NCBI RefSeq assembly: GCF_001458355.1
Contig: NZ_CYSA01000001.1
Location: forward strand, 1-60,832
Length of the DNA: 60,832 bases
DNA from: Thalassovita gelatinovora
Lineage (GTDB): Bacteria; Pseudomonadota; Alphaproteobacteria; Rhodobacterales; Rhodobacteraceae
Direction of reading: 5' to 3'
The translations under genes and the position numbers were made by a program. Below are positions 1 to 60,832 of the stretch, piece by piece. Numbering within the stretch: position 1 is the stretch's first letter; each line of letters begins with the position of its first letter. The notes under the pieces were generated by a model, which saw only the letters and a list, made by a program, of their open reading frames with translations, was not told the DNA's origin and did not search any database.

Positions 1-489
1 GACTTCGCGGGTGACCACGGCGGCGTCGCCATCGATGTCCAGCTCGGACGCGAAGGTTGCCTGCGACCAGCCCATGAGCGCCGACAGCATCTGGCCGGTG
101 GCGTTCATGTCATTGTCGATCGCCTGTTTGCCGGCGATGACCAGACCGGGGGCTTCTGCGTCGATCACCCCTTTGAGGATCTTGGCAACCGCCAGCGGTT
201 CGATGTCTTGATGCACGTCATCGGCGGCGACGACCAGAATGGCGCGGTCCGCCCCCATCGCCAGCGCCGTGCGCAGGGTTTCCTGCGCCTGTTTGACACC
301 GATCGAAACGACGATGACTTCTTCCGCCTTGCCGGCCTCTTTCAGGCGGATCGCTTCTTCGACGGCAATTTCGTCGAACGGGTTCATCGACATTTTGACA
401 TTGGCAAGATCGACACCGCTGCCATCCGCTTTGACACGGACTTTCACGTTATAGTCGATCACACGTTTGACAGGCACGAGTACCTTCAT
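1..489 (-). CDS. etfB: Electron transfer flavoprotein beta subunit (3' end outside window)
   Basis: EtfB pairs with EtfA to carry electrons from acyl-CoA dehydrogenases to the respiratory chain. Translating the minus strand from the ATG at 489-487 gives [14 protein letters not shown], followed by the family-typical [16 protein letters not shown] and, further on, a nucleotide-binding stretch around GADRAILV. About 163 codons are visible; the family is normally near 250 residues, so the rest lies before position 1. The start sits 29 bases downstream of the stop of the citramalyl-CoA lyase-like gene. It may be read through from that operon, but etfB is usually a housekeeping gene upstream of etfA. 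Family assignment is confident; co-regulation with its neighbours is inference. Confidence 0.93.
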
Positions 490-518
490 TGCGTTGGTTT
501 CCTTGGTTGGGGGCGGGG

Positions 519-1331
519 TCAGGACGTCAGGATCCGGGCAGCCCGGCCGAGCACCGGTTTATCGATCATCTGGCCTTCGAAGCGAAACGCGCCGTTCTGG
601 CCCACGGCCGCGTCCAGCACCCGCCGCGCCCAATCGGTTTGGGCCGGGTCGGGGGAAAAGGCCGCATTCACGACCTCGGTTTGTTTGGGGTGGATGCACA
701 TCATCCCGGTCATGCCGCAGGCCTTTGCGTGCGCGGCGCAGGCGGCAAGCCCGGTGTCATCCCCAAGATCGGTGAAAACCCCGTCGACCGGCAGCGCCAG
801 CCCGGCAGCAACAGAGCCGTTCACCAGCTGGTAGCGCGCCATGTCCAGCATCGTCCGGCCGCCCGGATGCGCCGCGTCCAATCCGAGATCCAACGCCAGA
901 TCGATGGTGCCCAGAAGCAGGCGGGCAACCCCCGGTATCCGGGCCAGACCGGGCATGTCTTGGATACCCTGCGCGGTTTCGACCAAGGGCCAGAGCGGGG
1001 TATCGGTATCGCCCGCAGCCCGGGTCAGGGAGGCAAGATCGGATTTGGGCAACACCACGCCGACAACGCCACGATAAGCGGCAAGCGCCCTATCGCCATC
1101 ATACCACGGGCTGTCCACGGCATTGATGCGCAACAGGATGCGGGCCGATGGGGTGGCGGCAAGAAAGCCGCCCACGGCGCGGCGGGCGCGGTCCTTGGCT
1201 TCGGGGGCAACCGCGTCTTCGAGATCGACGATAACGGCACCGGCCGCGCTGGCCAGCGCCTTGGGGATGCGTTCGGCCCGATCGCCGGGGACGAAAAGAA
1301 GGCTTTGGGCCGTCGTGAATGGCATGGTCAC
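519..1331 (-). CDS. ccl: CitE/HpcH-type lyase, probable (S)-citramalyl-CoA lyase
   Basis: A 270-residue protein of the HpcH/HpaI aldolase / citrate lyase beta-like family. Seen: N-terminal LLFVPGDR, the metal-site VDLEDAVAP near residue 35, RINA near 68, the acidic TAQGI segment and C-terminal CIHPKQ. In this family these bind Mg2+ and a CoA ester and catalyse retro-aldol cleavage. Its start overlaps the CoA-transferase stop by four bases (ATGA), so the two are translationally coupled. With a CaiB transferase, a MaoC hydratase and an acyl-CoA dehydrogenase upstream, the best specific reading is cleavage of citramalyl-CoA to acetyl-CoA and pyruvate, as in itaconate degradation. Malyl-CoA or another beta-hydroxyacyl-CoA is a possible alternative substrate. 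Confidence 0.8.
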
Positions 1332-2506
1332 AGCACGCCTCCTTGTTTCATGCAGGCGATTTCATCCGCGCCAAAGCCAAGCCCGTCCAGCACGGAATCG
1401 TTATGTTCCCCGAGATCCGGAACCGGGTCCATGCGCGGCGTATAGCCGTCGAAACCGCCGGGGGGCAGCAGCGCCGGGATCGGGCCGGAGGGGCTGCCGA
1501 CGTCTCGCCAGCGATCGCGGGCTTGCAGTTGGGGATGGTCCCACAACCCGGCCATGTCGTTCATCCGGGCATTGGCGATGCCCGCCGCGTTCAGCCGGGC
1601 GATGACCGCTTCCCCGGTCAGACCGGCAAAAGCGGCGACGATCAGGGCGCTCAGCGCGTCCTTGTTTTCGGCCCGTCCTGCATTGCTGTCAAAGCGGGGA
1701 TCGTACAGCAGTTCGGGATTGTGCAGCACCTTTTCGCAAAAGGTCTTCCATTCGCGTTCGTTCTGAAGCCCGAGGATCACCACAGTGCCGTCACCCGCCG
1801 GGAACGGTCCGTAAGGAAAAATCGTGGCGTGGCTGGCCCCGGCGCGGGCCGGAGGCGGCGCCCCGTCATAGGCGTAATACATCGGGTAGCTCATCCATTC
1901 TGCCAGCGCTTCGAGCATCGAGATGTCGATGGTGCCGCCCTGCCCGGTCTGGCCGCGCCGGATCAGCGCCGCGAGGATGTTGGTATAGGCATACATGCCC
2001 GCCGCGATATCGGCGATGGAAATACCCGATTTGCAGACTTCGTCCTGGGTGCCAGTGACCGAGAGGAACCCGGCTTCGGCCTGTACCAGCAGATCATAGG
2101 CCTTGCGGTCGCGGTCGGGCCCGTCCGGGCCGTAGCCCGAGATATTGCACACGATCAGGCCGGGATTCATTTCCGACAACGCGTCATAGGTCAGCCCCAG
2201 TCGCGCCGCTGCGCCGGGGGCAAGATTTTGCACCAGCACGTCGGCGGTGGCCAGCAACCGGCGCAGCACCTCGTCGGCATCGGGGTGTTTGAGGTTCAGC
2301 GTCAGGCTTTCCTTGGACCGGTTGGCCCAGACGAAATGCGACGCAAGCCCGTCGACGCGGCCATCATAATTACGGGCGAAATCGCCGGTGCCGGGGCGTT
2401 CGACCTTGATCACCCGCGCGCCCAGATCGGCCAGTTGCCGGGTTGCGAACGGCCCGGCCACGGCATGTTCCAGCGTGACCACCGTCACTCCCTCCAGCGG
2501 TCCCAT
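1328..2506 (-). CDS. ict: Family III CoA transferase (CaiB/BaiF), probable itaconate CoA-transferase
   Basis: A 392-residue class III CoA transferase. Seen: N-terminal GPLEGVTVVTLEHAVAGPFATRQ (shortened family form VLELxxxxAGPxxxxxLADLGA), KVERPGTGDFAR near residue 35-45, the SGYGPDGPDRDRKAYDLL region holding the expected catalytic Asp, and GGTIDISMLEAL. These enzymes move CoA between carboxylic acids, probably from succinyl-CoA here. The start overlaps the acyl-CoA dehydrogenase stop by one base and the end overlaps the lyase start by four. Operon order makes itaconate, mesaconate or a related dicarboxylate the likeliest acceptor; that specificity is inferred from neighbours, not from residues. 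Confidence 0.8.
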   Translation of the reverse strand: MGPLEGVTVVTLEHAVAGPFATRQLADLGARVIKVERPGTGDFARNYDGRVDGLASHFVWANRSKESLTLNLKHPDADEVLRRLLATADVLVQNLAPGAAARLGLTYDALSEMNPGLIVCNISGYGPDGPDRDRKAYDLLVQAEAGFLSVTGTQDEVCKSGISIADIAAGMYAYTNILAALIRRGQTGQGGTIDISMLEALAEWMSYPMYYAYDGAPPPARAGASHATIFPYGPFPAGDGTVVILGLQNEREWKTFCEKVLHNPELLYDPRFDSNAGRAENKDALSALIVAAFAGLTGEAVIARLNAAGIANARMNDMAGLWDHPQLQARDRWRDVGSPSGPIPALLPPGGFDGYTPRMDPVPDLGEHNDSVLDGLGFGADEIACMKQGGVL

Positions 2507-3657
2507 CAGAACGACCTCGGCAGGCCAAGCACGTGCTCAGCGACATAGGACAGGATCAGGTTGGTCGAAATCGGTGCGACCTGGTAGAGCCGGGTTTCGC
2601 GGAATTTGCGTTCAACGTCGTATTCATTGGCAAAGCCGAAGCCGCCATGGAATTGCAGGCAGGCATTGGCCGCTTCCCAGCTGGCCTTGGCGGCGAGGTA
2701 TTTGGCCATGTTGGCCTGTGCGCCGCAGGGCTGTTTGGCATCGAACAGGCGGCAGGCTTCGAACCGCATCAGGTTGGCGGCTTCGACTTCGATATGGGCT
2801 TCGGCGATGGGGAATTGAACGCCCTGGTTCTGACCGATGGGGCGGCCGAAAACGGTGCGTTCCTTCACATAGTCCGACACTTTGTCGATGAACCAATAGC
2901 CGTCGCCAATGCATTCGGCGGCGATCAGCGTGCGTTCGGCGTTGAGCCCGTCGAGGATGTATTTGAACCCCATTCCTTCTTCGCCGATCAGGTTTTCTTC
3001 GGGGATTTCCAGATTGTCGAAGAACAGTTCGTTGGTTTCATGATTGACCATGTTGGGGATCGGTTTGACGTCCATGCCGTTGCCGATCGCATCTTTCAGA
3101 TCGACGATGAAGATCGACATGCCATGCGATTTCTTCTTGACCTCGGTCAGCGGCGTGGTGCGGGCCAGCAGGATCATCAGGTCGGAATGTTGCACCCGGC
3201 TGATCCAGACCTTCTGGCCGTTGACGACATAGCGGTCGCCCTTTTTCACCGCGGTGGTCTTGATCTTGGTGGTGTCGGTGCCGGTGGTGGGTTCGGTCAC
3301 GCCCATCGATTGCAGCCGCAGTTCGCCGCTGGCGATCTTTGGCAGGTATTTCAGTTTTTGTGCCTCGGATCCGTGCCGCAGCAGGGTGCCCATGTTGTAC
3401 ATCTGCCCGTGGCAGGCACCGGAATTGCCGCCGGCCCGGTTGATTTCTTCCATGATCACAGAGGCTTCGGTCAGGCCCAGCCCGGAACCGCCGAATTCTT
3501 CGGGGATCAGCGCGGCGAGCCAGCCCGCTTCGGTCAGGGCGTCGACGAAGGCTTCCGGGTAGGCGCGGTCTTCGTCCACCTTGCGGTGATATTCGGGTGG
3601 AAAGGTGGCGCAGAGCGCGCGCACGGCGTCGCGGATTTCTTCATAGCTGTCGGTCAT
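2506..3657 (-). CDS. Acyl-CoA dehydrogenase family protein without the usual catalytic Glu
   Basis: A 383-residue flavin acyl-CoA dehydrogenase fold. Seen: N-terminal helical domain, LQSMGVTEPTTGTDT (FAD/substrate region near 130-145), KVWIS, and the C-terminal QFHGGFGFANEYDVER. At the end the segment reads LYQVAPISTNLI where many family members have an YEG-type Glu that acts as base, so the base must be elsewhere or the reaction differs. An acyl-CoA dehydrogenase accompanies the itaconate genes of Pseudomonas aeruginosa as I recall, with no settled role. The gene overlaps its neighbours by one base downstream and four upstream. ETF (etfB nearby) would be its electron acceptor if it is redox active. 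Confidence 0.85.
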   Translation of the reverse strand: MTDSYEEIRDAVRALCATFPPEYHRKVDEDRAYPEAFVDALTEAGWLAALIPEEFGGSGLGLTEASVIMEEINRAGGNSGACHGQMYNMGTLLRHGSEAQKLKYLPKIASGELRLQSMGVTEPTTGTDTTKIKTTAVKKGDRYVVNGQKVWISRVQHSDLMILLARTTPLTEVKKKSHGMSIFIVDLKDAIGNGMDVKPIPNMVNHETNELFFDNLEIPEENLIGEEGMGFKYILDGLNAERTLIAAECIGDGYWFIDKVSDYVKERTVFGRPIGQNQGVQFPIAEAHIEVEAANLMRFEACRLFDAKQPCGAQANMAKYLAAKASWEAANACLQFHGGFGFANEYDVERKFRETRLYQVAPISTNLILSYVAEHVLGLPRSF

Positions 3658-4517
3658 GTCCGTGATCCTTTGGCTAGCGTTGCAATTGCGTTCATGGCCA
3701 AGGCGCCATCATGGCGCCGCACCCACAGGCGGAAGGTCTGGTCTGCCTTGTCGGGTGCGCCGTGAAGCGTGAAGGGATGGGTGTCGAAGACCGGGGCGAC
3801 GGCGCGGAACGAGAAGTCCGCGACCGGCACCTGCGGATATTGCCGCCGCAACAGGTCAAGCAGCAGCGTGGCCAGCAACGGACCATGCACGACGAGGCCG
3901 GGATAGCCTTCTTCGTGTTTGCAAAAGTCGCGGTCATAGTGAATGCGGTGGCCGTTGAAGGTCAGCGCCGAATAGCGCTGCAACAGCACCGGATCGGGAT
4001 CGATCAGGCGCGAATACGCAGACCCTTCGGGGGCGGGTTTCGGCGTCGGTGCCGGGGCATCACGGTCCGGGGCCTGACGATAGACGATATCCTGTTCTTC
4101 TTCGACGCATGCGGTGTCACCATCAAGGATGCGGTGCTGCACGGTGACGAAAACCAAGTCCCCGCTGCGGCCGGATTTATGGGTCACGTCCTTGATCGTC
4201 GACACCCGGCGCAGCGGCATGCCGATATGCATCGGCGCCAAGGATTGCAGCCGACTGCCTGCCCACATCCGGCGCGGCAGCGGAATCGGGGGGATGAAAC
4301 CGCCGCGCGCCGGATGGCCATCGGGGCCGAGTTGGCCCTGCGGACAGGGATCTTGAAAGTGCAGCCAATGCCAAAGCAGAGGCAGAACATCGCCTTCGGC
4401 ATAAGGCGGGTCATCCCGATCCAGTGTCGCGGCCAGCGCGATCGAAAGAAACGGGCTGACCTGTTCTGCCACCTGTTCCGTGCTGCCGATCCATGTCTGA
4501 AGATGTGCGATATCCAC
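3654..4517 (-). CDS. ich: MaoC/FAS1-like hydratase, probable itaconyl-/mesaconyl-C4-CoA hydratase
   Basis: The frame is open upstream, but the GTG at 4517 follows a GGAGG six bases away and begins VDIAHLQTWIG, giving 287 residues, the usual length of this family; the longer reading would run through the divergent LysR gene. The protein has an N-terminal FAS1-like dehydratase half and a C-terminal hot-dog half with YDRDFCKHEEGYPGLVVHGP, the MaoC-type hydratase motif. In mesaconyl-C4-CoA and itaconyl-CoA hydratases this adds water to give citramalyl-CoA, the substrate of the lyase two genes on. It is the first gene of the operon and is divergent from a LysR gene over 111 bases. The exact substrate is inferred from context. 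Confidence 0.78.
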   Translation of the reverse strand: MDIAHLQTWIGSTEQVAEQVSPFLSIALAATLDRDDPPYAEGDVLPLLWHWLHFQDPCPQGQLGPDGHPARGGFIPPIPLPRRMWAGSRLQSLAPMHIGMPLRRVSTIKDVTHKSGRSGDLVFVTVQHRILDGDTACVEEEQDIVYRQAPDRDAPAPTPKPAPEGSAYSRLIDPDPVLLQRYSALTFNGHRIHYDRDFCKHEEGYPGLVVHGPLLATLLLDLLRRQYPQVPVADFSFRAVAPVFDTHPFTLHGAPDKADQTFRLWVRRHDGALAMNAIATLAKGSRT

Positions 4518-4628
4518 GGGGTGCCTCCTGCGGCGGTGATTTGCAATGTGATGCCATGCGGTTTGCGTTTTCCAAATTCGCAATTTATCAAGGTCGCATT
4601 CGGATTTGCCGAACGCGGAGGCGATGGA

Positions 4629-5531
4629 ATGCATATTCAGCTTCAGGATCTTCAGCTTTTCGTTCAGATCGCCGAGGCCGGTAATCTGACCCGTGGGGCG
4701 CAACGGGCGTTCCTGTCAGCCCCCGCCGCCAGTGCCCGCATGCGGGCGCTGGAGGATCAGTTGGGAGCGCAAATTCTGTATCGCAGCAACAAGGGGATCA
4801 GCCTGACCAAGGCGGGTGAAACCCTACTGCACCATGCCCGGTTGATCCTGCGGCAGGTCGATTTCCTGAAGGACGATTTCGCCGGGGACGATTTCGGCGG
4901 CCATGTCCGCATTTTCGCCAACACCACGGCTGTAACCGAATTTCTGCCCGAATTGCTTGCTGATTTCATGGCGGAGCGACCACAGCTTACGGTCGATCTA
5001 CAGGAACGGCTGACCCATGACATCTTGCGCGGCATTCAGGACGGCACGGCGGATCTGGGGATCTTTTCGGGCGAGGTGGATGCCGGGGAGCTTGAAGTCA
5101 TCCGGTTTTCAACCGACCGTCTGTTGCTGGCGACGCCGCGCGGCCACACGCTGACCGCGAGGCCAGAGGTGCGGCTTGCTGAAACGCTGGACTATGAACA
5201 TATCGGGCTGCACGAAGGCAGCACGCTGCTGGCCTTCCTGCGCGGTCTGATGGAAAAGAACGGCTATGAACGCGCATTGCGCATTCAGGTACGCAGTTTC
5301 GAAGCCATGTGCCGGCTGGTCGAAGCCGGTGTGGGCATCGGTGTCGTTCCCGAATCTGCTGCCCGGCGGCACGCCCGCACGATGCAGCTTGAGCTTGTTC
5401 GGCTGTCGGACGACTGGGCGCTGCGCGATCGTTGTGTCGCCCTGCGCAGCCGTTCCGCCCTGCCACGCAGTGCCCGGGCGCTAGTCGAAGCGTTGATTCA
5501 GTCCGGCGTCGGCGGCGACACCGGCACCTGA
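4629..5531 (+). CDS. LysR-type regulator of the divergent CoA-ester operon
   Basis: A 300-residue LysR-type regulator. The start chosen is ATG 4629 (MHIQLQDLQLFVQIAEAG) after a GGAG about eight bases upstream. A winged helix-turn-helix occupies residues 1-65 (NLTRGAQRAFLSAPAASARMRALE), followed by the periplasmic-binding-protein-like effector domain (VRIFANTTAVTEFLP; C-terminal VEAGVGIGVVPESAA). It faces the hydratase gene across 111 bases, the normal LysR-target layout, and P. aeruginosa also has a LysR gene beside its itaconate operon. Expected effectors are itaconate or a CoA pathway intermediate; the sequence does not decide this. Confidence 0.85.
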   Translation: MHIQLQDLQLFVQIAEAGNLTRGAQRAFLSAPAASARMRALEDQLGAQILYRSNKGISLTKAGETLLHHARLILRQVDFLKDDFAGDDFGGHVRIFANTTAVTEFLPELLADFMAERPQLTVDLQERLTHDILRGIQDGTADLGIFSGEVDAGELEVIRFSTDRLLLATPRGHTLTARPEVRLAETLDYEHIGLHEGSTLLAFLRGLMEKNGYERALRIQVRSFEAMCRLVEAGVGIGVVPESAARRHARTMQLELVRLSDDWALRDRCVALRSRSALPRSARALVEALIQSGVGGDTGT

Positions 5532-5716
5532 AACACCCGCGCCAAATCCCCTCCTATCGCAAGTTGCTATAACCGGTTGCACCCTTTGGAATTGGAAAGG
5601 GCTCCCCCGCGCTGACATCCTGACAGCGGCATCGGCTTACGGATGCTGTGCGCCCCGTGCTGAGCAGGGGCGCTTCGGAAACCTGACGTTTCAGTCACTA
5701 CGAGTTAGGAAAAAGA
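5532..5716 (+). promoter_or_regulatory. 185-base leader with three perfect short hairpins before the deacetylase operon
   Basis: No gene is visible. Three inverted repeats are: CCCTTT/AAAGGG (5582-5587 with 5596-5601), GCATC/GATGC (5629-5633 with 5642-5646) and GCGCCCC/GGGGCGC (5650-5656 with 5667-5673). They lie close together before a purine-rich ribosome-binding stretch and the ATG at 5717. The last hairpin could end the LysR transcript, although no T-run follows it, or all three could form a regulatory leader. I compared it by eye with guanidine, purine and glycine riboswitch consensus features and found no match. Confidence 0.35.
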
Positions 5717-6634
5717 ATGGACGATTATGCGTCATCGCCTGCGGCGCTTGCGGGCGCGATCCAGGCCAATCCACGCATTCCCTACAGCTTGGCAAACCGG
5801 CAACCGCCATTGGCCGGGCCGGACGGCAAGCGGTTGATCGTCAATATGGTGGTGAATATCGAATATTGGCCGTTTGACCGGGAAATGCCGCGCAAGCTGC
5901 TGACGGCACCGCACGGGCGCGAACAGGTGCCAGATGTTCCAAATTTCTGCTGGGCCGATTATGGCATGCGGGTGGGTATGGCGCGGCTATTGTCGTTGTT
6001 CACAGCGCGCGACTTGCCGGTGTCGGCCAGCATCAACGCGACCGTGATCGACGCCTATCCAGAATGCGCCGAAGCGATCCGCGACGCAGGCTGGGAATTT
6101 GTCGGCCACGGCATGCATCAGACCAGCCTGAGCACCGAAACCAGCGAAGCCGACGTGATCCGCGAAACGCTGAAGAAACTGCGCGCCTTTACCGGCAAAC
6201 CGGTGCGCGGCTGGTTGAGTCCGGGGTTGCGCGAAACCGCGGCGACGCCGGATATCCTTGCCGCCGAGGGGATCGAGTATCTGTGCGACTGGAACGTCGA
6301 TGACGTGCCGCACTGGATGCGGGCCACGCCGCGCGACCTGATCGCGATGCCTTACACATTGGAATTGAACGATTCGGTCGTTCATGCGGTCGAAAAGCAC
6401 AGCTCTGCCGAAATGCTGCGGCGGCTGGAAACCACGCTGACCTGTTTTGACTGCGGCAACGAAACGGCGGGGGCCAAGGTGTTGGGCATCGGGCTGCATC
6501 CGCATCTGATCGGGGTGCCGCACCGGTTGCCCTATCTGGCCGAAATGCTGGACCTGCTTCAGGCCCGCGACGACGTGGTTTTCATGACCGGGGCGCAAAT
6601 CGCTGACTGGTTCAGCAAGGAGGCGGTGGCATGA
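5717..6634 (+). CDS. Polysaccharide-deacetylase-fold hydrolase (PuuE/allantoinase-like)
   Basis: A 305-residue protein of the carbohydrate esterase 4 fold. Seen: RLIVNMVVNIEYWP near residue 40, GMRVGMARLLSLF, SINATVID, the typical WEFVGHGMHQ near 135, and GWLSPG near 180. Members such as PuuE cleave amide bonds of ureides (allantoin) rather than sugars, and the NIEYWP variant is typical of that non-sugar branch. Its stop overlaps the next start by four bases (ATGA) and it heads a three-gene operon with a cysteine hydrolase and an MmgE/PrpD protein. Both hydrolases act on C-N bonds in known relatives, so a nitrogenous substrate is likely; which one is unknown. Confidence 0.8.
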   Translation: MDDYASSPAALAGAIQANPRIPYSLANRQPPLAGPDGKRLIVNMVVNIEYWPFDREMPRKLLTAPHGREQVPDVPNFCWADYGMRVGMARLLSLFTARDLPVSASINATVIDAYPECAEAIRDAGWEFVGHGMHQTSLSTETSEADVIRETLKKLRAFTGKPVRGWLSPGLRETAATPDILAAEGIEYLCDWNVDDVPHWMRATPRDLIAMPYTLELNDSVVHAVEKHSSAEMLRRLETTLTCFDCGNETAGAKVLGIGLHPHLIGVPHRLPYLAEMLDLLQARDDVVFMTGAQIADWFSKEAVA

Positions 6635-7290
6635 CGACCAAAGAACCGCATATCCTGAGCGATTTTTCCGAACGGTTCGCGCCGGCACACACCGCGCTGC
6701 TGATCATCGACATGCAGAATGATTTCTGCCTGGACGGATTTGCCACCAGCCGCGCCGGACGACCATTGGACGCCGCCCAGGCGATCATCCCGACCCTGGA
6801 AACGCTGCTGCGCGCGGCGCGGCAGGCGGGTGTTCTGGTCTGTCATGTGGGGTTCTGGACCTTGGACCATCACCTGAGCGACACCGCGCCGTGGTTGGCG
6901 CAGCGGCGGCGCGCGACCTATGCGTCGGACCGGATCGCGATGGCAGGCAGCGAAGGGGCCGATTTCATCGAACCGTTGTCGCCGCAACCGGACGAACCGG
7001 TGATCCGCAAACACCGGTACAGCGCCTTCAAGGGCACCGATCTGGACATGGTGTTGCGGGCGCGTGGCATCAAGTCGGTGGTGCCGACCGGCGTATCGAC
7101 CAATGTCTGTGTCGAAAGCACCCTGCGCGACGCGTTTGAAACCGGTCATTACACCGCCCTGCCCCGCGATGCCTGTGCGTCCTGGGACTTGGCCCTGCAC
7201 GACGCCACCCTGAAAACCGCAAATGCCCGCTTCGGGCTGGTCTGCGACAGCGCCGACCTGATCCAAGTGTGGACTGGAGAGACACAATGA
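6631..7290 (+). CDS. Isochorismatase-family cysteine hydrolase
   Basis: A 219-residue cysteine hydrolase with the full triad: Asp27 in LLIIDMQNDF, Lys127 in VIRKHRYSAF and Cys160 in GVSTNVCVESTLRDAFE. The family hydrolyses amides such as ureidoacrylate, N-carbamoylsarcosine or biuret. It overlaps the deacetylase-fold gene before it and the MmgE/PrpD gene after it by four bases each, so all three are made together. A creatinase 9 kb away makes N-carbamoyl or guanidino compounds worth considering as substrates, but nothing in the protein proves this. Confidence 0.87.
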   Translation: MTTKEPHILSDFSERFAPAHTALLIIDMQNDFCLDGFATSRAGRPLDAAQAIIPTLETLLRAARQAGVLVCHVGFWTLDHHLSDTAPWLAQRRRATYASDRIAMAGSEGADFIEPLSPQPDEPVIRKHRYSAFKGTDLDMVLRARGIKSVVPTGVSTNVCVESTLRDAFETGHYTALPRDACASWDLALHDATLKTANARFGLVCDSADLIQVWTGETQ

Positions 7291-8699
7291 AAGACGCAAA
7301 CGTTTCGACCCGCACCCTGACTGAGAACGCCGCCGGCTTCGCCGCGTCGTTGAGTTATGACGACATTCCCGAACACACCCGCCATATCGCCAAGCGCTGC
7401 ATCATCGATGGGCTTGGCGTCATGCTGGCGGGGACCGAACAAGAGGCGCTGACGGTCGCTGAACGCTATCTTGGGGCGACCGGCGCAACCCCGGTTGCGC
7501 GGCCGGTGGGCAACAAGGCGATGAAAGTATCGCCACAGCAGGCCGCCTTCTGGAACGGGTTGGCGGGTCACGCGATGGATTGGGACGACACCCAGGTCGC
7601 CGAAGGGCCGGATCGCCCCTATGGGTTGCTGACCCATCCCACCGTGCCACCGCTGTCGGCGGTGCTGGCCCTGACCGAAGCCGAACAAGGCGTCAGCGGC
7701 AAGGATTTCCTGACCGGGTTCGTCGCCGGGGTCGAGGTTGAAAGCAAGATCGCCGAGGCGATCAACCCCGATCACTATAACCTTGGGTTCCATACCAGCG
7801 GCACTATCGGCACGTTCGGATCGGCGGCAGCAGCGGCCCGGATCCTGCAACTGGACGCGGCGCAGATGGCGCAGGCATTGGGCGGCGCGGCGTCGATGGC
7901 GGCGGGTATTCGCGCCAATTTCGGCACCATGGGCAAACCGATGCATGTCGCCCGGTCGTCCGAAAACGGCGTGACCAGCGCCCTTTTGGTACGCGAAGGC
8001 TTCACCTTCAACGATGCCGCGCTGGACGGGCAATGGGGATACCTGTCGGTGGCGGGGCGCGGGGGAGAACCCGATCTGGTGCTGGGCCGGTTCGGCAATC
8101 CGTTTTCGCTGTCCGAACCCGGGGTCAGCATCAAGCCCTATCCCTGCGGTGTGCTGACTCATCCGTCGATGGACACGATGAAGGCGTTGATGGAAGAACA
8201 CGGCCTGACGCCCGGCGATATTGAAAAGGTGACGCTGTTCGCGTCCAACAACATCCTGCACCCGATCCGGTTCCGCACTGCCAACACCGAACTGGAGGGC
8301 AAGTTCTGCATGGCCTTCCTGTTGTCGGCGATCATTCTGACCGGCCGGGCGGGCAAGGCCGAATTCACCGATGCCTTCGTGCAAAGCCCCGACTGCCAGG
8401 CGATGCAACAACGGGTCGAGACCCAGTTCGATCCCGATATCGCCGCGATGGGGCACGACAAGATCCTGTCGAGGATCGAAGTGGTGACCAAGTCCGGCAA
8501 ACTGTTGCAGAAGTTTTCGGACGACCGTTATCGCGGCGGGCCGGCAAATCCGCTGTCCGATGCTGAGGTCGAGGCCAAGTTCATGGACTGCGTGTCCGGC
8601 ATCCTGAGCGACGCGAGCGCGCGCGCGGTTCTCGACATGATCTGGTCGATCGAGGATCAGCCCGAGGCTCGACGCCTGCTTGACCAAGTGAACGGCTGA
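7287..8699 (+). CDS. MmgE/PrpD family protein (first copy)
   Basis: A 470-residue MmgE/PrpD protein. The ATG at 7287 is chosen because GGAGAG lies about eight bases upstream and it forms an ATGA overlap with the preceding stop; a GTG 18 bases earlier is also in frame. Seen: an N-terminal all-helical half with CIIDGLGVMLAG, GHAMDWDDTQ and a cluster HTSGTIGTFGSAAAAARIL, then the C-terminal half. Known relatives include 2-methylcitrate dehydratase (PrpD) and cis-aconitate decarboxylase, but the family has many uncharacterised members. No prpB or prpC neighbour is present, so PrpD function is unlikely. Third gene of a three-gene operon. Confidence 0.82.
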   Translation: MKDANVSTRTLTENAAGFAASLSYDDIPEHTRHIAKRCIIDGLGVMLAGTEQEALTVAERYLGATGATPVARPVGNKAMKVSPQQAAFWNGLAGHAMDWDDTQVAEGPDRPYGLLTHPTVPPLSAVLALTEAEQGVSGKDFLTGFVAGVEVESKIAEAINPDHYNLGFHTSGTIGTFGSAAAAARILQLDAAQMAQALGGAASMAAGIRANFGTMGKPMHVARSSENGVTSALLVREGFTFNDAALDGQWGYLSVAGRGGEPDLVLGRFGNPFSLSEPGVSIKPYPCGVLTHPSMDTMKALMEEHGLTPGDIEKVTLFASNNILHPIRFRTANTELEGKFCMAFLLSAIILTGRAGKAEFTDAFVQSPDCQAMQQRVETQFDPDIAAMGHDKILSRIEVVTKSGKLLQKFSDDRYRGGPANPLSDAEVEAKFMDCVSGILSDASARAVLDMIWSIEDQPEARRLLDQVNG

Positions 8700-8725
8700 T
8701 CCCAGTCCGGCGGTTTCTTTTCACA

Positions 8726-8770
8726 GGCGTTGATCTGTTCTATTGTGACCCGTGTAAACGGATCAACGCC
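8726..8770. promoter_or_regulatory. Perfect 10-base inverted repeat before a LysR gene
   Basis: GGCGTTGATC (8726-8735) is repeated exactly inverted as GATCAACGCC (8761-8770), with 25 bases between. It sits 20 bases before the LysR start at 8790. The layout suggests an autoregulatory operator; the low T content after it argues against a terminator. Confidence 0.45.
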
Positions 8771-8789
8771 AACCGCCGGAATTCGCCCC

Positions 8790-9719
8790 ATGGAAATGCG
8801 CCAGCTCCATTATTTCGTCGCGCTTGCTGAAGAATCGAGCGTGTCACGCGCGGCGGTCAAATTGTCGGTGGCACAACCCGCGATCAGCCGACAGATCAGG
8901 ATGCTGGAAGAAGAACTGGGCGTTACCTTGTTCCACCGCACCGGGCGCGGCATGACACTGACCAGCGCGGGCAGTTTTTTCGAAGGCCGGGTGCGCCAGA
9001 TTCTGAACGACCTGAGCGAATTGGAACATGATGTTCGCGGTTTGAAAGGCGTGATCGAAGGCAAGGTGACGCTGGGCCTGCCACCGACCGAAAGCCACAT
9101 TCTGGTGCCGCCCCTGCTCAAGACCTTGCGCGAACACCATCCGGGCGTCGATCTGCGCATCGTCGAGGCGTTCAGCGGTGATGTCAGCGAACTTCTGACC
9201 ACCGGGCATATCGATGTGGCGCTGTTTTACAAAGCCCCGCGCACGAAACATTACGTCGCCGATGAATTGCTGCATGAAAGCCTGTATCTGCTGCAATCGG
9301 GCGCTTGCCCCACGCCCGGCGGCGCCACGCTGAATGTTGCCGATCTTGCCCGCTGGCCGATGGTTCTACCCAGCCGCCGGCATGGGTTGCGCGCACTGCT
9401 GGAACAGATGTGCAACGATATGGGGGTCGATCTGAACGTGGAATACGAAGTCGATTCCCTGATGCCGCTGATCCGCATGGTCGAGGATGGTTCGGTCGCA
9501 ACCGTTTTGCCCTATAACGCGGTGCAGCGGGAAATCGAACAAGGGCGCATCGTCGCGTCCCAGATCGATCCGGCGCAGTTGCGGCGGGTTCTGGTTCTGG
9601 CCACCACCACCCACCATCCCGTGCGCACCGCCATGCGTATCGTTGCCCAGCTTTGCGCCAATATCGTGCGCGACCTGTCGGCAAACGGGCAATGGCAGGG
9701 CATCATTGCCAAAGGCTGA
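8790..9719 (+). CDS. LysR-type transcriptional regulator
   Basis: A 309-residue LysR regulator. The start at 8790 gives MEMRQLHYFVALAEESSVSRAA, the standard beginning; an in-frame ATG 60 bases earlier would add an atypical tail and run through the inverted repeat. HTH residues 18-38 (SRAAVKLSVAQPAISRQIRML), then a linker and effector domain (GKVTLGLPPTESHILVPPLL). It resembles the CynR/CatR-style group that starts MEMRQL. It follows the hydrolase-PrpD operon on the same strand and converges on the TRAP-linked PrpD gene 15 bases on, so it could control either set. Confidence 0.85.
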   Translation: MEMRQLHYFVALAEESSVSRAAVKLSVAQPAISRQIRMLEEELGVTLFHRTGRGMTLTSAGSFFEGRVRQILNDLSELEHDVRGLKGVIEGKVTLGLPPTESHILVPPLLKTLREHHPGVDLRIVEAFSGDVSELLTTGHIDVALFYKAPRTKHYVADELLHESLYLLQSGACPTPGGATLNVADLARWPMVLPSRRHGLRALLEQMCNDMGVDLNVEYEVDSLMPLIRMVEDGSVATVLPYNAVQREIEQGRIVASQIDPAQLRRVLVLATTTHHPVRTAMRIVAQLCANIVRDLSANGQWQGIIAKG

Positions 9720-9734
9720 CACGCCGCGACGGGT

Positions 9735-11102
9735 TCAACCGGCCAGCGGGCAGGCAAGATCCATCAAGGCACGGACATCGTGCAAGGTTTCAAGGGTGTC
9801 GATCCGTCCGGCAAGGGTCGTGGCCTGATCTTGTGACAACGGCAGCGCCGCGGCCTGACAATTCGCCCGAAACTTGGCCATCCGCTGATCCGCCGTCACC
9901 GGGTTTTCGGGGTGGCCAAGCGCCTGTCCGACGGTTTCAGAGGCACTGGTGCCGTCGGCATAGTCGAGCGTGACACGGCAGGGGCCGAAAGCACTGGGTT
10001 CGGCCATGTCGAAGGTCTGGACCTCGATCCTTTCCGCCAGCATCAGCGGGTCCAGTTCGGCCAGCGCGGCCGGGGTGAAATGCCCGACGCCAACCGTGCC
10101 GTCCAGCAGGCAGCGGGCGACGCAATAGGACAGACACAGTCGGGCATAATTGGCCGGCATCCCGATCCGGGCGGGCCGACCGACCAGAGTATAGGCAACC
10201 GGCGACACCGTCACCGTGAGGTCGTGCAGCATCGCGGGATCGCTGGCGCGGCGGGCCTGAAGCCGCATCACCGCTTCGATCGCGCCATGGGTCGCGCGGC
10301 CGGTCGGGAAGGGTTTTTCCACCACCTGTTCGACCCGTCGCACCCGGGGCAGATCGGCCAGAACCGGGGCCAGATCGACGGTGTCCTCGAACAGGTTGAA
10401 ATATCCGAACCGGCCGTCGAATGTGTGTTGTGTCGCCTTCAGACCTGCCCGGGCCAGATCGACCGCTTCGACCGCCGCACGGGCATTGAAACCGATTTGC
10501 AGCGCCAGCAGCATCGTGCCTTCTTCATGCGCCTGCATCGATCCGCCCGATTGGGCATATTGCGCCCCGAAGGCAGTAATCATCTGGTCCCGGTCAAGCC
10601 CGGCAATCTTGGCCGCGGCGGCAACCGCCCCGAAGCCGCCGACGACCGCGGGACGGAAAAACTTCATCGCGCTGGTCCCGGCAAGGCCGATCGCGGCGGC
10701 GATATCGACCCCTGCCACCACCGCTTCGATCAAGGTCTGGCCGGATACGCCGCCCTGGTGTTCGGCCACGGCCAGAGCGGCGGGCAGGATCGCGGTGAGC
10801 GCGTGAACGACAGCATCTTCGTGCAGGCAATCGAATTCGGAATTGTGGATGTTGTAGGCATTGTGGAAGGCCGCCAGACCGGGCGGAAACCGCCCGTTGC
10901 GGCCCAACACCCGGCAATGCGCCCCCTGCCCCCATCCGACAGCGGCACCGGACAGTTCTGCCGCCCATTGGCCCGCACTGCCCGAAAGTCCCACCCCGAC
11001 GCTGTCGAGGATCAGCCGCGCGGCGGCCGACCGGGTTGTTTCGGAAAGATCCGCAAAGCGGGTCGCGATGACGTGGTCGGCAAAATGCCCGGCAGCATCC
11101 AT
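9735..11102 (-). CDS. MmgE/PrpD family protein (second copy, TRAP operon)
   Basis: A 455-residue MmgE/PrpD protein, clearly related to but different from the one at 7287-8699. Seen: LILDSVGVGLSGS, HNAYNIHNSEFDCLHEDAVVH (the family's HNxxDxxD-like region), and GGFGAVAAAAKI. It is the last gene after dctP-dctQ-dctM on the minus strand, 25 bases after the dctM stop, so its substrate is probably the acid imported by the TRAP system. Two divergent family members within 2.5 kb suggests stereo- or substrate-specific steps of one catabolic route. Exact activity unknown. Confidence 0.82.
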   Translation of the reverse strand: MDAAGHFADHVIATRFADLSETTRSAAARLILDSVGVGLSGSAGQWAAELSGAAVGWGQGAHCRVLGRNGRFPPGLAAFHNAYNIHNSEFDCLHEDAVVHALTAILPAALAVAEHQGGVSGQTLIEAVVAGVDIAAAIGLAGTSAMKFFRPAVVGGFGAVAAAAKIAGLDRDQMITAFGAQYAQSGGSMQAHEEGTMLLALQIGFNARAAVEAVDLARAGLKATQHTFDGRFGYFNLFEDTVDLAPVLADLPRVRRVEQVVEKPFPTGRATHGAIEAVMRLQARRASDPAMLHDLTVTVSPVAYTLVGRPARIGMPANYARLCLSYCVARCLLDGTVGVGHFTPAALAELDPLMLAERIEVQTFDMAEPSAFGPCRVTLDYADGTSASETVGQALGHPENPVTADQRMAKFRANCQAAALPLSQDQATTLAGRIDTLETLHDVRALMDLACPLAG

Positions 11103-11127
11103 GATCGGTCTCCTGTCTTCTACCGCG

Positions 11128-12414
11128 TCACCGGGACAGCCCCGGCAACCAAAGCGCGATGGCGGGAAAGGCGATGACTAGGCCGATCATCACCAGCAGC
11201 ATCCCGACAAAGGGCATGGCCCCCACCATCACGTCATTCATCGATCCGCGCCCCGGGCGGATGCTTTGCACCACGAACAGGTTCAGCCCGATCGGCGGCG
11301 TCACCAGCGCGGTTTCCAGCAACAGCATCAGCACGATGCCGAACCAGACCGGATCGAAGCCCAGCGACACCACGATCGGGGTGACGATCGGCACGGTGGC
11401 GATCATCATCGACAAGGTTTCCATGAAACAGCCCAGCACGATGTAGAACAGGGCGATAACGAGGATCGTCTGATACGGGCCAAGCCCCAGCGTGGTGACG
11501 AAATGTTCCATCGCGTCGGCGAGGCCGATAGCGGCGAACACGAGGTTGAGGAAATAGGCGGCGATGATGATCAGGATGATCATCGCGGTGGTGCGCATGG
11601 TGCCTTCGAAGGCGGTCAGCAACACGCCGATGTTCAGCGCGCGAAAAGCGGCGGCGAGGATCAGCGCCGCGATCACGCCCAGCGCGGCGGCTTCGGTCGG
11701 GGTGGCAAAACCGGCATAGATCGACCCGACAACGACGGCGAAGATGGCCGCCGGTGGCAGCAGGTGCGGCAGGCTGGTCAAGCGGGCGCGCCAACTGGTG
11801 CTGAGCCGCTGCCCACCCCATTTGGGATTGAGCAGGCAGGCCACCGCGATCAGCACCATGAAAAGCCCCGCCAGCAGCAGCCCCGGCAGGATCCCGGCCA
11901 GATACAGCCGGGGCAGCGAGGTATTGGTCATCACTGCGTAGATGATCATGTTGATCGACGGCGGGATCAGGATGCCGAGCGTACCGCCAGCGGCCAGAGT
12001 ACCGAGAAACAGCCGTTCGTTATAGCCATGGACCGGCACTTCGGGCAGCGCCACGGTGCCGACGGTGGCGGCGGTGGCGACCGACGACCCCGAGGTCGCC
12101 GCGAACAGCGCCGAGGTGCCGATATTGGAATGCATCAAACCGCCGGGCAACCAGCCCAGCCAATGCGACAGGGCCATGTACATCCGCGACGACACGCCGG
12201 TGCGCAACAGGATTTCGCCCAACAGCACGAACATCGGGATGGCGACCAGAAGGTTGTTGGTGCTGGTCGACCAGGCGATATCGCCCAAGGTGCGCACCAA
12301 TGGCATCGGTGAATAGAGTTCGGCCAGGATCAGACCAAGCACGCCCATGACCGCGGCCACCGGCAAGCTGAGAAGGATCAGAACGATCAATGTGGTAAGG
12401 GCAGTGGCCAGCAT
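11128..12414 (-). CDS. dctM: TRAP transporter large permease (DctM type)
   Basis: A 428-residue membrane protein starting at ATG 12414 (MLATALTTLIVLILLSLPVA) with AAGGA about eight bases upstream; the longer open frame runs through the small permease gene. Around twelve hydrophobic segments and the DctM signatures AIPMFVLLGEILLRTG and LPEVPVHGYNERLFLGTLAAGGTLGILIPPS (shown in part in the family as GTLGxLIPPS) are visible. It forms the translocation channel for Na+-driven uptake of organic acids with DctQ and DctP. It is five bases from dctQ and precedes the PrpD-type gene. Confidence 0.93.
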   Translation of the reverse strand: MLATALTTLIVLILLSLPVAAVMGVLGLILAELYSPMPLVRTLGDIAWSTSTNNLLVAIPMFVLLGEILLRTGVSSRMYMALSHWLGWLPGGLMHSNIGTSALFAATSGSSVATAATVGTVALPEVPVHGYNERLFLGTLAAGGTLGILIPPSINMIIYAVMTNTSLPRLYLAGILPGLLLAGLFMVLIAVACLLNPKWGGQRLSTSWRARLTSLPHLLPPAAIFAVVVGSIYAGFATPTEAAALGVIAALILAAAFRALNIGVLLTAFEGTMRTTAMIILIIIAAYFLNLVFAAIGLADAMEHFVTTLGLGPYQTILVIALFYIVLGCFMETLSMMIATVPIVTPIVVSLGFDPVWFGIVLMLLLETALVTPPIGLNLFVVQSIRPGRGSMNDVMVGAMPFVGMLLVMIGLVIAFPAIALWLPGLSR

Positions 12415-12419
12415 GGTGG

Positions 12420-13061
12420 TTATCCTTGTGTGACGTGGTCCAGACGGGAGGGGGCGGCCTGTTCTTCGACCTCCTCCTCGACCGCCTTGATGCCGACGAT
12501 CCGGGTGATTGCGGCGGCGTCGCCGCGCAGCAGATAGCCGAAAGTGCGCAGGCACAGCAGCACCAGGGTCAGAGAAAAGAAGACAAGCCCGCCCACCCAC
12601 AGCGATTGCGGCAGCCAGAGCGGCACTTGCAGGGCGCTGTTCGAAGTGGACCCGAATTGCAGCGTGCTTGTCAGCAACTGGCCCGCCCAATAGGTCAGCA
12701 GCAGCATGAAGCCCGTCATCGAAACGAGGCTGATCAGGTCGAGCGCGGCGCGGGTGCGCCGGTTTGCCAGGTTATACAGCACATCGATGCGGATATGGGC
12801 CTGTTCGAGCAGGGCGAAGGCCAGTGTCCAGGTCACTGCAACCGCCAGAACATAGCCGGTGATTTCATCCATACCGCCCAGCGTCACGCCGACAAATTTG
12901 CGCAACAACACCTCGACCATGACCAAAGCGCAAACCGTGATCAGGGCAAACCCGGAAACCCATGTGGCGCCCCGGCCCAGTTTGCGGCAAAACTGCAAAC
13001 CCCGGTCCAGAGGCGAGAACGCCCCCGGACCTTTATCTGTGTTGATCTCAGGGAGAGACAT
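12420..13061 (-). CDS. dctQ: TRAP transporter small permease (DctQ type)
   Basis: A 213-residue protein starting at ATG 13061 (MSLPEINTDKGPG), one base after the dctP stop; the longer frame lies inside dctP. Four hydrophobic segments are visible (WVSGFALITVCALVMVEVLL; EITGYVLAVAVTWTLAFALL; a third near residue 110; SLWVGGLVFFSLTLVLLCL), the DctQ pattern. EVLLRKFVG and the short HIRIDVL match the family. An unusually acidic C-terminus (EEEVEEQ) extends into the cytoplasm. It pairs with DctM. Confidence 0.9.
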   Translation of the reverse strand: MSLPEINTDKGPGAFSPLDRGLQFCRKLGRGATWVSGFALITVCALVMVEVLLRKFVGVTLGGMDEITGYVLAVAVTWTLAFALLEQAHIRIDVLYNLANRRTRAALDLISLVSMTGFMLLLTYWAGQLLTSTLQFGSTSNSALQVPLWLPQSLWVGGLVFFSLTLVLLCLRTFGYLLRGDAAAITRIVGIKAVEEEVEEQAAPSRLDHVTQG

Positions 13062-13062
13062 A

Positions 13063-14124
13063 TCAGTTAATTTCCGTCTTGATGCCAATGACCGGGCCGA
13101 TGGTTTGATTGAATTCGGCCACACAATCGGCACCGCAGCGTGCCGCCCATTTGGGCAGGATGACATCGGAGGTGATCTTGTCCAGAAGATCGCGGTCAGC
13201 TTCGGACACCGGAACAAGGGTCATATCGGCCTTGACGCCGACCGTGCAGGGATCGGCCCCCACGTTGCAGTTGATCCCGTCTTGGGTTTCTTGCCCGGCC
13301 CCGACCCAGATTTCGTCTTCCAGTGCTTTCAGTTCGGTTTGCAGGAAGGTCTGGGTTTCCGGGTTCAGCCGGTTCCAGAATTTCAGGTTGGCCGCGGTGA
13401 CCATCGTGCTCCAGCCGACGGGCAGCGCATAAAGATGGGTCGAGACTTCGAACCACTTGGCGGAATTGCCCGACAGCGTGCCGGTGATCGCACAATCCAC
13501 GACACCTGTTTGCAGCGCCGGAATGACATCGGCAAAGGCCATGGTGACGCCGGTGCCGCCCAGTGCCGAAACGAATTCGGAAAGCGTGCGATTCCCGGTC
13601 CGGACCTTTTTACCGGCGATGTCGGACAGATCCTTGATTTCGGTGTTGCAATAGAAAACCTGTGCCGGATAGGGCCAGGTGGCGAGGACCTTGACGCCGT
13701 ATTTTTCGGTGAAATAGGAATCGAGAACCGGTTCATAGGCTTCGGCGATGGCGTGGGCCGCCTCGACGGTCGGGGCCAGCCCGGCCAGATCCGCCGCTTC
13801 GTTACGCGGATCATCCGAGGCGGTGTATCCCAGAACCGTCGTGCTGATATCGACAACGCCCTGACCGGTCAGGCGCAGAACCTCGCCGCCTTTCAGGCCC
13901 ATTTGGTCGAAGCCACGCACCACGGCCTTGATCCGGCCATTCGATGCGGCGGGCAGGCGATCATTCCAGAACGCTTGTTCGTAATTTTCGTAGGAGGAAA
14001 GGAAGGACACCGAACCAAGGACGTTCAGATCCACACTTTGAATTTCGGCCGGGGCCGACGTCGCGGCGGTTGACGCAATGGCAATCGCGGCTCCGACCCT
14101 GGACATTTTGGCTTTGTTCAACAT
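13063..14124 (-). CDS. dctP: TRAP transporter substrate-binding protein (DctP type)
   Basis: A 353-residue periplasmic binding protein. It begins with a positively charged, then hydrophobic stretch (KAKMSRVGAAIAIASTAATSAPA) that looks like a signal peptide cut near residue 26. DctP features include DLSDIAGKKVRTGNRTLSE (shortened: GxKxR with the substrate-carboxylate Arg) and ALQTGVVDCAIT. First gene of dctP-dctQ-dctM-PrpD. The ligand is probably a carboxylate, read from the Arg; its identity is open. The binding protein has four Cys near its C-terminus (NCNVGADPC and RCGADC), which may form disulphides. Confidence 0.92.
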   Translation of the reverse strand: MLNKAKMSRVGAAIAIASTAATSAPAEIQSVDLNVLGSVSFLSSYENYEQAFWNDRLPAASNGRIKAVVRGFDQMGLKGGEVLRLTGQGVVDISTTVLGYTASDDPRNEAADLAGLAPTVEAAHAIAEAYEPVLDSYFTEKYGVKVLATWPYPAQVFYCNTEIKDLSDIAGKKVRTGNRTLSEFVSALGGTGVTMAFADVIPALQTGVVDCAITGTLSGNSAKWFEVSTHLYALPVGWSTMVTAANLKFWNRLNPETQTFLQTELKALEDEIWVGAGQETQDGINCNVGADPCTVGVKADMTLVPVSEADRDLLDKITSDVILPKWAARCGADCVAEFNQTIGPVIGIKTEIN

Positions 14125-14541
14125 TTCGTCGTGCTCTCTGTTGGCTATCCGGCTGCTTGCGCGCCGACCAAACAGGCCTTGGCGCGGCTGCCGATTGTTT
14201 CATTTGTGATCTTGTCTGCCATTTTCAGGCGACGATCACAGCTTATAGCCAATCTCTTTTTGCCGGTAAAAAAACCAGATATGCCGATCCGCTATAGCTT
14301 GGGATCGTTGACTAAGACATTGATTTAATAATATTTATAGGCGCAGAAGGGCCTACCTTAGCGATATGTGGGCATGGCGTTTTACAACCCGCACATCCGT
14401 TTACCGCGTCCCCAGTTGCCAACAGAACGATTTGAGCCTCCACCAGCGCGGCGGACGGCACCGCGCCGGGATTCGCGCCGGGTCAGACGGCGAGAAGACC
14501 CAAAGCCAAATGCGCGGCAAATGGCCGGGGCAAGCCCTGCG
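14125..14541. other. 417-base non-coding stretch before dctP
   Basis: No convincing gene is seen. About 14225-14345 is AT-rich and holds the inverted repeat CGATCC/GGATCG (14285-14290 with 14302-14307), a plausible regulator site for the TRAP operon promoter. The part from 14346 to 14541 is GC-rich with several overlapping open frames on both strands but no ribosome-binding site or recognisable protein. Confidence 0.4.
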
Positions 14542-15543
14542 TCAGCCGTAAGTGTTGGACCAGCTCGATTGCAGATCGTTTGCGGCGGCGCGGGCGTGGA
14601 ACACCGCGCGGGCAATGGCGCGGGCCATGCAGGTGGCGGCGGCATGGCCAAGATAGAGCGTATCGGACGCGACATGTCCCAACGATTTTTGCCCCGTCGC
14701 GGCGGCAAAGATCAGATCCCCATCCATCGGCGTATGGGCCGGGAACAGTGCGCGGGCAAAACCATCATGGGCGGCGGTCGCCATCCGGGTGCATTGCGCC
14801 TGAGACAGCATCGCATCGGTGGCGACGATGCCGATCGTGGTATTGGCATGGGCGGCCAGCTTTGTCGGTGGCAAATGCGGTTCGGGATAGGCCGATGCAA
14901 CCCCAAGCCCGCCGAATTCGTCGCCTTGTTCGAACGGGGCGGCCCAGAAATGCGGCCCCTCGCCCACCACGGCAGAGCCAAGCGCATTGACCGCGACCAA
15001 GGCCCCGACCGTATGTCCCGAAGGCAGCACCACCGAAGCTGACCCCAGACCGCCTTTGAAACTGGCCGTGGTTGCGCCGGTGCCCGCCCCAACGCTGCCC
15101 AGGCTGAAATCTGCGGTCGCGTTCGCCAGCGCCTCGGTGCCCAAGCGTTTATAGGGGTTTTCGGCCCAATTCTTGTCGCCGCCATTGATCAGGTCGAACA
15201 GGATCGCACCCGGAACGATCGGAACCAACTGATCGCCCACCGCGAAGCCGCGCCCTTGTGCCCGCAAGGCATCGGCCACGCCCGAAGCGGCATCAAGCCC
15301 GAACGCCGATCCGCCCGACAGCACCAGCGCATCGACCTGTTCCACGGTTTTATCCGGGGCCAGCAGATCGGTTTCCCGCGTTCCCGGCGCGCCACCCATT
15401 ACATGAACACCCGCCGTGAACGGCGCATCCGCGATCAGGACCGTGGTGCCGGTCTTGATGGTGTCATTGCCGGCGTTGCCGACACGAAAACCGCCCACAT
15501 CTGTGATCAGGTTTCGGGCACCGGGGCGGATTTGGCTGGTCAT
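14542..15543 (-). CDS. P1-family (DmpA/S58) aminopeptidase
   Basis: A 333-residue P1 family protein. Seen: ARNLITDVGGFRVGNA at the start, the conserved TDLLAPDKTVEQVDALVLSGGSAFGLDAA (core: LSGGSAFGLDAA), SVGAGTGATTASFKGGLGSAS, and LVAVNALG. Such proteins self-cleave next to a Ser or Thr to create an N-terminal nucleophile and hydrolyse N-terminal D-amino acids or small amides; the KGGLGSAS segment near residue 170 is the likely processing region. It is divergent from the creatinase, so the two may share regulation and act on linked amide or guanidino compounds. Confidence 0.85.
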   Translation of the reverse strand: MTSQIRPGARNLITDVGGFRVGNAGNDTIKTGTTVLIADAPFTAGVHVMGGAPGTRETDLLAPDKTVEQVDALVLSGGSAFGLDAASGVADALRAQGRGFAVGDQLVPIVPGAILFDLINGGDKNWAENPYKRLGTEALANATADFSLGSVGAGTGATTASFKGGLGSASVVLPSGHTVGALVAVNALGSAVVGEGPHFWAAPFEQGDEFGGLGVASAYPEPHLPPTKLAAHANTTIGIVATDAMLSQAQCTRMATAAHDGFARALFPAHTPMDGDLIFAAATGQKSLGHVASDTLYLGHAAATCMARAIARAVFHARAAANDLQSSWSNTYG

Positions 15544-15620
15544 GGTCTGAAAATCCCTTTGAAATGTCGCAAATCATCTTGCCAGATCGTGCGCGATGGG
15601 CAAGGACAAGACAGGGGCAA

Positions 15621-15653
15621 GGCGATGGCGTCGCCACATGACGCGGAGTCATG
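15621..15653. promoter_or_regulatory. Two adjacent palindromes in the peptidase-creatinase divergent promoter
   Basis: GGCGA-5-TCGCC (15621-15625 with 15631-15635) is followed at once by CATGAC-5-GTCATG (15637-15642 with 15648-15653). Both are perfect and lie in the 163-base gap between two divergent starts, the position expected for dimeric-regulator operators. No regulator gene adjoins this gap. Confidence 0.45.
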
Positions 15654-15706
15654 CGCCCCGATACCGTCCTGAACGCCGGGACCTTTCTTTCTCAAGGAGG
15701 GTCGAA

Positions 15707-16915
15707 ATGACATCCCGTCCAGAATTTTACCGTTTTCATAATGGCGACAAGGCCAAGTTGCCTTTCGCTGCGACCGAATACGCGGCGCGCCTTGCCGGGC
15801 TGCGCCGGATCATGGCCGCGGCAGGGGTCGATGCCGTGGTGCTGAGTTCGATGCATAACATCGCCTATTACAGCGGGTTTTTGTATTGTTCGTTCGGGCG
15901 GCCCTATGGGTTGGTCGTGACCGCCAGCGACGACGTGACGATCAGCGCCGGGATCGATGCCGGCCAACCTTGGCGGCGCTGTCATGGCGACAACATCACC
16001 TATACCGATTGGCAGCGCGACAATTACTGGCGCGCGATCCTGTCCGTCACCGGCGCGGGTGGCGTGATCGGGTTTGAGGCCGATCATCTGACCTTGGTGC
16101 AAAAGGACAAGCTGGAGTCGTTCCTGACCCCATCGCGGTTGGTGGATCTGTCAGCCCAGACCATGCGCCAGCGTATGCACAAAAGCCCGGCCGAAATCGC
16201 GCTGATCCGCCACGGTGCGCAGGTGGCCGATGTGGGCGGCTATGCGATCCGCGACGCGGTGCGCGAAGGTGCGCGTGAAATCGATGTGGCGATGGCCGGG
16301 CGCGACGCGATGGAAGCCGAGATTGCCAAGCGGTTTCCCGATGCGGAATACCGCGACACCTGGGTTTGGTTCCAGTCGGGGCTGAACACCGACGGGGCGC
16401 ATAATCCGGTCACGGCGCGGGCATTGCAGCGCGGCGATATCCTGAGCCTGAACACTTTTCCGATGATCAGCGGCTATTACACCGCGTTGGAACGGACCCT
16501 GTTCGTGGGCGAGGTGGACGATGCCAGCCTCGCAATCTGGCAGGCCAATGTCGCCGCGCATGAATACGGGATGAGCCTGCTGAAACCGGGGGCAAGCTGC
16601 GCCGAGGTGACGCAGAAGATCAACGATTTCTTCGCCGGACGTGACCTGCTGCAATACCGGACCTTTGGCTATGGCCACAGCTTCGGCGTCTTGTCGCATT
16701 ACTATGGCCGCGAAGCGGGGCTGGAGCTGCGCGAAGATGTCGATACGGTGCTGGAGCCGGGCATGGTGATTTCAATGGAACCGATGCTGACCATCGGTGC
16801 CGATCAGCCCGGCGCGGGTGGCTACCGCGAACACGACATTCTGGTGATTACCGAGGATGGCAACGAGAATATCACCGGCTATCCTTACGGGCCGGATTTC
16901 AACGTGGTGGGTTGA
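15707..16915 (+). CDS. Creatinase (creatine amidinohydrolase)
   Basis: A 402-residue pita-bread-fold hydrolase that splits creatine into sarcosine and urea. The start at 15707 follows AAGGAGG with normal spacing. With this start His232 (NTDGAHNP), Glu262 (TALERT) and Glu358 (ISMEPM) fall at exactly the residue numbers known for the Pseudomonas putida enzyme, and the C-terminal third (GYGHSFGVLSHYYGREAG) is almost word-for-word creatinase. M24 metal ligands are absent as expected. No sarcosine oxidase or urease gene lies in the window. It is divergent from a P1 peptidase and converges on a small cupin gene. Confidence 0.93.
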   Translation: MTSRPEFYRFHNGDKAKLPFAATEYAARLAGLRRIMAAAGVDAVVLSSMHNIAYYSGFLYCSFGRPYGLVVTASDDVTISAGIDAGQPWRRCHGDNITYTDWQRDNYWRAILSVTGAGGVIGFEADHLTLVQKDKLESFLTPSRLVDLSAQTMRQRMHKSPAEIALIRHGAQVADVGGYAIRDAVREGAREIDVAMAGRDAMEAEIAKRFPDAEYRDTWVWFQSGLNTDGAHNPVTARALQRGDILSLNTFPMISGYYTALERTLFVGEVDDASLAIWQANVAAHEYGMSLLKPGASCAEVTQKINDFFAGRDLLQYRTFGYGHSFGVLSHYYGREAGLELREDVDTVLEPGMVISMEPMLTIGADQPGAGGYREHDILVITEDGNENITGYPYGPDFNVVG

Positions 16916-16924
16916 TCCACCGTG

Positions 16925-16948
16925 GGAAGGGGCGTCCCTGCCCCTTCC
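16925..16948. terminator. Hairpin between creatinase and cupin genes
   Basis: A perfect nine-base stem, GGAAGGGGC / GCCCCTTCC, with a six-base loop lies between two convergent genes. The bases after it are only partly T-rich, so termination efficiency is uncertain; position favours a bidirectional terminator. Confidence 0.55.
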
Positions 16949-16976
16949 TGTCCTCTGCGATGCCGAAATCGCGCGG

Positions 16977-17312
16977 TTACAGGCGGATCACGTAATCCTT
17001 GGTGGTGGTTTCGATCACTTCCCAAGTGCCGCTGAAGCCGGGCCGGATCACATGCGCATCGCCCGCTTGCAGCCGGGTTTCCTGCCCTTCGGCATTGGTC
17101 AGCACCGACACGCCGCCGAGAATGCGGAAATATTCCCATTCGTCATAGCTGATGCGCCATTTTCCGGGTGTCGATTTCCAGATCCCGCAATAGAGCCCGT
17201 CGCGGTCTTCCAGGTTCCATGTGGTGAATTCCGGATCACCCGAAATCAGCTTCCCGGCATCGGGACGTTCGGTTTCGCCGGGGCCTTCGGCCGTGACTGG
17301 AAAGTTGAGCAT
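16977..17312 (-). CDS. Small cupin protein (DUF861/EutQ-like)
   Basis: A 111-residue single cupin domain. Seen: GIWKSTPGKWRISYDEWEYFRILGG (first cupin half, core WEYFRIL) and LQAGDAHVIRPGFSGTWEV (second half), the pattern of the DUF861 cupins. The second half has the W-x-V beta-strand pattern typical of (S)-ureidoglycine aminohydrolase-like and ethanolamine-linked cupins, but the usual His ligands are sparse. Convergent with the creatinase, so it may serve the same pathway. No reaction can be assigned. Confidence 0.75.
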   Translation of the reverse strand: MLNFPVTAEGPGETERPDAGKLISGDPEFTTWNLEDRDGLYCGIWKSTPGKWRISYDEWEYFRILGGVSVLTNAEGQETRLQAGDAHVIRPGFSGTWEVIETTTKDYVIRL

Positions 17313-17506
17313 GACGGGTCACCCTGAATTTGATCATATTATTCAGAAGCATTTAGCGCGAAGACCCGAAGCCCGGCAAGAACGTCTTGTCACTTTCTTT
17401 TTGCGGGCGAGTTTGGCACAGTTTTCCAGAACCCGGCCATAAGGGGGTAGCATTTGTGCTTGCCCGTCCCATATAGGCGATAAGTTATTGAAAAGAAGGG
17501 AATACG

Positions 17507-18583
17507 ATGGCGAATTTTGATGCTCAGGTAATGGAATCCCAAAAACAGGTCGCCGAGGCGCAAGCCAAGATCGCCGAATTGACTTCGCGGATCGAAACCG
17601 CACGGGATCAGATCGCATCGGGCGATGCGACGATGATCGACATCGAAAACGCCACGCTGGAAGACGTCCATGCCCATACCGATGTGATGAACGCCAATAT
17701 TGCCGAACTGATCATGGGGCTGGATGACGTCACCGCCGCCTTTTCCAAGGATTTCGACGAGATGCGCACCAAGACGGGCTGGGAAAGCTTCGTCGGTGTG
17801 TTTTCCAAGGGGAAATCGGAATCGCTGCGCCAAGAACGGATGCGCACCGCCAATATCGATGACAAGTTGCAAGACCTGATCGCCAAATCCGACGTGATCA
17901 CCCAATTACTGGAAACCCAGCTGGCGACGCTGAACGAACAGAAGACGAAGGTTGAAACCAACCTGTCCGAAACTTTGGACGACCGCGAATTCACCGTCAG
18001 CGAATTGGAAGACACCCGCGCGCAGATCATGGCGATGGACCCCAGGATCATCGAATTGGAAAACAAGATCAGCGTCACGCAGGACGCGGCCGAACGGACC
18101 AAGCTGGAAACCGAACTGGCCGATCTGAACAAGGCCTATAACGAATTGGTGCAGGCCGAACAGGTCAAGCTGGCCAAATCGCAGACCTTGGAACGCTATA
18201 TCGAGAAGGGCAAAACTTGGGTTGATAGCCTGCAAAATCAGGCCGCAACCCAGATGGTTCTGATCAACAAGCTGCAAACGGATACCAAGCAGCGGGTGGT
18301 TTTGTATGATGCGTTATCGAAATCGCTGAAGACGGCGCAGCAACAGGACGTGGCGCATAGGATCAACGAAATCGGCGTGCAAACCGATAAGGAAGCACAG
18401 GCCGCCATGGCCGCGATCGGCACCGCCACCAATCAGCGGATGGCCGACATGATGGAAAAGCACGAGGAACACATGGTGTTCGCCCGCGAAGTGCTGGAAG
18501 CCAAGGCCAAGGCGGATGAGCGTTTCGCCCGCCGATTCCAGACGATTGTCGAAAAGCATGACAAGAACCTGTATGGGGCATGA
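17507..18583 (+). CDS. Coiled-coil protein, first gene of the unknown operon
   Basis: A 358-residue soluble, highly charged protein with almost no Pro or Cys. Long heptad-like helices run over about residues 1-55, 130-220 and 285-350 (MESQKQVAEAQAKIAELTSR; KLETELADLNKAYNELVQAE). It has no signal peptide and no membrane segment. A central stretch WESFVGVFSKGKSESLRQER may be an amphipathic insertion. The overall look resembles TelA-type toxic-anion-resistance proteins, but I cannot assert the family. It starts the operon that leads to an AAA+ ATPase and two membrane proteins; a scaffold or adaptor for the ATPase is an inference. Confidence 0.75.
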   Translation: MANFDAQVMESQKQVAEAQAKIAELTSRIETARDQIASGDATMIDIENATLEDVHAHTDVMNANIAELIMGLDDVTAAFSKDFDEMRTKTGWESFVGVFSKGKSESLRQERMRTANIDDKLQDLIAKSDVITQLLETQLATLNEQKTKVETNLSETLDDREFTVSELEDTRAQIMAMDPRIIELENKISVTQDAAERTKLETELADLNKAYNELVQAEQVKLAKSQTLERYIEKGKTWVDSLQNQAATQMVLINKLQTDTKQRVVLYDALSKSLKTAQQQDVAHRINEIGVQTDKEAQAAMAAIGTATNQRMADMMEKHEEHMVFAREVLEAKAKADERFARRFQTIVEKHDKNLYGA

Positions 18584-18744
18584 CCTGTTGGGTTGACCCT
18601 GCTTTGCCCGGCCCAAGGTCGGGCACCACGCGGCCCCACAGCAGCGGACCATCCGGCGTGGGCGCGCCGAGGTGCACGCCATGACTGCAAATCCACAACA
18701 TGCCTTTGCAGGATCGGGGGCCACGCGGCAGGGATGCGATTACG

Positions 18745-19917
18745 ATGACTGACGATAGACCTTTTCCAACGTCCGGCAGTTCACATATGACATCTGAAAA
18801 GGTGGACATCACGCGGGACCATGCGGCATTGCGCGACACTTTCGCCAGCCGCCGCTATTTTCGCAAATTCGAACGGATTACCGACCATCTGGGCAGCGTT
18901 GCGGCCCAGATGCAGGTCGAAGGCGAACTGAGCGCGCAGGAGGTAAAAATCCTGATGCGCTATCTGGTCCAGATCGGTTTCACCTTCAAGGCACTGAGCA
19001 TGAAATATCTGCTGACCGGGCGCGATACCGGGCAGTTTTTCGGATCGTTGGCGATCGACACGGTCGAAAGCGGGTTCCCGGTGTTCAACGAACTTCTGGT
19101 GATGGCCAATGACGTGATGCAGGCCGAACAGCATCTGGAAAACATGCCAAGTGCAGAGGCCATCAAGCAGCAGATGGTGGCAAAGATCGTGGGCGATCAT
19201 GCGATCCCGACCAAGCTGCAATTCGCACTGTCGCAGCGGCTGTATTACGAAGAACTGATCAAGGGACAGATGTTCTGGGCCCGCAACGATCCGCGCGCGG
19301 TGTGGCTGGGCGGCGACGAACGGCGACGCTACCTGCTGCATTGGGCGGTCTATGACAGCGAAGTGAACCTGCCGGTTCTGTACATGATGGAACTGGAAGA
19401 TTCCGGGCGCAACGGCTTGCCCAAGGACGAACGGCGCTGGCCCGAGGTGCAGGCGCATCTGATGGGGCAATCGCTGGGCGGGTTGAAATTAGTCACCATC
19501 GCCAAGGGGTTCGACGAACAATTCAACGATCTGCACCCGAAACGGTTCCGCCGCATCCATCTGGGGCCGATGTACAGCCACGCCTATACCCGGCAATCGG
19601 GCCCGTTGCGCGAAGTTCTGGCCGAAGCGGAAAGCCCCGAAGGGCAGGATTGGGCATTGGCCTGGACGGTGGAGGAGCTGCAAAGCGAACGGGTGAGCGA
19701 AGAAAAGGTCGGGTGGTTTTCCACCGCCGAGCGCGAGGTTTTCGCGCTTGATCCGTTCGGCGGGCGCGGGGTGGAAACCGGGGCGACGCGGGTCGAGCGC
19801 AGCATCATCCTGCCCGAGCGGCCCTATCAGGTGCTGGTGGAAAAGGCGCCGCCGGGATTTGCCAATATTCGGAAATTCGTGGTCAGCCCGACAGGCCGGG
19901 TTTTGAGCTACCGCTAG
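18745..19917 (+). CDS. Uncharacterised protein of the AAA+/GHKL operon
   Basis: About 390 residues from ATG 18745 (MTDDRPFPTSG); the next in-frame ATG at 18787 (MTSEKVDIT) is nearly as good because neither has a strong ribosome-binding site. No membrane segment or signal peptide. The N-terminal 120 residues look helical (QEVKILMRYLVQIGFTFKALSMKYLL); the second half is a mixed fold with WLGGDERRRYLLHWAVYDS and a closing PTGRVLSYR. No catalytic motif is recognised. It lies 161 bases after the coiled-coil gene and 17 before the AAA+ gene, so it is in the same operon and probably the same complex. Confidence 0.75.
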   Translation: MTDDRPFPTSGSSHMTSEKVDITRDHAALRDTFASRRYFRKFERITDHLGSVAAQMQVEGELSAQEVKILMRYLVQIGFTFKALSMKYLLTGRDTGQFFGSLAIDTVESGFPVFNELLVMANDVMQAEQHLENMPSAEAIKQQMVAKIVGDHAIPTKLQFALSQRLYYEELIKGQMFWARNDPRAVWLGGDERRRYLLHWAVYDSEVNLPVLYMMELEDSGRNGLPKDERRWPEVQAHLMGQSLGGLKLVTIAKGFDEQFNDLHPKRFRRIHLGPMYSHAYTRQSGPLREVLAEAESPEGQDWALAWTVEELQSERVSEEKVGWFSTAEREVFALDPFGGRGVETGATRVERSIILPERPYQVLVEKAPPGFANIRKFVVSPTGRVLSYR

Positions 19918-19934
19918 GAAATGAAGGTGAGATC

Positions 19935-21872
19935 ATGAGCCAGACAAGCGATCAGATGGAGCTGCGCGAGGAAGATATCCGGGCCCATTATGATGCTGCC
20001 GTGGCGATGCTGAACGGCATCGATCATACCCCGCGCATTGCCAAGGGCAAGGATGCGGCGGGTGCGCCGGGGCGGTCTTCGGGGGTTGTCGGGCATCGCC
20101 GGTTCCGGTCGACCACGCCGGGGATGGTGACGCGGTCCACCGCGCGGCCCGAAGGGGTGAAACTGTTGCAGCGGATCGAAACATCGGACGGGGCGGATGC
20201 GCTGATTTCTCCGTTGCAGGCGGGTGTGATGAACGGCTTGCGCCGGGCTTTGGCGATTGCTTTGGCGATGGGGGCGGCCTATGCGGCGCAAACCGGGTTG
20301 GCCGGGTTGAAACGGGCCAATCTGGACGGGGCGTTGCCGCCGGATCGCAAGAATGATTTTTCCGAACTTCTGGCCGGTGAGGCGCTAGTCAGTCTGCATG
20401 TCTTTGCCAACGCGACCGCGTTTTTACTGGCCCCGCATGCCAGCGAAGCCCCGGTCGAAGTGGGACAGGTCGAAGAAATCCTGACCGACAATGCGCAACT
20501 GGCCTTGCATGGGGCGCTGTGGGAATTGGATCAGGAACTGGCGCGGTTTGCCAAGGATGACGCGACCTTGGTGGCGACGGTGACGGCCTTTGCCGAACAA
20601 TTGATGGAACAGGTTGCCTTGCGGGCGCAGAGCATGGGGCGGTTGCAGGCCTTTGGCCGGACCAGCTGGAAGGTCGAGGCGGATGATTTCGCCATTCAGG
20701 GCTTTACCCCGGCGCGCAAGGCGCGGGGCAGCACCTTGACCATGCAATTCAAGAAACCGCATCAGGTGGTGGGCAATCACATCGCCAAATATCAGGCTTT
20801 GCGGTTGTCTAAGATGCTGATGGCCTATGATTTCGACCGCCGGCTTAATCCGTTCGCGGAACTGGGCGGGTTCATTTTCACCTTCATGGGCGATGGCAAG
20901 CCGGGGACCGGCAAGACCACGCTGATTCAGATGATGGCCGGGTTGATCCATGACTATTGTCAGGCGGTGGATTATCCGTTCCGGTTTCAGAACCTGAGCA
21001 CCGAAAACATCGACAGCTATCAGGGCAAATCGGGGCAGAACGCCAAGGCCTTCATCAACAACATCATCGACCCGCATGTGATCGGCTTTGGCACCATTGA
21101 CGATATCGATCAATTGGCGGGCAAGCGTGGCGACCGGCAATCCAGCGCCGGGCAGTTGGAAATCACCGCCGTGCTGATGGAAAGCTTTGCCGGGGCCAAC
21201 ACGGTGGTGCGCGGCAATTGCACCTTCGGGATGTTTTCCAATTACCCCGAAAACGTCGACGATGCTTTGCGGCAACGGGCCGGGGCGCGGTTCCTGGTCG
21301 ATGGGCCGCAAACGCGGGAGGATTACATCGACATCCTGCATCTGTTGATGGGTAAGAATCATGATATCCCATTGGGCGATCACGACCTTTATGCGGCGCA
21401 GGAAATCAGGACCGCCGTCGCGCGGTCGTTCGAAGCGCATTCCAAACCGCACGAGGCGGGGTTGTTGAACGTGTTCGACCGGGTACATGACCGGATCGGC
21501 GAATTGGACACGATCGCCAAGATGGGCAGCTATCTGAAAGCCATTCAGGAAGCGGATGAGCGGTTCACCGGCCGCGCGATCAAGAACATCACCGACGCGG
21601 TGAAGGTCCGCGCGATGGATTTCGAACTGCCGGATGAATGGATGGAAAAACCCGATCTGTTCCTGTTCCAAAGCTACGAGCGCAAAAAGGACATGATCGC
21701 GGCGCTGCGGGTGCCGATCACCCCCGACATGGTGTTGCAGGAAATCAACCGTTATGCGGATTCCGAGTTCCGCTATGCCGACAAGTCGGACGAGGTGGCC
21801 ATCGAGACGATGGTGCGGGAGTTCGAGCGACAAGAGGAAGCGAAGAAAAGGTATTTGGAGGGGAAGGAATAA
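19935..21872 (+). CDS. AAA+ ATPase of the unknown operon
   Basis: A 645-residue ATPase with a 310-residue helical N-terminal region of unknown fold. Walker A is GDGKPGTGKTT (residues 319-329). The Walker B equivalent is VIGFGTIDDID (382-392), followed by a sensor-1-like Asn436 in MFSNYPENVDD and Arg446/Arg448 in ALRQRAGARF as candidate arginine fingers. This is a classical AAA+ core, expected to assemble into a ring and remodel a protein or membrane partner. A GGTGAG ribosome-binding site precedes ATG 19935. The gene ends two bases before the GHKL-like gene. The partner is unknown, but two small membrane proteins in the operon suggest action at the membrane. Confidence 0.88.
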   Translation: MSQTSDQMELREEDIRAHYDAAVAMLNGIDHTPRIAKGKDAAGAPGRSSGVVGHRRFRSTTPGMVTRSTARPEGVKLLQRIETSDGADALISPLQAGVMNGLRRALAIALAMGAAYAAQTGLAGLKRANLDGALPPDRKNDFSELLAGEALVSLHVFANATAFLLAPHASEAPVEVGQVEEILTDNAQLALHGALWELDQELARFAKDDATLVATVTAFAEQLMEQVALRAQSMGRLQAFGRTSWKVEADDFAIQGFTPARKARGSTLTMQFKKPHQVVGNHIAKYQALRLSKMLMAYDFDRRLNPFAELGGFIFTFMGDGKPGTGKTTLIQMMAGLIHDYCQAVDYPFRFQNLSTENIDSYQGKSGQNAKAFINNIIDPHVIGFGTIDDIDQLAGKRGDRQSSAGQLEITAVLMESFAGANTVVRGNCTFGMFSNYPENVDDALRQRAGARFLVDGPQTREDYIDILHLLMGKNHDIPLGDHDLYAAQEIRTAVARSFEAHSKPHEAGLLNVFDRVHDRIGELDTIAKMGSYLKAIQEADERFTGRAIKNITDAVKVRAMDFELPDEWMEKPDLFLFQSYERKKDMIAALRVPITPDMVLQEINRYADSEFRYADKSDEVAIETMVREFERQEEAKKRYLEGKE

Positions 21873-21874
21873 TT

Positions 21875-22906
21875 ATGCCCAATGCTCGGATTGATTTCCC
21901 AAGGAAAACTGATTTAGAAAGTCTGTTTAAGTTTTCAATTGAGCTTGACTACTACACGCAGCATGATCGAATTATTATTGATATGCCTGAGAAATCGTTC
22001 TGCGGTCCATTTGCCATGCTTTTAATAGCGACAAAAATATCACACCTAATTAGCCGGCACCCAAATACAAAAGTTGTTTTCAATAATTGGGAGTCGCATG
22101 GATATCTTTCCCATATGGGTTTCTTTTCTATGTGCGGATTTGATCACGGGAAGCAGGTCGGAGAGGCTTGGGGGAGCAGAAATTACGTTCCCATTAGCCA
22201 ATTGACCAGGGGAAGTCTAATAGAGAGAGATGTTGATAAGTATGAGGAAATGCAGGACCTTCTGCAGCGACGTGTTGATAGAGTCGCAGAAATAATAGCG
22301 CATGACACAGAGAAGAACCGCGTCCTGCTCGATGTGCTGTCGTACTCATTGAGGGAAGTGTTTAGAAATGTTTTTGAGCATGGAGAGACGGACAGCCTGT
22401 ATTACTGTGCGCAGTATTGGCCAAAGAGTGGGAAAGTCGAGTTTTCTGTCTCTGACTTTGGGGTTGGGGTGTGTAGGGGGTTAGGGACAAATCCAAATTT
22501 TCGGTTCAAGTCTGACAAAGAGGCAATTGAATACGCTTTGCTGCCTGGCGTTTCCGGCCGAACGCATCAACGGCGGGTCTCCAGCAATTGGTTCAATTCT
22601 GGGTATGGCCTGTATATGACTAGCCGCCTAGCTCGAAATGGCGGAAACTTCACCATTGCCAGCGGGCAAGACGCAATACAGCTTACCCCAAAGACAAAGA
22701 CAAACTTTATCGCATCGTTTCCAGGAACGATTCTTCGGGTGAATTTGGATACCAGCAAGATTGGTGATGTCCAAAGTAGATTGTCTGAGTTTCGTGAAGA
22801 AGGGAAGAAGATAGCGCAGGAAATTAAAGGCTCTGGAAATCGCCCTCCTTCCGCTATGTCCTTGTTGCTTCGGCGTGATTACGAAAGCGAAGTTAAAAGA
22901 AAATGA
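21875..22906 (+). CDS. STAS-like plus GHKL (histidine-kinase-type) ATPase, AT-rich insert in operon
   Basis: A 343-residue protein. Residues 1-90 look like a STAS-type domain (RIIIDMPEKSFCGPFAMLL). Residues 150-300 carry a Bergerat ATP fold: N-box Glu161/Asn165/His169 in LREVFRNVFEHG, G1 DFGVGV (194-199), and G2 SGYGLYMTSRLA (242-253). There is no phospho-acceptor His box. Composition differs sharply from its neighbours: 22021-22080 has only 20 G or C of 60, while flanking genes look about 55-65 percent GC. It begins two bases after the AAA+ stop and its stop overlaps the next start (ATGA), so a foreign gene has been fitted cleanly into the operon. Function unknown; anti-sigma-like or defence roles are possible. 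Confidence 0.82.
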   Translation: MPNARIDFPRKTDLESLFKFSIELDYYTQHDRIIIDMPEKSFCGPFAMLLIATKISHLISRHPNTKVVFNNWESHGYLSHMGFFSMCGFDHGKQVGEAWGSRNYVPISQLTRGSLIERDVDKYEEMQDLLQRRVDRVAEIIAHDTEKNRVLLDVLSYSLREVFRNVFEHGETDSLYYCAQYWPKSGKVEFSVSDFGVGVCRGLGTNPNFRFKSDKEAIEYALLPGVSGRTHQRRVSSNWFNSGYGLYMTSRLARNGGNFTIASGQDAIQLTPKTKTNFIASFPGTILRVNLDTSKIGDVQSRLSEFREEGKKIAQEIKGSGNRPPSAMSLLLRRDYESEVKRK

Positions 22907-24273
22907 AACGCCTCATCACCCGTGGCCTGATGTTCGGCAACCTGATCCATGTCAGCAGCCCCGCCTTGGTGGAGCGCTATAACCGCGCGCTGATCCATCT
23001 GACCGGCAAGCGTACGGAGCTTGCCGATTTTCATATCGACATTTCCGGATATTCCCCGGAAGTGGGCGATGAGTTGGACGACCCCCTTTACCTCAACCCC
23101 AACGGGGTCAACCGGCAGTTCATTTTGCTTTCCACGGCGCAGAAAACCGCGCCACTGCTGAATGTCAAATTTTCGATGTCGCGCAGCATCCTGCGCCAGT
23201 TCATCGAAGAAAACGAAGCGCAGCTTTTCGCGCTGACCGCCAAGGACGCGGTGGCGGGGGAATTGCTTAATTCCGTGTATGCGGTCAGCGATCCACGGGC
23301 ATTGTTCAATATCCGCAAGATCAAGATCGAGGCCGACACCACCGCCGGCACCGTCCGCGATGCCGAACAGCTGGGCCAGAAGATCGACCGGTTCATGGCC
23401 GAAGATGACGCCTGGTTCGACGATGTGTTGATCGCGGACATGGTGACGCTGGCCAAGAGGACCGGCGATGTGACCCGCAACCCGGTGCGGTTGAAACAGA
23501 TGGAATTCGGTCAGGACAATTTCTGGACCGCGCATTTCGGTGGGCTTTATATTTTCCGTGGTCTGGATCATCCGGCGGCGATTTCTGCCGGGGATAAAGC
23601 GCAGTTCGGCAAGCTGCCGATCAAGTACACATTCGATTTCAACGACCGCAACCAGATCGCCAAATTCTTCGAATATAACGATCTGGTCGAACCGATCGTC
23701 AAGGCGCGCGGCATCGATGCCGGGGCGATCCTGCGCCAGAAACTGGATTTCATCATCGTAGATGCGGCACAGGAAACCGGCATCGACCTGACCGGCGCCA
23801 ACCGCCGCGATATCCGTGCGCTGGCCCGCGCCCATGCCGCGGATTTGCCCGAGGAATTCCACGGGCTTCAGGCGCTGTTGCGATGGGCCGAGGACGAAGG
23901 GCCGTGGCCGCGGATCACTTCGGATCACCCGGCCTATTTCTATACGTTACGCGCCGCCGACCATCCCGACCGCGATCTGGTCAACATGTTGCTGGCGGAA
24001 CTTGCCCCCAAGGATGTGCGGCAATTGTTCATTTGCCACAAGGAAGCGTTCTATCGGGCCTATCAAGGCTGGAGCGAGGCCAAGAAATCCTATGTGGCGG
24101 ATTTCCTTGATCGGGAATATCAGGTCGACAAGGCTGGGGCGCGGGCGGCGTTGTTCGGGCATGATGATGCGATGGCGGAACCGGTGCGGCAACCGGATCT
24201 GATAGACCGGGTGGGGCCATGGGGCGCAATTCGGCGCAAACGGGGGGGTGTCAAAGGCCCCTGGGGCGGATAG
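22903..24273 (+). CDS. Uncharacterised protein after the GHKL-like gene
   Basis: A 456-residue soluble protein beginning MKRLITRGLMFGNLIHVSSPALVERYN. It has no signal peptide, no membrane segment and no motif I can assign; a stretch VADFLDREYQVDKAGARAALFG is near the C-terminus, and the end is basic and Gly-rich (KRGGVKGPWGG). It looks like one of the Roseobacter DUF families, though I cannot name it with confidence. Its ATG overlaps the GHKL-like stop by four bases; before any GHKL insertion it would have followed the AAA+ gene directly. Codon use is GC-rich like the AAA+ gene, so these two are probably the ancestral pair. Confidence 0.75.
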   Translation: MKRLITRGLMFGNLIHVSSPALVERYNRALIHLTGKRTELADFHIDISGYSPEVGDELDDPLYLNPNGVNRQFILLSTAQKTAPLLNVKFSMSRSILRQFIEENEAQLFALTAKDAVAGELLNSVYAVSDPRALFNIRKIKIEADTTAGTVRDAEQLGQKIDRFMAEDDAWFDDVLIADMVTLAKRTGDVTRNPVRLKQMEFGQDNFWTAHFGGLYIFRGLDHPAAISAGDKAQFGKLPIKYTFDFNDRNQIAKFFEYNDLVEPIVKARGIDAGAILRQKLDFIIVDAAQETGIDLTGANRRDIRALARAHAADLPEEFHGLQALLRWAEDEGPWPRITSDHPAYFYTLRAADHPDRDLVNMLLAELAPKDVRQLFICHKEAFYRAYQGWSEAKKSYVADFLDREYQVDKAGARAALFGHDDAMAEPVRQPDLIDRVGPWGAIRRKRGGVKGPWGG

Positions 24274-24282
24274 GAGACGAAA

Positions 24283-24549
24283 ATGTTTGGACTTGCGCGG
24301 TTTCTGATTATTGGATTTGTCATTCTGACCCTTATCTATACAGGGGTGTCGCTTTGGTCCCGATCGGTCCGCAAGGCCAAGTTGAAAAAGGAATGGGAAG
24401 AAGAGATCCGCAAAGGCGACAAGGAAGACTTTGTCGACGAGGGTCTGGAAGATTATTCGCATTCCTTCCGGCGCAAACTGATATTGCTGGTCTATGTCGT
24501 GCCGGTTCTGCTGGTTCTGTTGATCATCTATCTTGTAAATATGAATTAA
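24283..24549 (+). CDS. Small two-helix membrane protein
   Basis: An 88-residue protein with two transmembrane segments (residues 4-24, LARFLIIGFVILTLIYTG; 66-86, ILLVYVVPVLLVLLIIYLV) joined by a charged linker of about 40 residues (KAKLKKEWEEEIRKGDKED). It starts nine bases after the previous gene and ends 13 before the next. The basic-acidic linker would lie on one side of the inner membrane and could dock a partner such as the AAA+ or coiled-coil protein. Family not recognised. Confidence 0.72.
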   Translation: MFGLARFLIIGFVILTLIYTGVSLWSRSVRKAKLKKEWEEEIRKGDKEDFVDEGLEDYSHSFRRKLILLVYVVPVLLVLLIIYLVNMN

Positions 24550-24562
24550 GGAGGCCGCTGCA

Positions 24563-25210
24563 ATGGTCTATTTCAAATGGGCATTCTGGGGCACGATCTG
24601 GCTGATCGTGGCGGCTTTTTTCCATTACACCCTGCCACAGCACGATATCGTGCGGATCGTGAACACCTATGAAGAACGTCAGGATCTGAGCGACTGGACC
24701 CGGCGGTTCTGGTCAACACCGGACGATCAGTCACAAACACTGGAAAATCGCGATGTGCAGTTCATCCAGGCGGTCACGCCCGAAGGCAAGGCCCGGGTGT
24801 ATCGCAACGAAGATACCGGTTGGCACTGGCCACCCTATTTCAAGTTCGACACCGCCAATCTTTATACCGAAGCGAATGATGCCAAATCCACCAAGGCACA
24901 ACCGGAATGGTATTCGATCACCCATTACGGGTGGCGCAATGAATATCTGTCAATCTTCCCCAACGCGGTGGCGTTGAAGCCGGTTGCGGGACCGGATGCG
25001 ACCATCATTCCGTGGCTGAACATCGTCATCCTGACGCTGTTCTTTGCGCTGGTCTGGGCGCTCTGGGTGCGTTGGCGGCGGTTCCGGCGCAACCGGATCG
25101 ATCCGATGCTGGAAGGGTTCGAAGACAGCTATGATGCGGCGTCCGACGCCGTTGCGGATCGGCGCGGCCGGATCGGTCGTTGGCTGGGCAGTTGGAAATC
25201 GAAAAAGTAA
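24563..25210 (+). CDS. DUF1523-type membrane protein
   Basis: A 215-residue protein matching my recall of the Rhodobacterales DUF1523 family: WAFWGTIWLIVAAFFHYTLPQHDIVRIV at the start, then a region of about 110 residues outside the membrane (RNEDTGWHWPPYFKFDTANL; YGWRNEYLSIFPNAVAL), then a second membrane helix near residues 153-172 (WLNIVILTLFFALVWALWV) and a basic tail. AAGGAGG precedes ATG 24563. Last gene of the operon. It likely sits in the inner membrane with its middle domain in the periplasm; function unknown. Confidence 0.75.
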   Translation: MVYFKWAFWGTIWLIVAAFFHYTLPQHDIVRIVNTYEERQDLSDWTRRFWSTPDDQSQTLENRDVQFIQAVTPEGKARVYRNEDTGWHWPPYFKFDTANLYTEANDAKSTKAQPEWYSITHYGWRNEYLSIFPNAVALKPVAGPDATIIPWLNIVILTLFFALVWALWVRWRRFRRNRIDPMLEGFEDSYDAASDAVADRRGRIGRWLGSWKSKK

Positions 25211-25231
25211 GGCAGAAACTGCGGTGGCCGG

Positions 25232-26686
25232 TCAGCGCAACGCTTCGGCAATGCGTCTGATCCCTTCGGGAATCCGGTCAGCCGGGATCGAAGAATAGGC
25301 CAACCGGAAGAAGTTCTTCGGGGCGTCGGGACCGTTGAAAAACCGTTCCCCCGCTTCGAACAAAACCCCCGTTTGCATCAGCTCTTTGGCGACCCGTCCC
25401 ATATCGGTGCCTTCCGGCGCACGCATCCACAAGGACGACCCGCCAAAGGACCGCGCCCCAGCGATGTCCAGCCCGTAATCGCGCACCGCCTGTTCCATCA
25501 CCGCCCGGCGTTCGGCCAGAACCTTGCTCATCCGCCGGATCTGCGCATCGTAATGGCCAAGGCTGAGGAAATAGGCGGCGGTGCGTTGGATATGCCCCGG
25601 AGGATGGCGCAGCACGCTGGCGCGCAATGCCCGAGCTTCGCGGATAAAGGGTTCGGACCCGACCAGATACCCCAGCCGCAGCCCCGGAAACAGCGATTTG
25701 GAAAAACTGCCGACATAGATCACCCGGCCATCCGCATCGAGCGATTTCAAGGCGGGCGACGCGGGCGACAGAAACGACATTTCGAATTCGTAATCATCTT
25801 CGACGATCAACGCCCCCATGTCGCGGGCGCGTTGCAGCAACCGGCGCCGGCGCGCCACCGGCATGGTGGCCGAGGTTGGGCATTGATGCGACGGGGTGGT
25901 AAAGATCACGTCGCTGTCATCGGGGATCGCATCCGGCAGCAATCCGTCCTGATCCACATCGACCGGGGCCAGACGGCAATGCGATTGGGTCAGGATATCG
26001 CGCAACGCCGGATAGCACGGGTTTTCAATCGCGGCCAAACGCTGCGGGGTCAGCAGAACCTGCACCGTCAGCCATAGTGCATTCTGCGCCCCAAGTGTCA
26101 GCAGCACCTCGGACGGGCGCGCGTGGATGCCCCGGCGCGGCAGGCTGTGGCGCAAGATGAATTCGATCAGCTGCGGATCATCCTGATCGTAATAATCCGC
26201 CGTCATCGCGCCGAAATCTTTCTGTCCCAGCGCCCGCAAGGCACAAAGCCGCCAATGGGCATGATCGAACAGGGTTGGATCGGTTTGCCCATAGATGAAG
26301 GGATAGCGGTATTTCGACCAATCCAGCGGCCGTTCGATCGCGAAATTGCTGATGAAACGCTGACCGATCGCATGCGACCAGTCGACCGGATCGCCGTCGG
26401 GCATTTCTGGCCGGTCGGGCATCGGTTCGGGGGCGGTTTCAGATACGAAATAGCCCGACCGCCCGCGCGAACTGAGATAATCATTGGCCACCAGTTCGGT
26501 ATAGGCCAGCGTGACGGTGATCCGGCTGACGCCCAGATGCTGCGCCAGCTTGCGGGTCGAGGGCAGCTTTTCCCCACGCCGGAATCGACCCGACAGGATG
26601 CCCGCCGCGATCATCTGCTGGATCTGCGCCTGCAACGTGCCCTGCGCCTTTGGATCAAGGAAAAAGGTTTCAACCGGGATCGACAT
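25232..26686 (-). CDS. MocR-type (GntR plus aminotransferase-fold) regulator
   Basis: A 484-residue fusion regulator. Residues 15-75 form a GntR winged helix (GEKLPSTRKLAQHLGVSRIT); residues 110-480 form a class I aminotransferase fold with the PLP-Lys at Lys330 (YVGSFSKSLFPG) and EDDYEFEMSF. MocR proteins use PLP or an amine to control nearby genes. It is divergent from the ketopantoate reductase-like gene, and the gap holds direct repeats matching MocR sites. The related regulator TauR controls taurine genes in Rhodobacter; a probable taurine aminotransferase lies 2 kb away with TauR-like sites, so this could be TauR, but it is not adjacent to that gene. Confidence 0.9.
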   Translation of the reverse strand: MSIPVETFFLDPKAQGTLQAQIQQMIAAGILSGRFRRGEKLPSTRKLAQHLGVSRITVTLAYTELVANDYLSSRGRSGYFVSETAPEPMPDRPEMPDGDPVDWSHAIGQRFISNFAIERPLDWSKYRYPFIYGQTDPTLFDHAHWRLCALRALGQKDFGAMTADYYDQDDPQLIEFILRHSLPRRGIHARPSEVLLTLGAQNALWLTVQVLLTPQRLAAIENPCYPALRDILTQSHCRLAPVDVDQDGLLPDAIPDDSDVIFTTPSHQCPTSATMPVARRRRLLQRARDMGALIVEDDYEFEMSFLSPASPALKSLDADGRVIYVGSFSKSLFPGLRLGYLVGSEPFIREARALRASVLRHPPGHIQRTAAYFLSLGHYDAQIRRMSKVLAERRAVMEQAVRDYGLDIAGARSFGGSSLWMRAPEGTDMGRVAKELMQTGVLFEAGERFFNGPDAPKNFFRLAYSSIPADRIPEGIRRIAEALR

Positions 26687-26699
26687 TTGCCCTTCATAT

Positions 26700-26731
26700 C
26701 TGGTCTTATTGAGCGGGTAAATTGGTCTTAT
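26700..26731. promoter_or_regulatory. Direct repeats, candidate MocR operator
   Basis: CTGGTCTTAT (26700-26709) and TTGGTCTTAT (26722-26731) share nine of ten bases and are 22 bases apart, two DNA turns on the same face. They lie between the divergent MocR start (26686) and the reductase start (26797). Direct repeats are the usual operator form for MocR dimers. They resemble the TauR consensus CTGGACYTAA recalled from Rhodobacter but differ at the fifth base. Confidence 0.55.
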
Positions 26732-26796
26732 CGGAACGCCAGACTGCAGCGCGACCTGTCAGCACGGTTGTCTGCGCGGATAGAAAAGGAATGGTC

Positions 26797-27693
26797 ATGA
26801 AAATCGCAGTGATGGGGGCCGGGGCGGTCGGATGCTATTATGGGGCCATGCTGGCGCGGGCCGGGCATCAGGTCACGCTGATCGGGCGACCCGCTTTGGT
26901 TCAAGCGGTGCAGGCCGATGGGTTGGTCTTGGAAATGCAGGGCGACCGGCATGTTATCGCTGCAGAGGCAACCGACGACCCCGCCGCAGTGGCCGGGGCA
27001 AACATGGTGCTTTTCTGCGTCAAATCCAGCGACACCGAGGTGGCAGGCGAGCAGATTTCGCCGCATCTGCGTGCCGATACCCTGCTTTTGAGCCTGCAAA
27101 ACGGGGTCAGTAATGCTGACCGGTTGGCGCAGGTGACCGGACATCCGGTGATCCCGGCCGTGGTCTATGTCGCCGCGGCAATGGCGGGCGCGGGGATCGT
27201 GCGCCACGAAGGGCGCGGCGACCTGGCAATCGGCGGCCCCGGCAGCGAAACCGCCGCTGAGATTTTGAATGCCGCCGGGGTGGAAACCCGGTTATCGCCC
27301 GATATTGCAGCGGCGATGTGGACCAAGTTGGTGGTAAACTGCGCCTATAACGCGCTTTCGGCGGTGTCCGACCTGCCCTATGGCGCGCTGGTGGCCCAAC
27401 AAGGCGTGCCCGGATTGCTGGAAGATATCGTCGCCGAATGCCGCGCTGTTGCTGCGGCCTGCGGCGTTGATCTGGGCGATGACCTGATTGACAACATGCA
27501 CGCGATTGGCCGCGCGATGCCGGGGCAGTATTCTTCGACCGCGCAGGATTTGCGGCGCGGACGGCGCAGCGAAATCGATTTCCTGAACGGCGAAATCGTT
27601 CGGTCAGGTGACGCAACAGGCATTGCCACCCCGATCAACAAGACGCTGACATTGTTGGTGAAGCTGGCTGAATCGAAGTTGCAATCGGCCTGA
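26797..27693 (+). CDS. Ketopantoate reductase (PanE/ApbA) family protein
   Basis: A 298-residue NADP-linked reductase. ATG 26797 is preferred over ATG 26791 because AAAAGGA ends directly before the latter. N-terminal Rossmann motif MGAGAVGCYYG (residues 5-15), then VKSSDTE and LQNGVSN (near residue 105) that are standard for the family; C-terminal helical domain with RRSEIDFLNGEI near 260-272. Family members reduce ketopantoate to pantoate, but many act on other 2-oxoacids. Being divergent from a MocR regulator suggests a catabolic or amine-linked role rather than coenzyme A synthesis. Confidence 0.87.
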   Translation: MKIAVMGAGAVGCYYGAMLARAGHQVTLIGRPALVQAVQADGLVLEMQGDRHVIAAEATDDPAAVAGANMVLFCVKSSDTEVAGEQISPHLRADTLLLSLQNGVSNADRLAQVTGHPVIPAVVYVAAAMAGAGIVRHEGRGDLAIGGPGSETAAEILNAAGVETRLSPDIAAAMWTKLVVNCAYNALSAVSDLPYGALVAQQGVPGLLEDIVAECRAVAAACGVDLGDDLIDNMHAIGRAMPGQYSSTAQDLRRGRRSEIDFLNGEIVRSGDATGIATPINKTLTLLVKLAESKLQSA

Positions 27694-27712
27694 TTCGAGT
27701 GGCGCAATCAGG

Positions 27713-27731
27713 TTCCGGGTTGTACCTGGAA
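27713..27731. terminator. Hairpin between convergent panE-like and hupE-like genes
   Basis: TTCCGGGT and ACCTGGAA form an eight-base stem with one G-U pair and a three-base loop. It sits in the 95-base convergent gap where a shared terminator is expected. There is no clear T-run, so support is moderate. Confidence 0.4.
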
Positions 27732-27788
27732 ACAACTGAGCTGCGATCTGCAAATACCTTGGGCGGTCCCCGCCGATCCACCTCTGGA

Positions 27789-28349
27789 TCAGCTGAAGGC
27801 GATCATCAGCCCGGCCAGGGCGGTGCCGCCGCCCAGGATGCGCAGTGCCATTTGCTGGCCCTTCAGCAACACCCCGACCGCCGCGCCAACCCCGTGCAGC
27901 GTCGCTGTCGCGACGGCAAAGCCCAGCCCGAAAGTCGCCGCTTCGGCATGGCCCAGTTCGGCCCCATGGGCATGGCCGTGGAACAGCGCGAACAGGCCCA
28001 CAAGCGCCACCGCGATCCGCGGATCAGGCCGCACCGCCATGGTAACCAGCAGCCCAAGCGCCACCGAAGAGGCCAGGATCATCGGTTCCACCAACGGCAA
28101 TGGCAGGCCGATCAGCGACAGAGCGAAGCCGAACAGCATCGCCGAAACGAAGCTTGCCGGAACCGCCCAAATGGCGCGACCGCCGATCTGCGCCGCCCAC
28201 AGGCCGACGACGATCATGGCCAGGATATGGTCCAGCCCAAACAACGGATGCGACAGACCAGCAGCCACCGATCCATGTTCAGATGGGTCGAGATGCGCCA
28301 GCGCAGGCGTCGCAATCAGGATGGCAGGAACAAAGAACAAGCGTTTCAT
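27789..28349 (-). CDS. HupE/UreJ-family membrane protein
   Basis: A 186-residue protein starting at ATG 28349 after GAGG six bases upstream; in-frame ATGs further up give an atypical N-terminus. It opens with a signal-like stretch MKRLFFVPAILIATPALA and the mature HLDPSEHGSVAAGLSHPLFGLDHI, which holds the HPxxGxDH motif of HupE/UreJ metal permeases. A second His pair is in FHGHAHGAELG near residue 131. Six short hydrophobic segments follow. Such proteins are linked to nickel or cobalt transport. There is no hydrogenase or urease here, so the substrate metal is not settled. Confidence 0.85.
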   Translation of the reverse strand: MKRLFFVPAILIATPALAHLDPSEHGSVAAGLSHPLFGLDHILAMIVVGLWAAQIGGRAIWAVPASFVSAMLFGFALSLIGLPLPLVEPMILASSVALGLLVTMAVRPDPRIAVALVGLFALFHGHAHGAELGHAEAATFGLGFAVATATLHGVGAAVGVLLKGQQMALRILGGGTALAGLMIAFS

Positions 28350-28477
28350 GGAGGTCCTCATGTGGTCAACCGGCATCCCTGAATGGGTCATGCCCGCGCA
28401 GATCCAACCATGGGGCGCGATCCGCTACAAACAAAAAGCCTGCAAATTTAAAGCTTTTCTGTGGAACCGAACAAAGC

Positions 28478-28509
28478 AAGGGCGGACCACCAGACACCGG
28501 CCCGCCCTT
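28478..28509. terminator. Hairpin downstream of the taurine aminotransferase-like gene
   Basis: AAGGGCGGACC and GGCCCGCCCTT form an eleven-base stem with one mismatch and a ten-base loop, 84 bases past the aminotransferase stop on the minus strand. The bases after it on that strand (GCTTTGTT) are moderately T-rich. A likely terminator; a T-containing tail on the other side may let it work both ways. Confidence 0.5.
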
Positions 28510-28540
28510 CTTCTGTTTCAAAATATCCCGGGGTGAATAC
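28510..28540 (-). repeat. Intergenic element, copy 1 (CCGGGATATTTTG type)
   Basis: Read on the minus strand it is CCCCGGGATATTTTGAAAC followed by AGAAGAAG. It shares the frame CCGGxGxxTATTTTGxxAAC then AAGAA with the copy at 30141-30172. I recall similar strings being common near gene ends in Roseobacter genomes. Role unknown. Confidence 0.4.
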
Positions 28541-28592
28541 GTTGAAAATCCGCAGGGTTTTCAACGGAGAGGGGCAGCGCCCCTCCCTTTCT

Positions 28593-29993
28593 TCAGCCGA
28601 ATACCTTGGTCAGCGCCTTGTCCACCGCGTCGGTGATCGCGTCCACTTCTTGCGCCGTCACGATCAGCGCCGGCGAGAAGCACAGCACGTTGTTGCGTTC
28701 CGGGATCGACCGGTTCGAAGCCCCGATAATCACGCCCAGGTTGCCGCATTCGGCAACAACCGCCCCGACATCCGCTTCGGTGACCGGTTCCTTGGTGGAG
28801 CGGTCCTTGACCAGTTCGGCCCCGAGGAACAGCCCCTTGCCACGCACGTCGCCGATGACATCATGCTTGTCCATCAGCGCCTGCAGGTTGGCCATGAACC
28901 GTTCGCCCATCTTGGCGCAGTTTTCCAACAGGCCCTCATCCTCGACGATGCGCATGTTTTCCAGCGCTGCCGCCGGACCGGCGGTGCAGCCGCCGAAGGT
29001 GGAAATATCGCGGAAATGATCCATCTTGTCGGAGGGGTCGGATTTGAACAGGTCGAACACCGCTTCGGAGGTCACGCAGCAGGCGATCGCGGCGTAACCC
29101 GATGCCACGCCCTTGGCCATGGTCACGAAGTCGGGTTTGATCCCGTAATGCTGATAGCCGAACCATTCGGTTCCGGTGCGGCCGATGCCGCAGACGACTT
29201 CGTCGATATGCAGCAAGATATCGTATTTGCGGCAAATTTCCTGCACCCGGTCCCAGTAGCCTTCTGGCGGGGTAATCACGCCGCCGCCCGCTGTCACCGG
29301 TTCCAGACACAACCCGCCGACGGTTTCGGGGCCTTCGCGCAGGATGACGTCCTCGATCAGGTTGGCGGCTGCAATGCCGAAGTCGCGTCCCGACAGGTGG
29401 CCAAGACCCAGTTCTTCCTTGCGGTATTCCATGCAATGGGGAACGCGCACGAAACCCGGCGCGAAGGGGCCGTATTGCATGTTGCGTTCGTCCTGCCCGC
29501 CCGCCGACATCGCCGCCAGCGTGCCGCCGTGATAATCACGGTCGCGGTAGAGGATCTTGTGCTTTTCGCCACCGTATTTCTTATGCGCGATCTGACGGAT
29601 CATCTTGAAGGCTTTCTCGTTCGCTTCAGATCCCGAATTGCAGTAGTAGACCCGCGACATGCCCGGCATCTTTTCGATCAGCTTTTCGGAAAACAGCGCC
29701 CCAGGAACGGAGCCAGCAGAGCCCGCGAAGTAGTTCATCTTGACCAGCTGGTCGCGCACCGCATCGGCGATGCTTTCGCGGCCATAGCCGACATTCACCG
29801 TCCAGACCGCGCCGGACACGGCATCGAGGTATTCTTTGCCCTTCTGGTCCCAGACCTTCATGCCCTTGCCTTCGACGATGACCCGGGGTTCGCCGGTTTC
29901 GAAAGGTTTGTGCTGAATCAGGTGATGCCAGACATGGGCGCGGTCGGCATCCACGACCGCCTGAATGTCATTGTCGAATTTACCGTCCATCAT
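28593..29993 (-). CDS. tpa: Class III aminotransferase, probable taurine-pyruvate aminotransferase
   Basis: A 466-residue PLP aminotransferase. Lys294 in PDFVTMAKGVASGY is the cofactor Lys; IDEVVCGIGRTG (263-274) carries the Asp, and CNSGSEANEKAFKM (118-131) is the phosphate region. The start region AHVWHHLIQHKPF resembles taurine-pyruvate aminotransferases, which turn taurine into sulfoacetaldehyde. Support comes from the upstream direct repeats at 30082-30114 that match the TauR consensus. No xsc (sulfoacetaldehyde acetyltransferase) gene is in view, so the pathway would continue elsewhere. Beta-alanine or another omega-amine is the main alternative substrate. Confidence 0.78.
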   Translation of the reverse strand: MMDGKFDNDIQAVVDADRAHVWHHLIQHKPFETGEPRVIVEGKGMKVWDQKGKEYLDAVSGAVWTVNVGYGRESIADAVRDQLVKMNYFAGSAGSVPGALFSEKLIEKMPGMSRVYYCNSGSEANEKAFKMIRQIAHKKYGGEKHKILYRDRDYHGGTLAAMSAGGQDERNMQYGPFAPGFVRVPHCMEYRKEELGLGHLSGRDFGIAAANLIEDVILREGPETVGGLCLEPVTAGGGVITPPEGYWDRVQEICRKYDILLHIDEVVCGIGRTGTEWFGYQHYGIKPDFVTMAKGVASGYAAIACCVTSEAVFDLFKSDPSDKMDHFRDISTFGGCTAGPAAALENMRIVEDEGLLENCAKMGERFMANLQALMDKHDVIGDVRGKGLFLGAELVKDRSTKEPVTEADVGAVVAECGNLGVIIGASNRSIPERNNVLCFSPALIVTAQEVDAITDAVDKALTKVFG

Positions 29994-30081
29994 CGGGAAA
30001 GCTCCATTTGCCAGGGGTGAAGCGCAAGCGAATATGCTGTGTCGCGTTGGCCCTATTTCGCACGTGAAGGGGGGGGATTGG

Positions 30082-30114
30082 ATAGGTCCAGTTGCCCCTC
30101 TCCTTTAAGTCCAA
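30082..30114 (-). promoter_or_regulatory. TauR-like direct repeats before tpa
   Basis: On the minus strand TTGGACTTAA (30114-30105) and CTGGACCTAT (30091-30082) stand 23 bases apart, 91 to 121 bases before the aminotransferase start. They match the TauR direct-repeat consensus CTGGACYTAA at nine of ten positions each. This supports MocR/TauR activation in response to taurine; the site is seen, the regulator is inferred. Confidence 0.6.
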
Positions 30115-30140
30115 ACTTCGACACGTTTGCAATTCTGTGC

Positions 30141-30172
30141 TCCGGCGGGCGTATTTTGCGAACGAAGAAAAC
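30141..30172 (+). repeat. Intergenic element, copy 2 (CCGGCGGGCGTATTTTG type)
   Basis: Plus-strand CCGGCGGGCGTATTTTGCG followed by AACGAAGAAAA, directly before the rarA terminator hairpin. See the copy at 28510-28540. Its shared core suggests a family of gene-end elements rather than chance. Confidence 0.4.
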
Positions 30173-30173
30173 C

Positions 30174-30200
30174 TTGGGCTTCTATTTCATCTTGGCCCAA
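30174..30200 (-). terminator. Probable rarA terminator
   Basis: TTGGGC and GCCCAA form a six-base stem with a 15-base loop five bases after the rarA stop on the minus strand, followed by GGTTTTCTT. The stem is short and the loop large, so this is a moderate-strength call. Confidence 0.45.
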
Positions 30201-30204
30201 ACAC

Positions 30205-31521
30205 TCAACTCCCCCGTTGCCGCCGCAGCTTGGCGAAGTAATCGAGGCGCTTTTTCAATTCCCGCTCGAAGCCACGCTCGACCGGCAGGTAGAAGTTTTC
30301 CCGTTGCATCGTTTCGGGGAAATAGTTCTGCCCGGAAAACCCGTCTTCGGCGTCATGGTCATAGGCATAACCGGCCCCAAAGCCCTGGTCCTTCATCATC
30401 TTCGTCGGGGCGTTCAGGATATGTTTGGGCGGTGGTTCGCTGCCGGATTTGCGGGCGCTGGCGCGGGCGGCCTTGTAGGCGACATAGACCGCGTTGCTTT
30501 TCGGGGCCAGCGCCAGATAGGCGACCGCCTGTGCCAGCGCCAATTCGCCTTCGGGGCTGCCCAGCCGTTCATAGGTTTCCCAGGCTTGCAGACAAAGACT
30601 CTGCGCTTGTGGGTCGGCCAGGCCAATATCTTCGACCGCCATCCGGGTGATCCGCCGGGCCAGAAAGCGCGGGTCTTCGCCGCCTTCCAGCATCCGCGCG
30701 AACCAGTAAAGTGCCGCATCCGGGTCCGAACCGCGCACCGATTTGTGCAGCGCCGAAATCAGGTTGTAATGTTCTTCACCCGATTTGTCGTATTTCGCCG
30801 CCCGCTTCATCAGCCGCTGCGACAGTGCTTCGACCGTCAGCTTGCCCTCGACGCGCCAAGCCGCCACCTGTTCGATCAGGTTCAACAACGCGCGCCCGTC
30901 GCCATCGGCCATTTCCAGCAAGGCTTCGCGCGCCGGTCCGTCCAGCGGCAAGGCCCGGTCCAGATCTTTTTCGGCCCGCTGTGCCAGCCGTTCCAGATCG
31001 GCCAGCGCCAGCCGTTCCAGCACCAGAACCTGAGACCGGCTGAGTAAAGCGGCGTTCAGTTCGAAACTGGGGTTTTCCGTGGTGGCGCCCACCAGAAGGA
31101 TGGTGCCGTCTTCCATATGGGGCAGGAAACTGTCCTGCTGTGCCTTGTTGAAACGGTGAATTTCATCGACGAACAGCAGCGTCCCCTGCCCGGTTTGACG
31201 CCGGAGCCTGGCCGCCTCGAACACTTTTTTCAGATCCGGCACACCGGTGAAAATCGCGCTGATCTGCACGAAATGCAGATCGGTTTCATCCGCCAGAAGC
31301 CGCGCGATAGTGGTTTTACCAACGCCGGGTGGCCCCCAGAAGATCAACGATGACAGGCTGCCCGATCCCAGCATCACGCCCAGCGGTGCCTCTGGCCCCA
31401 GCACCTGATCCTGACCGATCACCTGCGCCAGCGATTGCGGCCGCAGCCGGTCGGCCAGCGGCCGATGTGCGCTGCTGTGGGGGTCCGGATTACCGGAGGC
31501 GGGTTCGAACAGGTCGGCCAT
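30205..31521 (-). CDS. rarA: Replication-associated recombination protein A (AAA+ ATPase)
   Basis: A 438-residue RarA/MgsA ATPase that acts at stalled replication forks. Walker [10 protein letters not shown] is at residues 63-71, Walker [13 protein letters not shown] near 115-126, and sensor 1 GATTENPSF near 145. The C-terminal half has the family's helical region with [19 protein letters not shown] and the end [14 protein letters not shown]. It lies three bases after the DegP/Q protease gene and is probably cotranscribed with it. Family call is strong. Confidence 0.93.
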
Positions 31522-31524
31522 GGA

Positions 31525-32904
31525 TCACAACCTGAACCGGATCACCAGCCGCTGCAAGCCGCGCTGCACATCAAAGGCCAGCCGCTGCACCCGGCCTGAC
31601 AGGGCCTGTTCAACATCCTTGGTGGTTTCGACCGTCTTACCGTTGATCACATGCAGGATATCGCCGGGTTTCAACCCGACCTGCGCGCCGTAAGGGCCGG
31701 GAGTTTCCACCATCACGCCGCTGCTGCCCAAGGGAAGCCCGTATTCGGCCAGAATGGCGGGATTGATATTGGACACGGTCAGCCCCGGCAGCGCCGTCTT
31801 CTTGCCCAGTTCACGAGTGTCGCGCTTCGGGCTGTCAGGGGCCGCGATAAGTTTGACGCGCAGATCACTGCTTGCGCCATCCCGGAATCGGGTGACCGGC
31901 ACTTCTTGACCGAGCCCGACCACCGACATGCGGAAAATCATTTCAGCAGGCGTATTCACCGGCTGGTCGTCCACCGCAAGGATGACATCGCCGGGGGCAA
32001 ATCCCGCCGACAGGAACGGGCTGACTTCGTGCAGCCCCGAAATCAGGATGCCGCCGGGACGATCCAGCCCGAGGCTGGCTGCGATATCGGCATCCACCTG
32101 TTGACCGTTCATCCCCGCCCAAGGGCGCAAAAACCGGTCATGGCCCTGCCGGGCCTGCGCCACGAATTGCGCGACAAGGTTGGATGGAATCGCAAAACCG
32201 ATCCCGTTTGATCCGCCCGAGCGGGTCAGGATCGAAGTATTGACCCCGATCAGATGGCCATTCACGTCGATCAGCGCCCCGCCGGAATTGCCCGGATTGA
32301 TCGGCGCATCGGTTTGCAGGAAATAGCCACGCCCGCTTCCGGTCGCGGTGCCCGACCGCGCCAGCCCCGACACGATGCCGCTGCTGACGGTCTGGCCGAC
32401 CCCGAACGGGTTGCCGATGGCCAGCACCAATTCACCGACTTCGACCCCGTCGCTGTCGCGCAGATCCAGAAACGGCATGTCGCGGGCGCCTTCCAAAGCC
32501 AGGATCGCCAGATCGCTGTCTTCGTCAGCCAGAACCACCTTTGCATCGAATTCGCGCCGGTCATTCAACACCACGCGGATTTCCGCCGCATCGCCCACCA
32601 CGTGGTAATTCGACACCACGTAGCCGTCTTCGGACAGGATCACACCCGATCCCAGTGAATTTTGCACCTGCGGCCTGACTTCGCCGAAATCGCGGAACAG
32701 GCCGCGAAAGAACGGGTCGTTCTGAAACGGGCTTTGCCGCGCCTGCACGATCCGTTTGGCATAGATATTCACCACGGCCGGGGCTGCTTGTTGGACCAGC
32801 GGCGCAAAGCCCAGCTGAATTTCCATCTGGTTTTGCGGCACCTTGGTTTGCGCCGCCAGTGGCGCGGCAAGGATCAGCAGAATGGGGATGATGATACGCA
32901 GCAT
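31525..32904 (-). CDS. DegP/DegQ-type periplasmic serine protease
   Basis: A 459-residue trypsin-like protease with two PDZ domains. The start at 32904 (MLRIIIPILLILAAPLAAQ) gives a signal peptide, after AAAGG; the longer frame adds nothing recognisable. Catalytic triad His101 (SNYHVVGDA), Asp131 (EDSDLAIL) and Ser207 (PGNSGGAL). PDZ 1 is at about 255-350 and PDZ 2 at about 370-459. It degrades misfolded envelope proteins. Cotranscription with rarA (three-base gap) is odd in function but common in this group as I recall. Confidence 0.92.
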   Translation of the reverse strand: MLRIIIPILLILAAPLAAQTKVPQNQMEIQLGFAPLVQQAAPAVVNIYAKRIVQARQSPFQNDPFFRGLFRDFGEVRPQVQNSLGSGVILSEDGYVVSNYHVVGDAAEIRVVLNDRREFDAKVVLADEDSDLAILALEGARDMPFLDLRDSDGVEVGELVLAIGNPFGVGQTVSSGIVSGLARSGTATGSGRGYFLQTDAPINPGNSGGALIDVNGHLIGVNTSILTRSGGSNGIGFAIPSNLVAQFVAQARQGHDRFLRPWAGMNGQQVDADIAASLGLDRPGGILISGLHEVSPFLSAGFAPGDVILAVDDQPVNTPAEMIFRMSVVGLGQEVPVTRFRDGASSDLRVKLIAAPDSPKRDTRELGKKTALPGLTVSNINPAILAEYGLPLGSSGVMVETPGPYGAQVGLKPGDILHVINGKTVETTKDVEQALSGRVQRLAFDVQRGLQRLVIRFRL

Positions 32905-32971
32905 TTCGGCCCGCCTTTCATTGACTTGCCCCTGATATGCGAAGCGACGGGCCGGATTGCAAGCACCGAAG

Positions 32972-32991
32972 CCCCCGCCGCATGGCGGGGG
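32972..32991. terminator. GC-rich hairpin between aroG and the protease gene
   Basis: CCCCCGCC / GGCGGGGG with a four-base loop, 14 bases past the aroG stop on the minus strand. The stem is perfect, but the next bases (GCTTCGGTGC) are poor in T, so it may terminate weakly. Confidence 0.45.
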
Positions 32992-33005
32992 CCGGCCCAG
33001 TCGGT

Positions 33006-34070
33006 CTAGCCCGCCAGACGTGCCGGTTGCGACCGGCGTTTTTCCACCGCCTGCGCCAGCTGTTTCAACGCAATCACCGTGTCGTCCCAACCAAGGCAAC
33101 CGTCGGTGATCGATTGGCCGTAGACAAGCGGCGCAGCGCCCAGATCCTGCCGCCCGGCCACAAGGTTGCTTTCCACCATTACTCCGGTGATGCGCCCGTC
33201 ACCTGCCGCGATTTGCGCGGCGATATCGGCCAGAACCAACGGCTGTTTTTCCGGGGCCTTACCGCTATTGGCGTGACTGGCATCTATCATCACCTGCGGG
33301 CGCAGACCGTCCTGTTGGGCCTTGCGGCAGGTGGTTTCAACCGAGGTCGCGTCGTAATTGGTTCCGCCGCCACCGCGCAGAATGACATGGCAATCGGGAT
33401 TACCACGGGTGGCGGCGATGGCGGCACGACCGTTTTTCCCCAATGCCATGAAGTGATGCGGCCGCGCGGCCGAGCGCACCGCGTCGATCGCGATCTGCAC
33501 ATTGCCGCGAGTGCCGTTCTTGAACCCGACCGGGCAGGACAGGCCCGAGGCCATTTCGCGGTGAATCTGGCTTTCGGTGGTGCGCGCACCGATCGCGGCC
33601 CAGGCCATCAGGTCAGAAATATATTGCGGTACCGCAGTGTCGAGGAATTCGGTCCCCACCGGCAGGCCCAGCCCGTTGATATCCAGCAGCAACCGGCGCG
33701 CCATGTCCAACCCTTCGTTGATCCGGAACGATCCATCCAGACCAGGATCATTGATCAGCCCTTTCCAGCCGCTGATGGTGCGGGGTTTTTCGAAATAGAC
33801 CCGCATGACGATTTCCAGCGTATCGGAAAGATCATCGCGCAGCGTCTTCAATCGCCGGGCGTAATCCATCGCGGCAACGGGATCGTGGATCGAACAGGGG
33901 CCGACGACAGCGATCAAACGATCATCCGCCCCCCTGAGCACGTTTTGAATGGCCGCACGCCCGTCCAGCACGGTCTGGGCGGTACCGGCGGCAACGGGCA
34001 GCCGCGCGGCCAGGTCTTCGGGCGAAACCAGCTCTTGCATGCTGGCGATACGCAGATTTTCGGTTTCCAT
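33006..34070 (-). CDS. aroG: 3-deoxy-7-phosphoheptulonate (DAHP) synthase, class I
   Basis: A 354-residue AroG/AroF/AroH-type enzyme; it joins phosphoenolpyruvate and erythrose 4-phosphate, the first step of aromatic amino acid synthesis. Seen: VVGPCSIHDP near residue 55, RVYFEKPRT near 90, GWKGLINDP (PEP site), TEFLDTAVPQY, GARTTESQIHREMASG, GFKNGTRGN, and C-terminal DASHANSGKAPEKQ with the metal His. It is typical in length. A GATAAGGAAG precedes ATG 34070. An aromatic-rich leader peptide and terminator upstream (34106-34272) indicate attenuation by Trp, Phe and Tyr charging. Feedback specificity is not readable. Confidence 0.95.
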   Translation of the reverse strand: METENLRIASMQELVSPEDLAARLPVAAGTAQTVLDGRAAIQNVLRGADDRLIAVVGPCSIHDPVAAMDYARRLKTLRDDLSDTLEIVMRVYFEKPRTISGWKGLINDPGLDGSFRINEGLDMARRLLLDINGLGLPVGTEFLDTAVPQYISDLMAWAAIGARTTESQIHREMASGLSCPVGFKNGTRGNVQIAIDAVRSAARPHHFMALGKNGRAAIAATRGNPDCHVILRGGGGTNYDATSVETTCRKAQQDGLRPQVMIDASHANSGKAPEKQPLVLADIAAQIAAGDGRITGVMVESNLVAGRQDLGAAPLVYGQSITDGCLGWDDTVIALKQLAQAVEKRRSQPARLAG

Positions 34071-34105
34071 TTTTGGGCTTCCTTATCGGGGCCCCGGGCG
34101 GACAT

Positions 34106-34130
34106 AAAAAAACCGCCCAGCGGGGCGGTT
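34106..34130 (-). terminator. Attenuator terminator in the aroG leader
   Basis: On the minus strand AACCGCCC (34130-34123) and GGGCGGTT (34118-34111) pair perfectly across a four-base loop and run into seven T residues (34112-34106), a textbook intrinsic terminator. It lies 35 bases before the aroG ATG, after the stop of the leader peptide, so it stops transcription before the gene rather than after one. Its 5' arm (34129-34124, ACCGCC) can instead pair with GGCGGT at 34186-34181. Confidence 0.85.
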
Positions 34131-34158
34131 GGTGTGATGTCTGCTGTCTGATCCTAGT

Positions 34159-34236
34159 TCAGAATGCGTTGACCCCTCCGACCGCCATTTGGCGCGGATA
34201 AAAATAAAACCAAACTGCGGCGAAGGTATGGGTCAT
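34159..34236 (-). CDS. Aromatic leader peptide controlling aroG (25 codons)
   Basis: ATG at 34236, TGA ending at 34159. The peptide begins MTHTFAAV and codons 9-13 read Trp-Phe-Tyr-Phe-Tyr (WFYFY), ending in VNAF. Such a run of three aromatic amino acids in 25 codons just before a terminator is the mark of ribosome-mediated attenuation. Just after the run, CGCC (34194-34191) can pair with GGCG (34186-34183). If the ribosome stalls on the aromatic codons, that arm is covered and GGCGGT is free to pair with the terminator's 5' arm, so aroG is read. No ribosome-binding site is seen; the promoter spacing suggests a leaderless start, as in rhizobial trpL. Too short for usual gene callers. Confidence 0.8.
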   Translation of the reverse strand: MTHTFAAVWFYFYPRQMAVGGVNAF

Positions 34237-34243
34237 GCGCCGG

Positions 34244-34272
34244 ACGCTAGCGGGGATTCGCGGCCTTGTCAT
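34244..34272 (-). promoter_or_regulatory. Promoter of the aroG leader
   Basis: On the minus strand ATGACA (34272-34267), a 17-base spacer and TAGCGT (34249-34244). The leader-peptide ATG begins seven bases past the -10, so transcription should start at or next to that A. The -35 is one base from consensus and the -10 is weak. Confidence 0.5.
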
Positions 34273-34322
34273 CCCGAAAAATGATCAAGCTGGCGCTGCC
34301 GGACAAAAGGCGGGCAAAGAAA

Positions 34323-34345
34323 AACCCCCGCCATTGGCGGGGGTT
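34323..34345 (-). terminator. Terminator after rplQ, end of the ribosomal region
   Basis: Minus-strand AACCCCCGCC-AAT-GGCGGGGGTT, then TTTCTTTG. Stem of ten, T-rich tail, 23 bases past the rplQ stop: a strong intrinsic terminator that insulates the ribosomal genes from the aroG leader. Confidence 0.85.
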
Positions 34346-34368
34346 CGACCGGTCCGAAACCGGAAATC

Positions 34369-34791
34369 TTATTCTGCGTCGGCAGCTTCTTGAGCTTCCA
34401 GGCGGGCTTTGTCGCCGGCACCTTTGGCCGCAGGATCGCGGTCGACGAATTCGATGATCGCCATCGGTGCCATGTCGCCATAACGGAAACCGGCCTTCAG
34501 GACGCGGATGTAGCCACCCTGACGGTCCTTGTAGCGCGGGCCAAGAATGTCGAACAGTTTCGCAACATACTGATCCTGCTTGAGCTGCGATGCGGCCTGA
34601 CGGCGGGCGTGCAGATCACCACGTTTGGCCAGCGTGATCAGTTTTTCAACGATCGGACGCAGTTCCTTGGCTTTCGGCAGGGTGGTTTTGATCTGTTCAT
34701 GTTCGATCAGCGAACCGGCCATGTTGGCCCACAGGGCCTTACGGTGTTCATGGGTTCGGTTCAGGCGGCGGTAACCACGAGCGTGACGCAT
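34369..34791 (-). CDS. rplQ: 50S ribosomal protein L17
   Basis: A 140-residue L17 near the polypeptide exit. Starts [20 protein letters not shown], with [20 protein letters not shown] in the middle; the acidic, Ala-rich tail ([19 protein letters not shown]) is a normal alphaproteobacterial extension. Last gene of the alpha-type operon, 171 bases after rpoA, a gap holding two palindromes. Confidence 0.97.
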
Positions 34792-34903
34792 TTTCTATCT
34801 CCTAAATTCGCGTTTTGCTTTGTCTGACCGGCGATGCGTGTCACCGGCTCTCCTTGGGGCATCGGCCCTGATAGTCCCCGGCAGTCCGGGCATTTTGGGG
34901 CAT

Positions 34904-34955
34904 GCCGGGCTGAAGCCCGGCCTACACCGATTTCTTGGGCCGGGCGTCGCCCGGC
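34904..34955. repeat. Two GCCGGGC palindromes between rpoA and rplQ
   Basis: GCCGGGC-TGAA-GCCCGGC (34904-34921) and GCCGGGC-GTC-GCCCGGC (34939-34955) are perfect. The first is followed by CTACA, and related elements recur at 44247-44265, 49823-49840 and, in a GGTGGGGT variant, 49570-49588. They look like members of a repeated palindrome family and could shape mRNA stability in this unusually long alpha-operon gap. Confidence 0.6.
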
Positions 34956-34962
34956 ATTGCGA

Positions 34963-35979
34963 TCAGAACGCGTCTTCGAATTTCTTGGCCAGATCTTCGA
35001 TATTGTCCGGCGGCCAATCTTCGACATCCATACCCAGATGCAGCCCCATGCCCGAGAGCACTTCTTTGATCTCGTTCAGCGACTTGCGGCCGAAGTTCGG
35101 GGTGCGCAGCATCTCGGCTTCGGTTTTCTGGATCAGATCGCCAATATACACGATATTGTCGTTCTTCAGGCAGTTTGCAGACCGAACCGACAATTCCAAC
35201 TCGTCTACTTTCTTCAGCAGCAGCGGGTTGAATTCCAGACCATCGTCTTCGTCCTGACGACCGGCCGCTTCGGGCTCGTCGAAATTCACGAAAATGGTCA
35301 GCTGGTCTTGCAGAATGCGCGCCGCATAAGCGATGGCATCTTCCGGCGTGACCGACCCGTCGGTTTCGATCTTCATGGTCAGCTTGTCATAGTCCAGAAC
35401 CTGACCTTCACGGGTCGGCTGCACGTCATAGCTGACTTTCTTGACCGGCGAATAGATCGCGTCAATCGGCATCAGGCCGATCGGTGCGTCATCCGGTTTG
35501 TTGCGGTCGGACGGTACATAGCCCTTGCCGGTATTCACGGTCAGTTCCATGTACAGATCGGCCCCATCATCGAGATGGCAGATCACGTGTTCCTTGTTCA
35601 GGATTTCGATCCCTGCGCTGTCGCTGATGTCGCCTGCGGTCACGACGGACGGACCTTTGGCATTGATCGACAGGCGCTTGGGCCCTTCGACTTCCATCCG
35701 CAGCGAAACGCCCTTGAGGTTCAAAACGATGTCGGTGACGTCTTCACGCACACCGGCGACGCTGGAAAACTCGTGCAGAACGTTATCGATCTGCACGCTG
35801 GTGATGGCGGCCCCCTGAAGCGAGCTCATCAGCACGCGACGCAGCGCGTTGCCCAAGGTCAGACCAAAGCCGCGCTCCAGCGGTTCAGCAACCAATGTGG
35901 CCTGACGAGTCGGGTCATTGCCCGGCTTCACGTCAAGCTGTGTCGGCTTGATCAATTCTGCCCAATTTTTGTGGATCAT
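34963..35979 (-). CDS. rpoA: RNA polymerase alpha subunit
   Basis: A 338-residue alpha subunit, normal in length. The start at 35979 ([12 protein letters not shown]) has GGAGGG upstream; the longer open frame is not conserved-looking. N-terminal domain: [17 protein letters not shown] (dimerisation). The C-terminal domain from about residue 255 has [25 protein letters not shown] and [22 protein letters not shown], which bind UP-element DNA and regulators. Between rpsK and rplQ as usual; rpsD is absent, which is normal in alphaproteobacteria. Confidence 0.97.
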
Positions 35980-36047
35980 GCGTCCCTCCATTCCTGTCCT
36001 GTCCTCATGTCCGAAGGCCAAGACGCCCGAGGTTTCAAAATGACGTA

Positions 36048-36075
36048 CTGGGGCCATGCGGATGCATGACCCCAG
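36048..36075. promoter_or_regulatory. Hairpin between rpsK and rpoA
   Basis: CTGGGG-C-CATGC and GCATG-A-CCCCAG form an eleven-base-pair stem with one internal mismatch and a four-base loop. It lies 69 bases before the rpoA start on the minus strand with no T-run, so it is more likely a processing or stability element than a terminator. Confidence 0.4.
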
Positions 36076-36090
36076 TTGATAAAGATGCTC

Positions 36091-36483
36091 TTAGACCCGG
36101 CGACGTTTCGGCGGGCGGCAGCCGTTATGCGCAATCGGGGTCACATCACGGATCGAGGTGATGTTGAAACCGACAGCTGCCAGCGCACGCAGCGCCGATT
36201 CACGGCCCGAACCGGGGCCCTGAACTTCGACTTCCAGAGTTTTAACACCGTGTTCCTGGGCTTTCTTGCCAGCGTCTTCCGCAGCCATCTGAGCGGCATA
36301 GGGGGTCGACTTGCGCGAGCCTTTGAAACCCATGGTACCGGCAGACGACCACGAGATGGCGTTGCCCTGCACGTCAGAGATCAGGATCTTGGTGTTGTTG
36401 AAGCTGGAGTTCACATGTGCGACGCCAGTTGCGATGTTCTTGGAGACCTTTTTCTTGGCCCCACGACGGGTATCACGTGCCAT
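36091..36483 (-). CDS. rpsK: 30S ribosomal protein S11
   Basis: A 130-residue S11 of the small-subunit platform. Seen: [19 protein letters not shown], GMKxxRKxTPYAAQ-type core ([14 protein letters not shown]) and the C-terminal [18 protein letters not shown]. Fifteen bases after rpsM. Strong call. Confidence 0.97.
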
Positions 36484-36498
36484 TGGTAGCTACCTCCC

Positions 36499-36867
36499 TT
36501 ACTTCTTCTTACCGGCAATGGCCTTTGCGGGGCCTTTGCGAGTACGAGCGTTGGTGTGGGTACGCTGACCGCGCACGGGAAGGTTGCGACGATGGCGCAG
36601 ACCGCGATAGCAGCCCAAGTCCATCAAACGCTTGATGTTCATCTGAGTTTCACGACGCAGGTCACCTTCAACGGTGTAGTTGGCGTCGATATGTTCACGG
36701 ATGGCCAGAACTTCGGCATCAGACAATTCGTTGACCCGACGGGCCGCATCGATGCTGACAGCCTCGCAGATGGCTTTCGCCGAGGAGGGGCCGATTCCGG
36801 TGATATATGTGAGGGCGATGGGAACCCGTTTGGCGGTCGGGATGTTTACGCCGGCGATACGTGCCAC
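36499..36867 (-). CDS. rpsM: 30S ribosomal protein S13
   Basis: A 122-residue S13 of the small-subunit head. Starts [20 protein letters not shown]; ends [20 protein letters not shown]. In most bacteria it follows adk or rpmJ; here the plus-strand BLUF gene lies between it and adk, so it needs its own promoter. Confidence 0.97.
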
Positions 36868-37023
36868 GTGTCACTTTCCTTTTCGTTGCGGTTCCGTAGC
36901 TCCAGAACCTTTTTTCACAACGTAAGCCCGACGTTGTTCATCGCCGGGCCGCAGCTGATCAGGTGATCTGCAAGACGGGCGTATCCCGCGATGCAAAAAT
37001 GATTCTCTTTTCAGAGATGTCGG

Positions 37024-37052
37024 TAGGTATGAGGATTTTTTGGCAAGGTCAA
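37024..37052 (-). promoter_or_regulatory. Candidate promoter for rpsM-rpsK-rpoA-rplQ
   Basis: Minus-strand TTGACC (37052-37047), 17-base spacer, TACCTA (37029-37024), about 157 bases before rpsM. The -35 and spacing are good, the -10 poor. The rest of the 338-base gap (36868-37205) holds no gene and must also carry the divergent BLUF promoter. Confidence 0.4.
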
Positions 37053-37205
37053 GGGCGGATATCAGCCCCGTTTCGCGGCGGCCAGAATCCGACGGCAAGG
37101 AAAACAACAAGACGGCCTTCTGCTATGATAGCCTATACTTGCGCCGGGGTCGACACTGGGCCGAATTTTTTCAAAGCTATTTGCTGCACAACAAGGAGGC
37201 CAGCG

Positions 37206-37619
37206 ATGACAATACGCCTGCTCTATACGAGCCGCGCCCCCCATCCGATGGGCGGGCAGACCGACCTGGATATTCTGACTCAGTCGCTGGAAAACAATTC
37301 GAAACTACATATTACGGGGTATCTGGTGCGGGTGCCAAAAGCCTTTTTTCAGGTGCTGGAAGGCCCCGAAGACAAAGTTCTGGATCTGTTTGAAAAAATC
37401 AAAACGGATCACCGGCACTCTGACGTGACGATATTGTCGTGCGAGCCAATAGAAACGACACTGTTTGATCAATGGGCGATGGGGTATCGCATGCTGTCTG
37501 AAGAACGGGCCGCCTTGTTCGACAAAGAGCCACCGATGTCGGAAACAGAAACGGTCGCGATCGTGCATGCCATGCACAAGATCGCGACCGCTGATCTGAG
37601 AACCTACAAGATCCGTTGA
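37206..37619 (+). CDS. BLUF-domain blue-light photoreceptor
   Basis: A 137-residue stand-alone BLUF protein from ATG 37206 (AAGGAGG upstream). The flavin-switch residues are all present: Tyr7 (RLLYTSRA), Asn31, Gln49 (FFQVLEGPED), and Trp90/Met92 (DQWAMGYRM). BLUF proteins bind FAD and change a Tyr-Gln-flavin hydrogen-bond net under blue light; short ones act through partner proteins. It is on the opposite strand between rpsM and adk, ending three bases before the adk stop, in the middle of an otherwise continuous ribosomal region. Family is confident; its partner is unknown. Confidence 0.9.
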   Translation: MTIRLLYTSRAPHPMGGQTDLDILTQSLENNSKLHITGYLVRVPKAFFQVLEGPEDKVLDLFEKIKTDHRHSDVTILSCEPIETTLFDQWAMGYRMLSEERAALFDKEPPMSETETVAIVHAMHKIATADLRTYKIR

Positions 37620-37622
37620 AAC

Positions 37623-38264
37623 CTAGTCCAGAACCGCAGCGATCGCTGCGCGCACCGCATTGATTTCGCCCAGACCATCCACCCGGCTCAGCTGCCCCTT
37701 GGCATAGTAGTAGCCGATCAGCGGCGAGGTTTTCTTGTAATATTCCATCAGGCGCTGCTTGAGGCTTTCCTCATTGTCATCCGCCCGGCGTTTCTGGCTG
37801 CCGCCGCCGCAATTGGAACACTTGTTATCGGCAGGCCAAGGTTTGGTTTCGTCGTGATAGACTTCGCCGCAATTGCTACAGGTCGACCGACCGGTGATGC
37901 GCGACACCAAGGCGTCGTCATCCACCTGCATTTCGATCACAGCATCCAAGCTTTCACCCTTTTCAGCCAACAATTCGGCCAAGGCATCCGCCTGCCCCAA
38001 GGTGCGCGGGAACCCATCAAAGATGAAGCCGCCGGCTTTGTCGCCTTCCAGTTTTTCGCGGATCAGGCCGATCACGATTTCGTCGGTGACCAATTCGCCG
38101 CGTGCCATCACATCGGCAACGATCTTGCCCATCTCGGTGCCGCTATCCTTGGCTTCGCGCAGCATGTCGCCGGTCGAAAGCTGAATCATGTTGCGGGTGT
38201 CCACCAGATGGCGGGCTTGCGTTCCTTTGCCCGCTCCGGGCGGTCCAAGCAGAATAATATTCAT
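37623..38264 (-). CDS. adk: Adenylate kinase
   Basis: A 213-residue kinase that balances AMP, ADP and ATP. P-loop GPPGAGKGT (residues 7-15), [18 protein letters not shown]. The lid is a long form with a four-Cys zinc site ([12 protein letters not shown] and NKCSNCGGG) seen in many alphaproteobacteria. Its start overlaps the secY stop by four bases. Confidence 0.96.
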
Positions 38265-39622
38265 CGACGTGCGGGTCCCTTTCTTGCGCGTTTCTTCCCT
38301 TTACCGCGCAGTTGTGATTTTTCAATCAGCCCTTCGTACTGATGGGCCAGCAGGTGGCTTTGCACCTGTTGGATCGTATCCATGGTCACGGACACGACGA
38401 TCAGAACAGACGTACCGCCAAAATAGAATGGGATCGACAGCTGGCTGCGCAAAATTTCAGGAAGGAGACAAACTGCCGCAAGATAGGCCGCGCCCAGTAC
38501 CAGGATCCGATTGGTGACATATTCCAGATATTCGGCTGTCTTCTTGCCCGGACGGATGCCGGGAACGAAGCCATTCTGGTTCTTCAGGTTGTCCGCCACC
38601 TCGTCGGGTTTGAACGACACGTTGAAGGTATAGAAATAAGCGAAGAACACGATCATGCCGACGAAGAACAGCAGGTAAAGCGGCTGACCGGGACCGAAAT
38701 AGGCCAGCAAGGTCGACATCACCGGCCCGGTCTGTTGCCCCGAAAAGGTGCTGATCGTGGTCGGCAGCAGCAACAGCGAGCTGGCAAAGATCGCCGGGAT
38801 CACGCCGGCCGGGTTGACCTTGATCGGCAGGTGGCTGGAGCCGCCATCATAGACTTTCATGCCGACCTGACGGCGGGGATATTGGATATGGATCTTGCGC
38901 AGGGCGCGTTCCATGAACACCACGAAGGCAATCACCGCAACGATCATCACCAACACGCCGACGATCACCGCCGGGCTGATCGCGCCAGAGCGACCTTGGC
39001 TGAGGAACTGCGCCAAGGCGGCGGGAACTTCGGCGATGATGCCGACGAAAATGATCAAGGAGATACCGTTGCCAATGCCGCGGTTGGTGATCTGTTCCCC
39101 CAGCCACATCAGGAACATGGTGCCGCCAACCAGAGTAATCACGCAGGAGGCGCGGAAAAACATCCCCGGATCGGTGACCAGATCGCCCGCTTCCAGCGAT
39201 GCTGCCAACCCGTAAGCCTGCAACGTGGCCAAGGCCACGGTGCCGTAACGGGTATATTGGTTGATCTTCTTGCGGCCCTGGTCGCCTTCTTTTTTCAACT
39301 GCTCCATCGATGGCACCATCGAGGTCAGCAACTGAACGATGATCGACGCCGAGATGTAGGGCATGATGCCGAGGGCCAGAATGCCCATCCGGCCAAGCGC
39401 GCCGCCGGTAAACATCGACAGGATACCGCCCAGACCAGCGGCTGCGCCTTCCATAAAGTCGCGCAGCGCCACACCGTCAATCCCGGGAACCGGAATGAAA
39501 GTGCCCAGACGATAGACGATCAGAAGGCCCAGGGTGAACAGGATGCGGCTGCGAAGCTCGGTCGCCTTTCCAAGGGCGGCCCAGCTTGTGTTCGCGGCCA
39601 TTTGTTCGACTGCAGATACCAT
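38261..39622 (-). CDS. secY: Preprotein translocase subunit SecY
   Basis: A 453-residue channel protein with about ten membrane segments. Seen: [11 protein letters not shown] near residue 40, [15 protein letters not shown] (plug/TM2), [17 protein letters not shown]-type [10 protein letters not shown], and the cytoplasmic [21 protein letters not shown]-like region (core [13 protein letters not shown]). The C-terminus is basic ([11 protein letters not shown]). Between rplO and adk, the usual place. Confidence 0.97.
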
Positions 39623-39743
39623 GCGTGGTCTCTCTCATATGACAACGCCGCCTAGAGCGTTTTCCAGCTCAGGCGGCGTTCTTAGGAAAACTTGGGTCTA
39701 TGTAAGCGGCTCAGCCGCCGCTCACAACCCGTTAAGCTGTCGC

Positions 39744-40202
39744 TTACGCTTTGACCTTCAGCGAACCGCCCGCTTTTTCGACTGCTTCGATGGCCGACTT
39801 CGAGGCGCCGGTCACGTCCAGATCGACCTTGGCGGTGAATTCGCCCTTGGCCAGAATCCGCACGCCGTCCCATTTCCGACGGACCAGACCGCTTTCGATC
39901 AGCACGTCTTCGGTGATCGGCGCCGATGCGTCAATTTTGCCAGCCTCAATGAATTTCGCCAGCAGGCCGAGGTTCACAACCGCATATTTCTTGGGGTTCG
40001 GCACGTTGAAGCCGCGCTTAGGCAGGCGTTGGTAAAGCGGCATCTGGCCGCCTTCGTAGCCATTGATGGCCACGCCCGAGCGGGATTTCTGACCCTTGAT
40101 ACCACGGCCACCCATTTTACCTTTGCCGGAACCCGGGCCACGGGCCACACGGGTGCGTTTCGGGGTAGCGCCGGGATTGTCGCGCAGTTCGTTCAGTTTC
40201 AT
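39744..40202 (-). CDS. rplO: 50S ribosomal protein L15
   Basis: A 152-residue L15 starting at ATG 40202 ([19 protein letters not shown]) after AAGGAG. The loop-rich N-terminus ([20 protein letters not shown]) is conserved. Normally preceded by rpmD, but the two histidine kinase genes and the glycosidase lie between them here, a break of about 4 kb. The secY gene is 121 bases on. Confidence 0.96.
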
Positions 40203-40381
40203 TTCGCTTCTCCTTGCCGGATATGATCCCCGAAGCGTGATAGGATCAAACGCGGCTTTTCTTGATTGTTGATTCTGTGGCGTATGTGGCCACCGGGCGC
40301 GTATAAACGCAAGCCCTGCGCATTGCAAGAGAACTGACAGGCAGGGCGCGACAGACAGGACGCGACGGGCCGGGCGCGGAA

Positions 40382-41638
40382 TCAGACCACCGGCAATTCG
40401 ATCCAGACCCGCACCCCGCCCGCCGGTGATTGTTCGATCCCGATCCGGCCGCCCATCGCATCCACATAGGTCCGCGCCAATGTCAGCCCAAGCCCAACGC
40501 CCGATATGTCACTGTGTTTGTAGATCAGCCGCTCAAACGGTTCGAACACCCGGTGAACATCTGCCGGATCAAGCCCCGGCCCGTTGTCATCGATCCGAAT
40601 ATGGCACATTCCGCCACGAACTTCGGCGGACACCCCCACCTGACAATCCTTGTCGCTGTATTTAGCGGAATTTTCAAACAGCAATGCCAGCGCCCGAACC
40701 AACAGATCGGTGTTTCCGCGCAGTTTCAGGCCTTCGGGAATCTGGAACCGATAGTCGATCAGGTGGTCTGTCTTGAGCCGCTCATTGCGCTGACGGGCCA
40801 TATCCAGCACTTCCAGCAAATCGATTTGTTCGATCGCCGACGCGACCTTGCCGGTGGACACCATCGTCATGTTGGTGGCTTTCTGGGTCAGGCCAATCAG
40901 GTTCACCCCCGCGTCGAGAATGAACTTGGCGTAATCCCTGAGCATCCGGCCCGATTCCGGCGTTCCGTCCGCATGCAGCAGATCCAGCAGTTCGGCATAG
41001 CCGATGATCGTGTTCAGCGGGGTGCGGATTTCATGGCTGAGCGTCGACATAACGTCATTGAGCAATTTCACATTGGATTGCGTCGAGCTGAGCGCCAGCC
41101 TCAGATCCTCGGTCCGTTCACGGACCAGGTCTTCGAGATTGCGGTGCTGAATTTCCAGTTCTTTCAGATTGCGGCGATGTCGTTGCAATTCGTCGCTTTG
41201 GGAAAGCCGTTCGGTGATATCGGTCACGTAAGCCGCACTGAAGACCTTGTCATCGTGCAGGATCCCGGTCAGACCGATTTCAATCGGCACATCATGGCCA
41301 TCCCGATGACGCCCGAACAAGACCTGATTCCCCCCCATCCCCCGGGACTTGGGGGCCGCCGTGAACCCTTTGCGCAATTTTTCGTGGGTAGCGCGCAAAT
41401 GTTCCGGCAGCAGGTTTTCCAACGGTTTGCCATGCAGTTCCCCGCGCTGATACCCGAATATGTTGCACAAAGACTGGTTGGCCCAAACCACACTGCCGTC
41501 ATCATCGACGACGATCACACCGTTGGGGGACTGTTCGGCGACCGCTTTCAAAAGAAAATCGAGATTCGGCGCGTCGAATCCGTCTTTCAAAGACTGCTGG
41601 CCCGGTGAATTTGTCGGGTCATCCGAGGGTCTTGGCAT
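40382..41638 (-). CDS. Soluble PAS-histidine kinase, copy A
   Basis: A 418-residue kinase without membrane segments. PAS domain about residues 28-143 ([25 protein letters not shown]), a short coiled coil, then HisKA with phospho-acceptor His202 ([19 protein letters not shown]), and ATPase domain about 295-415 (N-box [30 protein letters not shown]). No receiver domain and no response regulator nearby, so it is an orphan. About 45 percent identical-looking to the next gene, a tandem duplicate. It lies in the middle of the ribosomal region, 179 bases before rplO. Signal is unknown; PAS has no obvious haem or flavin Cys. Confidence 0.88.
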
Positions 41639-41809
41639 ATTGGCTTCCGGCTCCGCGCAGTTCCATCAGGGTTGGAACGTCGGATGTTAACAATATCTTA
41701 GCTACATAAAGAAGCTGTAAGTGAAATAGAGCTTTAGCAGGGCCAAAGCGCCGGTCGCTGTCGTCATCCCGTGGGGCGGCGAAACCGCGTTTCCCCGTGA
41801 TCGATCCAT

Positions 41810-42991
41810 TCAGGCAAGCGGTAATTCCAGCCAGACCCGCAACCCGCCCAACGGTGAATGGTCCATCCCGATCTTTCCGCCCATCGCCGTCATATAAGCA
41901 TGGGCCAATGTCAGCCCCAGACCGACACCCGACACGCTGCCATGTTTCTGATTCAACCGTTCGAAAGGTTCGAACGCCTTTTGATAATCTGCTTCGTTCA
42001 ACCCGTCGCCATTGTCATCCAATCGCAGCCGGCACCACCCTTCCCTGTTCTCCGCCGAAATGAGCAGCTTGCTTTCGGGGCCGGCATATTTCGCCGTGTT
42101 TTCGATCAAAAATTCCAAGGTACGGATCAGCAGCTCTTCGTCGCCTTTCACCTTCGGCACATCCGCCAGATCGGTCTGGATTTCCCTCACCTTTCCACGC
42201 ATCGACTTGGCGCTGCGTCTGCGCGCCCGATCTATGATATCTTCCCATGTCAAAGGTATGGTTTGCGCGCTCGCCCCACCCGACGACACCACCGTCATTT
42301 CCGATGCCTTTTCGACCAGATCGACCAACTTGTTACCAGCATCCAAAATGAGGTCCGGGAAATCTTCCAAGTCTCCGGCAAACCCGACAATGTTTCCATC
42401 CACCATGGATTTCATCATCTCTGCATAGCCGACAATGACGCTCAACGGGGTCCGAAATTCATGACTGAAGGACTGCAACACATCTTGTAGAAGTTTCACA
42501 TTCGTTTCAGTCGATCGCAACGCAATCCGCAATTCCTCGGTCCGTTCCTCAACCTTCTGTTCCAGATTGTGGCGATAGATTTCCAATTCCTTTTCGTGGG
42601 CATACCGTGGCGTGACATCAATGACAAAAGCGATCGAATAGGCCTGTTTGTCCGTTTCCAATCTGCCGAGACCGACTTCTATGGGGATATTTCTGCCGTC
42701 CCGATGCCGCCCGAACAGAACGATTTCCCCCCCCATTGACCGACGGGAAGAATGGCGGGCAAATGAATCCCGCAAACCCACGTGACGGGCTTTCACGTCA
42801 TCGGGCACAAGGGTTTCAATCGGTTTTCCGATCAGGTCCGCCCCGGAGTAGCCAAAGATCTTCTCCAACGCGGCATTGATCCAAACAATCGTCCCTGACG
42901 TTTCGGTAATGACAATCCCGCTAGGCGAAGCGTCGCCTAATTGCCCAGCAAATTGTTCAACTGAAGTGAGGTCGAGTCCAGAATGAGACAA
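41810..42991 (-). CDS. Soluble PAS-histidine kinase, copy B
   Basis: A 393-residue paralogue of the next gene with the same layout: PAS 18-130 (GIVITETSGTIVWINAALEKIFGY), HisKA with His177 (SFSHEFRTPLSVIVGYAEMM) and ATPase domain about 270-390 ([17 protein letters not shown]). Both share FGRHRDGxxIPIEVGL at the PAS end, strongly suggesting a tandem duplication followed by divergence. The 171-base gap between the two is AT-richer and may hold a second promoter. No output partner is in the window. Confidence 0.88.
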   Translation of the reverse strand: MSHSGLDLTSVEQFAGQLGDASPSGIVITETSGTIVWINAALEKIFGYSGADLIGKPIETLVPDDVKARHVGLRDSFARHSSRRSMGGEIVLFGRHRDGRNIPIEVGLGRLETDKQAYSIAFVIDVTPRYAHEKELEIYRHNLEQKVEERTEELRIALRSTETNVKLLQDVLQSFSHEFRTPLSVIVGYAEMMKSMVDGNIVGFAGDLEDFPDLILDAGNKLVDLVEKASEMTVVSSGGASAQTIPLTWEDIIDRARRRSAKSMRGKVREIQTDLADVPKVKGDEELLIRTLEFLIENTAKYAGPESKLLISAENREGWCRLRLDDNGDGLNEADYQKAFEPFERLNQKHGSVSGVGLGLTLAHAYMTAMGGKIGMDHSPLGGLRVWLELPLA

Positions 42992-43284
42992 CGTTGCCGT
43001 CCTCCATAAAATGGATGCGTCTTAAATATGTTTTTATGATGCATTTTTATTAACGACGGCCAAGCGCTTTTTCTTATGAAATTACTCATATAAATTAGGA
43101 AGATACGCGCCTAAGAGAAGCTCATGAGCCGCCCCACCCGCCATGCGGGCAAACACCCTGAGCACATCTTTTAACCTGTGTTCTGGTGCCTCATGTTTGA
43201 GCGCTCCTTAAAATTGTACTCCAAATATCACGGATCGGCCCGATATTTGCTTCATTCCTCAGCATTATTGCCGTTACCCCACCT
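42992..43284. promoter_or_regulatory. AT-rich divergent gap, histidine kinase B and glycosidase
   Basis: A 293-base stretch without a gene. Its first third is very AT-rich with many T-runs (43020-43055), unlike the GC-rich genes around it, and must contain promoters in both directions. No clear operator was recognised. Confidence 0.4.
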
Positions 43285-44160
43285 ATGAAACGTATCAGAA
43301 CCCGTGTCAGATCCATGATCCGAACTTTGGCTTGTATTCTAGGACTCCTTGTCCTCGCCCAATCAGCAATCGCTCAAAAGGCGGGGGTTGGTGCTTGGGA
43401 AAACCCTGGCAAAACCACGCTGGAATGGATCGAAAAACGCCCCGGGCTGGAATGGTATTACAACTGGCGTCCGGATCAGATTTGGCATCGAGGCGGGGTA
43501 TCGCGCACCGTGGAATTCGTGCCGATGATCCACAATGCCCGCGACGTGAATAAACGGATCGTATCATCGCGCCGTGCCAAGGCATTGCTGGGGTTCAACG
43601 AACCCGACCGCAACAATGGCAAGCATCAGGCGGGGCTTTCGGTCAAGAAAGCCGCGGCACTTTGGCCCAAGCTTGAATCGCGCGGTCTGCGGCTTGGATC
43701 GCCGGCCACCACGCAAGGGGAAACGCTTGGCAAGGGATCGTGGCAGCACCGTTTCATGACCGAAGTCGACCGCCGCGGTTTGCGGGTCGATTTCATGGCG
43801 GTGCATTATTATTCGAAAAATGGCGATGTGGCCGCATTCCGCAACTGGCTGCAAGCGGTGCATCGCAGTTATGGCCGCCCGATCTGGGTAACCGAATTTG
43901 CCATGATCGATTGGAACCGCCCCGGTGCCGTCACTTATCAGCAAAACGCCCGTTTCGCCCAACAGGCCATTGCGATGATGGAAAACCTGGCTTTTGTAGA
44001 ACGTCACGCCTGGTTCGCGGCCAACCCTTACCCGTGGAAGGGTAAATCCCCCCAGATCAACCTGGTGGATCGCAATATGAAACCGACCCCGGTGGGGCTT
44101 GCCTTTGACAAGGTGCTGACCCGCGTCGGATCGCGCAAGGTTGCCGGGTTAAACGATTAA
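43285..44160 (+). CDS. Secreted glycoside hydrolase (GH128-like)
   Basis: A 291-residue protein with a signal peptide (IRTLACILGLLVLAQSAIAQ, cut near residue 30). The (beta/alpha)-barrel has the two family Glu: LLGFNEPDR near residue 110 (acid/base) and WVTEFAMIDW near 210 (nucleophile). Opening GVGAWENP and VGAW-like strands fit the Asl1/GH128 beta-1,3-glucanase family. It would cut laminarin-type glucans outside the inner membrane. It is on the plus strand inside the ribosomal region, facing away from the kinases and ending against rpmD with a shared terminator. Confidence 0.82.
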   Translation: MKRIRTRVRSMIRTLACILGLLVLAQSAIAQKAGVGAWENPGKTTLEWIEKRPGLEWYYNWRPDQIWHRGGVSRTVEFVPMIHNARDVNKRIVSSRRAKALLGFNEPDRNNGKHQAGLSVKKAAALWPKLESRGLRLGSPATTQGETLGKGSWQHRFMTEVDRRGLRVDFMAVHYYSKNGDVAAFRNWLQAVHRSYGRPIWVTEFAMIDWNRPGAVTYQQNARFAQQAIAMMENLAFVERHAWFAANPYPWKGKSPQINLVDRNMKPTPVGLAFDKVLTRVGSRKVAGLND

Positions 44161-44206
44161 GGCGGAAACAGCGTTTAAGAACCTACAGCCGCCCCCCGAA
44201 CAGAAA

Positions 44207-44234
44207 AACCCCCGGCCATGTCTGACCGGGGGTT
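44207..44234. terminator. Strong bidirectional terminator, rpmD / glycosidase
   Basis: AACCCCCGG and CCGGGGGTT pair perfectly over a ten-base loop. On the minus strand it follows rpmD by 39 bases and runs into TTTTTCTGTT, so the spc transcript should stop here. On the plus strand it follows the glycosidase. Confidence 0.8.
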
Positions 44235-44246
44235 CATCATTTCTCA

Positions 44247-44265
44247 GGCCGGGCTTCAGCCCGGT
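44247..44265. repeat. GCCGGGC-type palindrome after rpmD
   Basis: GGCCGGGCT-TC-AGCCCGGTT; the inner eight-base arms are GCCGGGCT/AGCCCGGT with one end mismatch. It belongs with the elements at 34904-34921 and 49823-49840. Confidence 0.55.
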
Positions 44266-44273
44266 TCGTCGCG

Positions 44274-44459
44274 TTAGTCGCGCTCTTCGATGATTTCGAC
44301 CAGGTGCGGGATCTTGTTGACCATGCCACGGATCGAGGGCGTGTCTTCAAGTTCGCGGGTCTTGTGCATCTTGTTCAGACCCAGACCGATCAGGGTCTGG
44401 CGCTGAATGGCGGGGCGACGGATCGGAGACCCGATCTGTTTGACAACGATAGTAGCCAT
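44274..44459 (-). CDS. rpmD: 50S ribosomal protein L30
   Basis: A 61-residue L30 ([20 protein letters not shown]). Last gene before the spc-operon terminator and 12 bases after rpsE. In most genomes rplO follows directly. Confidence 0.95.
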
Positions 44460-44471
44460 ATCGAATTCTCC

Positions 44472-45047
44472 TTACGCTTCAGCTTGCGCGGTTTCTGCCG
44501 CAGCAGGAGCTTCATCCTTGCGCAGGATGTCGGCCACTTTTTTGCCACGACGGGCCGCAACCGAACGCGGGCTGGCTTCTTTGGTCAAGCCGTCCAGCGT
44601 AGCGCGGATCATGTTATAGGGGTTCTGCGACCCGATCGATTTCGACACCACGTCCTTGATGCCCAGCATTTCGAACACGGCACGCATCGGACCACCGGCG
44701 ATGATCCCGGTCCCTTCCGGCGCGGTGCGCATGACGACTTTACCGGCGCCATGACGGCCCGACATGTCGTGATGCAGCGTGCGGCCTTCTTTCAGCGGCA
44801 CACGGATCATTTGACGCTTGGCTTGTTCGGTGGCTTTGCGGATGGCCTCGGGGACCTCTTTCGCTTTACCTTTACCAAAGCCGACACGGCCTTTCTGATC
44901 GCCAACAACCACCAGAGCGGCAAAGCCGAAGCGCTTACCACCTTTTACGGTTTTCGACACCCGGTTGATTGCGACCAGACGATCGGCGAATTCCGGAGTT
45001 TCATCACGATCGCGGCGGTTACCACGACGGTTATCACGTTCTGCCAT
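44472..45047 (-). CDS. rpsE: 30S ribosomal protein S5
   Basis: A 191-residue S5, central to decoding fidelity. Core [21 protein letters not shown] and the [20 protein letters not shown] region; the Ala/Glu-rich tail ([13 protein letters not shown]) is longer than in E. coli but usual in alphaproteobacteria. A 115-base structured gap separates it from rplR. Confidence 0.96.
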
Positions 45048-45135
45048 TCGGCATTCCTTTCATGATGGCGCGGCGAGGCGCCTTTGTGCTCAATCCTGGT
45101 GGCGGCCCCATACGGGGGCGCGTCCCGGATCATCG

Positions 45136-45155
45136 GGGGGACGCGAACGTCCCCC
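45136..45155. promoter_or_regulatory. Hairpin in the rplR-rpsE gap
   Basis: GGGGGACG and CGTCCCCC pair perfectly over CGAA. It lies in a 115-base gap where operon genes normally touch. No T-run; possibly a processing site or a mobile palindrome. Confidence 0.4.
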
Positions 45156-45162
45156 GCAAGTC

Positions 45163-45522
45163 TTAGAACTTCAGACCACCTTCACGCGCAGCGTCGGCCA
45201 GAGCCTTCACCTTGCCATGAAACAGGAAGCCGCCGCGGTCGAAATAGCATTCCTCGACGCCGGCTTTCTTGGCGCGCTCGGCGATTGCCGTGCCCACCTT
45301 GGCTGCTGCTTCGACATTGTTCTTGCCAACCACACCGAGGTCCTTCTCCAGAGAGGAGGCCGCGGCCAAGGTGACACCTTGAACGTCGTCGATCAGCTGC
45401 ACGCTGATGTTCTTGTTGGAGCGATGAACCGACAGGCGCATTTTGCCACGATTCACTTTCCGCTGCTTGTTCCGAACGCGCAAGCGGCGCTTCAGAAACA
45501 GGGTACGTTTGCTGTTTGCCAT
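45163..45522 (-). CDS. rplR: 50S ribosomal protein L18
   Basis: A 119-residue L18 that contacts 5S rRNA. Basic N-terminus ([20 protein letters not shown]), [18 protein letters not shown] and the C-terminal [23 protein letters not shown]. Confidence 0.96.
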
Positions 45523-45533
45523 TTTGCTCGTCC

Positions 45534-46067
45534 TTACTTCTTCTTGCCTTCCTTACGGAAGATATACTCGTCTTTGTACTTGATGCCCTTGCCCTTATAG
45601 GGTTCCGGCGCACGCCATTCGCGGATATTTGCCGCGACCTGGCCGACGAGTTGCACATCGTCACCTTCGATAACGATTTCGGTCTGCTTCGGGCACGTCA
45701 CGGTCACACCGTTGGGTACTTCGAAGTTGACTTCATGCGAATAACCAAGGTTCAGCTTCAGGACATTGCCTGCCATCTGTGCCCGGTAACCCACGCCGTT
45801 GATCTCAAGCTCTTTCTTGAAGCCTTCGCTCACACCTTTGACCATGTTGGCCACAACGGTGCGCGACATACCCCACTGCTGACGGGCGCGCTTGGATTTG
45901 CCACGCGGCGTCACGGTTACGACATTGTCGTCGACCGTCAGGGTCACATCGTCAGTTGCGGTAAAGCTCTGGGTCGCTTTCGGACCCTTCACTTCGATAG
46001 TCTGACCCGAGACAGTGGCGGAAACGCCGCTGGGAAGATCGACCGGTTTTTTACCAATACGAGACAT
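45534..46067 (-). CDS. rplF: 50S ribosomal protein L6
   Basis: A 177-residue L6 from ATG 46067 ([15 protein letters not shown]) after GGAGG; a further in-frame start would enter rpsH. Two related halves, with NGVGYRAQM and the C-terminal [17 protein letters not shown] that contacts 23S rRNA. Confidence 0.96.
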
Positions 46068-46077
46068 TGCAACCTCC

Positions 46078-46470
46078 TTAGAAGACGGTGCAGAGCACTT
46101 CGCCGCCAACATTGTTGGAGCGTGCAGCTGCGTCCGACATCACACCTTTCGGAGTGCTGACAATCGACACGCCCAGGCCCTGACGGACCGACGGGATGTC
46201 CTTGACGCCCATGTAGACGCGACGACCGGGTTTGGAAACCCGTTTCACTTCGCGAATGACCGGGGTGCCTTCGTAGTATTTCAGGCTGATTTCCAAGGTC
46301 GGATGACCATCGGAATCGGTGCCTGCTTCGTAGCCGCGGATGTAGCCTTCGTCAGCCAACACATCCAGAACCCAACCACGCAGTTTCGACGCGGGGGTCG
46401 ACACGGTCGACTTGCCACGCATCTGGGCGTTACGGATACGGGTGAGCATATCGCCGATAGGATCGTTCAT
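46078..46470 (-). CDS. rpsH: 30S ribosomal protein S8
   Basis: A 130-residue S8 ([21 protein letters not shown]-terminal [19 protein letters not shown]). In E. coli S8 represses the spc mRNA; whether that holds here was not visible. Confidence 0.96.
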
Positions 46471-46483
46471 ATCACTCTCTCCC

Positions 46484-46789
46484 TTACCAGCTGGATTTCA
46501 CCAAACCGGGGATCTGGCCAAACGAGCCAAGTTCCCGCAGCATGATACGGCTGACCTTGAGCTTACGGTAGTAAGCGTGGGGACGACCGGTCAGCTGACA
46601 ACGGTTGTGAAGACGGGTAGCCGAGCTGTTGCGCGGCAGTTCAGCAAGCTTCAGAGAAGCGCGAAAACGCTCTTCCATCGGCTTTTCTTTGTCATTGATG
46701 ATCTCTTTGAGAGCAGCGCGCTTAGTGGCATAACGGGCCACCAGCTTTTGACGCTTCTTCTCGCGTTCGACCATGGATTTCTTAGCCAT
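46484..46789 (-). CDS. rpsN: 30S ribosomal protein S14 (zinc-independent form)
   Basis: A 101-residue S14 of the long C-minus type: no CxxC pairs, with [18 protein letters not shown]-like core ([16 protein letters not shown]) and end [14 protein letters not shown]. Confidence 0.96.
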
Positions 46790-46806
46790 TACTCTATCTC
46801 CCCGCG

Positions 46807-47370
46807 TCAGCTATTGAAGGGCATGTTGAAGGCTTTCAACAGGCTCTTGGCTTCCGCGTCGGTATCCGCGGTGGTGGCAATCACAATGTCCATGCCCCAG
46901 ACTTCATCGACCTTGTCGAAGTCAATCTCGGGGAAGACGATGTGTTCTTTCAGACCAGTGGCGTAGTTGCCGCGACCATCAAACGATTTGCCCGACACGC
47001 CGCGGAAGTCGCGGATACGGGGCATTGCGATGGTGATCAGACGATCCAGGAATTCGTACATCCGGTCGCCGCGCAGGGTCACTTTCGCGCCCATCGGCAT
47101 ACCTTCACGAACACGGAACCCAGCGATCGAGTTCTTGGCAATCGTGGTCAGGGCCTTCTGACCGGCGATCAGCGACAGGTCTTCCTGCGCCGACTTGGCT
47201 TTCTTGCTGTCTTTGACAGCTTCTGCACCACAGCCGATGTTCAGAACGATCTTGTCCAGACGCGGGATCTGCATGTCGTTTTTATACCCGAACTCTTCTT
47301 TCAGAGCGGCCCGGATCGTTTCGACATAAAGCGCCTTCAGACGCGGGGTATAAGTCGCGGTATCAAGCAT
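46807..47370 (-). CDS. rplE: 50S ribosomal protein L5
   Basis: A 187-residue L5 that binds 5S rRNA. Seen: [37 protein letters not shown] and [20 protein letters not shown]. It overlaps the rplX end by eight bases. Confidence 0.96.
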
Positions 47371-47674
47371 CGATCACGTCCCCCGTGGTCTTGGCAAAAC
47401 GGACTTTCTTGTCGCCTTCCATACGGAAGCCAACGCGGGTCGCTTTGCCATTTGCGTCGAGATAGGCCAGGTTCGACAGCTGGATCGGCATTGCCTTGGG
47501 CAGGCGGCCACCTTGGCTGGTCTGGGTCTGGCGGGTGTGACGGATGGCCATGTTCAGACCTTCAACCACGGCTTTGCCGGCTTTCGGATCGATCGAGGCG
47601 ATGACGCCTTCTTGACCCTTGTCCTTGCCGGTCAGGACGACGACCTTGTCGCCTTTTTTCAGTTTGGCAGCCAT
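47363..47674 (-). CDS. rplX: 50S ribosomal protein L24
   Basis: A 103-residue L24, an early assembly protein. KOW motif near the start ([17 protein letters not shown]), then [15 protein letters not shown]. One base after rplN. Confidence 0.96.
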
Positions 47675-47675
47675 C

Positions 47676-48044
47676 TTACAGCACCTCCGGGGCGAGCGAG
47701 ATGATCTTCATGAAGTTCTTCGCGCGAAGTTCGCGAACAACCGGCCCGAAGATACGGGTGCCGACCGGTTCGCCTGCGTTATTCAGAATAACGGCGGCGT
47801 TGCGGTCAAAACGGATCGAAGTGCCATCTTCACGACGGACTTCTTTGGCGGTGCGTACGACGACGGCCTTACGGACGTCCCCTTTTTTTACGCGACCGCG
47901 TGGGATGGCTTCTTTCACCGACACCACGATGATGTCGCCGACCGACGCATAGCGACGGTGCGAGCCACCCAGAACCTTGATGCACTGAACTCGGCGAGCG
48001 CCGGAGTTATCAGCAACATCCAGATTGGTCTGCATCTGGATCAT
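47676..48044 (-). CDS. rplN: 50S ribosomal protein L14
   Basis: A 122-residue L14 ([27 protein letters not shown]-type core [17 protein letters not shown]). Eighty bases after rpsQ, where most operons touch. Confidence 0.97.
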
Positions 48045-48124
48045 TTGGTTTCTCCCGACCTGTGGGGGGGCTTGCAGTCGCCCGTGTCCCCAGGGTTTCG
48101 ATTAAAGCTTTGCAAAGGGATCGC

Positions 48125-48355
48125 TTACGCGACGACCACTTCCCAACGCTTGGTTTTCGACTTCGGCGCGCATTCCTGAATGCGGACGGCGTCGCCGACG
48201 TTGAATTGGTTGTTTTCGTCGTGAGCCCGATATTTTTTGGACTTACGAATGGTTTTCTTCAGAACCGGATGGGTGAAGCGGCGCTCGACCAGAACGGTCA
48301 CGGTCTGTGCGTTGGCGTTCGAGGTAACGGTGCCAGAGAGAATACGTTTGGGCAT
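48125..48355 (-). CDS. rpsQ: 30S ribosomal protein S17
   Basis: A 76-residue S17 ([51 protein letters not shown]). Eleven bases after rpmC. Confidence 0.96.
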
Positions 48356-48366
48356 CAGACAGGTCC

Positions 48367-48567
48367 TTATTCAGCAGCCGCTTGGGCTTTTTGGTTCAGC
48401 ACGGTTTTGACACGGGCCGCATTACGGCGGACCTGGCGCATACGCGCGGTGTTTTCCAGCTGACCGGTGGCCTGTTGAAAGCGCAGGTTAAACGCTTCTT
48501 TCTTCAGCGAAGCCAGTTCCTCGCGGAGCTGGTCCGGAGACTTTTCACTCAGTTCATTGGCGTTCAT
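48367..48567 (-). CDS. rpmC: 50S ribosomal protein L29
   Basis: A 66-residue L29 from ATG 48567 ([18 protein letters not shown]), with AAAGGA upstream; the upstream in-frame start is too far from any ribosome-binding site. [20 protein letters not shown] is diagnostic. First gene after the oxygenase-like insertion, so its promoter probably lies in 48568-48840, where a T-rich run is seen near 48675-48720. Confidence 0.94.
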
Positions 48568-48840
48568 CGCCTTTTCCTTTTCTACTGCACCAGAAGGCCC
48601 CAAAGGTCACCTTGTGCCTGGTGGTTTCAAAACAAACACGCGAATCCCAGTCACCCGGAATCCGCGAGATGTTGCTCTATAAGGGGGGGATATCCGGGTG
48701 GCAAGGGAAAGTTCTTATTTTTCGCGCCGCCCCACATTGATATGCTCCCTGCTCACAGTCCTCGCTGAGACCTGCCGGGGGCTTGGCCTGCGGCGCAACG
48801 GCCTCTCGCCCTTTGTTCCGGGCTGCGCTATGACGGTGCC

Positions 48841-49464
48841 ATGTCACAGATTGAATCGCTCTTCGTTACCCGCCTTTACCGCGCCCGGCTTAGTGAATTC
48901 GACCCTGCGGTCGATACTGACGAGTTGGAAGCATCCTGCTATTCGATCGCCGAGGATGACGAGGCGGGTCAGGAATGGTGCGAAGAAAACGGGTATCCCG
49001 GCTACACCTCCTATGCGTCTCTGACCGATCTTGGCTGGCGTTTTCCGATCTTTGCCGACGTGATCAAGGCGCTGGACCAGCACGTGGCAAATTTCGCCAA
49101 AGATCTTGAATTCGATCTGGGTGACAAGGAACTGGTGCTTGAAGATCTGTGGATCAACATCTTGCCCGAAGGCGGCACGCACAGTTCGCACCTGCACCCG
49201 CATTCGGTGATTTCCGGCACGACCTATGTGTCGATGCCCGACGGCGCGTCGGCCCTGAAGCTGGAAGACCCCCGCTCGGCCCGGATGATGGCCGCCCCGG
49301 CCCGCAAGAAAGACGCGCGGCGCGAACTGCAGACCTTCATCTATGTGAAGCCCGAGGTGGGCGACGTGTTGCTGTGGGAAAGCTGGCTGCGCCACGAGGT
49401 GCCGATGAACATGGCCGAGGATGAACGGATTTCGGTCAGTTTCAATTACAAATGGGGCGAGTGA
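48841..49464 (+). CDS. TIGR02466-type putative 2-oxoglutarate/Fe(II) oxygenase
   Basis: A 207-residue protein of the TIGR02466 family. The centre NILPEGGTHSSHLHPHSVISGTTYV and the downstream VGDVLLWESWLRHEVP hold the His, Asp-or-Glu and distal His that could bind iron; the closing ERISVSFNYKW matches 2OG oxygenases. Substrate is unknown. It is on the plus strand between rpmC and rplP in the ribosomal region. Some relatives of this fold hydroxylate ribosomal proteins, so a ribosome-linked role is an attractive but untested idea. Confidence 0.8.
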   Translation: MSQIESLFVTRLYRARLSEFDPAVDTDELEASCYSIAEDDEAGQEWCEENGYPGYTSYASLTDLGWRFPIFADVIKALDQHVANFAKDLEFDLGDKELVLEDLWINILPEGGTHSSHLHPHSVISGTTYVSMPDGASALKLEDPRSARMMAAPARKKDARRELQTFIYVKPEVGDVLLWESWLRHEVPMNMAEDERISVSFNYKWGE

Positions 49465-49569
49465 GCCGCTAACACCCGCGCCCCGGACTATTTCCGGGCG
49501 GGACGCTTGGTGCCAGATATGGGGTGGTGCCCCCCCCATCGGTTAACGCGATCTTTCTACCGACAGCTT

Positions 49570-49588
49570 GGTGGGGTGAAACCCCACC
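49570..49588. repeat. GGTGGGGT palindrome variant
   Basis: GGTGGGGT-GAA-ACCCCACC, then CTACGG. It is perfect and shares the layout of the GCCGGGC palindromes (eight-base arms, short loop, CTAC nearby). The rest of 49465-49846 holds no gene apart from this element, the rplP terminator and the palindrome at 49823. Confidence 0.55.
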
Positions 49589-49779
49589 CTACGGCTTGCT
49601 GAGGGCCGCGCCCGACCTGGAGGGCGCATGCACTCCACTTGATCGATGCGTGTGCTTCAAAGCATAGATGCCGCGCAAGGTATGAGCGACATCGCCAAAC
49701 GCGCCCTCCGGGGGGGAGGTCGGGCGCGGCCCGGCCTTGGGCCGGGCGAGACATTTCAAAAACGCCTTGCAAAACAAAA

Positions 49780-49805
49780 CCCCCGTGCGATCGCTCGCAC
49801 GGGGG
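49780..49805 (-). terminator. Strong terminator after rplP
   Basis: An eleven-base perfect stem, CCCCCGTGCGA / TCGCACGGGGG, loop TCGC, 41 bases past the rplP stop and followed on the minus strand by TTTTGTTTTG. It ends the rplB-rplP transcript. Confidence 0.82.
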
Positions 49806-49822
49806 GTTCGATTTTTCCGTAG

Positions 49823-49840
49823 GCCGGGCTTTAGCCCGGC
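49823..49840. repeat. GCCGGGCT palindrome before rplP end
   Basis: GCCGGGCT-TT-AGCCCGGC, perfect, preceded by GTAG. Same family as 34904-34921 and 44247-44265. Confidence 0.6.
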
Positions 49841-49846
49841 ACCACC

Positions 49847-50260
49847 TTACCAGTCTTCGCGAACCACGACGCGGGTCTTGATCGGCAGCTTCATCGCGGC
49901 CAGACGCAGCGCTTCGCGCGCAACATCTTCGTCGACGCCATCGATTTCGAACATCACGCGGCCCGGCTTGACCTTGGCGGTCCAGCGATCCACCGACCCT
50001 TTACCTTTACCCATCCGAACCTCGATCGGTTTGGCGGTGACCGGCAGGTCGGGGAAGATGCGGATCCAGACACGGCCCTGACGCTTCATATGACGGGTCA
50101 TGGCACGACGTGCGGCTTCGATCTGACGGGCAGTGATCCGTTCCGGTTCGATGGCTTTCAGGCCGAACGAACCGAAGTTCAGGTCGCTGCCGCCTTTTGC
50201 CAGACCGTGAATCCGGCCTTTGTGCATCTTGCGGAATTTTGTACGCTTTGGTTGAAGCAT
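49847..50260 (-). CDS. rplP: 50S ribosomal protein L16
   Basis: A 137-residue L16 ([40 protein letters not shown]). Followed by a terminator rather than by rpmC, a break from the usual S10 order. Confidence 0.96.
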
Positions 50261-50273
50261 ATCTCAGGACTCC

Positions 50274-50987
50274 TTAACGACGGCCGCGCGGTGCAGCACC
50301 ACGAGGGGACGGGCCATCCTGAAGTTCAGCGGCGCGACGGTCACGAGCCTGCGGGTCGTGTTCCATGATTTCGCCTTTGAAGATCCAGGTTTTAATGCCG
50401 ATGATGCCATAGGGCGTCGCGGCTTCTGCATGGGCGTAATCAATGTCGGCCCGCAGGGTGTGCAAAGGCACGCGGCCTTCACGATACCATTCGGTCCGCG
50501 CGATTTCCGCGCCACCCAGACGACCAGCAACATTCACACGAATGCCCAAGGCGCCCATACGCATTGCGTTCTGAACCGAGCGCTTCATCGCGCGACGGAA
50601 CGAAACCCGGCGTTCCAGCTGCTGGGCGATCGATTCCGCCACCAGCTGTGCGTCCAGTTCCGGCTTGCGCACTTCGACGATGTTCAAGTGCAGTTCGCTG
50701 TCGGTCATGTTCGCCAGCTTCTTGCGCAGAACTTCGATATCGGCACCTTTTTTGCCGATGATCACGCCGGGACGTGCGGTGTGAATGGTCACACGGCACT
50801 TTTTGTGCGGGCGTTCGATGATCACACGGGCGACACCGGCTTGCTTGCACTCTTCCTTGATGAACTCACGGATTTTCAGATCTTCCAGCAGAAGATCGCC
50901 ATAATCCTTGGTATCGGCGTACCAGCGGCTGTCCCAGGTGCGGTTGACCTGAAGACGCATGCCGATCGGATTGACTTTCTGACCCAT
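50274..50987 (-). CDS. rpsC: 30S ribosomal protein S3
   Basis: A 237-residue S3 at the mRNA entry site. KH domain near residues 40-110 with [20 protein letters not shown]-terminal part [19 protein letters not shown]. Its start overlaps the rplV stop by one base. Confidence 0.97.
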
Positions 50988-51367
50988 TAGGCTTGCTCCT
51001 CAACTTGACGCACCTTGATGGTGAGTTCCGAGAACGGCTTGATGATCTTGCCGAAACGACCACGGGCCCGCGGGCGACCGCGTTTCATGGTCAGGTTCTT
51101 GCCGACATAAGCTTCGGCGACGACCAGTTCATCAACGTCCAGGTTATGGTTGTTCTCGGCGTTGGCGATGGCCGACTGCAAGCACTTCTTGACGTCCTGC
51201 GCGATCCGCTTCTTCGAGAAGGTCAGGTCGTTCAGAGCCTTGTCGACCTTCTTACCGCGGATCATGCCGGCAACCAGATTGAGTTTCTGCGGGCTGGTAC
51301 GAAGCATGCGGGTTTTCGCCATTGCTTCGTTTTCGGCCACGCGGCGGGGATTCTTTGCCTTGCCCAT
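50987..51367 (-). CDS. rplV: 50S ribosomal protein L22
   Basis: A 126-residue L22 lining the exit tunnel. [20 protein letters not shown] near the start, and the beta-hairpin region [20 protein letters not shown] that reaches the tunnel, a site of macrolide resistance in other species. Confidence 0.97.
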
Positions 51368-51370
51368 GGC

Positions 51371-51649
51371 TTACTTCCTCTTCGCTTTTTTGTCGGCCGC
51401 ATGCCCGTAGTAAGTACGGGTCGGCGAATATTCACCGAACTTCTGGCCAATCATATCTTCGGACACGTTGACCGGGATATGTTTGTGACCGTTGTAAACG
51501 CCAAACGTCAGGCCCACGAATTGGGGCAGGATCGTCGAACGACGCGACCAGATTTTGATGACTTCATTGCGACCCGATTCACGCGATGCTTCGGCTTTCT
51601 TAAGCACGTAAGCATCCACAAAGGGGCCTTTCCAAACAGAGCGAGACAT
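51371..51649 (-). CDS. rpsS: 30S ribosomal protein S19
   Basis: A 92-residue S19 ([60 protein letters not shown]). Three bases each from rplB and rplV. Confidence 0.97.
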
Positions 51650-51652
51650 ATA

Positions 51653-52495
51653 TTAGCGCCCTTTCTTCTTAGCGTGACGCGAGCGAACGATGAGCTTCTG
51701 CGACGCCTTGTTGGTGTTACGGGTGCGTTTACCCTTGGTCGGCTTACCCCAGGGGCTAACCGGGTGACGGCCACCGGAGGTACGGCCTTCACCACCACCA
51801 TGGGGGTGGTCGATCGGGTTCATAACGACACCGCGGACGCTCGGGCGGATGCCCTTGTGGCGCATACGGCCGGCTTTACCGAAGTTCTGGTTGCTGTTGT
51901 CGGGGTTCGACACGGCACCCACGGTGGCCAGGCATTCCTGACGCACCAGGCGCAGTTCGCCCGAACTCAGACGGATCTGAGCGTAACCGCCATCACGACC
52001 GACGAACTGGGCATAGGTGCCTGCCGCGCGGGCGATCTGGCCGCCTTTGCCGGGTTTCAGCTCGATGTTGTGAATGATGGTACCGATCGGCATGCCCGAA
52101 AACGGCATCGCGTTGCCCGGCTTGATGTCGGCCTTGGCCGATGCGATCACCTTGTCACCAATCGCCAGACGCTGCGGGGCCAGAATATAGGCCTGCTCGC
52201 CGTCTTCGTATTTGATCAGCGCGATGAACGCGGTCCGGTTGGGGTCATATTCGATCCGCTCAACGGTGGCGGCGACATCGAATTTGTTACGTTTGAAATC
52301 GACGATACGATAGAGGCGCTTTGCCCCACCGCCTTTGCGGCGCATCGTGATCCGTCCGGTGTTGTTGCGGCCGCCGTTCTTGGTCAGACCCTCAGTGAGG
52401 GATTTGACCGGACGACCTTTCCACAGCTCCGAACGGTCGATCAGTACCAGCCCACGCTGGCCTGGCGTCGTCGGCTTATACGACTTGAGTGCCAT
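51653..52495 (-). CDS. rplB: 50S ribosomal protein L2
   Basis: A 280-residue L2 next to the peptidyl-transferase centre. [19 protein letters not shown] near the start, and [20 protein letters not shown] near residue 225 with the important His. It is the most upstream ribosomal gene here; rplW, rplD, rplC and rpsJ normally precede it but are replaced by an IS remnant and tRNA genes. Confidence 0.97.
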
Positions 52496-52518
52496 GCTTT
52501 CTGTCTTCCGAATTGTAA

Positions 52519-52536
52519 GATGGGCCCCTGCCCATC
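52519..52536. promoter_or_regulatory. Hairpin in the rplB leader
   Basis: GATGGGC and GCCCATC, loop CCCT, 24 bases before the rplB start. The 489-base gap 52496-52984 otherwise shows only a GC-rich leader, the IS remnant at 52713-52832 and no other gene. The promoter for rplB must be in this gap. Confidence 0.4.
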
Positions 52537-52712
52537 CGGGTTATAGCCCCCTCGAGAGGTGACCAACTTGATAGGGCCCCGAAGGTCCCCGGCTAAAAAT
52601 CATGGGCCCCGGAACGAATCCGAGGCCACAAGATTGAGGCGATGTAGCAGAGAGGTCGGGGGGTGTCTATAGGAATAGGACGGCCTGCCAATACGAGGAA
52701 ACCTGGCGCTTC

Positions 52713-52832
52713 GGTAATCCCCCCATTTTTAACGGGGTCCAGCCGTAGAATTCACGCGGCTGTTTTCAATTTCATTGCGGGTGTTATGCCGCCGATGCCC
52801 ATGTTGGGTCTCTCGTTTTTATAAGTCCAGAG
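52713..52832 (-). pseudogene. IS3-family transposase remnant and element end
   Basis: The minus strand encodes LWTYKNERPNMGIGGITP then AMKLKTAA and a stop, the typical C-terminus of IS3-family OrfB transposases. After the stop come GGACCCCGTT and GGGGGGATTACC (52741-52713), which look like an IS3-type terminal repeat. Everything upstream of about codon 27 is unrelated, so only the last part of one element remains. It sits 220 bases from rplB and marks a past insertion or rearrangement. Confidence 0.7.
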
Positions 52833-52984
52833 CGAAGCGCCCTCTGCATTGCGGTTTCGAACCAAAGGTCGTCCGGGGGAACCTTGCCGCGGACAATGCC
52901 TACACGGTGTTGTCTGGGGAACCAGTAACAAGTGGTTTTGACATTGCGCGATGATGCGATAACATCCCAACAAGTTTAGATTTT

Positions 52985-53061
52985 TGGCGGCCCCGGAAGG
53001 ACTTGAACCCTCAACCTCGGACTTAGAAGGTCCTTGCTCTATCCAGTTGAGCTACGGAGCC
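52985..53061 (-). tRNA. tRNA-Arg(UCU)
   Basis: A 77-base cloverleaf with encoded CCA. Acceptor GGCTCCG/CGGGGCC, D-arm GCTC/GAGC, anticodon loop CTTCTAA (anticodon TCT, reading AGA), T-arm GAGGG-TTCAAGT-CCTTC. Base pair 27-43 is an A-G mismatch; all else is normal. The AGA codon is rare in GC-rich genomes. It lies beside a truncated tRNA-Lys copy. Confidence 0.9.
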
Positions 53062-53132
53062 GCTGAAAGCAGTCTGTAAAACAGTCCGCGATATTCTACT
53101 ACTTGCTAATCACCTTTAATTCAAAGCGATAT

Positions 53133-53189
53133 TTGGACTTGACCAACCGATTAAAAGTCAGGTGCTCTATCCAGCTGAGCTACCGGGCC
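53133..53189 (-). pseudogene. Truncated tRNA-Lys(UUU)-like fragment
   Basis: Minus-strand GGCCCGGTAGCTCAGCTGG, then GATAGAGCA and an anticodon arm CCTGA-CTTTTAA-TCGGT (anticodon TTT). The D-arm is intact, the anticodon stem has one mismatch, and the T-arm and 3' acceptor strand (expected CCGGGCC) are missing. Such 5' tRNA pieces are typical of recombination at tRNA genes, here at the edge of an accessory region. Confidence 0.65.
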
Positions 53190-53598
53190 ACACGTTTCTA
53201 TTACATCCATGATATGGGTGTTAAAAGCCCAAACCGGACGTCAAACTCAAGATCTAGGCGGGGTCAGGGCTCATCCAGGATGTCAGATGAACTTGCGCGG
53301 TTCGACCGATTCATACCTGTTGGGGACCCTCCTATAGAGGGAGAGCTTCTTCCTCGGGGTTTGATCGCCATTGCCACCTCACGACCGCGCAGTCGAAGTA
53401 AAGCAAACTGTATAGCGATTTATATAGAAGAATCGATCCAAGTGAACGAAATTGGCCGTAAATAGCGCCAAAATTCACTTCAAAAACAGTGACATACAAA
53501 ATGTTCGCAATGATTTCGAAATGATGGTGGGTGGCGGAGGGAACGGGACCGAGGTCGAACCTTCTCTGATCACTAAGAAATTGTAACTATGATACTTT
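53190..53598. other. 409-base AT-richer stretch between tRNA remnant and Crp gene
   Basis: No supported gene. An open frame can be drawn on the plus strand from 53103 but it runs through the tRNA-Lys fragment and has no recognisable protein. The second half (53395-53600) is AT-rich. A short string near 53531-53560 faintly resembles a tRNA-Ser 3' end. Looks like decayed or junction DNA. Confidence 0.4.
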
Positions 53599-54180
53599 CT
53601 ATAGATTACCCGAATTTCTCAGTCGGCTCAGCGTCACGGGCGTCATTCCAAGAAACGACGAAATCTGAGTGTGAGTGAACAGGGTTTCATGATCAGGATA
53701 GTGGCTACGAAACCACTCCAGCCGCTCCTTGGCCTTGAGTGCGGCGAGGCTCCATTCCCGGCTTGTCTTGCGCTCAAGTTCGGCGCGGAGCACGGCATTG
53801 GCCCACTCCTCGATCGCTGAGGAACCTCGCATCAGTTTCAGAAGGGTCGCCGCCGATACCGAAGCGACCTGCCCGTCCGACTCCAGTCTCAGGTTGACAA
53901 GGGATTTGCCGTCGGCGGCGCGCGCCAGATTAGGCGCGATCACACATGGCCCGACGTAGAAGCCCACGCAAACTTCGCGCCCATCGGCGTCGCCGATCAG
54001 ACTGACCACCTTCCCTGACAACAGAATGTATTCCATCACGTCTGGCTCACCCTGCCGGGCGAGGAAGTCGGTTTTCGGAAGTACTTTCGCCACGAACGCC
54101 CCGGCCAAAGCGCGTGCATCGGCGGCGGTCAGATCACCGAAAATCCGTCGGTCCCGTTCAAAGCTGCTTGCGATCTGCAT
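53599..54180 (-). CDS. Crp/Fnr-family regulator
   Basis: A 193-residue regulator from ATG 54180 (MQIASSFERDRRIFGDLTAAD); the only longer start is a TTG without a ribosome-binding site. Cyclic-nucleotide-type beta barrel residues 15-120 (VLPKTDFLARQGEPDVMEYILLSG, core LARQGEPDVMEYILL) and a C-terminal HTH (THTQISSFLGMTPVTLSRLR) ending soon after. It has no FNR Cys cluster. The basis of effector choice is not visible. Divergent from the small membrane protein gene, with 90 bases between. Confidence 0.85.
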   Translation of the reverse strand: MQIASSFERDRRIFGDLTAADARALAGAFVAKVLPKTDFLARQGEPDVMEYILLSGKVVSLIGDADGREVCVGFYVGPCVIAPNLARAADGKSLVNLRLESDGQVASVSAATLLKLMRGSSAIEEWANAVLRAELERKTSREWSLAALKAKERLEWFRSHYPDHETLFTHTQISSFLGMTPVTLSRLRNSGNL

Positions 54181-54270
54181 TTCTGACGCCCCGTTAACAA
54201 AAGACAATGCCCAGCAAGCAAGGCGCCCCTACCAACGACACATACCTCAAACGCGATAGGAGTTCTTCAC

Positions 54271-54840
54271 ATGAAAATCGAACACAGCGGCAAGGCGGCA
54301 TTCCTGTTCGGGATTGGCGCCATGATCATCTACCTCGTTATGGTGCTGGGAACGCTTGGACATCTGACCGATCTCGCAGGGGTGCTGCCGTTCGATCTTC
54401 GTCCCACAGGGTATTCTCAGGTCGATGCCGAGGGTCTGCTGCAAGCCCTCGGTGAGTCCGGGCGCCACTATTATCTCACGCGGCAAATCCCTTTGGATAC
54501 GCTCTACCCCGCATTGCTGGCGCTGACCCTGATTTTGGCTCTTCGATGGCGTTCCTTCAGGTTCGGGCCGACGCTGATGACCAAGATAGGCGGAGCCTTG
54601 GCAATCCTGGCCGCGACTTTCGACTACCTGGAAAACCTCGGCATAAGCCTCATGCTGCTGTCTGGATCAGAGTCCGACCTTGCGCTGGTAAAGGCCGCAA
54701 GCACAGCGTCGATCCTGAAGTCTGCTCTGACGACGGCTGCCATACTTGCCGTTATAACCACACTGTTACCGATCTGGTTGCAGCGATTGTCAAATCACCC
54801 CCCGATGAAATCCGCGCGCCGCTCGAGCAGGCTCTCGTAG
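54271..54840 (+). CDS. Four-helix membrane protein of unknown function
   Basis: A 189-residue protein with four hydrophobic segments (AAFLFGIGAMIIYLVMVLGT; LYPALLALTLILALRW; GGALAILAATFDYLENLGI; ALTTAAILAVITTLLPIWL). ATG 54271 follows TAGGAG. The FDYLEN motif in helix 3 puts acidic residues in the membrane region, as in some small transport or sensor proteins. Its last 46 bases overlap the convergent LysR gene. Divergent from the Crp regulator, its probable controller. Family not identified. Confidence 0.75.
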   Translation: MKIEHSGKAAFLFGIGAMIIYLVMVLGTLGHLTDLAGVLPFDLRPTGYSQVDAEGLLQALGESGRHYYLTRQIPLDTLYPALLALTLILALRWRSFRFGPTLMTKIGGALAILAATFDYLENLGISLMLLSGSESDLALVKAASTASILKSALTTAAILAVITTLLPIWLQRLSNHPPMKSARRSSRLS

Positions 54841-55679
54841 AGGAAATCGACGAAGAGCCGGACCCGCTGCACCCGGCGCAGATCGCCATGCATCAGCACC
54901 CAGGTCGAGCGGCTTTGGTCTAGCTCGGTTCCTGGCACCCGTTGAAGTTCGGGAAAGACGCTCTGCACCCATGCGGCAAGGAACGTCATGCCCGCTCCGG
55001 CCCGGGCGAGATGCATATGCATCGCAGGATCCGGGATGGCATGGCGCACTGCAGCACGCGGAAACGGCGAGGCGGCGATCATCGCCTGCAATTCCGGCAC
55101 CTCGCCGTAACCGAGCCAGGTCAGACCCTCACCGCATGGCCCGGAATCGTGCAGATGCCTGTCGATGTAGCTGCGCGATGCGAAAACACCGATCGACAGC
55201 GGAAACAGCTTGCGCCCCACGGCATCACCGGTGAGGTCGCGCACATGGCGGATCGAGACGTCGGCCTCAAGCTTTTCGATCGAGTCGATGGCGTAGGACA
55301 GGTTCATGTCGATGTGGATGTCGGGATAGAGCGACAGGAACTCGCCCAGAACCGGCGCCAGCAGGAAATGCGCGGTCATCGGATCGACCGACAGACGGAT
55401 GCGACCCGCCGCCTCGCTATCGAGCCCGCGAACGGCGTTGAAGCCCTGGCGCAAGGACGCTTCGGCCTCGAGTGCCTGCGGCAGCAGCTTGCGGCCCGCC
55501 GCCGACAGTTCCAGCCCGCCCGCACTGCGCCGGAACAGCTGCACACCCAGCTGCGCCTCCAGCCCCTCGACTTGTCGGCGCACGGTGGCGTGGGTGCCGC
55601 CCGTTTGCTCGGCGGCCCCTCGCAGCGATCCCGCCCGCGCAACGGCCAGAAAGGCCGGAAGAGATTTCCAATCCACCAT
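54795..55679 (-). CDS. LysR-type regulator of the divergent oxidoreductase
   Basis: A 294-residue LysR regulator (MVDWKSLPAFLAVARAGSL; HTH GAAEQTGGTHATVRRQVEGL; effector domain GRIRLSVDPMTAHFLLAPVL). Divergent from the quinone-oxidoreductase-like gene over 97 bases, the usual regulator-target arrangement. It resembles regulators of short regulons controlling an adjacent reductase, as with redox or aromatic inducers; effector unknown. Confidence 0.85.
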   Translation of the reverse strand: MVDWKSLPAFLAVARAGSLRGAAEQTGGTHATVRRQVEGLEAQLGVQLFRRSAGGLELSAAGRKLLPQALEAEASLRQGFNAVRGLDSEAAGRIRLSVDPMTAHFLLAPVLGEFLSLYPDIHIDMNLSYAIDSIEKLEADVSIRHVRDLTGDAVGRKLFPLSIGVFASRSYIDRHLHDSGPCGEGLTWLGYGEVPELQAMIAASPFPRAAVRHAIPDPAMHMHLARAGAGMTFLAAWVQSVFPELQRVPGTELDQSRSTWVLMHGDLRRVQRVRLFVDFLYESLLERRADFIGG

Positions 55680-55776
55680 GCGGATCGATTATGAACCACA
55701 GTGGTGCATGAACTGCAATATTCGGATGGAATTCGGTCCGGTAGAGACAGGGCAACCGAACCGAAAGGAGTCCACC

Positions 55777-56757
55777 ATGACCGCAACACTCTCTGCATGG
55801 AGCATCAATCATTATGGCAACCCCGAGGTGTTGAACCCGGTAACCCGGCCCATTCCGACACCTGGTCCGACCGAGATCCTGATCCGTATCCGCGCCTCGG
55901 CCGTGACGCGCGCCGATGGCATGATGCGGGCCGGGCAGCCCCGCTTTGCACGGCTATTCCTCGGCCTGCGCCGCCCGCGTCAAAACCTGTCGGGCACCGG
56001 GCTCTCGGGCGAGGTGATCGCCATGGGTGACCATGTTAGCCGGTTTGCCGTGGGCGACGTGGTCTTCGGTGAGGCGGGCCTGAAGTTCGGGGCAAATGCC
56101 AGCCACATCTGCCTCGATGAGTCCGGCGTGCTGATGAAGAAGCCCGCGGCACTTTCGCATGAAGACGCCGCCGTGATGTGCGATGGGCCGCTGACCTCGC
56201 TAAACTTCTTGCGCGAGGTGGCTGAACTGCGCGCGGGGCAGAAGGTCCTGATCCTCGGCGCCTCGGGCAGCCTGGGCAGCGCGGCGGTGCAGATCGCCGC
56301 CGCGATGGGAGCCGAGGTCACCGGCACCTGCAGCGCCCGCAACGCCAACATGGTGACGTCGCTTGGGGCCGACAGGGTCATCGACTACAGCCGCGAGGAT
56401 TTCAGCCGACAGGCCGAGCGGTATGACGTGATCTACGACACGCTCGGCGTCTCGTCCTTCGCCGAGGCCAAGGGCAGCCTGACCCGCTCCGGCCGCTACG
56501 TCTGCCCGGTACTGGGCCTCGGCCTGCTTGGCGCGATGGTGCGCACGCGCGTCGCGGGCTCCCGCAAGGTCCGCTTCTCGGCCACCGGGATGCTCAAGCC
56601 GGACGTGCTGCGCCCGATGCTCGGCACCCTCACACGGATGGTCGAGGACGGCACGCTGGCGCCGGTCATCGACCGGGTCTACCCTTTGGGCGACCTGATC
56701 GAGGCGCACCGCCATATGGAAACCGGGCACAAGCGCGGCAATGTCGTCGTCGTGTAA
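55777..56757 (+). CDS. Zinc-independent medium-chain dehydrogenase (quinone oxidoreductase type)
   Basis: A 326-residue MDR protein from ATG 55777 (MTATLSAWSINHYGNPEVL), AAAGGAG upstream. N-terminal GroES-like domain (RIRASAVTRADGMMRAG; GTGLSGEVIAMG) and Rossmann domain with VLILGASGSLGSAAVQIA (near residue 150). The Cys zinc ligands of alcohol dehydrogenases are absent, fitting NADPH:quinone or enone reductases. A LysR gene faces it; a VOC gene follows 46 bases on, so a small detoxification operon is likely. Confidence 0.87.
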   Translation: MTATLSAWSINHYGNPEVLNPVTRPIPTPGPTEILIRIRASAVTRADGMMRAGQPRFARLFLGLRRPRQNLSGTGLSGEVIAMGDHVSRFAVGDVVFGEAGLKFGANASHICLDESGVLMKKPAALSHEDAAVMCDGPLTSLNFLREVAELRAGQKVLILGASGSLGSAAVQIAAAMGAEVTGTCSARNANMVTSLGADRVIDYSREDFSRQAERYDVIYDTLGVSSFAEAKGSLTRSGRYVCPVLGLGLLGAMVRTRVAGSRKVRFSATGMLKPDVLRPMLGTLTRMVEDGTLAPVIDRVYPLGDLIEAHRHMETGHKRGNVVVV

Positions 56758-56803
56758 GTGCGCGCCACGCAGTCAACTGAACCACCAAATCGGAGAGACA
56801 CCC

Positions 56804-57160
56804 ATGAAGATGAATTACTTCGTCGTCGGAACAAACGACATGCACGCATCGAAGGCCTTCTACGACGGACTTTTCGCGGGCGCGGGTCTTCAGACCATGT
56901 CGCCGTCGGACCGCATGACTTACTGGCTCGGCGACGACTTTGCCTTCGCAATCGCGACACCCTTCGATGAGGCGCCGGCAACCAACGGGAATGGCACGAT
57001 GGTTGGCTTTTGTGTCGGAGCAAAGGAAGAGGTTGAAAGGATGCACGGCCTGGCCCTTGAATTGGGCGGCACCTGCGAAGGCGCGCCCGGTCAGCGTGGC
57101 CCGAAATTCTCGGCCTATGTGAGGGACCTTGATGGCAACAAGCTGTGTCTGTCTGACTAG
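56804..57160 (+). CDS. VOC (glyoxalase/dioxygenase fold) family protein
   Basis: A 118-residue single VOC domain (MKMNYFVVGTNDMHASKAFY; FSAYVRDLDGNKLCLSD). Starts at ATG 56804 after CGGAGAG. The two beta-alpha-beta halves are present, but the usual metal His/Glu set is incomplete (no opening His and only late acidic residues), so it may bind ligands rather than catalyse. Forty-six bases after the oxidoreductase, probably cotranscribed. Its function is unknown. Confidence 0.8.
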   Translation: MKMNYFVVGTNDMHASKAFYDGLFAGAGLQTMSPSDRMTYWLGDDFAFAIATPFDEAPATNGNGTMVGFCVGAKEEVERMHGLALELGGTCEGAPGQRGPKFSAYVRDLDGNKLCLSD

Positions 57161-57209
57161 GATCGGGACTTGTCGACAGGCCCACCCGTTGATTTAGGAA
57201 AACACGAAG

Positions 57210-58010
57210 ATGACACGCATTGTTTCCTTTCCAGAATCCGGCGTTGATCTGGGTGCTCTGCATTGCGCCATGCTCGCCGCGTTTTCTGATTATGTCGTTC
57301 CGTTGCAACCAGATGCAGACACGTTCAAGGCGGCGCTGAGATCGAGAGGTTTTGACCCCGCGGCGTCCTTCGTAGCCGTCGACGATGGTGAAGTCATCGG
57401 GTTTTGGAACGTGGCGACGCGGAACAACCAACGGTATCTGATAGGCAGCGGAACCCGGATTAGCCACAGAGGCCGGGGATTGGCGTCTCGTTTGGGCATG
57501 GCGGCGATACGTGCGGCGGAGAATGCCGGAAGCGAGAGCTTTTGGCTTGAGGTCATCGAGGGAAACGAAAGCGCTGAGCGTCTCTATCGGAAGCTGGGTT
57601 TTGAGGTGACCAGAAAGCTCGACTGTTATCGGCTTGATCATCCATCACCCGATCCGTCCACATGCGAACGGTCGGATTTCGGGACCGTTGCCAATGCCAT
57701 TCAGAGGTATTCGACCTGGGAGCCGACCTGGCAGAACGCTACGGAAACCATCTCCGGCTCACCGCTGACGTCCTTCCTGCATGAAAAAGGCGGCGCGATC
57801 GTCGGTGCAGGCGGTCTCGTGCATCAGATAGCCGCCAGCGACCTCTCGGCCTTGGCGGACCTTCTCGCTGCGGCAGCGACGGTCGGCTCGCTGACATTGG
57901 TCAATGTCGAGTCCGCCGACAGTGTCTTGTGTTCTCTCCTACAGGAGCTTGGGGCTGATCGTTTCATCGTTCAGTATGAAATGCGCCTGTCATTGCCAAA
58001 CCTGTCCTAG
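57210..58010 (+). CDS. GNAT-family N-acetyltransferase
   Basis: A 266-residue protein whose GNAT domain is residues 40-145. The acetyl-CoA loop is GTRISHRGRGLASRLG, and the following strands SFWLEVIEGNESAERLYRKLGFEV (core NESAERLYRKLGF) are the B motif. The C-terminal half (residues 150-266) is a second, weaker domain without an acetyl-CoA motif. Acceptor unknown; free-standing GNATs commonly act on small molecules. Fifty bases after the VOC gene, same strand. Confidence 0.83.
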   Translation: MTRIVSFPESGVDLGALHCAMLAAFSDYVVPLQPDADTFKAALRSRGFDPAASFVAVDDGEVIGFWNVATRNNQRYLIGSGTRISHRGRGLASRLGMAAIRAAENAGSESFWLEVIEGNESAERLYRKLGFEVTRKLDCYRLDHPSPDPSTCERSDFGTVANAIQRYSTWEPTWQNATETISGSPLTSFLHEKGGAIVGAGGLVHQIAASDLSALADLLAAAATVGSLTLVNVESADSVLCSLLQELGADRFIVQYEMRLSLPNLS

Positions 58011-58091
58011 CGGTCGGGGATGGGCCTGCTTACGGAAAGCCCGGCTTGATGGCTCTGCGCAGCGACCGCAACCAACATAGAAAAGAATAAC

Positions 58092-58877
58092 ATGTCCCGA
58101 TTGAACACCAAGATTTGCATCGTCACGGGTGCGGGCCGCGGCATCGGCGCCGCGATCGGGCGGGCCTTCGCCCGGGAAGGAGCTACTGTCGTCGTGACCG
58201 ACAAGAACGAGACTAGCGCCGCCGATGTCGCCCGTGAGATCGGCGGGCATCACCTGCGCCTCGATGTAGCGTCCGAGGCCGACTGGACAGCACTTGCCGA
58301 GGGGTGGCCTGCCTGCGACGTCCTGGTGAACAATGCCGGGATCACGGGCTTCGAGGAAGGCCTGCGCCAGCACGACCCCGAGCACGCCTCGCTGGCGGAT
58401 TGGCGTGCCGTGCATGCGGTCAATCTCGACGGCACATTTCTCGGCTGCCGCTATGCGATCGGCGCGATGCGCACCAGGGGCAGCGGGTCGATTATCAACA
58501 TATCGTCTCGTTCCGGTATGGTGGGCATTCCGGCGGCAGCGGCCTATGCGTCGTCCAAGGCCGCCGTTCGCAATCACACCAAGTCGGTCGCGCTATACTG
58601 CGCCGAACAGGGGCTGAACATCCGCTGCAATTCGATCCACCCGGCGGCGATCCTGACGCCGATGTGGGAGCCGATGCTGGGCGACGGGCCGGACCGCGAG
58701 GCCCGCATGGCCGCCTTCGTGGCCGACACGCCGATGCGCCGCTTTGGCACGGTCGACGAGGTCGCCTCCATCGCGCTGCTGCTCGCCTCGGACGAGGCCG
58801 CCTACATGACCGGAACGGAACTGACCGTCGACGGCGGGTTGCTGGCCGGCTCCGCAGCCACGCCGCAGACGAGCTGA
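58092..58877 (+). CDS. Short-chain dehydrogenase/reductase
   Basis: A 261-residue classical SDR. NAD(P) motif [13 protein letters not shown] (10-22), VTDKNE giving an Asp that favours [12 protein letters not shown] (near 80), catalytic Ser in NISSRSG and YASSK (Tyr-x-x-x-Lys near 155), C-terminal [16 protein letters not shown]. The substrate is unknown; the C-terminal segment is of the 3-oxoacyl/glucose-dehydrogenase-like type. It follows the GNAT gene by 81 bases on the same strand. Confidence 0.88.
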
Positions 58878-58910
58878 GCTGTAACAAGCGACGCAAAAAG
58901 GGGAAAAAAG

Positions 58911-59513
58911 ATGACCCGAACCAAACCGAAAAAAACTTCCTTTTTGTATGGATGGCCCATGTCTGATCAATTGCGACTTCGAATTGTGGGTCTATCAATT
59001 CTCGCTGCGTTTCCTCTCTTTGGAGGAGGTCAAGTGCTGTTGGGAGGCGATTTGAACTGGCTTGGTCAGTTGATGTGCTTCAGCAATTCAGCAGTCGTTA
59101 TCGCCATCGGCGTTCTGATGCGCCCTGTGATCGCAACGACCGCACCGCGTAGCGCAGACATCTACCGGGCCGCCCGCATTACGGAAGCCGTGCTTCTGGC
59201 GATCAGCGTTTTGATCGTTCAGGGCAGCCTGAGCACCCTGCCATTTTCCAGCGACGTGTTCTATCGGGTCGCGATGGTTGTGCTCGGCCTCGGCAGCATA
59301 CCGATGTGTCTCTGGCTGCTCAGCACAAAGATCGTTCCAACCATGCTTGGAGCGTTGGGCCTTGCCGGATACCTATGCCTCGTCGCCGCGATGATTGCTT
59401 CCGCATCAGGCTCTGGAACGGCGTCACTGGCTCTGCTGCTGCCGGGGACCGCTTTTGAAGTGATCTTTGGGGTCACTTTGGTGCTGCGACGAAGGCAGTT
59501 CGAGCCTACTTAG
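58911..59513 (+). CDS. DUF4386-like membrane protein
   Basis: A 200-residue protein with about five to six hydrophobic segments (LRIVGLSILAAFPLFGGGQV; ITEAVLLAISVLIV; AMVVLGLGSIPMCLWLL; LGLAGYLCLVAAMIAS; LPGTAFEVIFGVTLVLRR). The pattern, including the opening R-I-x-G-L and the closing E-V-I-F-G, fits DUF4386 as I recall it. ATG 58911 has AAAGGGG upstream; ATG 58959 is possible. Family function is unknown. Confidence 0.72.
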   Translation: MTRTKPKKTSFLYGWPMSDQLRLRIVGLSILAAFPLFGGGQVLLGGDLNWLGQLMCFSNSAVVIAIGVLMRPVIATTAPRSADIYRAARITEAVLLAISVLIVQGSLSTLPFSSDVFYRVAMVVLGLGSIPMCLWLLSTKIVPTMLGALGLAGYLCLVAAMIASASGSGTASLALLLPGTAFEVIFGVTLVLRRRQFEPT

Positions 59514-59885
59514 GCCCGAAGGAGCAAACGGATCTCCACGATGCGATTATGGCCTAGCTTCGGTAACGGTGTGTCGATCACCAGCGTAGATTTCCTTGCG
59601 GGCAGGTCTCTTCGGTTCTCCGCCCCGGAGCGTTCCTCGGCTTTCACCCCGGCCTACGGTGTAACCATCCTGGCCGAGACGGCCTTCTGCCTGCGGCTGC
59701 TGCTTCAGCGGGCGCCGACCTGAAGCGCGACTGCCCTCGCAAGAGGTTTCCGGGGTCGCGCTGCACTTGCAGATCGTCGAAGGTCCGCCCGCCGCGCAGA
59801 CCATCGACGTCCTGCATGGCGGAGCGGGCGGCGACTTCCGCTCCCTGCTGGGGCTTTCGGCCCTGGCCGCGCACATCGATATTGG
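59514..59885. other. 372-base stretch without a supported gene
   Basis: Short open frames occur on both strands, but none has a ribosome-binding site or a recognised protein. The end of the stretch merges into the helicase fragment without an initiation signal. It looks like junction DNA made of decayed coding pieces. Confidence 0.4.
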
Positions 59886-60601
59886 ATCCTAACGACTTAT
59901 ACAACGCTGGCGAACTATCAGCATTCTCTGGGCCGTATTTCCTTTGCGGCGTTGGTCATGGACGAGATCCAAGCGATCAAGAACAAGGATACAATTGCCT
60001 CGAAGGCTGTCGAGGCGATGAACGCATCATTCCGGATCGGGTTGACCGGCACACCGATCGAAAACACGACCATGGATTTGTGGACAATTATGGATCGCCT
60101 CGCGCCCGGGGCGCTCGGCTCTGGCTCGGAGTTCAAGACGCGCTATCAGGTTCCGAATGAGGAAAAGCTGACGGAACTATATGCTAGGGTATTCAAGGGT
60201 AAGGACAGGTTTCCGCCACTCGGGTTGCGGCGCCTGAAGGACGATGTCGCCCGCGACCTGCCCAAGAAGACGCGGTTTCTCCATCCCCGGTTGATGCCTC
60301 CGGTTCAGGCCGAAACCTATGATCTCGCTCAGAAGAAATTTGCTCAAGGTGGCGCCGGAGCAGCGCTCAAAGCGCTTCACCATATTCGTTCGGTTTCGGT
60401 GCATCCGAGTGCTGATGCTGCTGTGCCGCCGGAAGTCTTCGTGGAAATGAGCGCGCGGCTGGAAGCGACGATCGAGATCCTCAAGCGGTTGCAGACCGAG
60501 GGTGCACGGGCGCTGGTATTCATCGAGCACCGCAAGATACAGTTCCTTTTTGCTGAGCTGGTGCGATATTTCTTCGGTCTTGAGAAGGTGGATATAATCA
60601 A
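59886..60601 (+). pseudogene. SNF2-type helicase fragment, cut at both ends
   Basis: Reads ILTTYTTLANYQHSLGRISF, then FAALVMDEIQAIKN (motif II, DEIQ in place of the usual DEAQ) and RIGLTGTPIEN (motif III), and later LRRLKDDVARDLPKKT and ALVFIEHRK (motifs of the second RecA half). A whole SNF2 enzyme exceeds 900 residues; the ATP-binding motif I and the last motifs are missing. The frame is interrupted at 60602 by an IS end. Such SNF2 proteins are frequent in defence islands. Confidence 0.75.
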
Positions 60602-60832
60602 TGTGGACCTGTCGCGGTTTGATGCCGCTCCTTTGATAGCATTTACTGCAACAAAGGAGACGAACTATGGGCACAGGAAGAACGGATGAATTCCGCAAAG
60701 ACGCGGTGCGAATTGCGCTGACCAGCGGGCTGACACGGCGACAAGTTGCGGATGATCTGGGCGTTGGGCTTTCGACGCTGAACAAGTGGGTGAACGCGCA
60801 CCGTGGCACGGATGTGGTATCTCCCGAGGATC
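60602..60832 (+). mobile_element. IS3-type insertion sequence, left end and orfA start
   Basis: The element seems to begin near 60602 with TGTGGACCTGTCGCGGTTTG, where helicase similarity stops. It contains the transposase orfA and runs off the window at 60832. Its end sequence differs from the remnant at 52713-52832, so it is a different element. Confidence 0.65.
60667..60832 (+). CDS. IS3-family transposase OrfA (3' end outside window)
   Basis: The first 55 codons of an IS3-type OrfA: MGTGRTDEFRKDAVRIALTS, then a helix-turn-helix LTRRQVADDLGVGLSTLNKW. ATG 60667 follows AAAGGAG. OrfA binds the element ends and joins OrfB by frameshifting in this family. The rest is outside the window. Confidence 0.85.
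   Translation, partial: MGTGRTDEFRKDAVRIALTSGLTRRQVADDLGVGLSTLNKWVNAHRGTDVVSPED

Follow-up and report, generated by a model that had tools for sequence, protein, structure and literature searches.

DAHP synthase sets the entry of carbon into the aromatic pathway. A branched pathway with several end products can be controlled through one leader peptide, as in the enterobacterial ilvGMEDA leader, which serves the branched-chain amino acids and carries a ribosome binding site. The attenuators of proteobacteria are said to have been surveyed by Vitreschak et al. in 2004, in work that could hold part of the family described below, and the aroR-aroF attenuator of Corynebacterium glutamicum was reportedly first presented by Neshat et al. 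in 2014. In the available excerpts on this C. glutamicum system, a leader peptide with Phe-Tyr-Phe precedes the DAHP synthase gene (PMC11802643, PMC4046766). For Acholeplasma, the accessible part of one survey predicts a uORF attenuator, uORFC-13-1, before aroF, in which one or more Phe codons are combined with a terminator (PMC8632094). Single tables propose a putative attenuator before aroAI-alpha-Y > tyrA in Vibrio (PMC1173090, Table 7) and another upstream of Shewanella aroF (PMC2659441, Table 3), and gammaproteobacterial DAHP synthase genes, including those of E. coli, are described in a section of PMC5343134 as controlled by TyrR and TrpR. Attenuators of DAHP synthase genes thus have precedents, and the kind is already known. 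In Sinorhizobium meliloti, the trpL RNA has its 5' end at the leader ATG and is active in trans, as stated in excerpts of PMC7298713, which agrees with the statement in the original prediction for our locus that rhizobial trpL begins directly at the transcription start.

Here, we show by sequence reading, comparison of related loci, covariance modelling and RNA folding that the class I DAHP synthase gene aroG of Thalassovita gelatinovora is preceded by a leader ORF rich in aromatic codons, an intrinsic terminator ahead of the structural gene, and a pairing, 2:3, that is mutually exclusive with this terminator. All of these minus-strand elements are present, base for base, in the window, by which we mean the whole analysed stretch of 60,832 nucleotides (Table 1). 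The attenuator proposed by the original prediction is supported, as aromatic codons, arms and terminator are all conserved in relatives. From this comparison of sequences, aroG is very probably under ribosome-mediated transcription attenuation by aromatic tRNA supply, of the trp/phe/ilv type.

Table 1. Features of the aroG leader region, in positions of the window.
Feature	Position	Strand	Basis
aroG, class I DAHP synthase, 354 aa	33006..34070	(-)	TIGR00034, 1.5e-152, 507 bits
Shine-Dalgarno-like AAGGAA of aroG	34079..34084	(-)	read from sequence
Intrinsic terminator 3:4 (AACCGCCC/GGGCGGTT) and seven U	34106..34130	(-)	terminator scan; covariation
Arm 3, ACCAACCGCC, antiterminator partner	34124..34133	(-)	CCGCC in 93/96 leaders
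Leader peptide uORF, 25 codons and TGA, MTHTFAAVWFYFYPRQMAVGGVNAF	34159..34236	(-)	sequence; aromatic uORF conserved
Hairpin 1:2 (UCCG CGCC / GGCG ... CGGA)	34177..34198	(-)	86.8% of cells paired, no covariation
Arm 2, GGCGGUCGG, pairs with arm 1 or arm 3	34178..34186	(-)	GGCGG conserved
Regulatory codons 9-13, Trp-Phe-Tyr-Phe-Tyr	34198..34212	(-)	sequence; Trp9 in 18/18 distinct A2 rows
Predicted leaderless transcription start, A of uORF ATG	34236	(-)	C at -1, Shine-Dalgarno scarcity; inferred
-10-like box TAGCGT, 17-base spacer, 7 bases before ATG	34244..34249	(-)	promoter columns, 55 loci
-35-like box ATGACA	34267..34272	(-)	sequence; TGACA-like hexamer conserved
Strong intrinsic terminator of rplQ	34322-34346	(-)	between rplQ and the aroG leader promoter

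The naming of the gene as aroG for a DAHP synthase was borne out and could be refined to class I by TIGR00034. Its ATG lies at 34070. The AroG protein has no second match in its own genome at E<=0.001; a class II DAHP synthase, an addition to the original picture, is encoded on another contig of that genome (G000:C3:272346-273671, L002). Upstream of this class II gene, no aromatic uORF was seen by eye and no model match was obtained at E<=1e-4, and at the trpE match locus the 400 upstream bases likewise hold neither an aromatic-rich short ORF nor a model match at E<=1e-4. The gene adjoining the aroG leader on its upstream side is rplQ, whose own terminator sets the ribosomal operon apart from aroG. 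Elsewhere in the window, an L2-Alphaproteobacteria ribosomal protein leader (RF03142, 43.4 bits) is found at 52498-52564 (-) and a tRNA at 52988-53061.

Is the leader kept where the enzyme is kept? The comparison covers 113 class I aroG loci (the window and L003-L114), chosen by enzyme and not by leader, with 111 distinct AroG sequences (L016 = L100 and L083 = L114). They come from genomes of the family and the class, from three further members of the genus and from the 80 best named loci among 591 relatives; with this choice of named loci, distant DAHP synthases such as that of E. coli fall outside a sample that represents nearer relatives of the window's enzyme only. The window locus in its second entry (L001) and L115-L132 were left out of the aroG locus counts. 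At least 300 nt of upstream sequence were available for 110 loci, and 96 loci were parsed, having both a uORF score of at least 4 and a parsable terminator (in the AroG tree, 57 fall on the alphaproteobacterial side and 39 on the other); L064 and L102 have the uORF and no parsed terminator. The leader of a locus was defined as its ATG ORF of highest aromatic score, and as the shortest one among equals.

At 98 of the 110 loci, a short upstream ORF carries at least four Trp, Phe or Tyr codons within seven codons, a score reached by 22 of 1,916 control stretches of 320 bases from the same loci and by 2.6% of dinucleotide-shuffled upstream regions. The peptide of the original prediction, 25 codons with Trp-Phe-Tyr-Phe-Tyr at codons 9-13, can be read directly in the sequence, and its conservation in relatives, the check proposed with it, is thereby confirmed. 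Because the aromatic cluster is equalled in 1% of the window's own shuffles, it is conservation that makes the case against chance. In alignment A2, which excludes the divergent leaders L102-L104 of the same family (Tyr-Trp-Phe in another register), the ORF is free of gaps across its first 72 bases in 18 distinct rows; codon 9 is Trp in all 18, and codons 10-13 exchange Phe and Tyr, with few other residues. The synonymous share of codon differences is 24% in frame, 28% in frame +2 and 15% in frame +1. This test of translation thus shows no in-frame enrichment and is uninformative, and we infer translation from the conservation of the frame together with the class of the residues.

In most leaders, the peptide is 21-28 residues long. 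Examples are MTRTYAAFWYFFYPRHMADGGVSAF (Leisingera aquaemixtae), MITVATSYFWYFSYDSSLAAGGSRSI (Bradyrhizobium sp. 164), MNASCRSFYFWYYGFPMPLAEEGSRSP (Xanthomonas sp. F10), MSAKFYFYFFWHLRPLADREGKSYAG (Caballeronia concitans) and MHSFIFFTGYFYFSDSNPKAVE (Rugamonas rubra, the shortest choice of the script). In or near the cluster, all three aromatic residues occur in 71 of the 96 leaders, Phe and Tyr only in 24, and Trp and Phe in one; 18 of the 24 without Trp lie on the non-alphaproteobacterial side of the tree. Phe/Tyr runs without Trp are seen in L040, L043, L044, L050, L052, L057, L059 and L060, from Rugamonas, Janthinobacterium, Massilia and one Oxalobacteraceae bacterium, and the run of the Massilia leader L077 contains Trp. 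In Candidatus Burkholderia humilis (L069), the Phe/Tyr run is kept and the model matches at 46.7 bits, and beyond the run the leader is read in another frame than in its Burkholderia relatives, one that remains open for 48 codons and extends past where the terminator starts; leader regulation may be decaying in this symbiont. An Anaerolineae MAG (L064) has a class I aroG and an aromatic uORF (MSRYFSFFSWYGYF...) without a model match, which could reflect transfer, a binning error or an independent leader.

Hairpin 1:2 begins at the last aromatic codon. Its originally predicted arms, CGCC (34194-34191) and GGCG, are present, and the hairpin turned out to be longer than proposed, as UCCG (34198-34195) can also pair with CGGA (34180-34177). 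The ability of GGCGGT (34186-34181, within arm 2) to pair either upstream or with the terminator arm ACCGCC (34129-34124) is there as complementarity and is conserved; ACCGCC belongs to the 3' part of arm 3, which is at the same time the 5' arm of the terminator. The terminator hairpin spans 34130-34111, and both sequence reading and the terminator scan agree with the prediction that it ends in seven T (34112-34106) and lies 35 bases before aroG. Of the 96 leaders, 90 have GGCGG 3' of the aromatic run. When the window leader is folded to its energy minimum, the 5' partner becomes longer still (-49.6 kcal/mol, z -4.36), and none of 200 shuffles is as stable.

Covarying stems had been suggested as a further check, and the outcome differs between the three helices: two of the nine pairs of 3:4 covary, 2:3 covaries little, and 1:2, though conserved, not at all. 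In the terminator, 22 cells are changed on both sides and 96.3% of cells are paired; the cell measures were reached in 0 of 500 shuffles and the pair-count measure in 168 of 500, in tests that are weakened by the relatedness of the sequences. The GGCGG:CCGCC core of 2:3 is almost invariant; the nine both-sided changed cells of this pairing lie at its edge (85.9% of cells paired), where 23 of 39 sequences leave pair 72/143 open. The energy of arm 2 with arm 3 has a median of -14.0 kcal/mol versus -10.3 kcal/mol with shuffled sequence, and tested one locus at a time this pairing is better than shuffled at p<=0.05 for 45 of the 96, an only moderately positive outcome. For hairpin 1:2, covariation was sought in A2 and none was seen, and the same holds for a longer-range 5' pairing; the hairpin is conserved in the window's family and well placed to be overlapped by a stalled ribosome. 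Comparative support for the predicted switch is good for 3:4, moderate for 2:3 and a matter of position only for 1:2.

Where would transcription of this leader begin? The promoter-like pair of the original prediction, with an ATG seven bases later, is present in the sequence, and a generic sigma-70 scan returned no site; the boxes are too weak for such a scan, and the promoter assignment therefore relies on conservation. In 47 of the 57 parsed loci on the alphaproteobacterial side, a TGACA-like hexamer begins at -36 or -35 from the uORF ATG. Directly before the leader ATG, 90 of the 96 leaders have a C, and Shine-Dalgarno-like 4-mers stand before the leader ORF at 3 of 96 loci, compared with 82 of 94 for aroG itself. 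The signs of a leaderless start are thus kept in relatives, and promoter spacing, C at -1 and the scarcity of Shine-Dalgarno-like sites together make it likely that transcription in Alphaproteobacteria starts at the A of this ATG; for the window we hold a leaderless start to be highly probable. On the other side of the tree, C at -1 is the only prominent feature (35/39), with no fixed -35 or -10 column, and a leaderless start outside the Alphaproteobacteria is less certain. Published transcription start sites exist for Bradyrhizobium japonicum USDA 110 (PMC4842269), and the locus occurs in other members of Bradyrhizobium.

The mechanism suggested by these parts would work as follows. RNA polymerase would start at the ATG of the 25-codon leader, or one to two bases from it, and ribosomes would translate the leader from this leaderless mRNA. 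A shortage of charged Trp, Phe or Tyr tRNA would slow the ribosome within codons 9-13, where it would cover the 5' side of hairpin 1:2 and leave arm 2 free; arm 2 (GGCGGU) could then take arm 3 (ACCGCC) as it is made, so that no terminator would form and aroG would be transcribed. With all three plentiful, the ribosome would run over arm 2 or be released, arm 2 being covered or held in 1:2, and arm 3 would pair with arm 4 and transcription stop at the U-run.

We examined the position of the ribosome in a folding model in which the leader is folded up to arm 3 while the ribosome footprint and all sequence 5' of it are held unpaired; the model ignores kinetics, and for the window the footprint edge was set 10 bases past the A-site codon. 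The probability that arm 3 is held by the uORF is 0.73-0.75 with the A site at codons 2-13, then falls to 0.51 at codon 14, 0.33 at codon 15, 0.11 at codon 16 and about 0 from codon 18, a drop that comes just after the last aromatic codon; without a ribosome it is 0.0. Across the 96 loci, the mean falls from 0.66 in the aromatic run to 0.14 over the four final codons, and stalling in the run raises the probability in 80 loci and lowers it in 3. At footprint edges of 8 and 10, the run never ends beyond the permissive zone, and at an edge of 13 five of 96 loci exceed it by one codon. In many loci this zone extends past the run (median 4.5 codons at edge 10), so that a cut-off as sharp as the window's is no general rule, and in L004, L012, L032 and L041 the free RNA already favours 2:3 (0.64-0.70), which leaves the default state of these relatives less clear. 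In the model, a ribosome sitting in the aromatic run favours the antiterminator.

How widely is the leader distributed? Class I AroG is uncommon, with 17 of 394 family genomes and 14 of 385 class genomes encoding it (the own genome is in both counts), and the attenuator can therefore not be general in the family. All 17 family genomes with class I AroG have an aromatic uORF and a model match, 15 of these leaders being in the training set. The covariance model was trained on 39 alphaproteobacterial leaders, and at E<=1e-4 it matches 101 of the 113 class I aroG loci at full length; 39 of these are the training sequences, and the leaders of L013 and L016 are identical to trained ones. No training sequence comes from the non-alphaproteobacterial side of the AroG tree, so the 39 of 49 loci matched there (34.6-96 bits) constitute an independent test. 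They include Bordetella genomosp. 2 (96 bits), Dyella sp. OK004 (88.6), Xanthomonas sp. F10 (83.5), Burkholderia sp. D-99 (65.7) and Rugamonas rivuli (60.3). Five loci that fail the uORF score match the model (L045, L053, L062, L069 and L106, 46.7-57.1 bits). Twelve of 113 lack a full match: L083, L091 and L114 have too little upstream sequence, and the nine with enough are Vibrio injensis (L086), Aeromonas veronii (L093), Solimonas flava, Candidatus Glomeribacter gigasporarum and five MAGs (in all L036, L064, L065, L066, L074, L079, L086, L092 and L093).

Across the scanned genomes, strong matches are linked to class I aroG. In its own genome, the window leader scores 106.6 bits and the next match 33.7 bits; the latter was considered as a second leader and rejected as an ordinary terminator after a gene whose product we take, from its sequence, to be helicase-like. 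Twelve further matches there reach 24.1 bits or less. Among 240 class genomes, 58 have a match at E<=0.01; in six of them the score exceeds 96 bits, and each of these six yielded a class I AroG, whereas every other match is at or below 33.7 bits. In one of the six (G585), leader and aroG are on different contigs, the aroG contig beginning 172 bases before the match. No match came out of a plasmid search with the leader. A record named Mycobacterium sp. KBS0706 (L031) has an alphaproteobacterial-type aroG with the leader, and the name of this record may be wrong.

In the AroG tree, a branch with 99/97 support has the alphaproteobacterial enzymes on one side, and leaders occur on both, before related genes in Alphaproteobacteria, Betaproteobacteria and Xanthomonadales. 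The uORF label needs eight changes on this tree, and the leader-less rows L036, L065, L079, L086, L091 and L093 group together, L091 having only 58 upstream bases. The simplest reading would be a single old origin of the leader, with losses.

Does the leader respond to all three aromatic amino acids? We regard it as rather probable, on the codon evidence, that all three are effective, and the original proposal that one peptide senses all three is helped by the fixation of Trp9 in all 18 A2 rows together with the Phe/Tyr exchange at codons 10-13. There is a smaller, still appreciable chance that the attenuator is real and responds to one or two amino acids, the other aromatic codons being passengers. 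The C. glutamicum aroR leader (FYF) gives such a picture, since in the accessible text Phe limitation induces and Tyr availability does not (PMC11802643), and the 24 of 96 leaders without Trp near the cluster point the same way; the constancy of Trp9 while its neighbours swap Phe and Tyr, and the 71 of 96 leaders that have all three residues, speak against it. By analogy with rnTrpL/peTrpL, the terminated leader of about 130 nt, the peptide or both might also act in trans, which we consider unlikely. The apparent leaderless design recalls the trans-acting trpL RNA of S. meliloti as excerpted in PMC7298713, and the sequence downstream of the aromatic run is also conserved within the window's family, but this conservation falls mostly in the RNA arms and needs no role in trans.

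Readings without an aromatic sensor fare worse. A ligand riboswitch, T-box or protein-bound leader with an incidental short ORF would equally account for a terminator with an alternative partner; it is very improbable, given that neither the window leader nor those of eight relatives match any such Rfam family at its gathering score, that the aromatic run recurs at 98 of 110 loci across three classes, and that this run always lies inside the ribosome-permissive zone at edges of 8 and 10 nt. Hardly credible at all is a chance ORF beside an unregulated terminator of the upstream rplQ transcript: the 1% of shuffled upstream regions that match the window's aromatic cluster leave it some room, but rplQ has its own terminator at 34346-34322, and the element stands before class I aroG in 101 of 113 loci. 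That a model built from 39 leaders reaches these 101 loci, with 39 of 49 on the other side of the tree, argues for an attenuator and against chance. Beyond aromatic attenuation itself, we find it a long shot that one undescribed RNA family of single origin in three groups combines a leaderless gate for three products with trans action of the leader or its peptide. If true, the family would have been inherited with class I DAHP synthase, and one leaderless peptide would gate entry into the whole aromatic pathway.

The mechanism is classical; the combination of features is unusual and its spread is wide. Compared with the Rfam 15 leader families, Trp_leader and Phe_leader included, the window leader and those of the eight relatives have no match at the curated gathering thresholds. 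Among the literature matches listed, the portions available hold no description of a leaderless Trp, Phe and Tyr attenuator before a proteobacterial aroG, and the excerpts of PMC2965389, PMC4842269, PMC4833913 and PMC1262725 describe no such leader. The earlier remark that this is not a standard textbook case holds in this respect, as these sources offer no leaderless proteobacterial example, and needs tempering in another, as DAHP synthase attenuators are known elsewhere. The family is compact and can be found with one covariance model while having no Rfam 15 match. It would explain the regulation of aroG in several groups at once and help to annotate a conserved short peptide gene, and the existence of leaders with and without Trp offers a natural test of the amino acid specificity of attenuators. 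One short RNA apparently covers all three end products here, a task that falls to TyrR and TrpR in E. coli.

In conclusion, how does the aroG leader compare with known systems? Like ilvGMEDA, it would read several end products through one leader peptide; ilvGMEDA differs in serving the branched-chain amino acids and in its ribosome binding site. Compared by description, from excerpts, C. glutamicum aroR-aroF is alike in having an aromatic-codon leader before a DAHP synthase gene, and transcription there rises when Phe is limiting, as it would for aroG; it belongs to an actinobacterium, and its reported motif has no Trp codon. Acholeplasma uORFC-13-1 shares the predicted uORF and terminator before a DAHP synthase gene, and differs, in the part of the survey available, by its ribosome binding site and by its restriction to Acholeplasma and environmental sequences (24 unique; PMC8632094). 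In Vibrio and Shewanella, attenuation upstream of class I DAHP synthase genes has likewise been proposed, as predictions only in the tables cited above, but the Vibrio injensis and Aeromonas veronii loci do not match the present model. Closer in taxonomy, uORFC-8-2 is a conserved uORF attenuator from Rhodobacterales, the order of the window's relatives, although according to the same excerpts it has Cys codons and precedes cysS (PMC8632094). Finally, S. meliloti trpL-trpE(G) is an alphaproteobacterial attenuator whose RNA starts at the leader ATG, as predicted for the aroG leader, and it differs, as far as the excerpts of PMC7298713 describe it, in being a Trp leader with another target gene.
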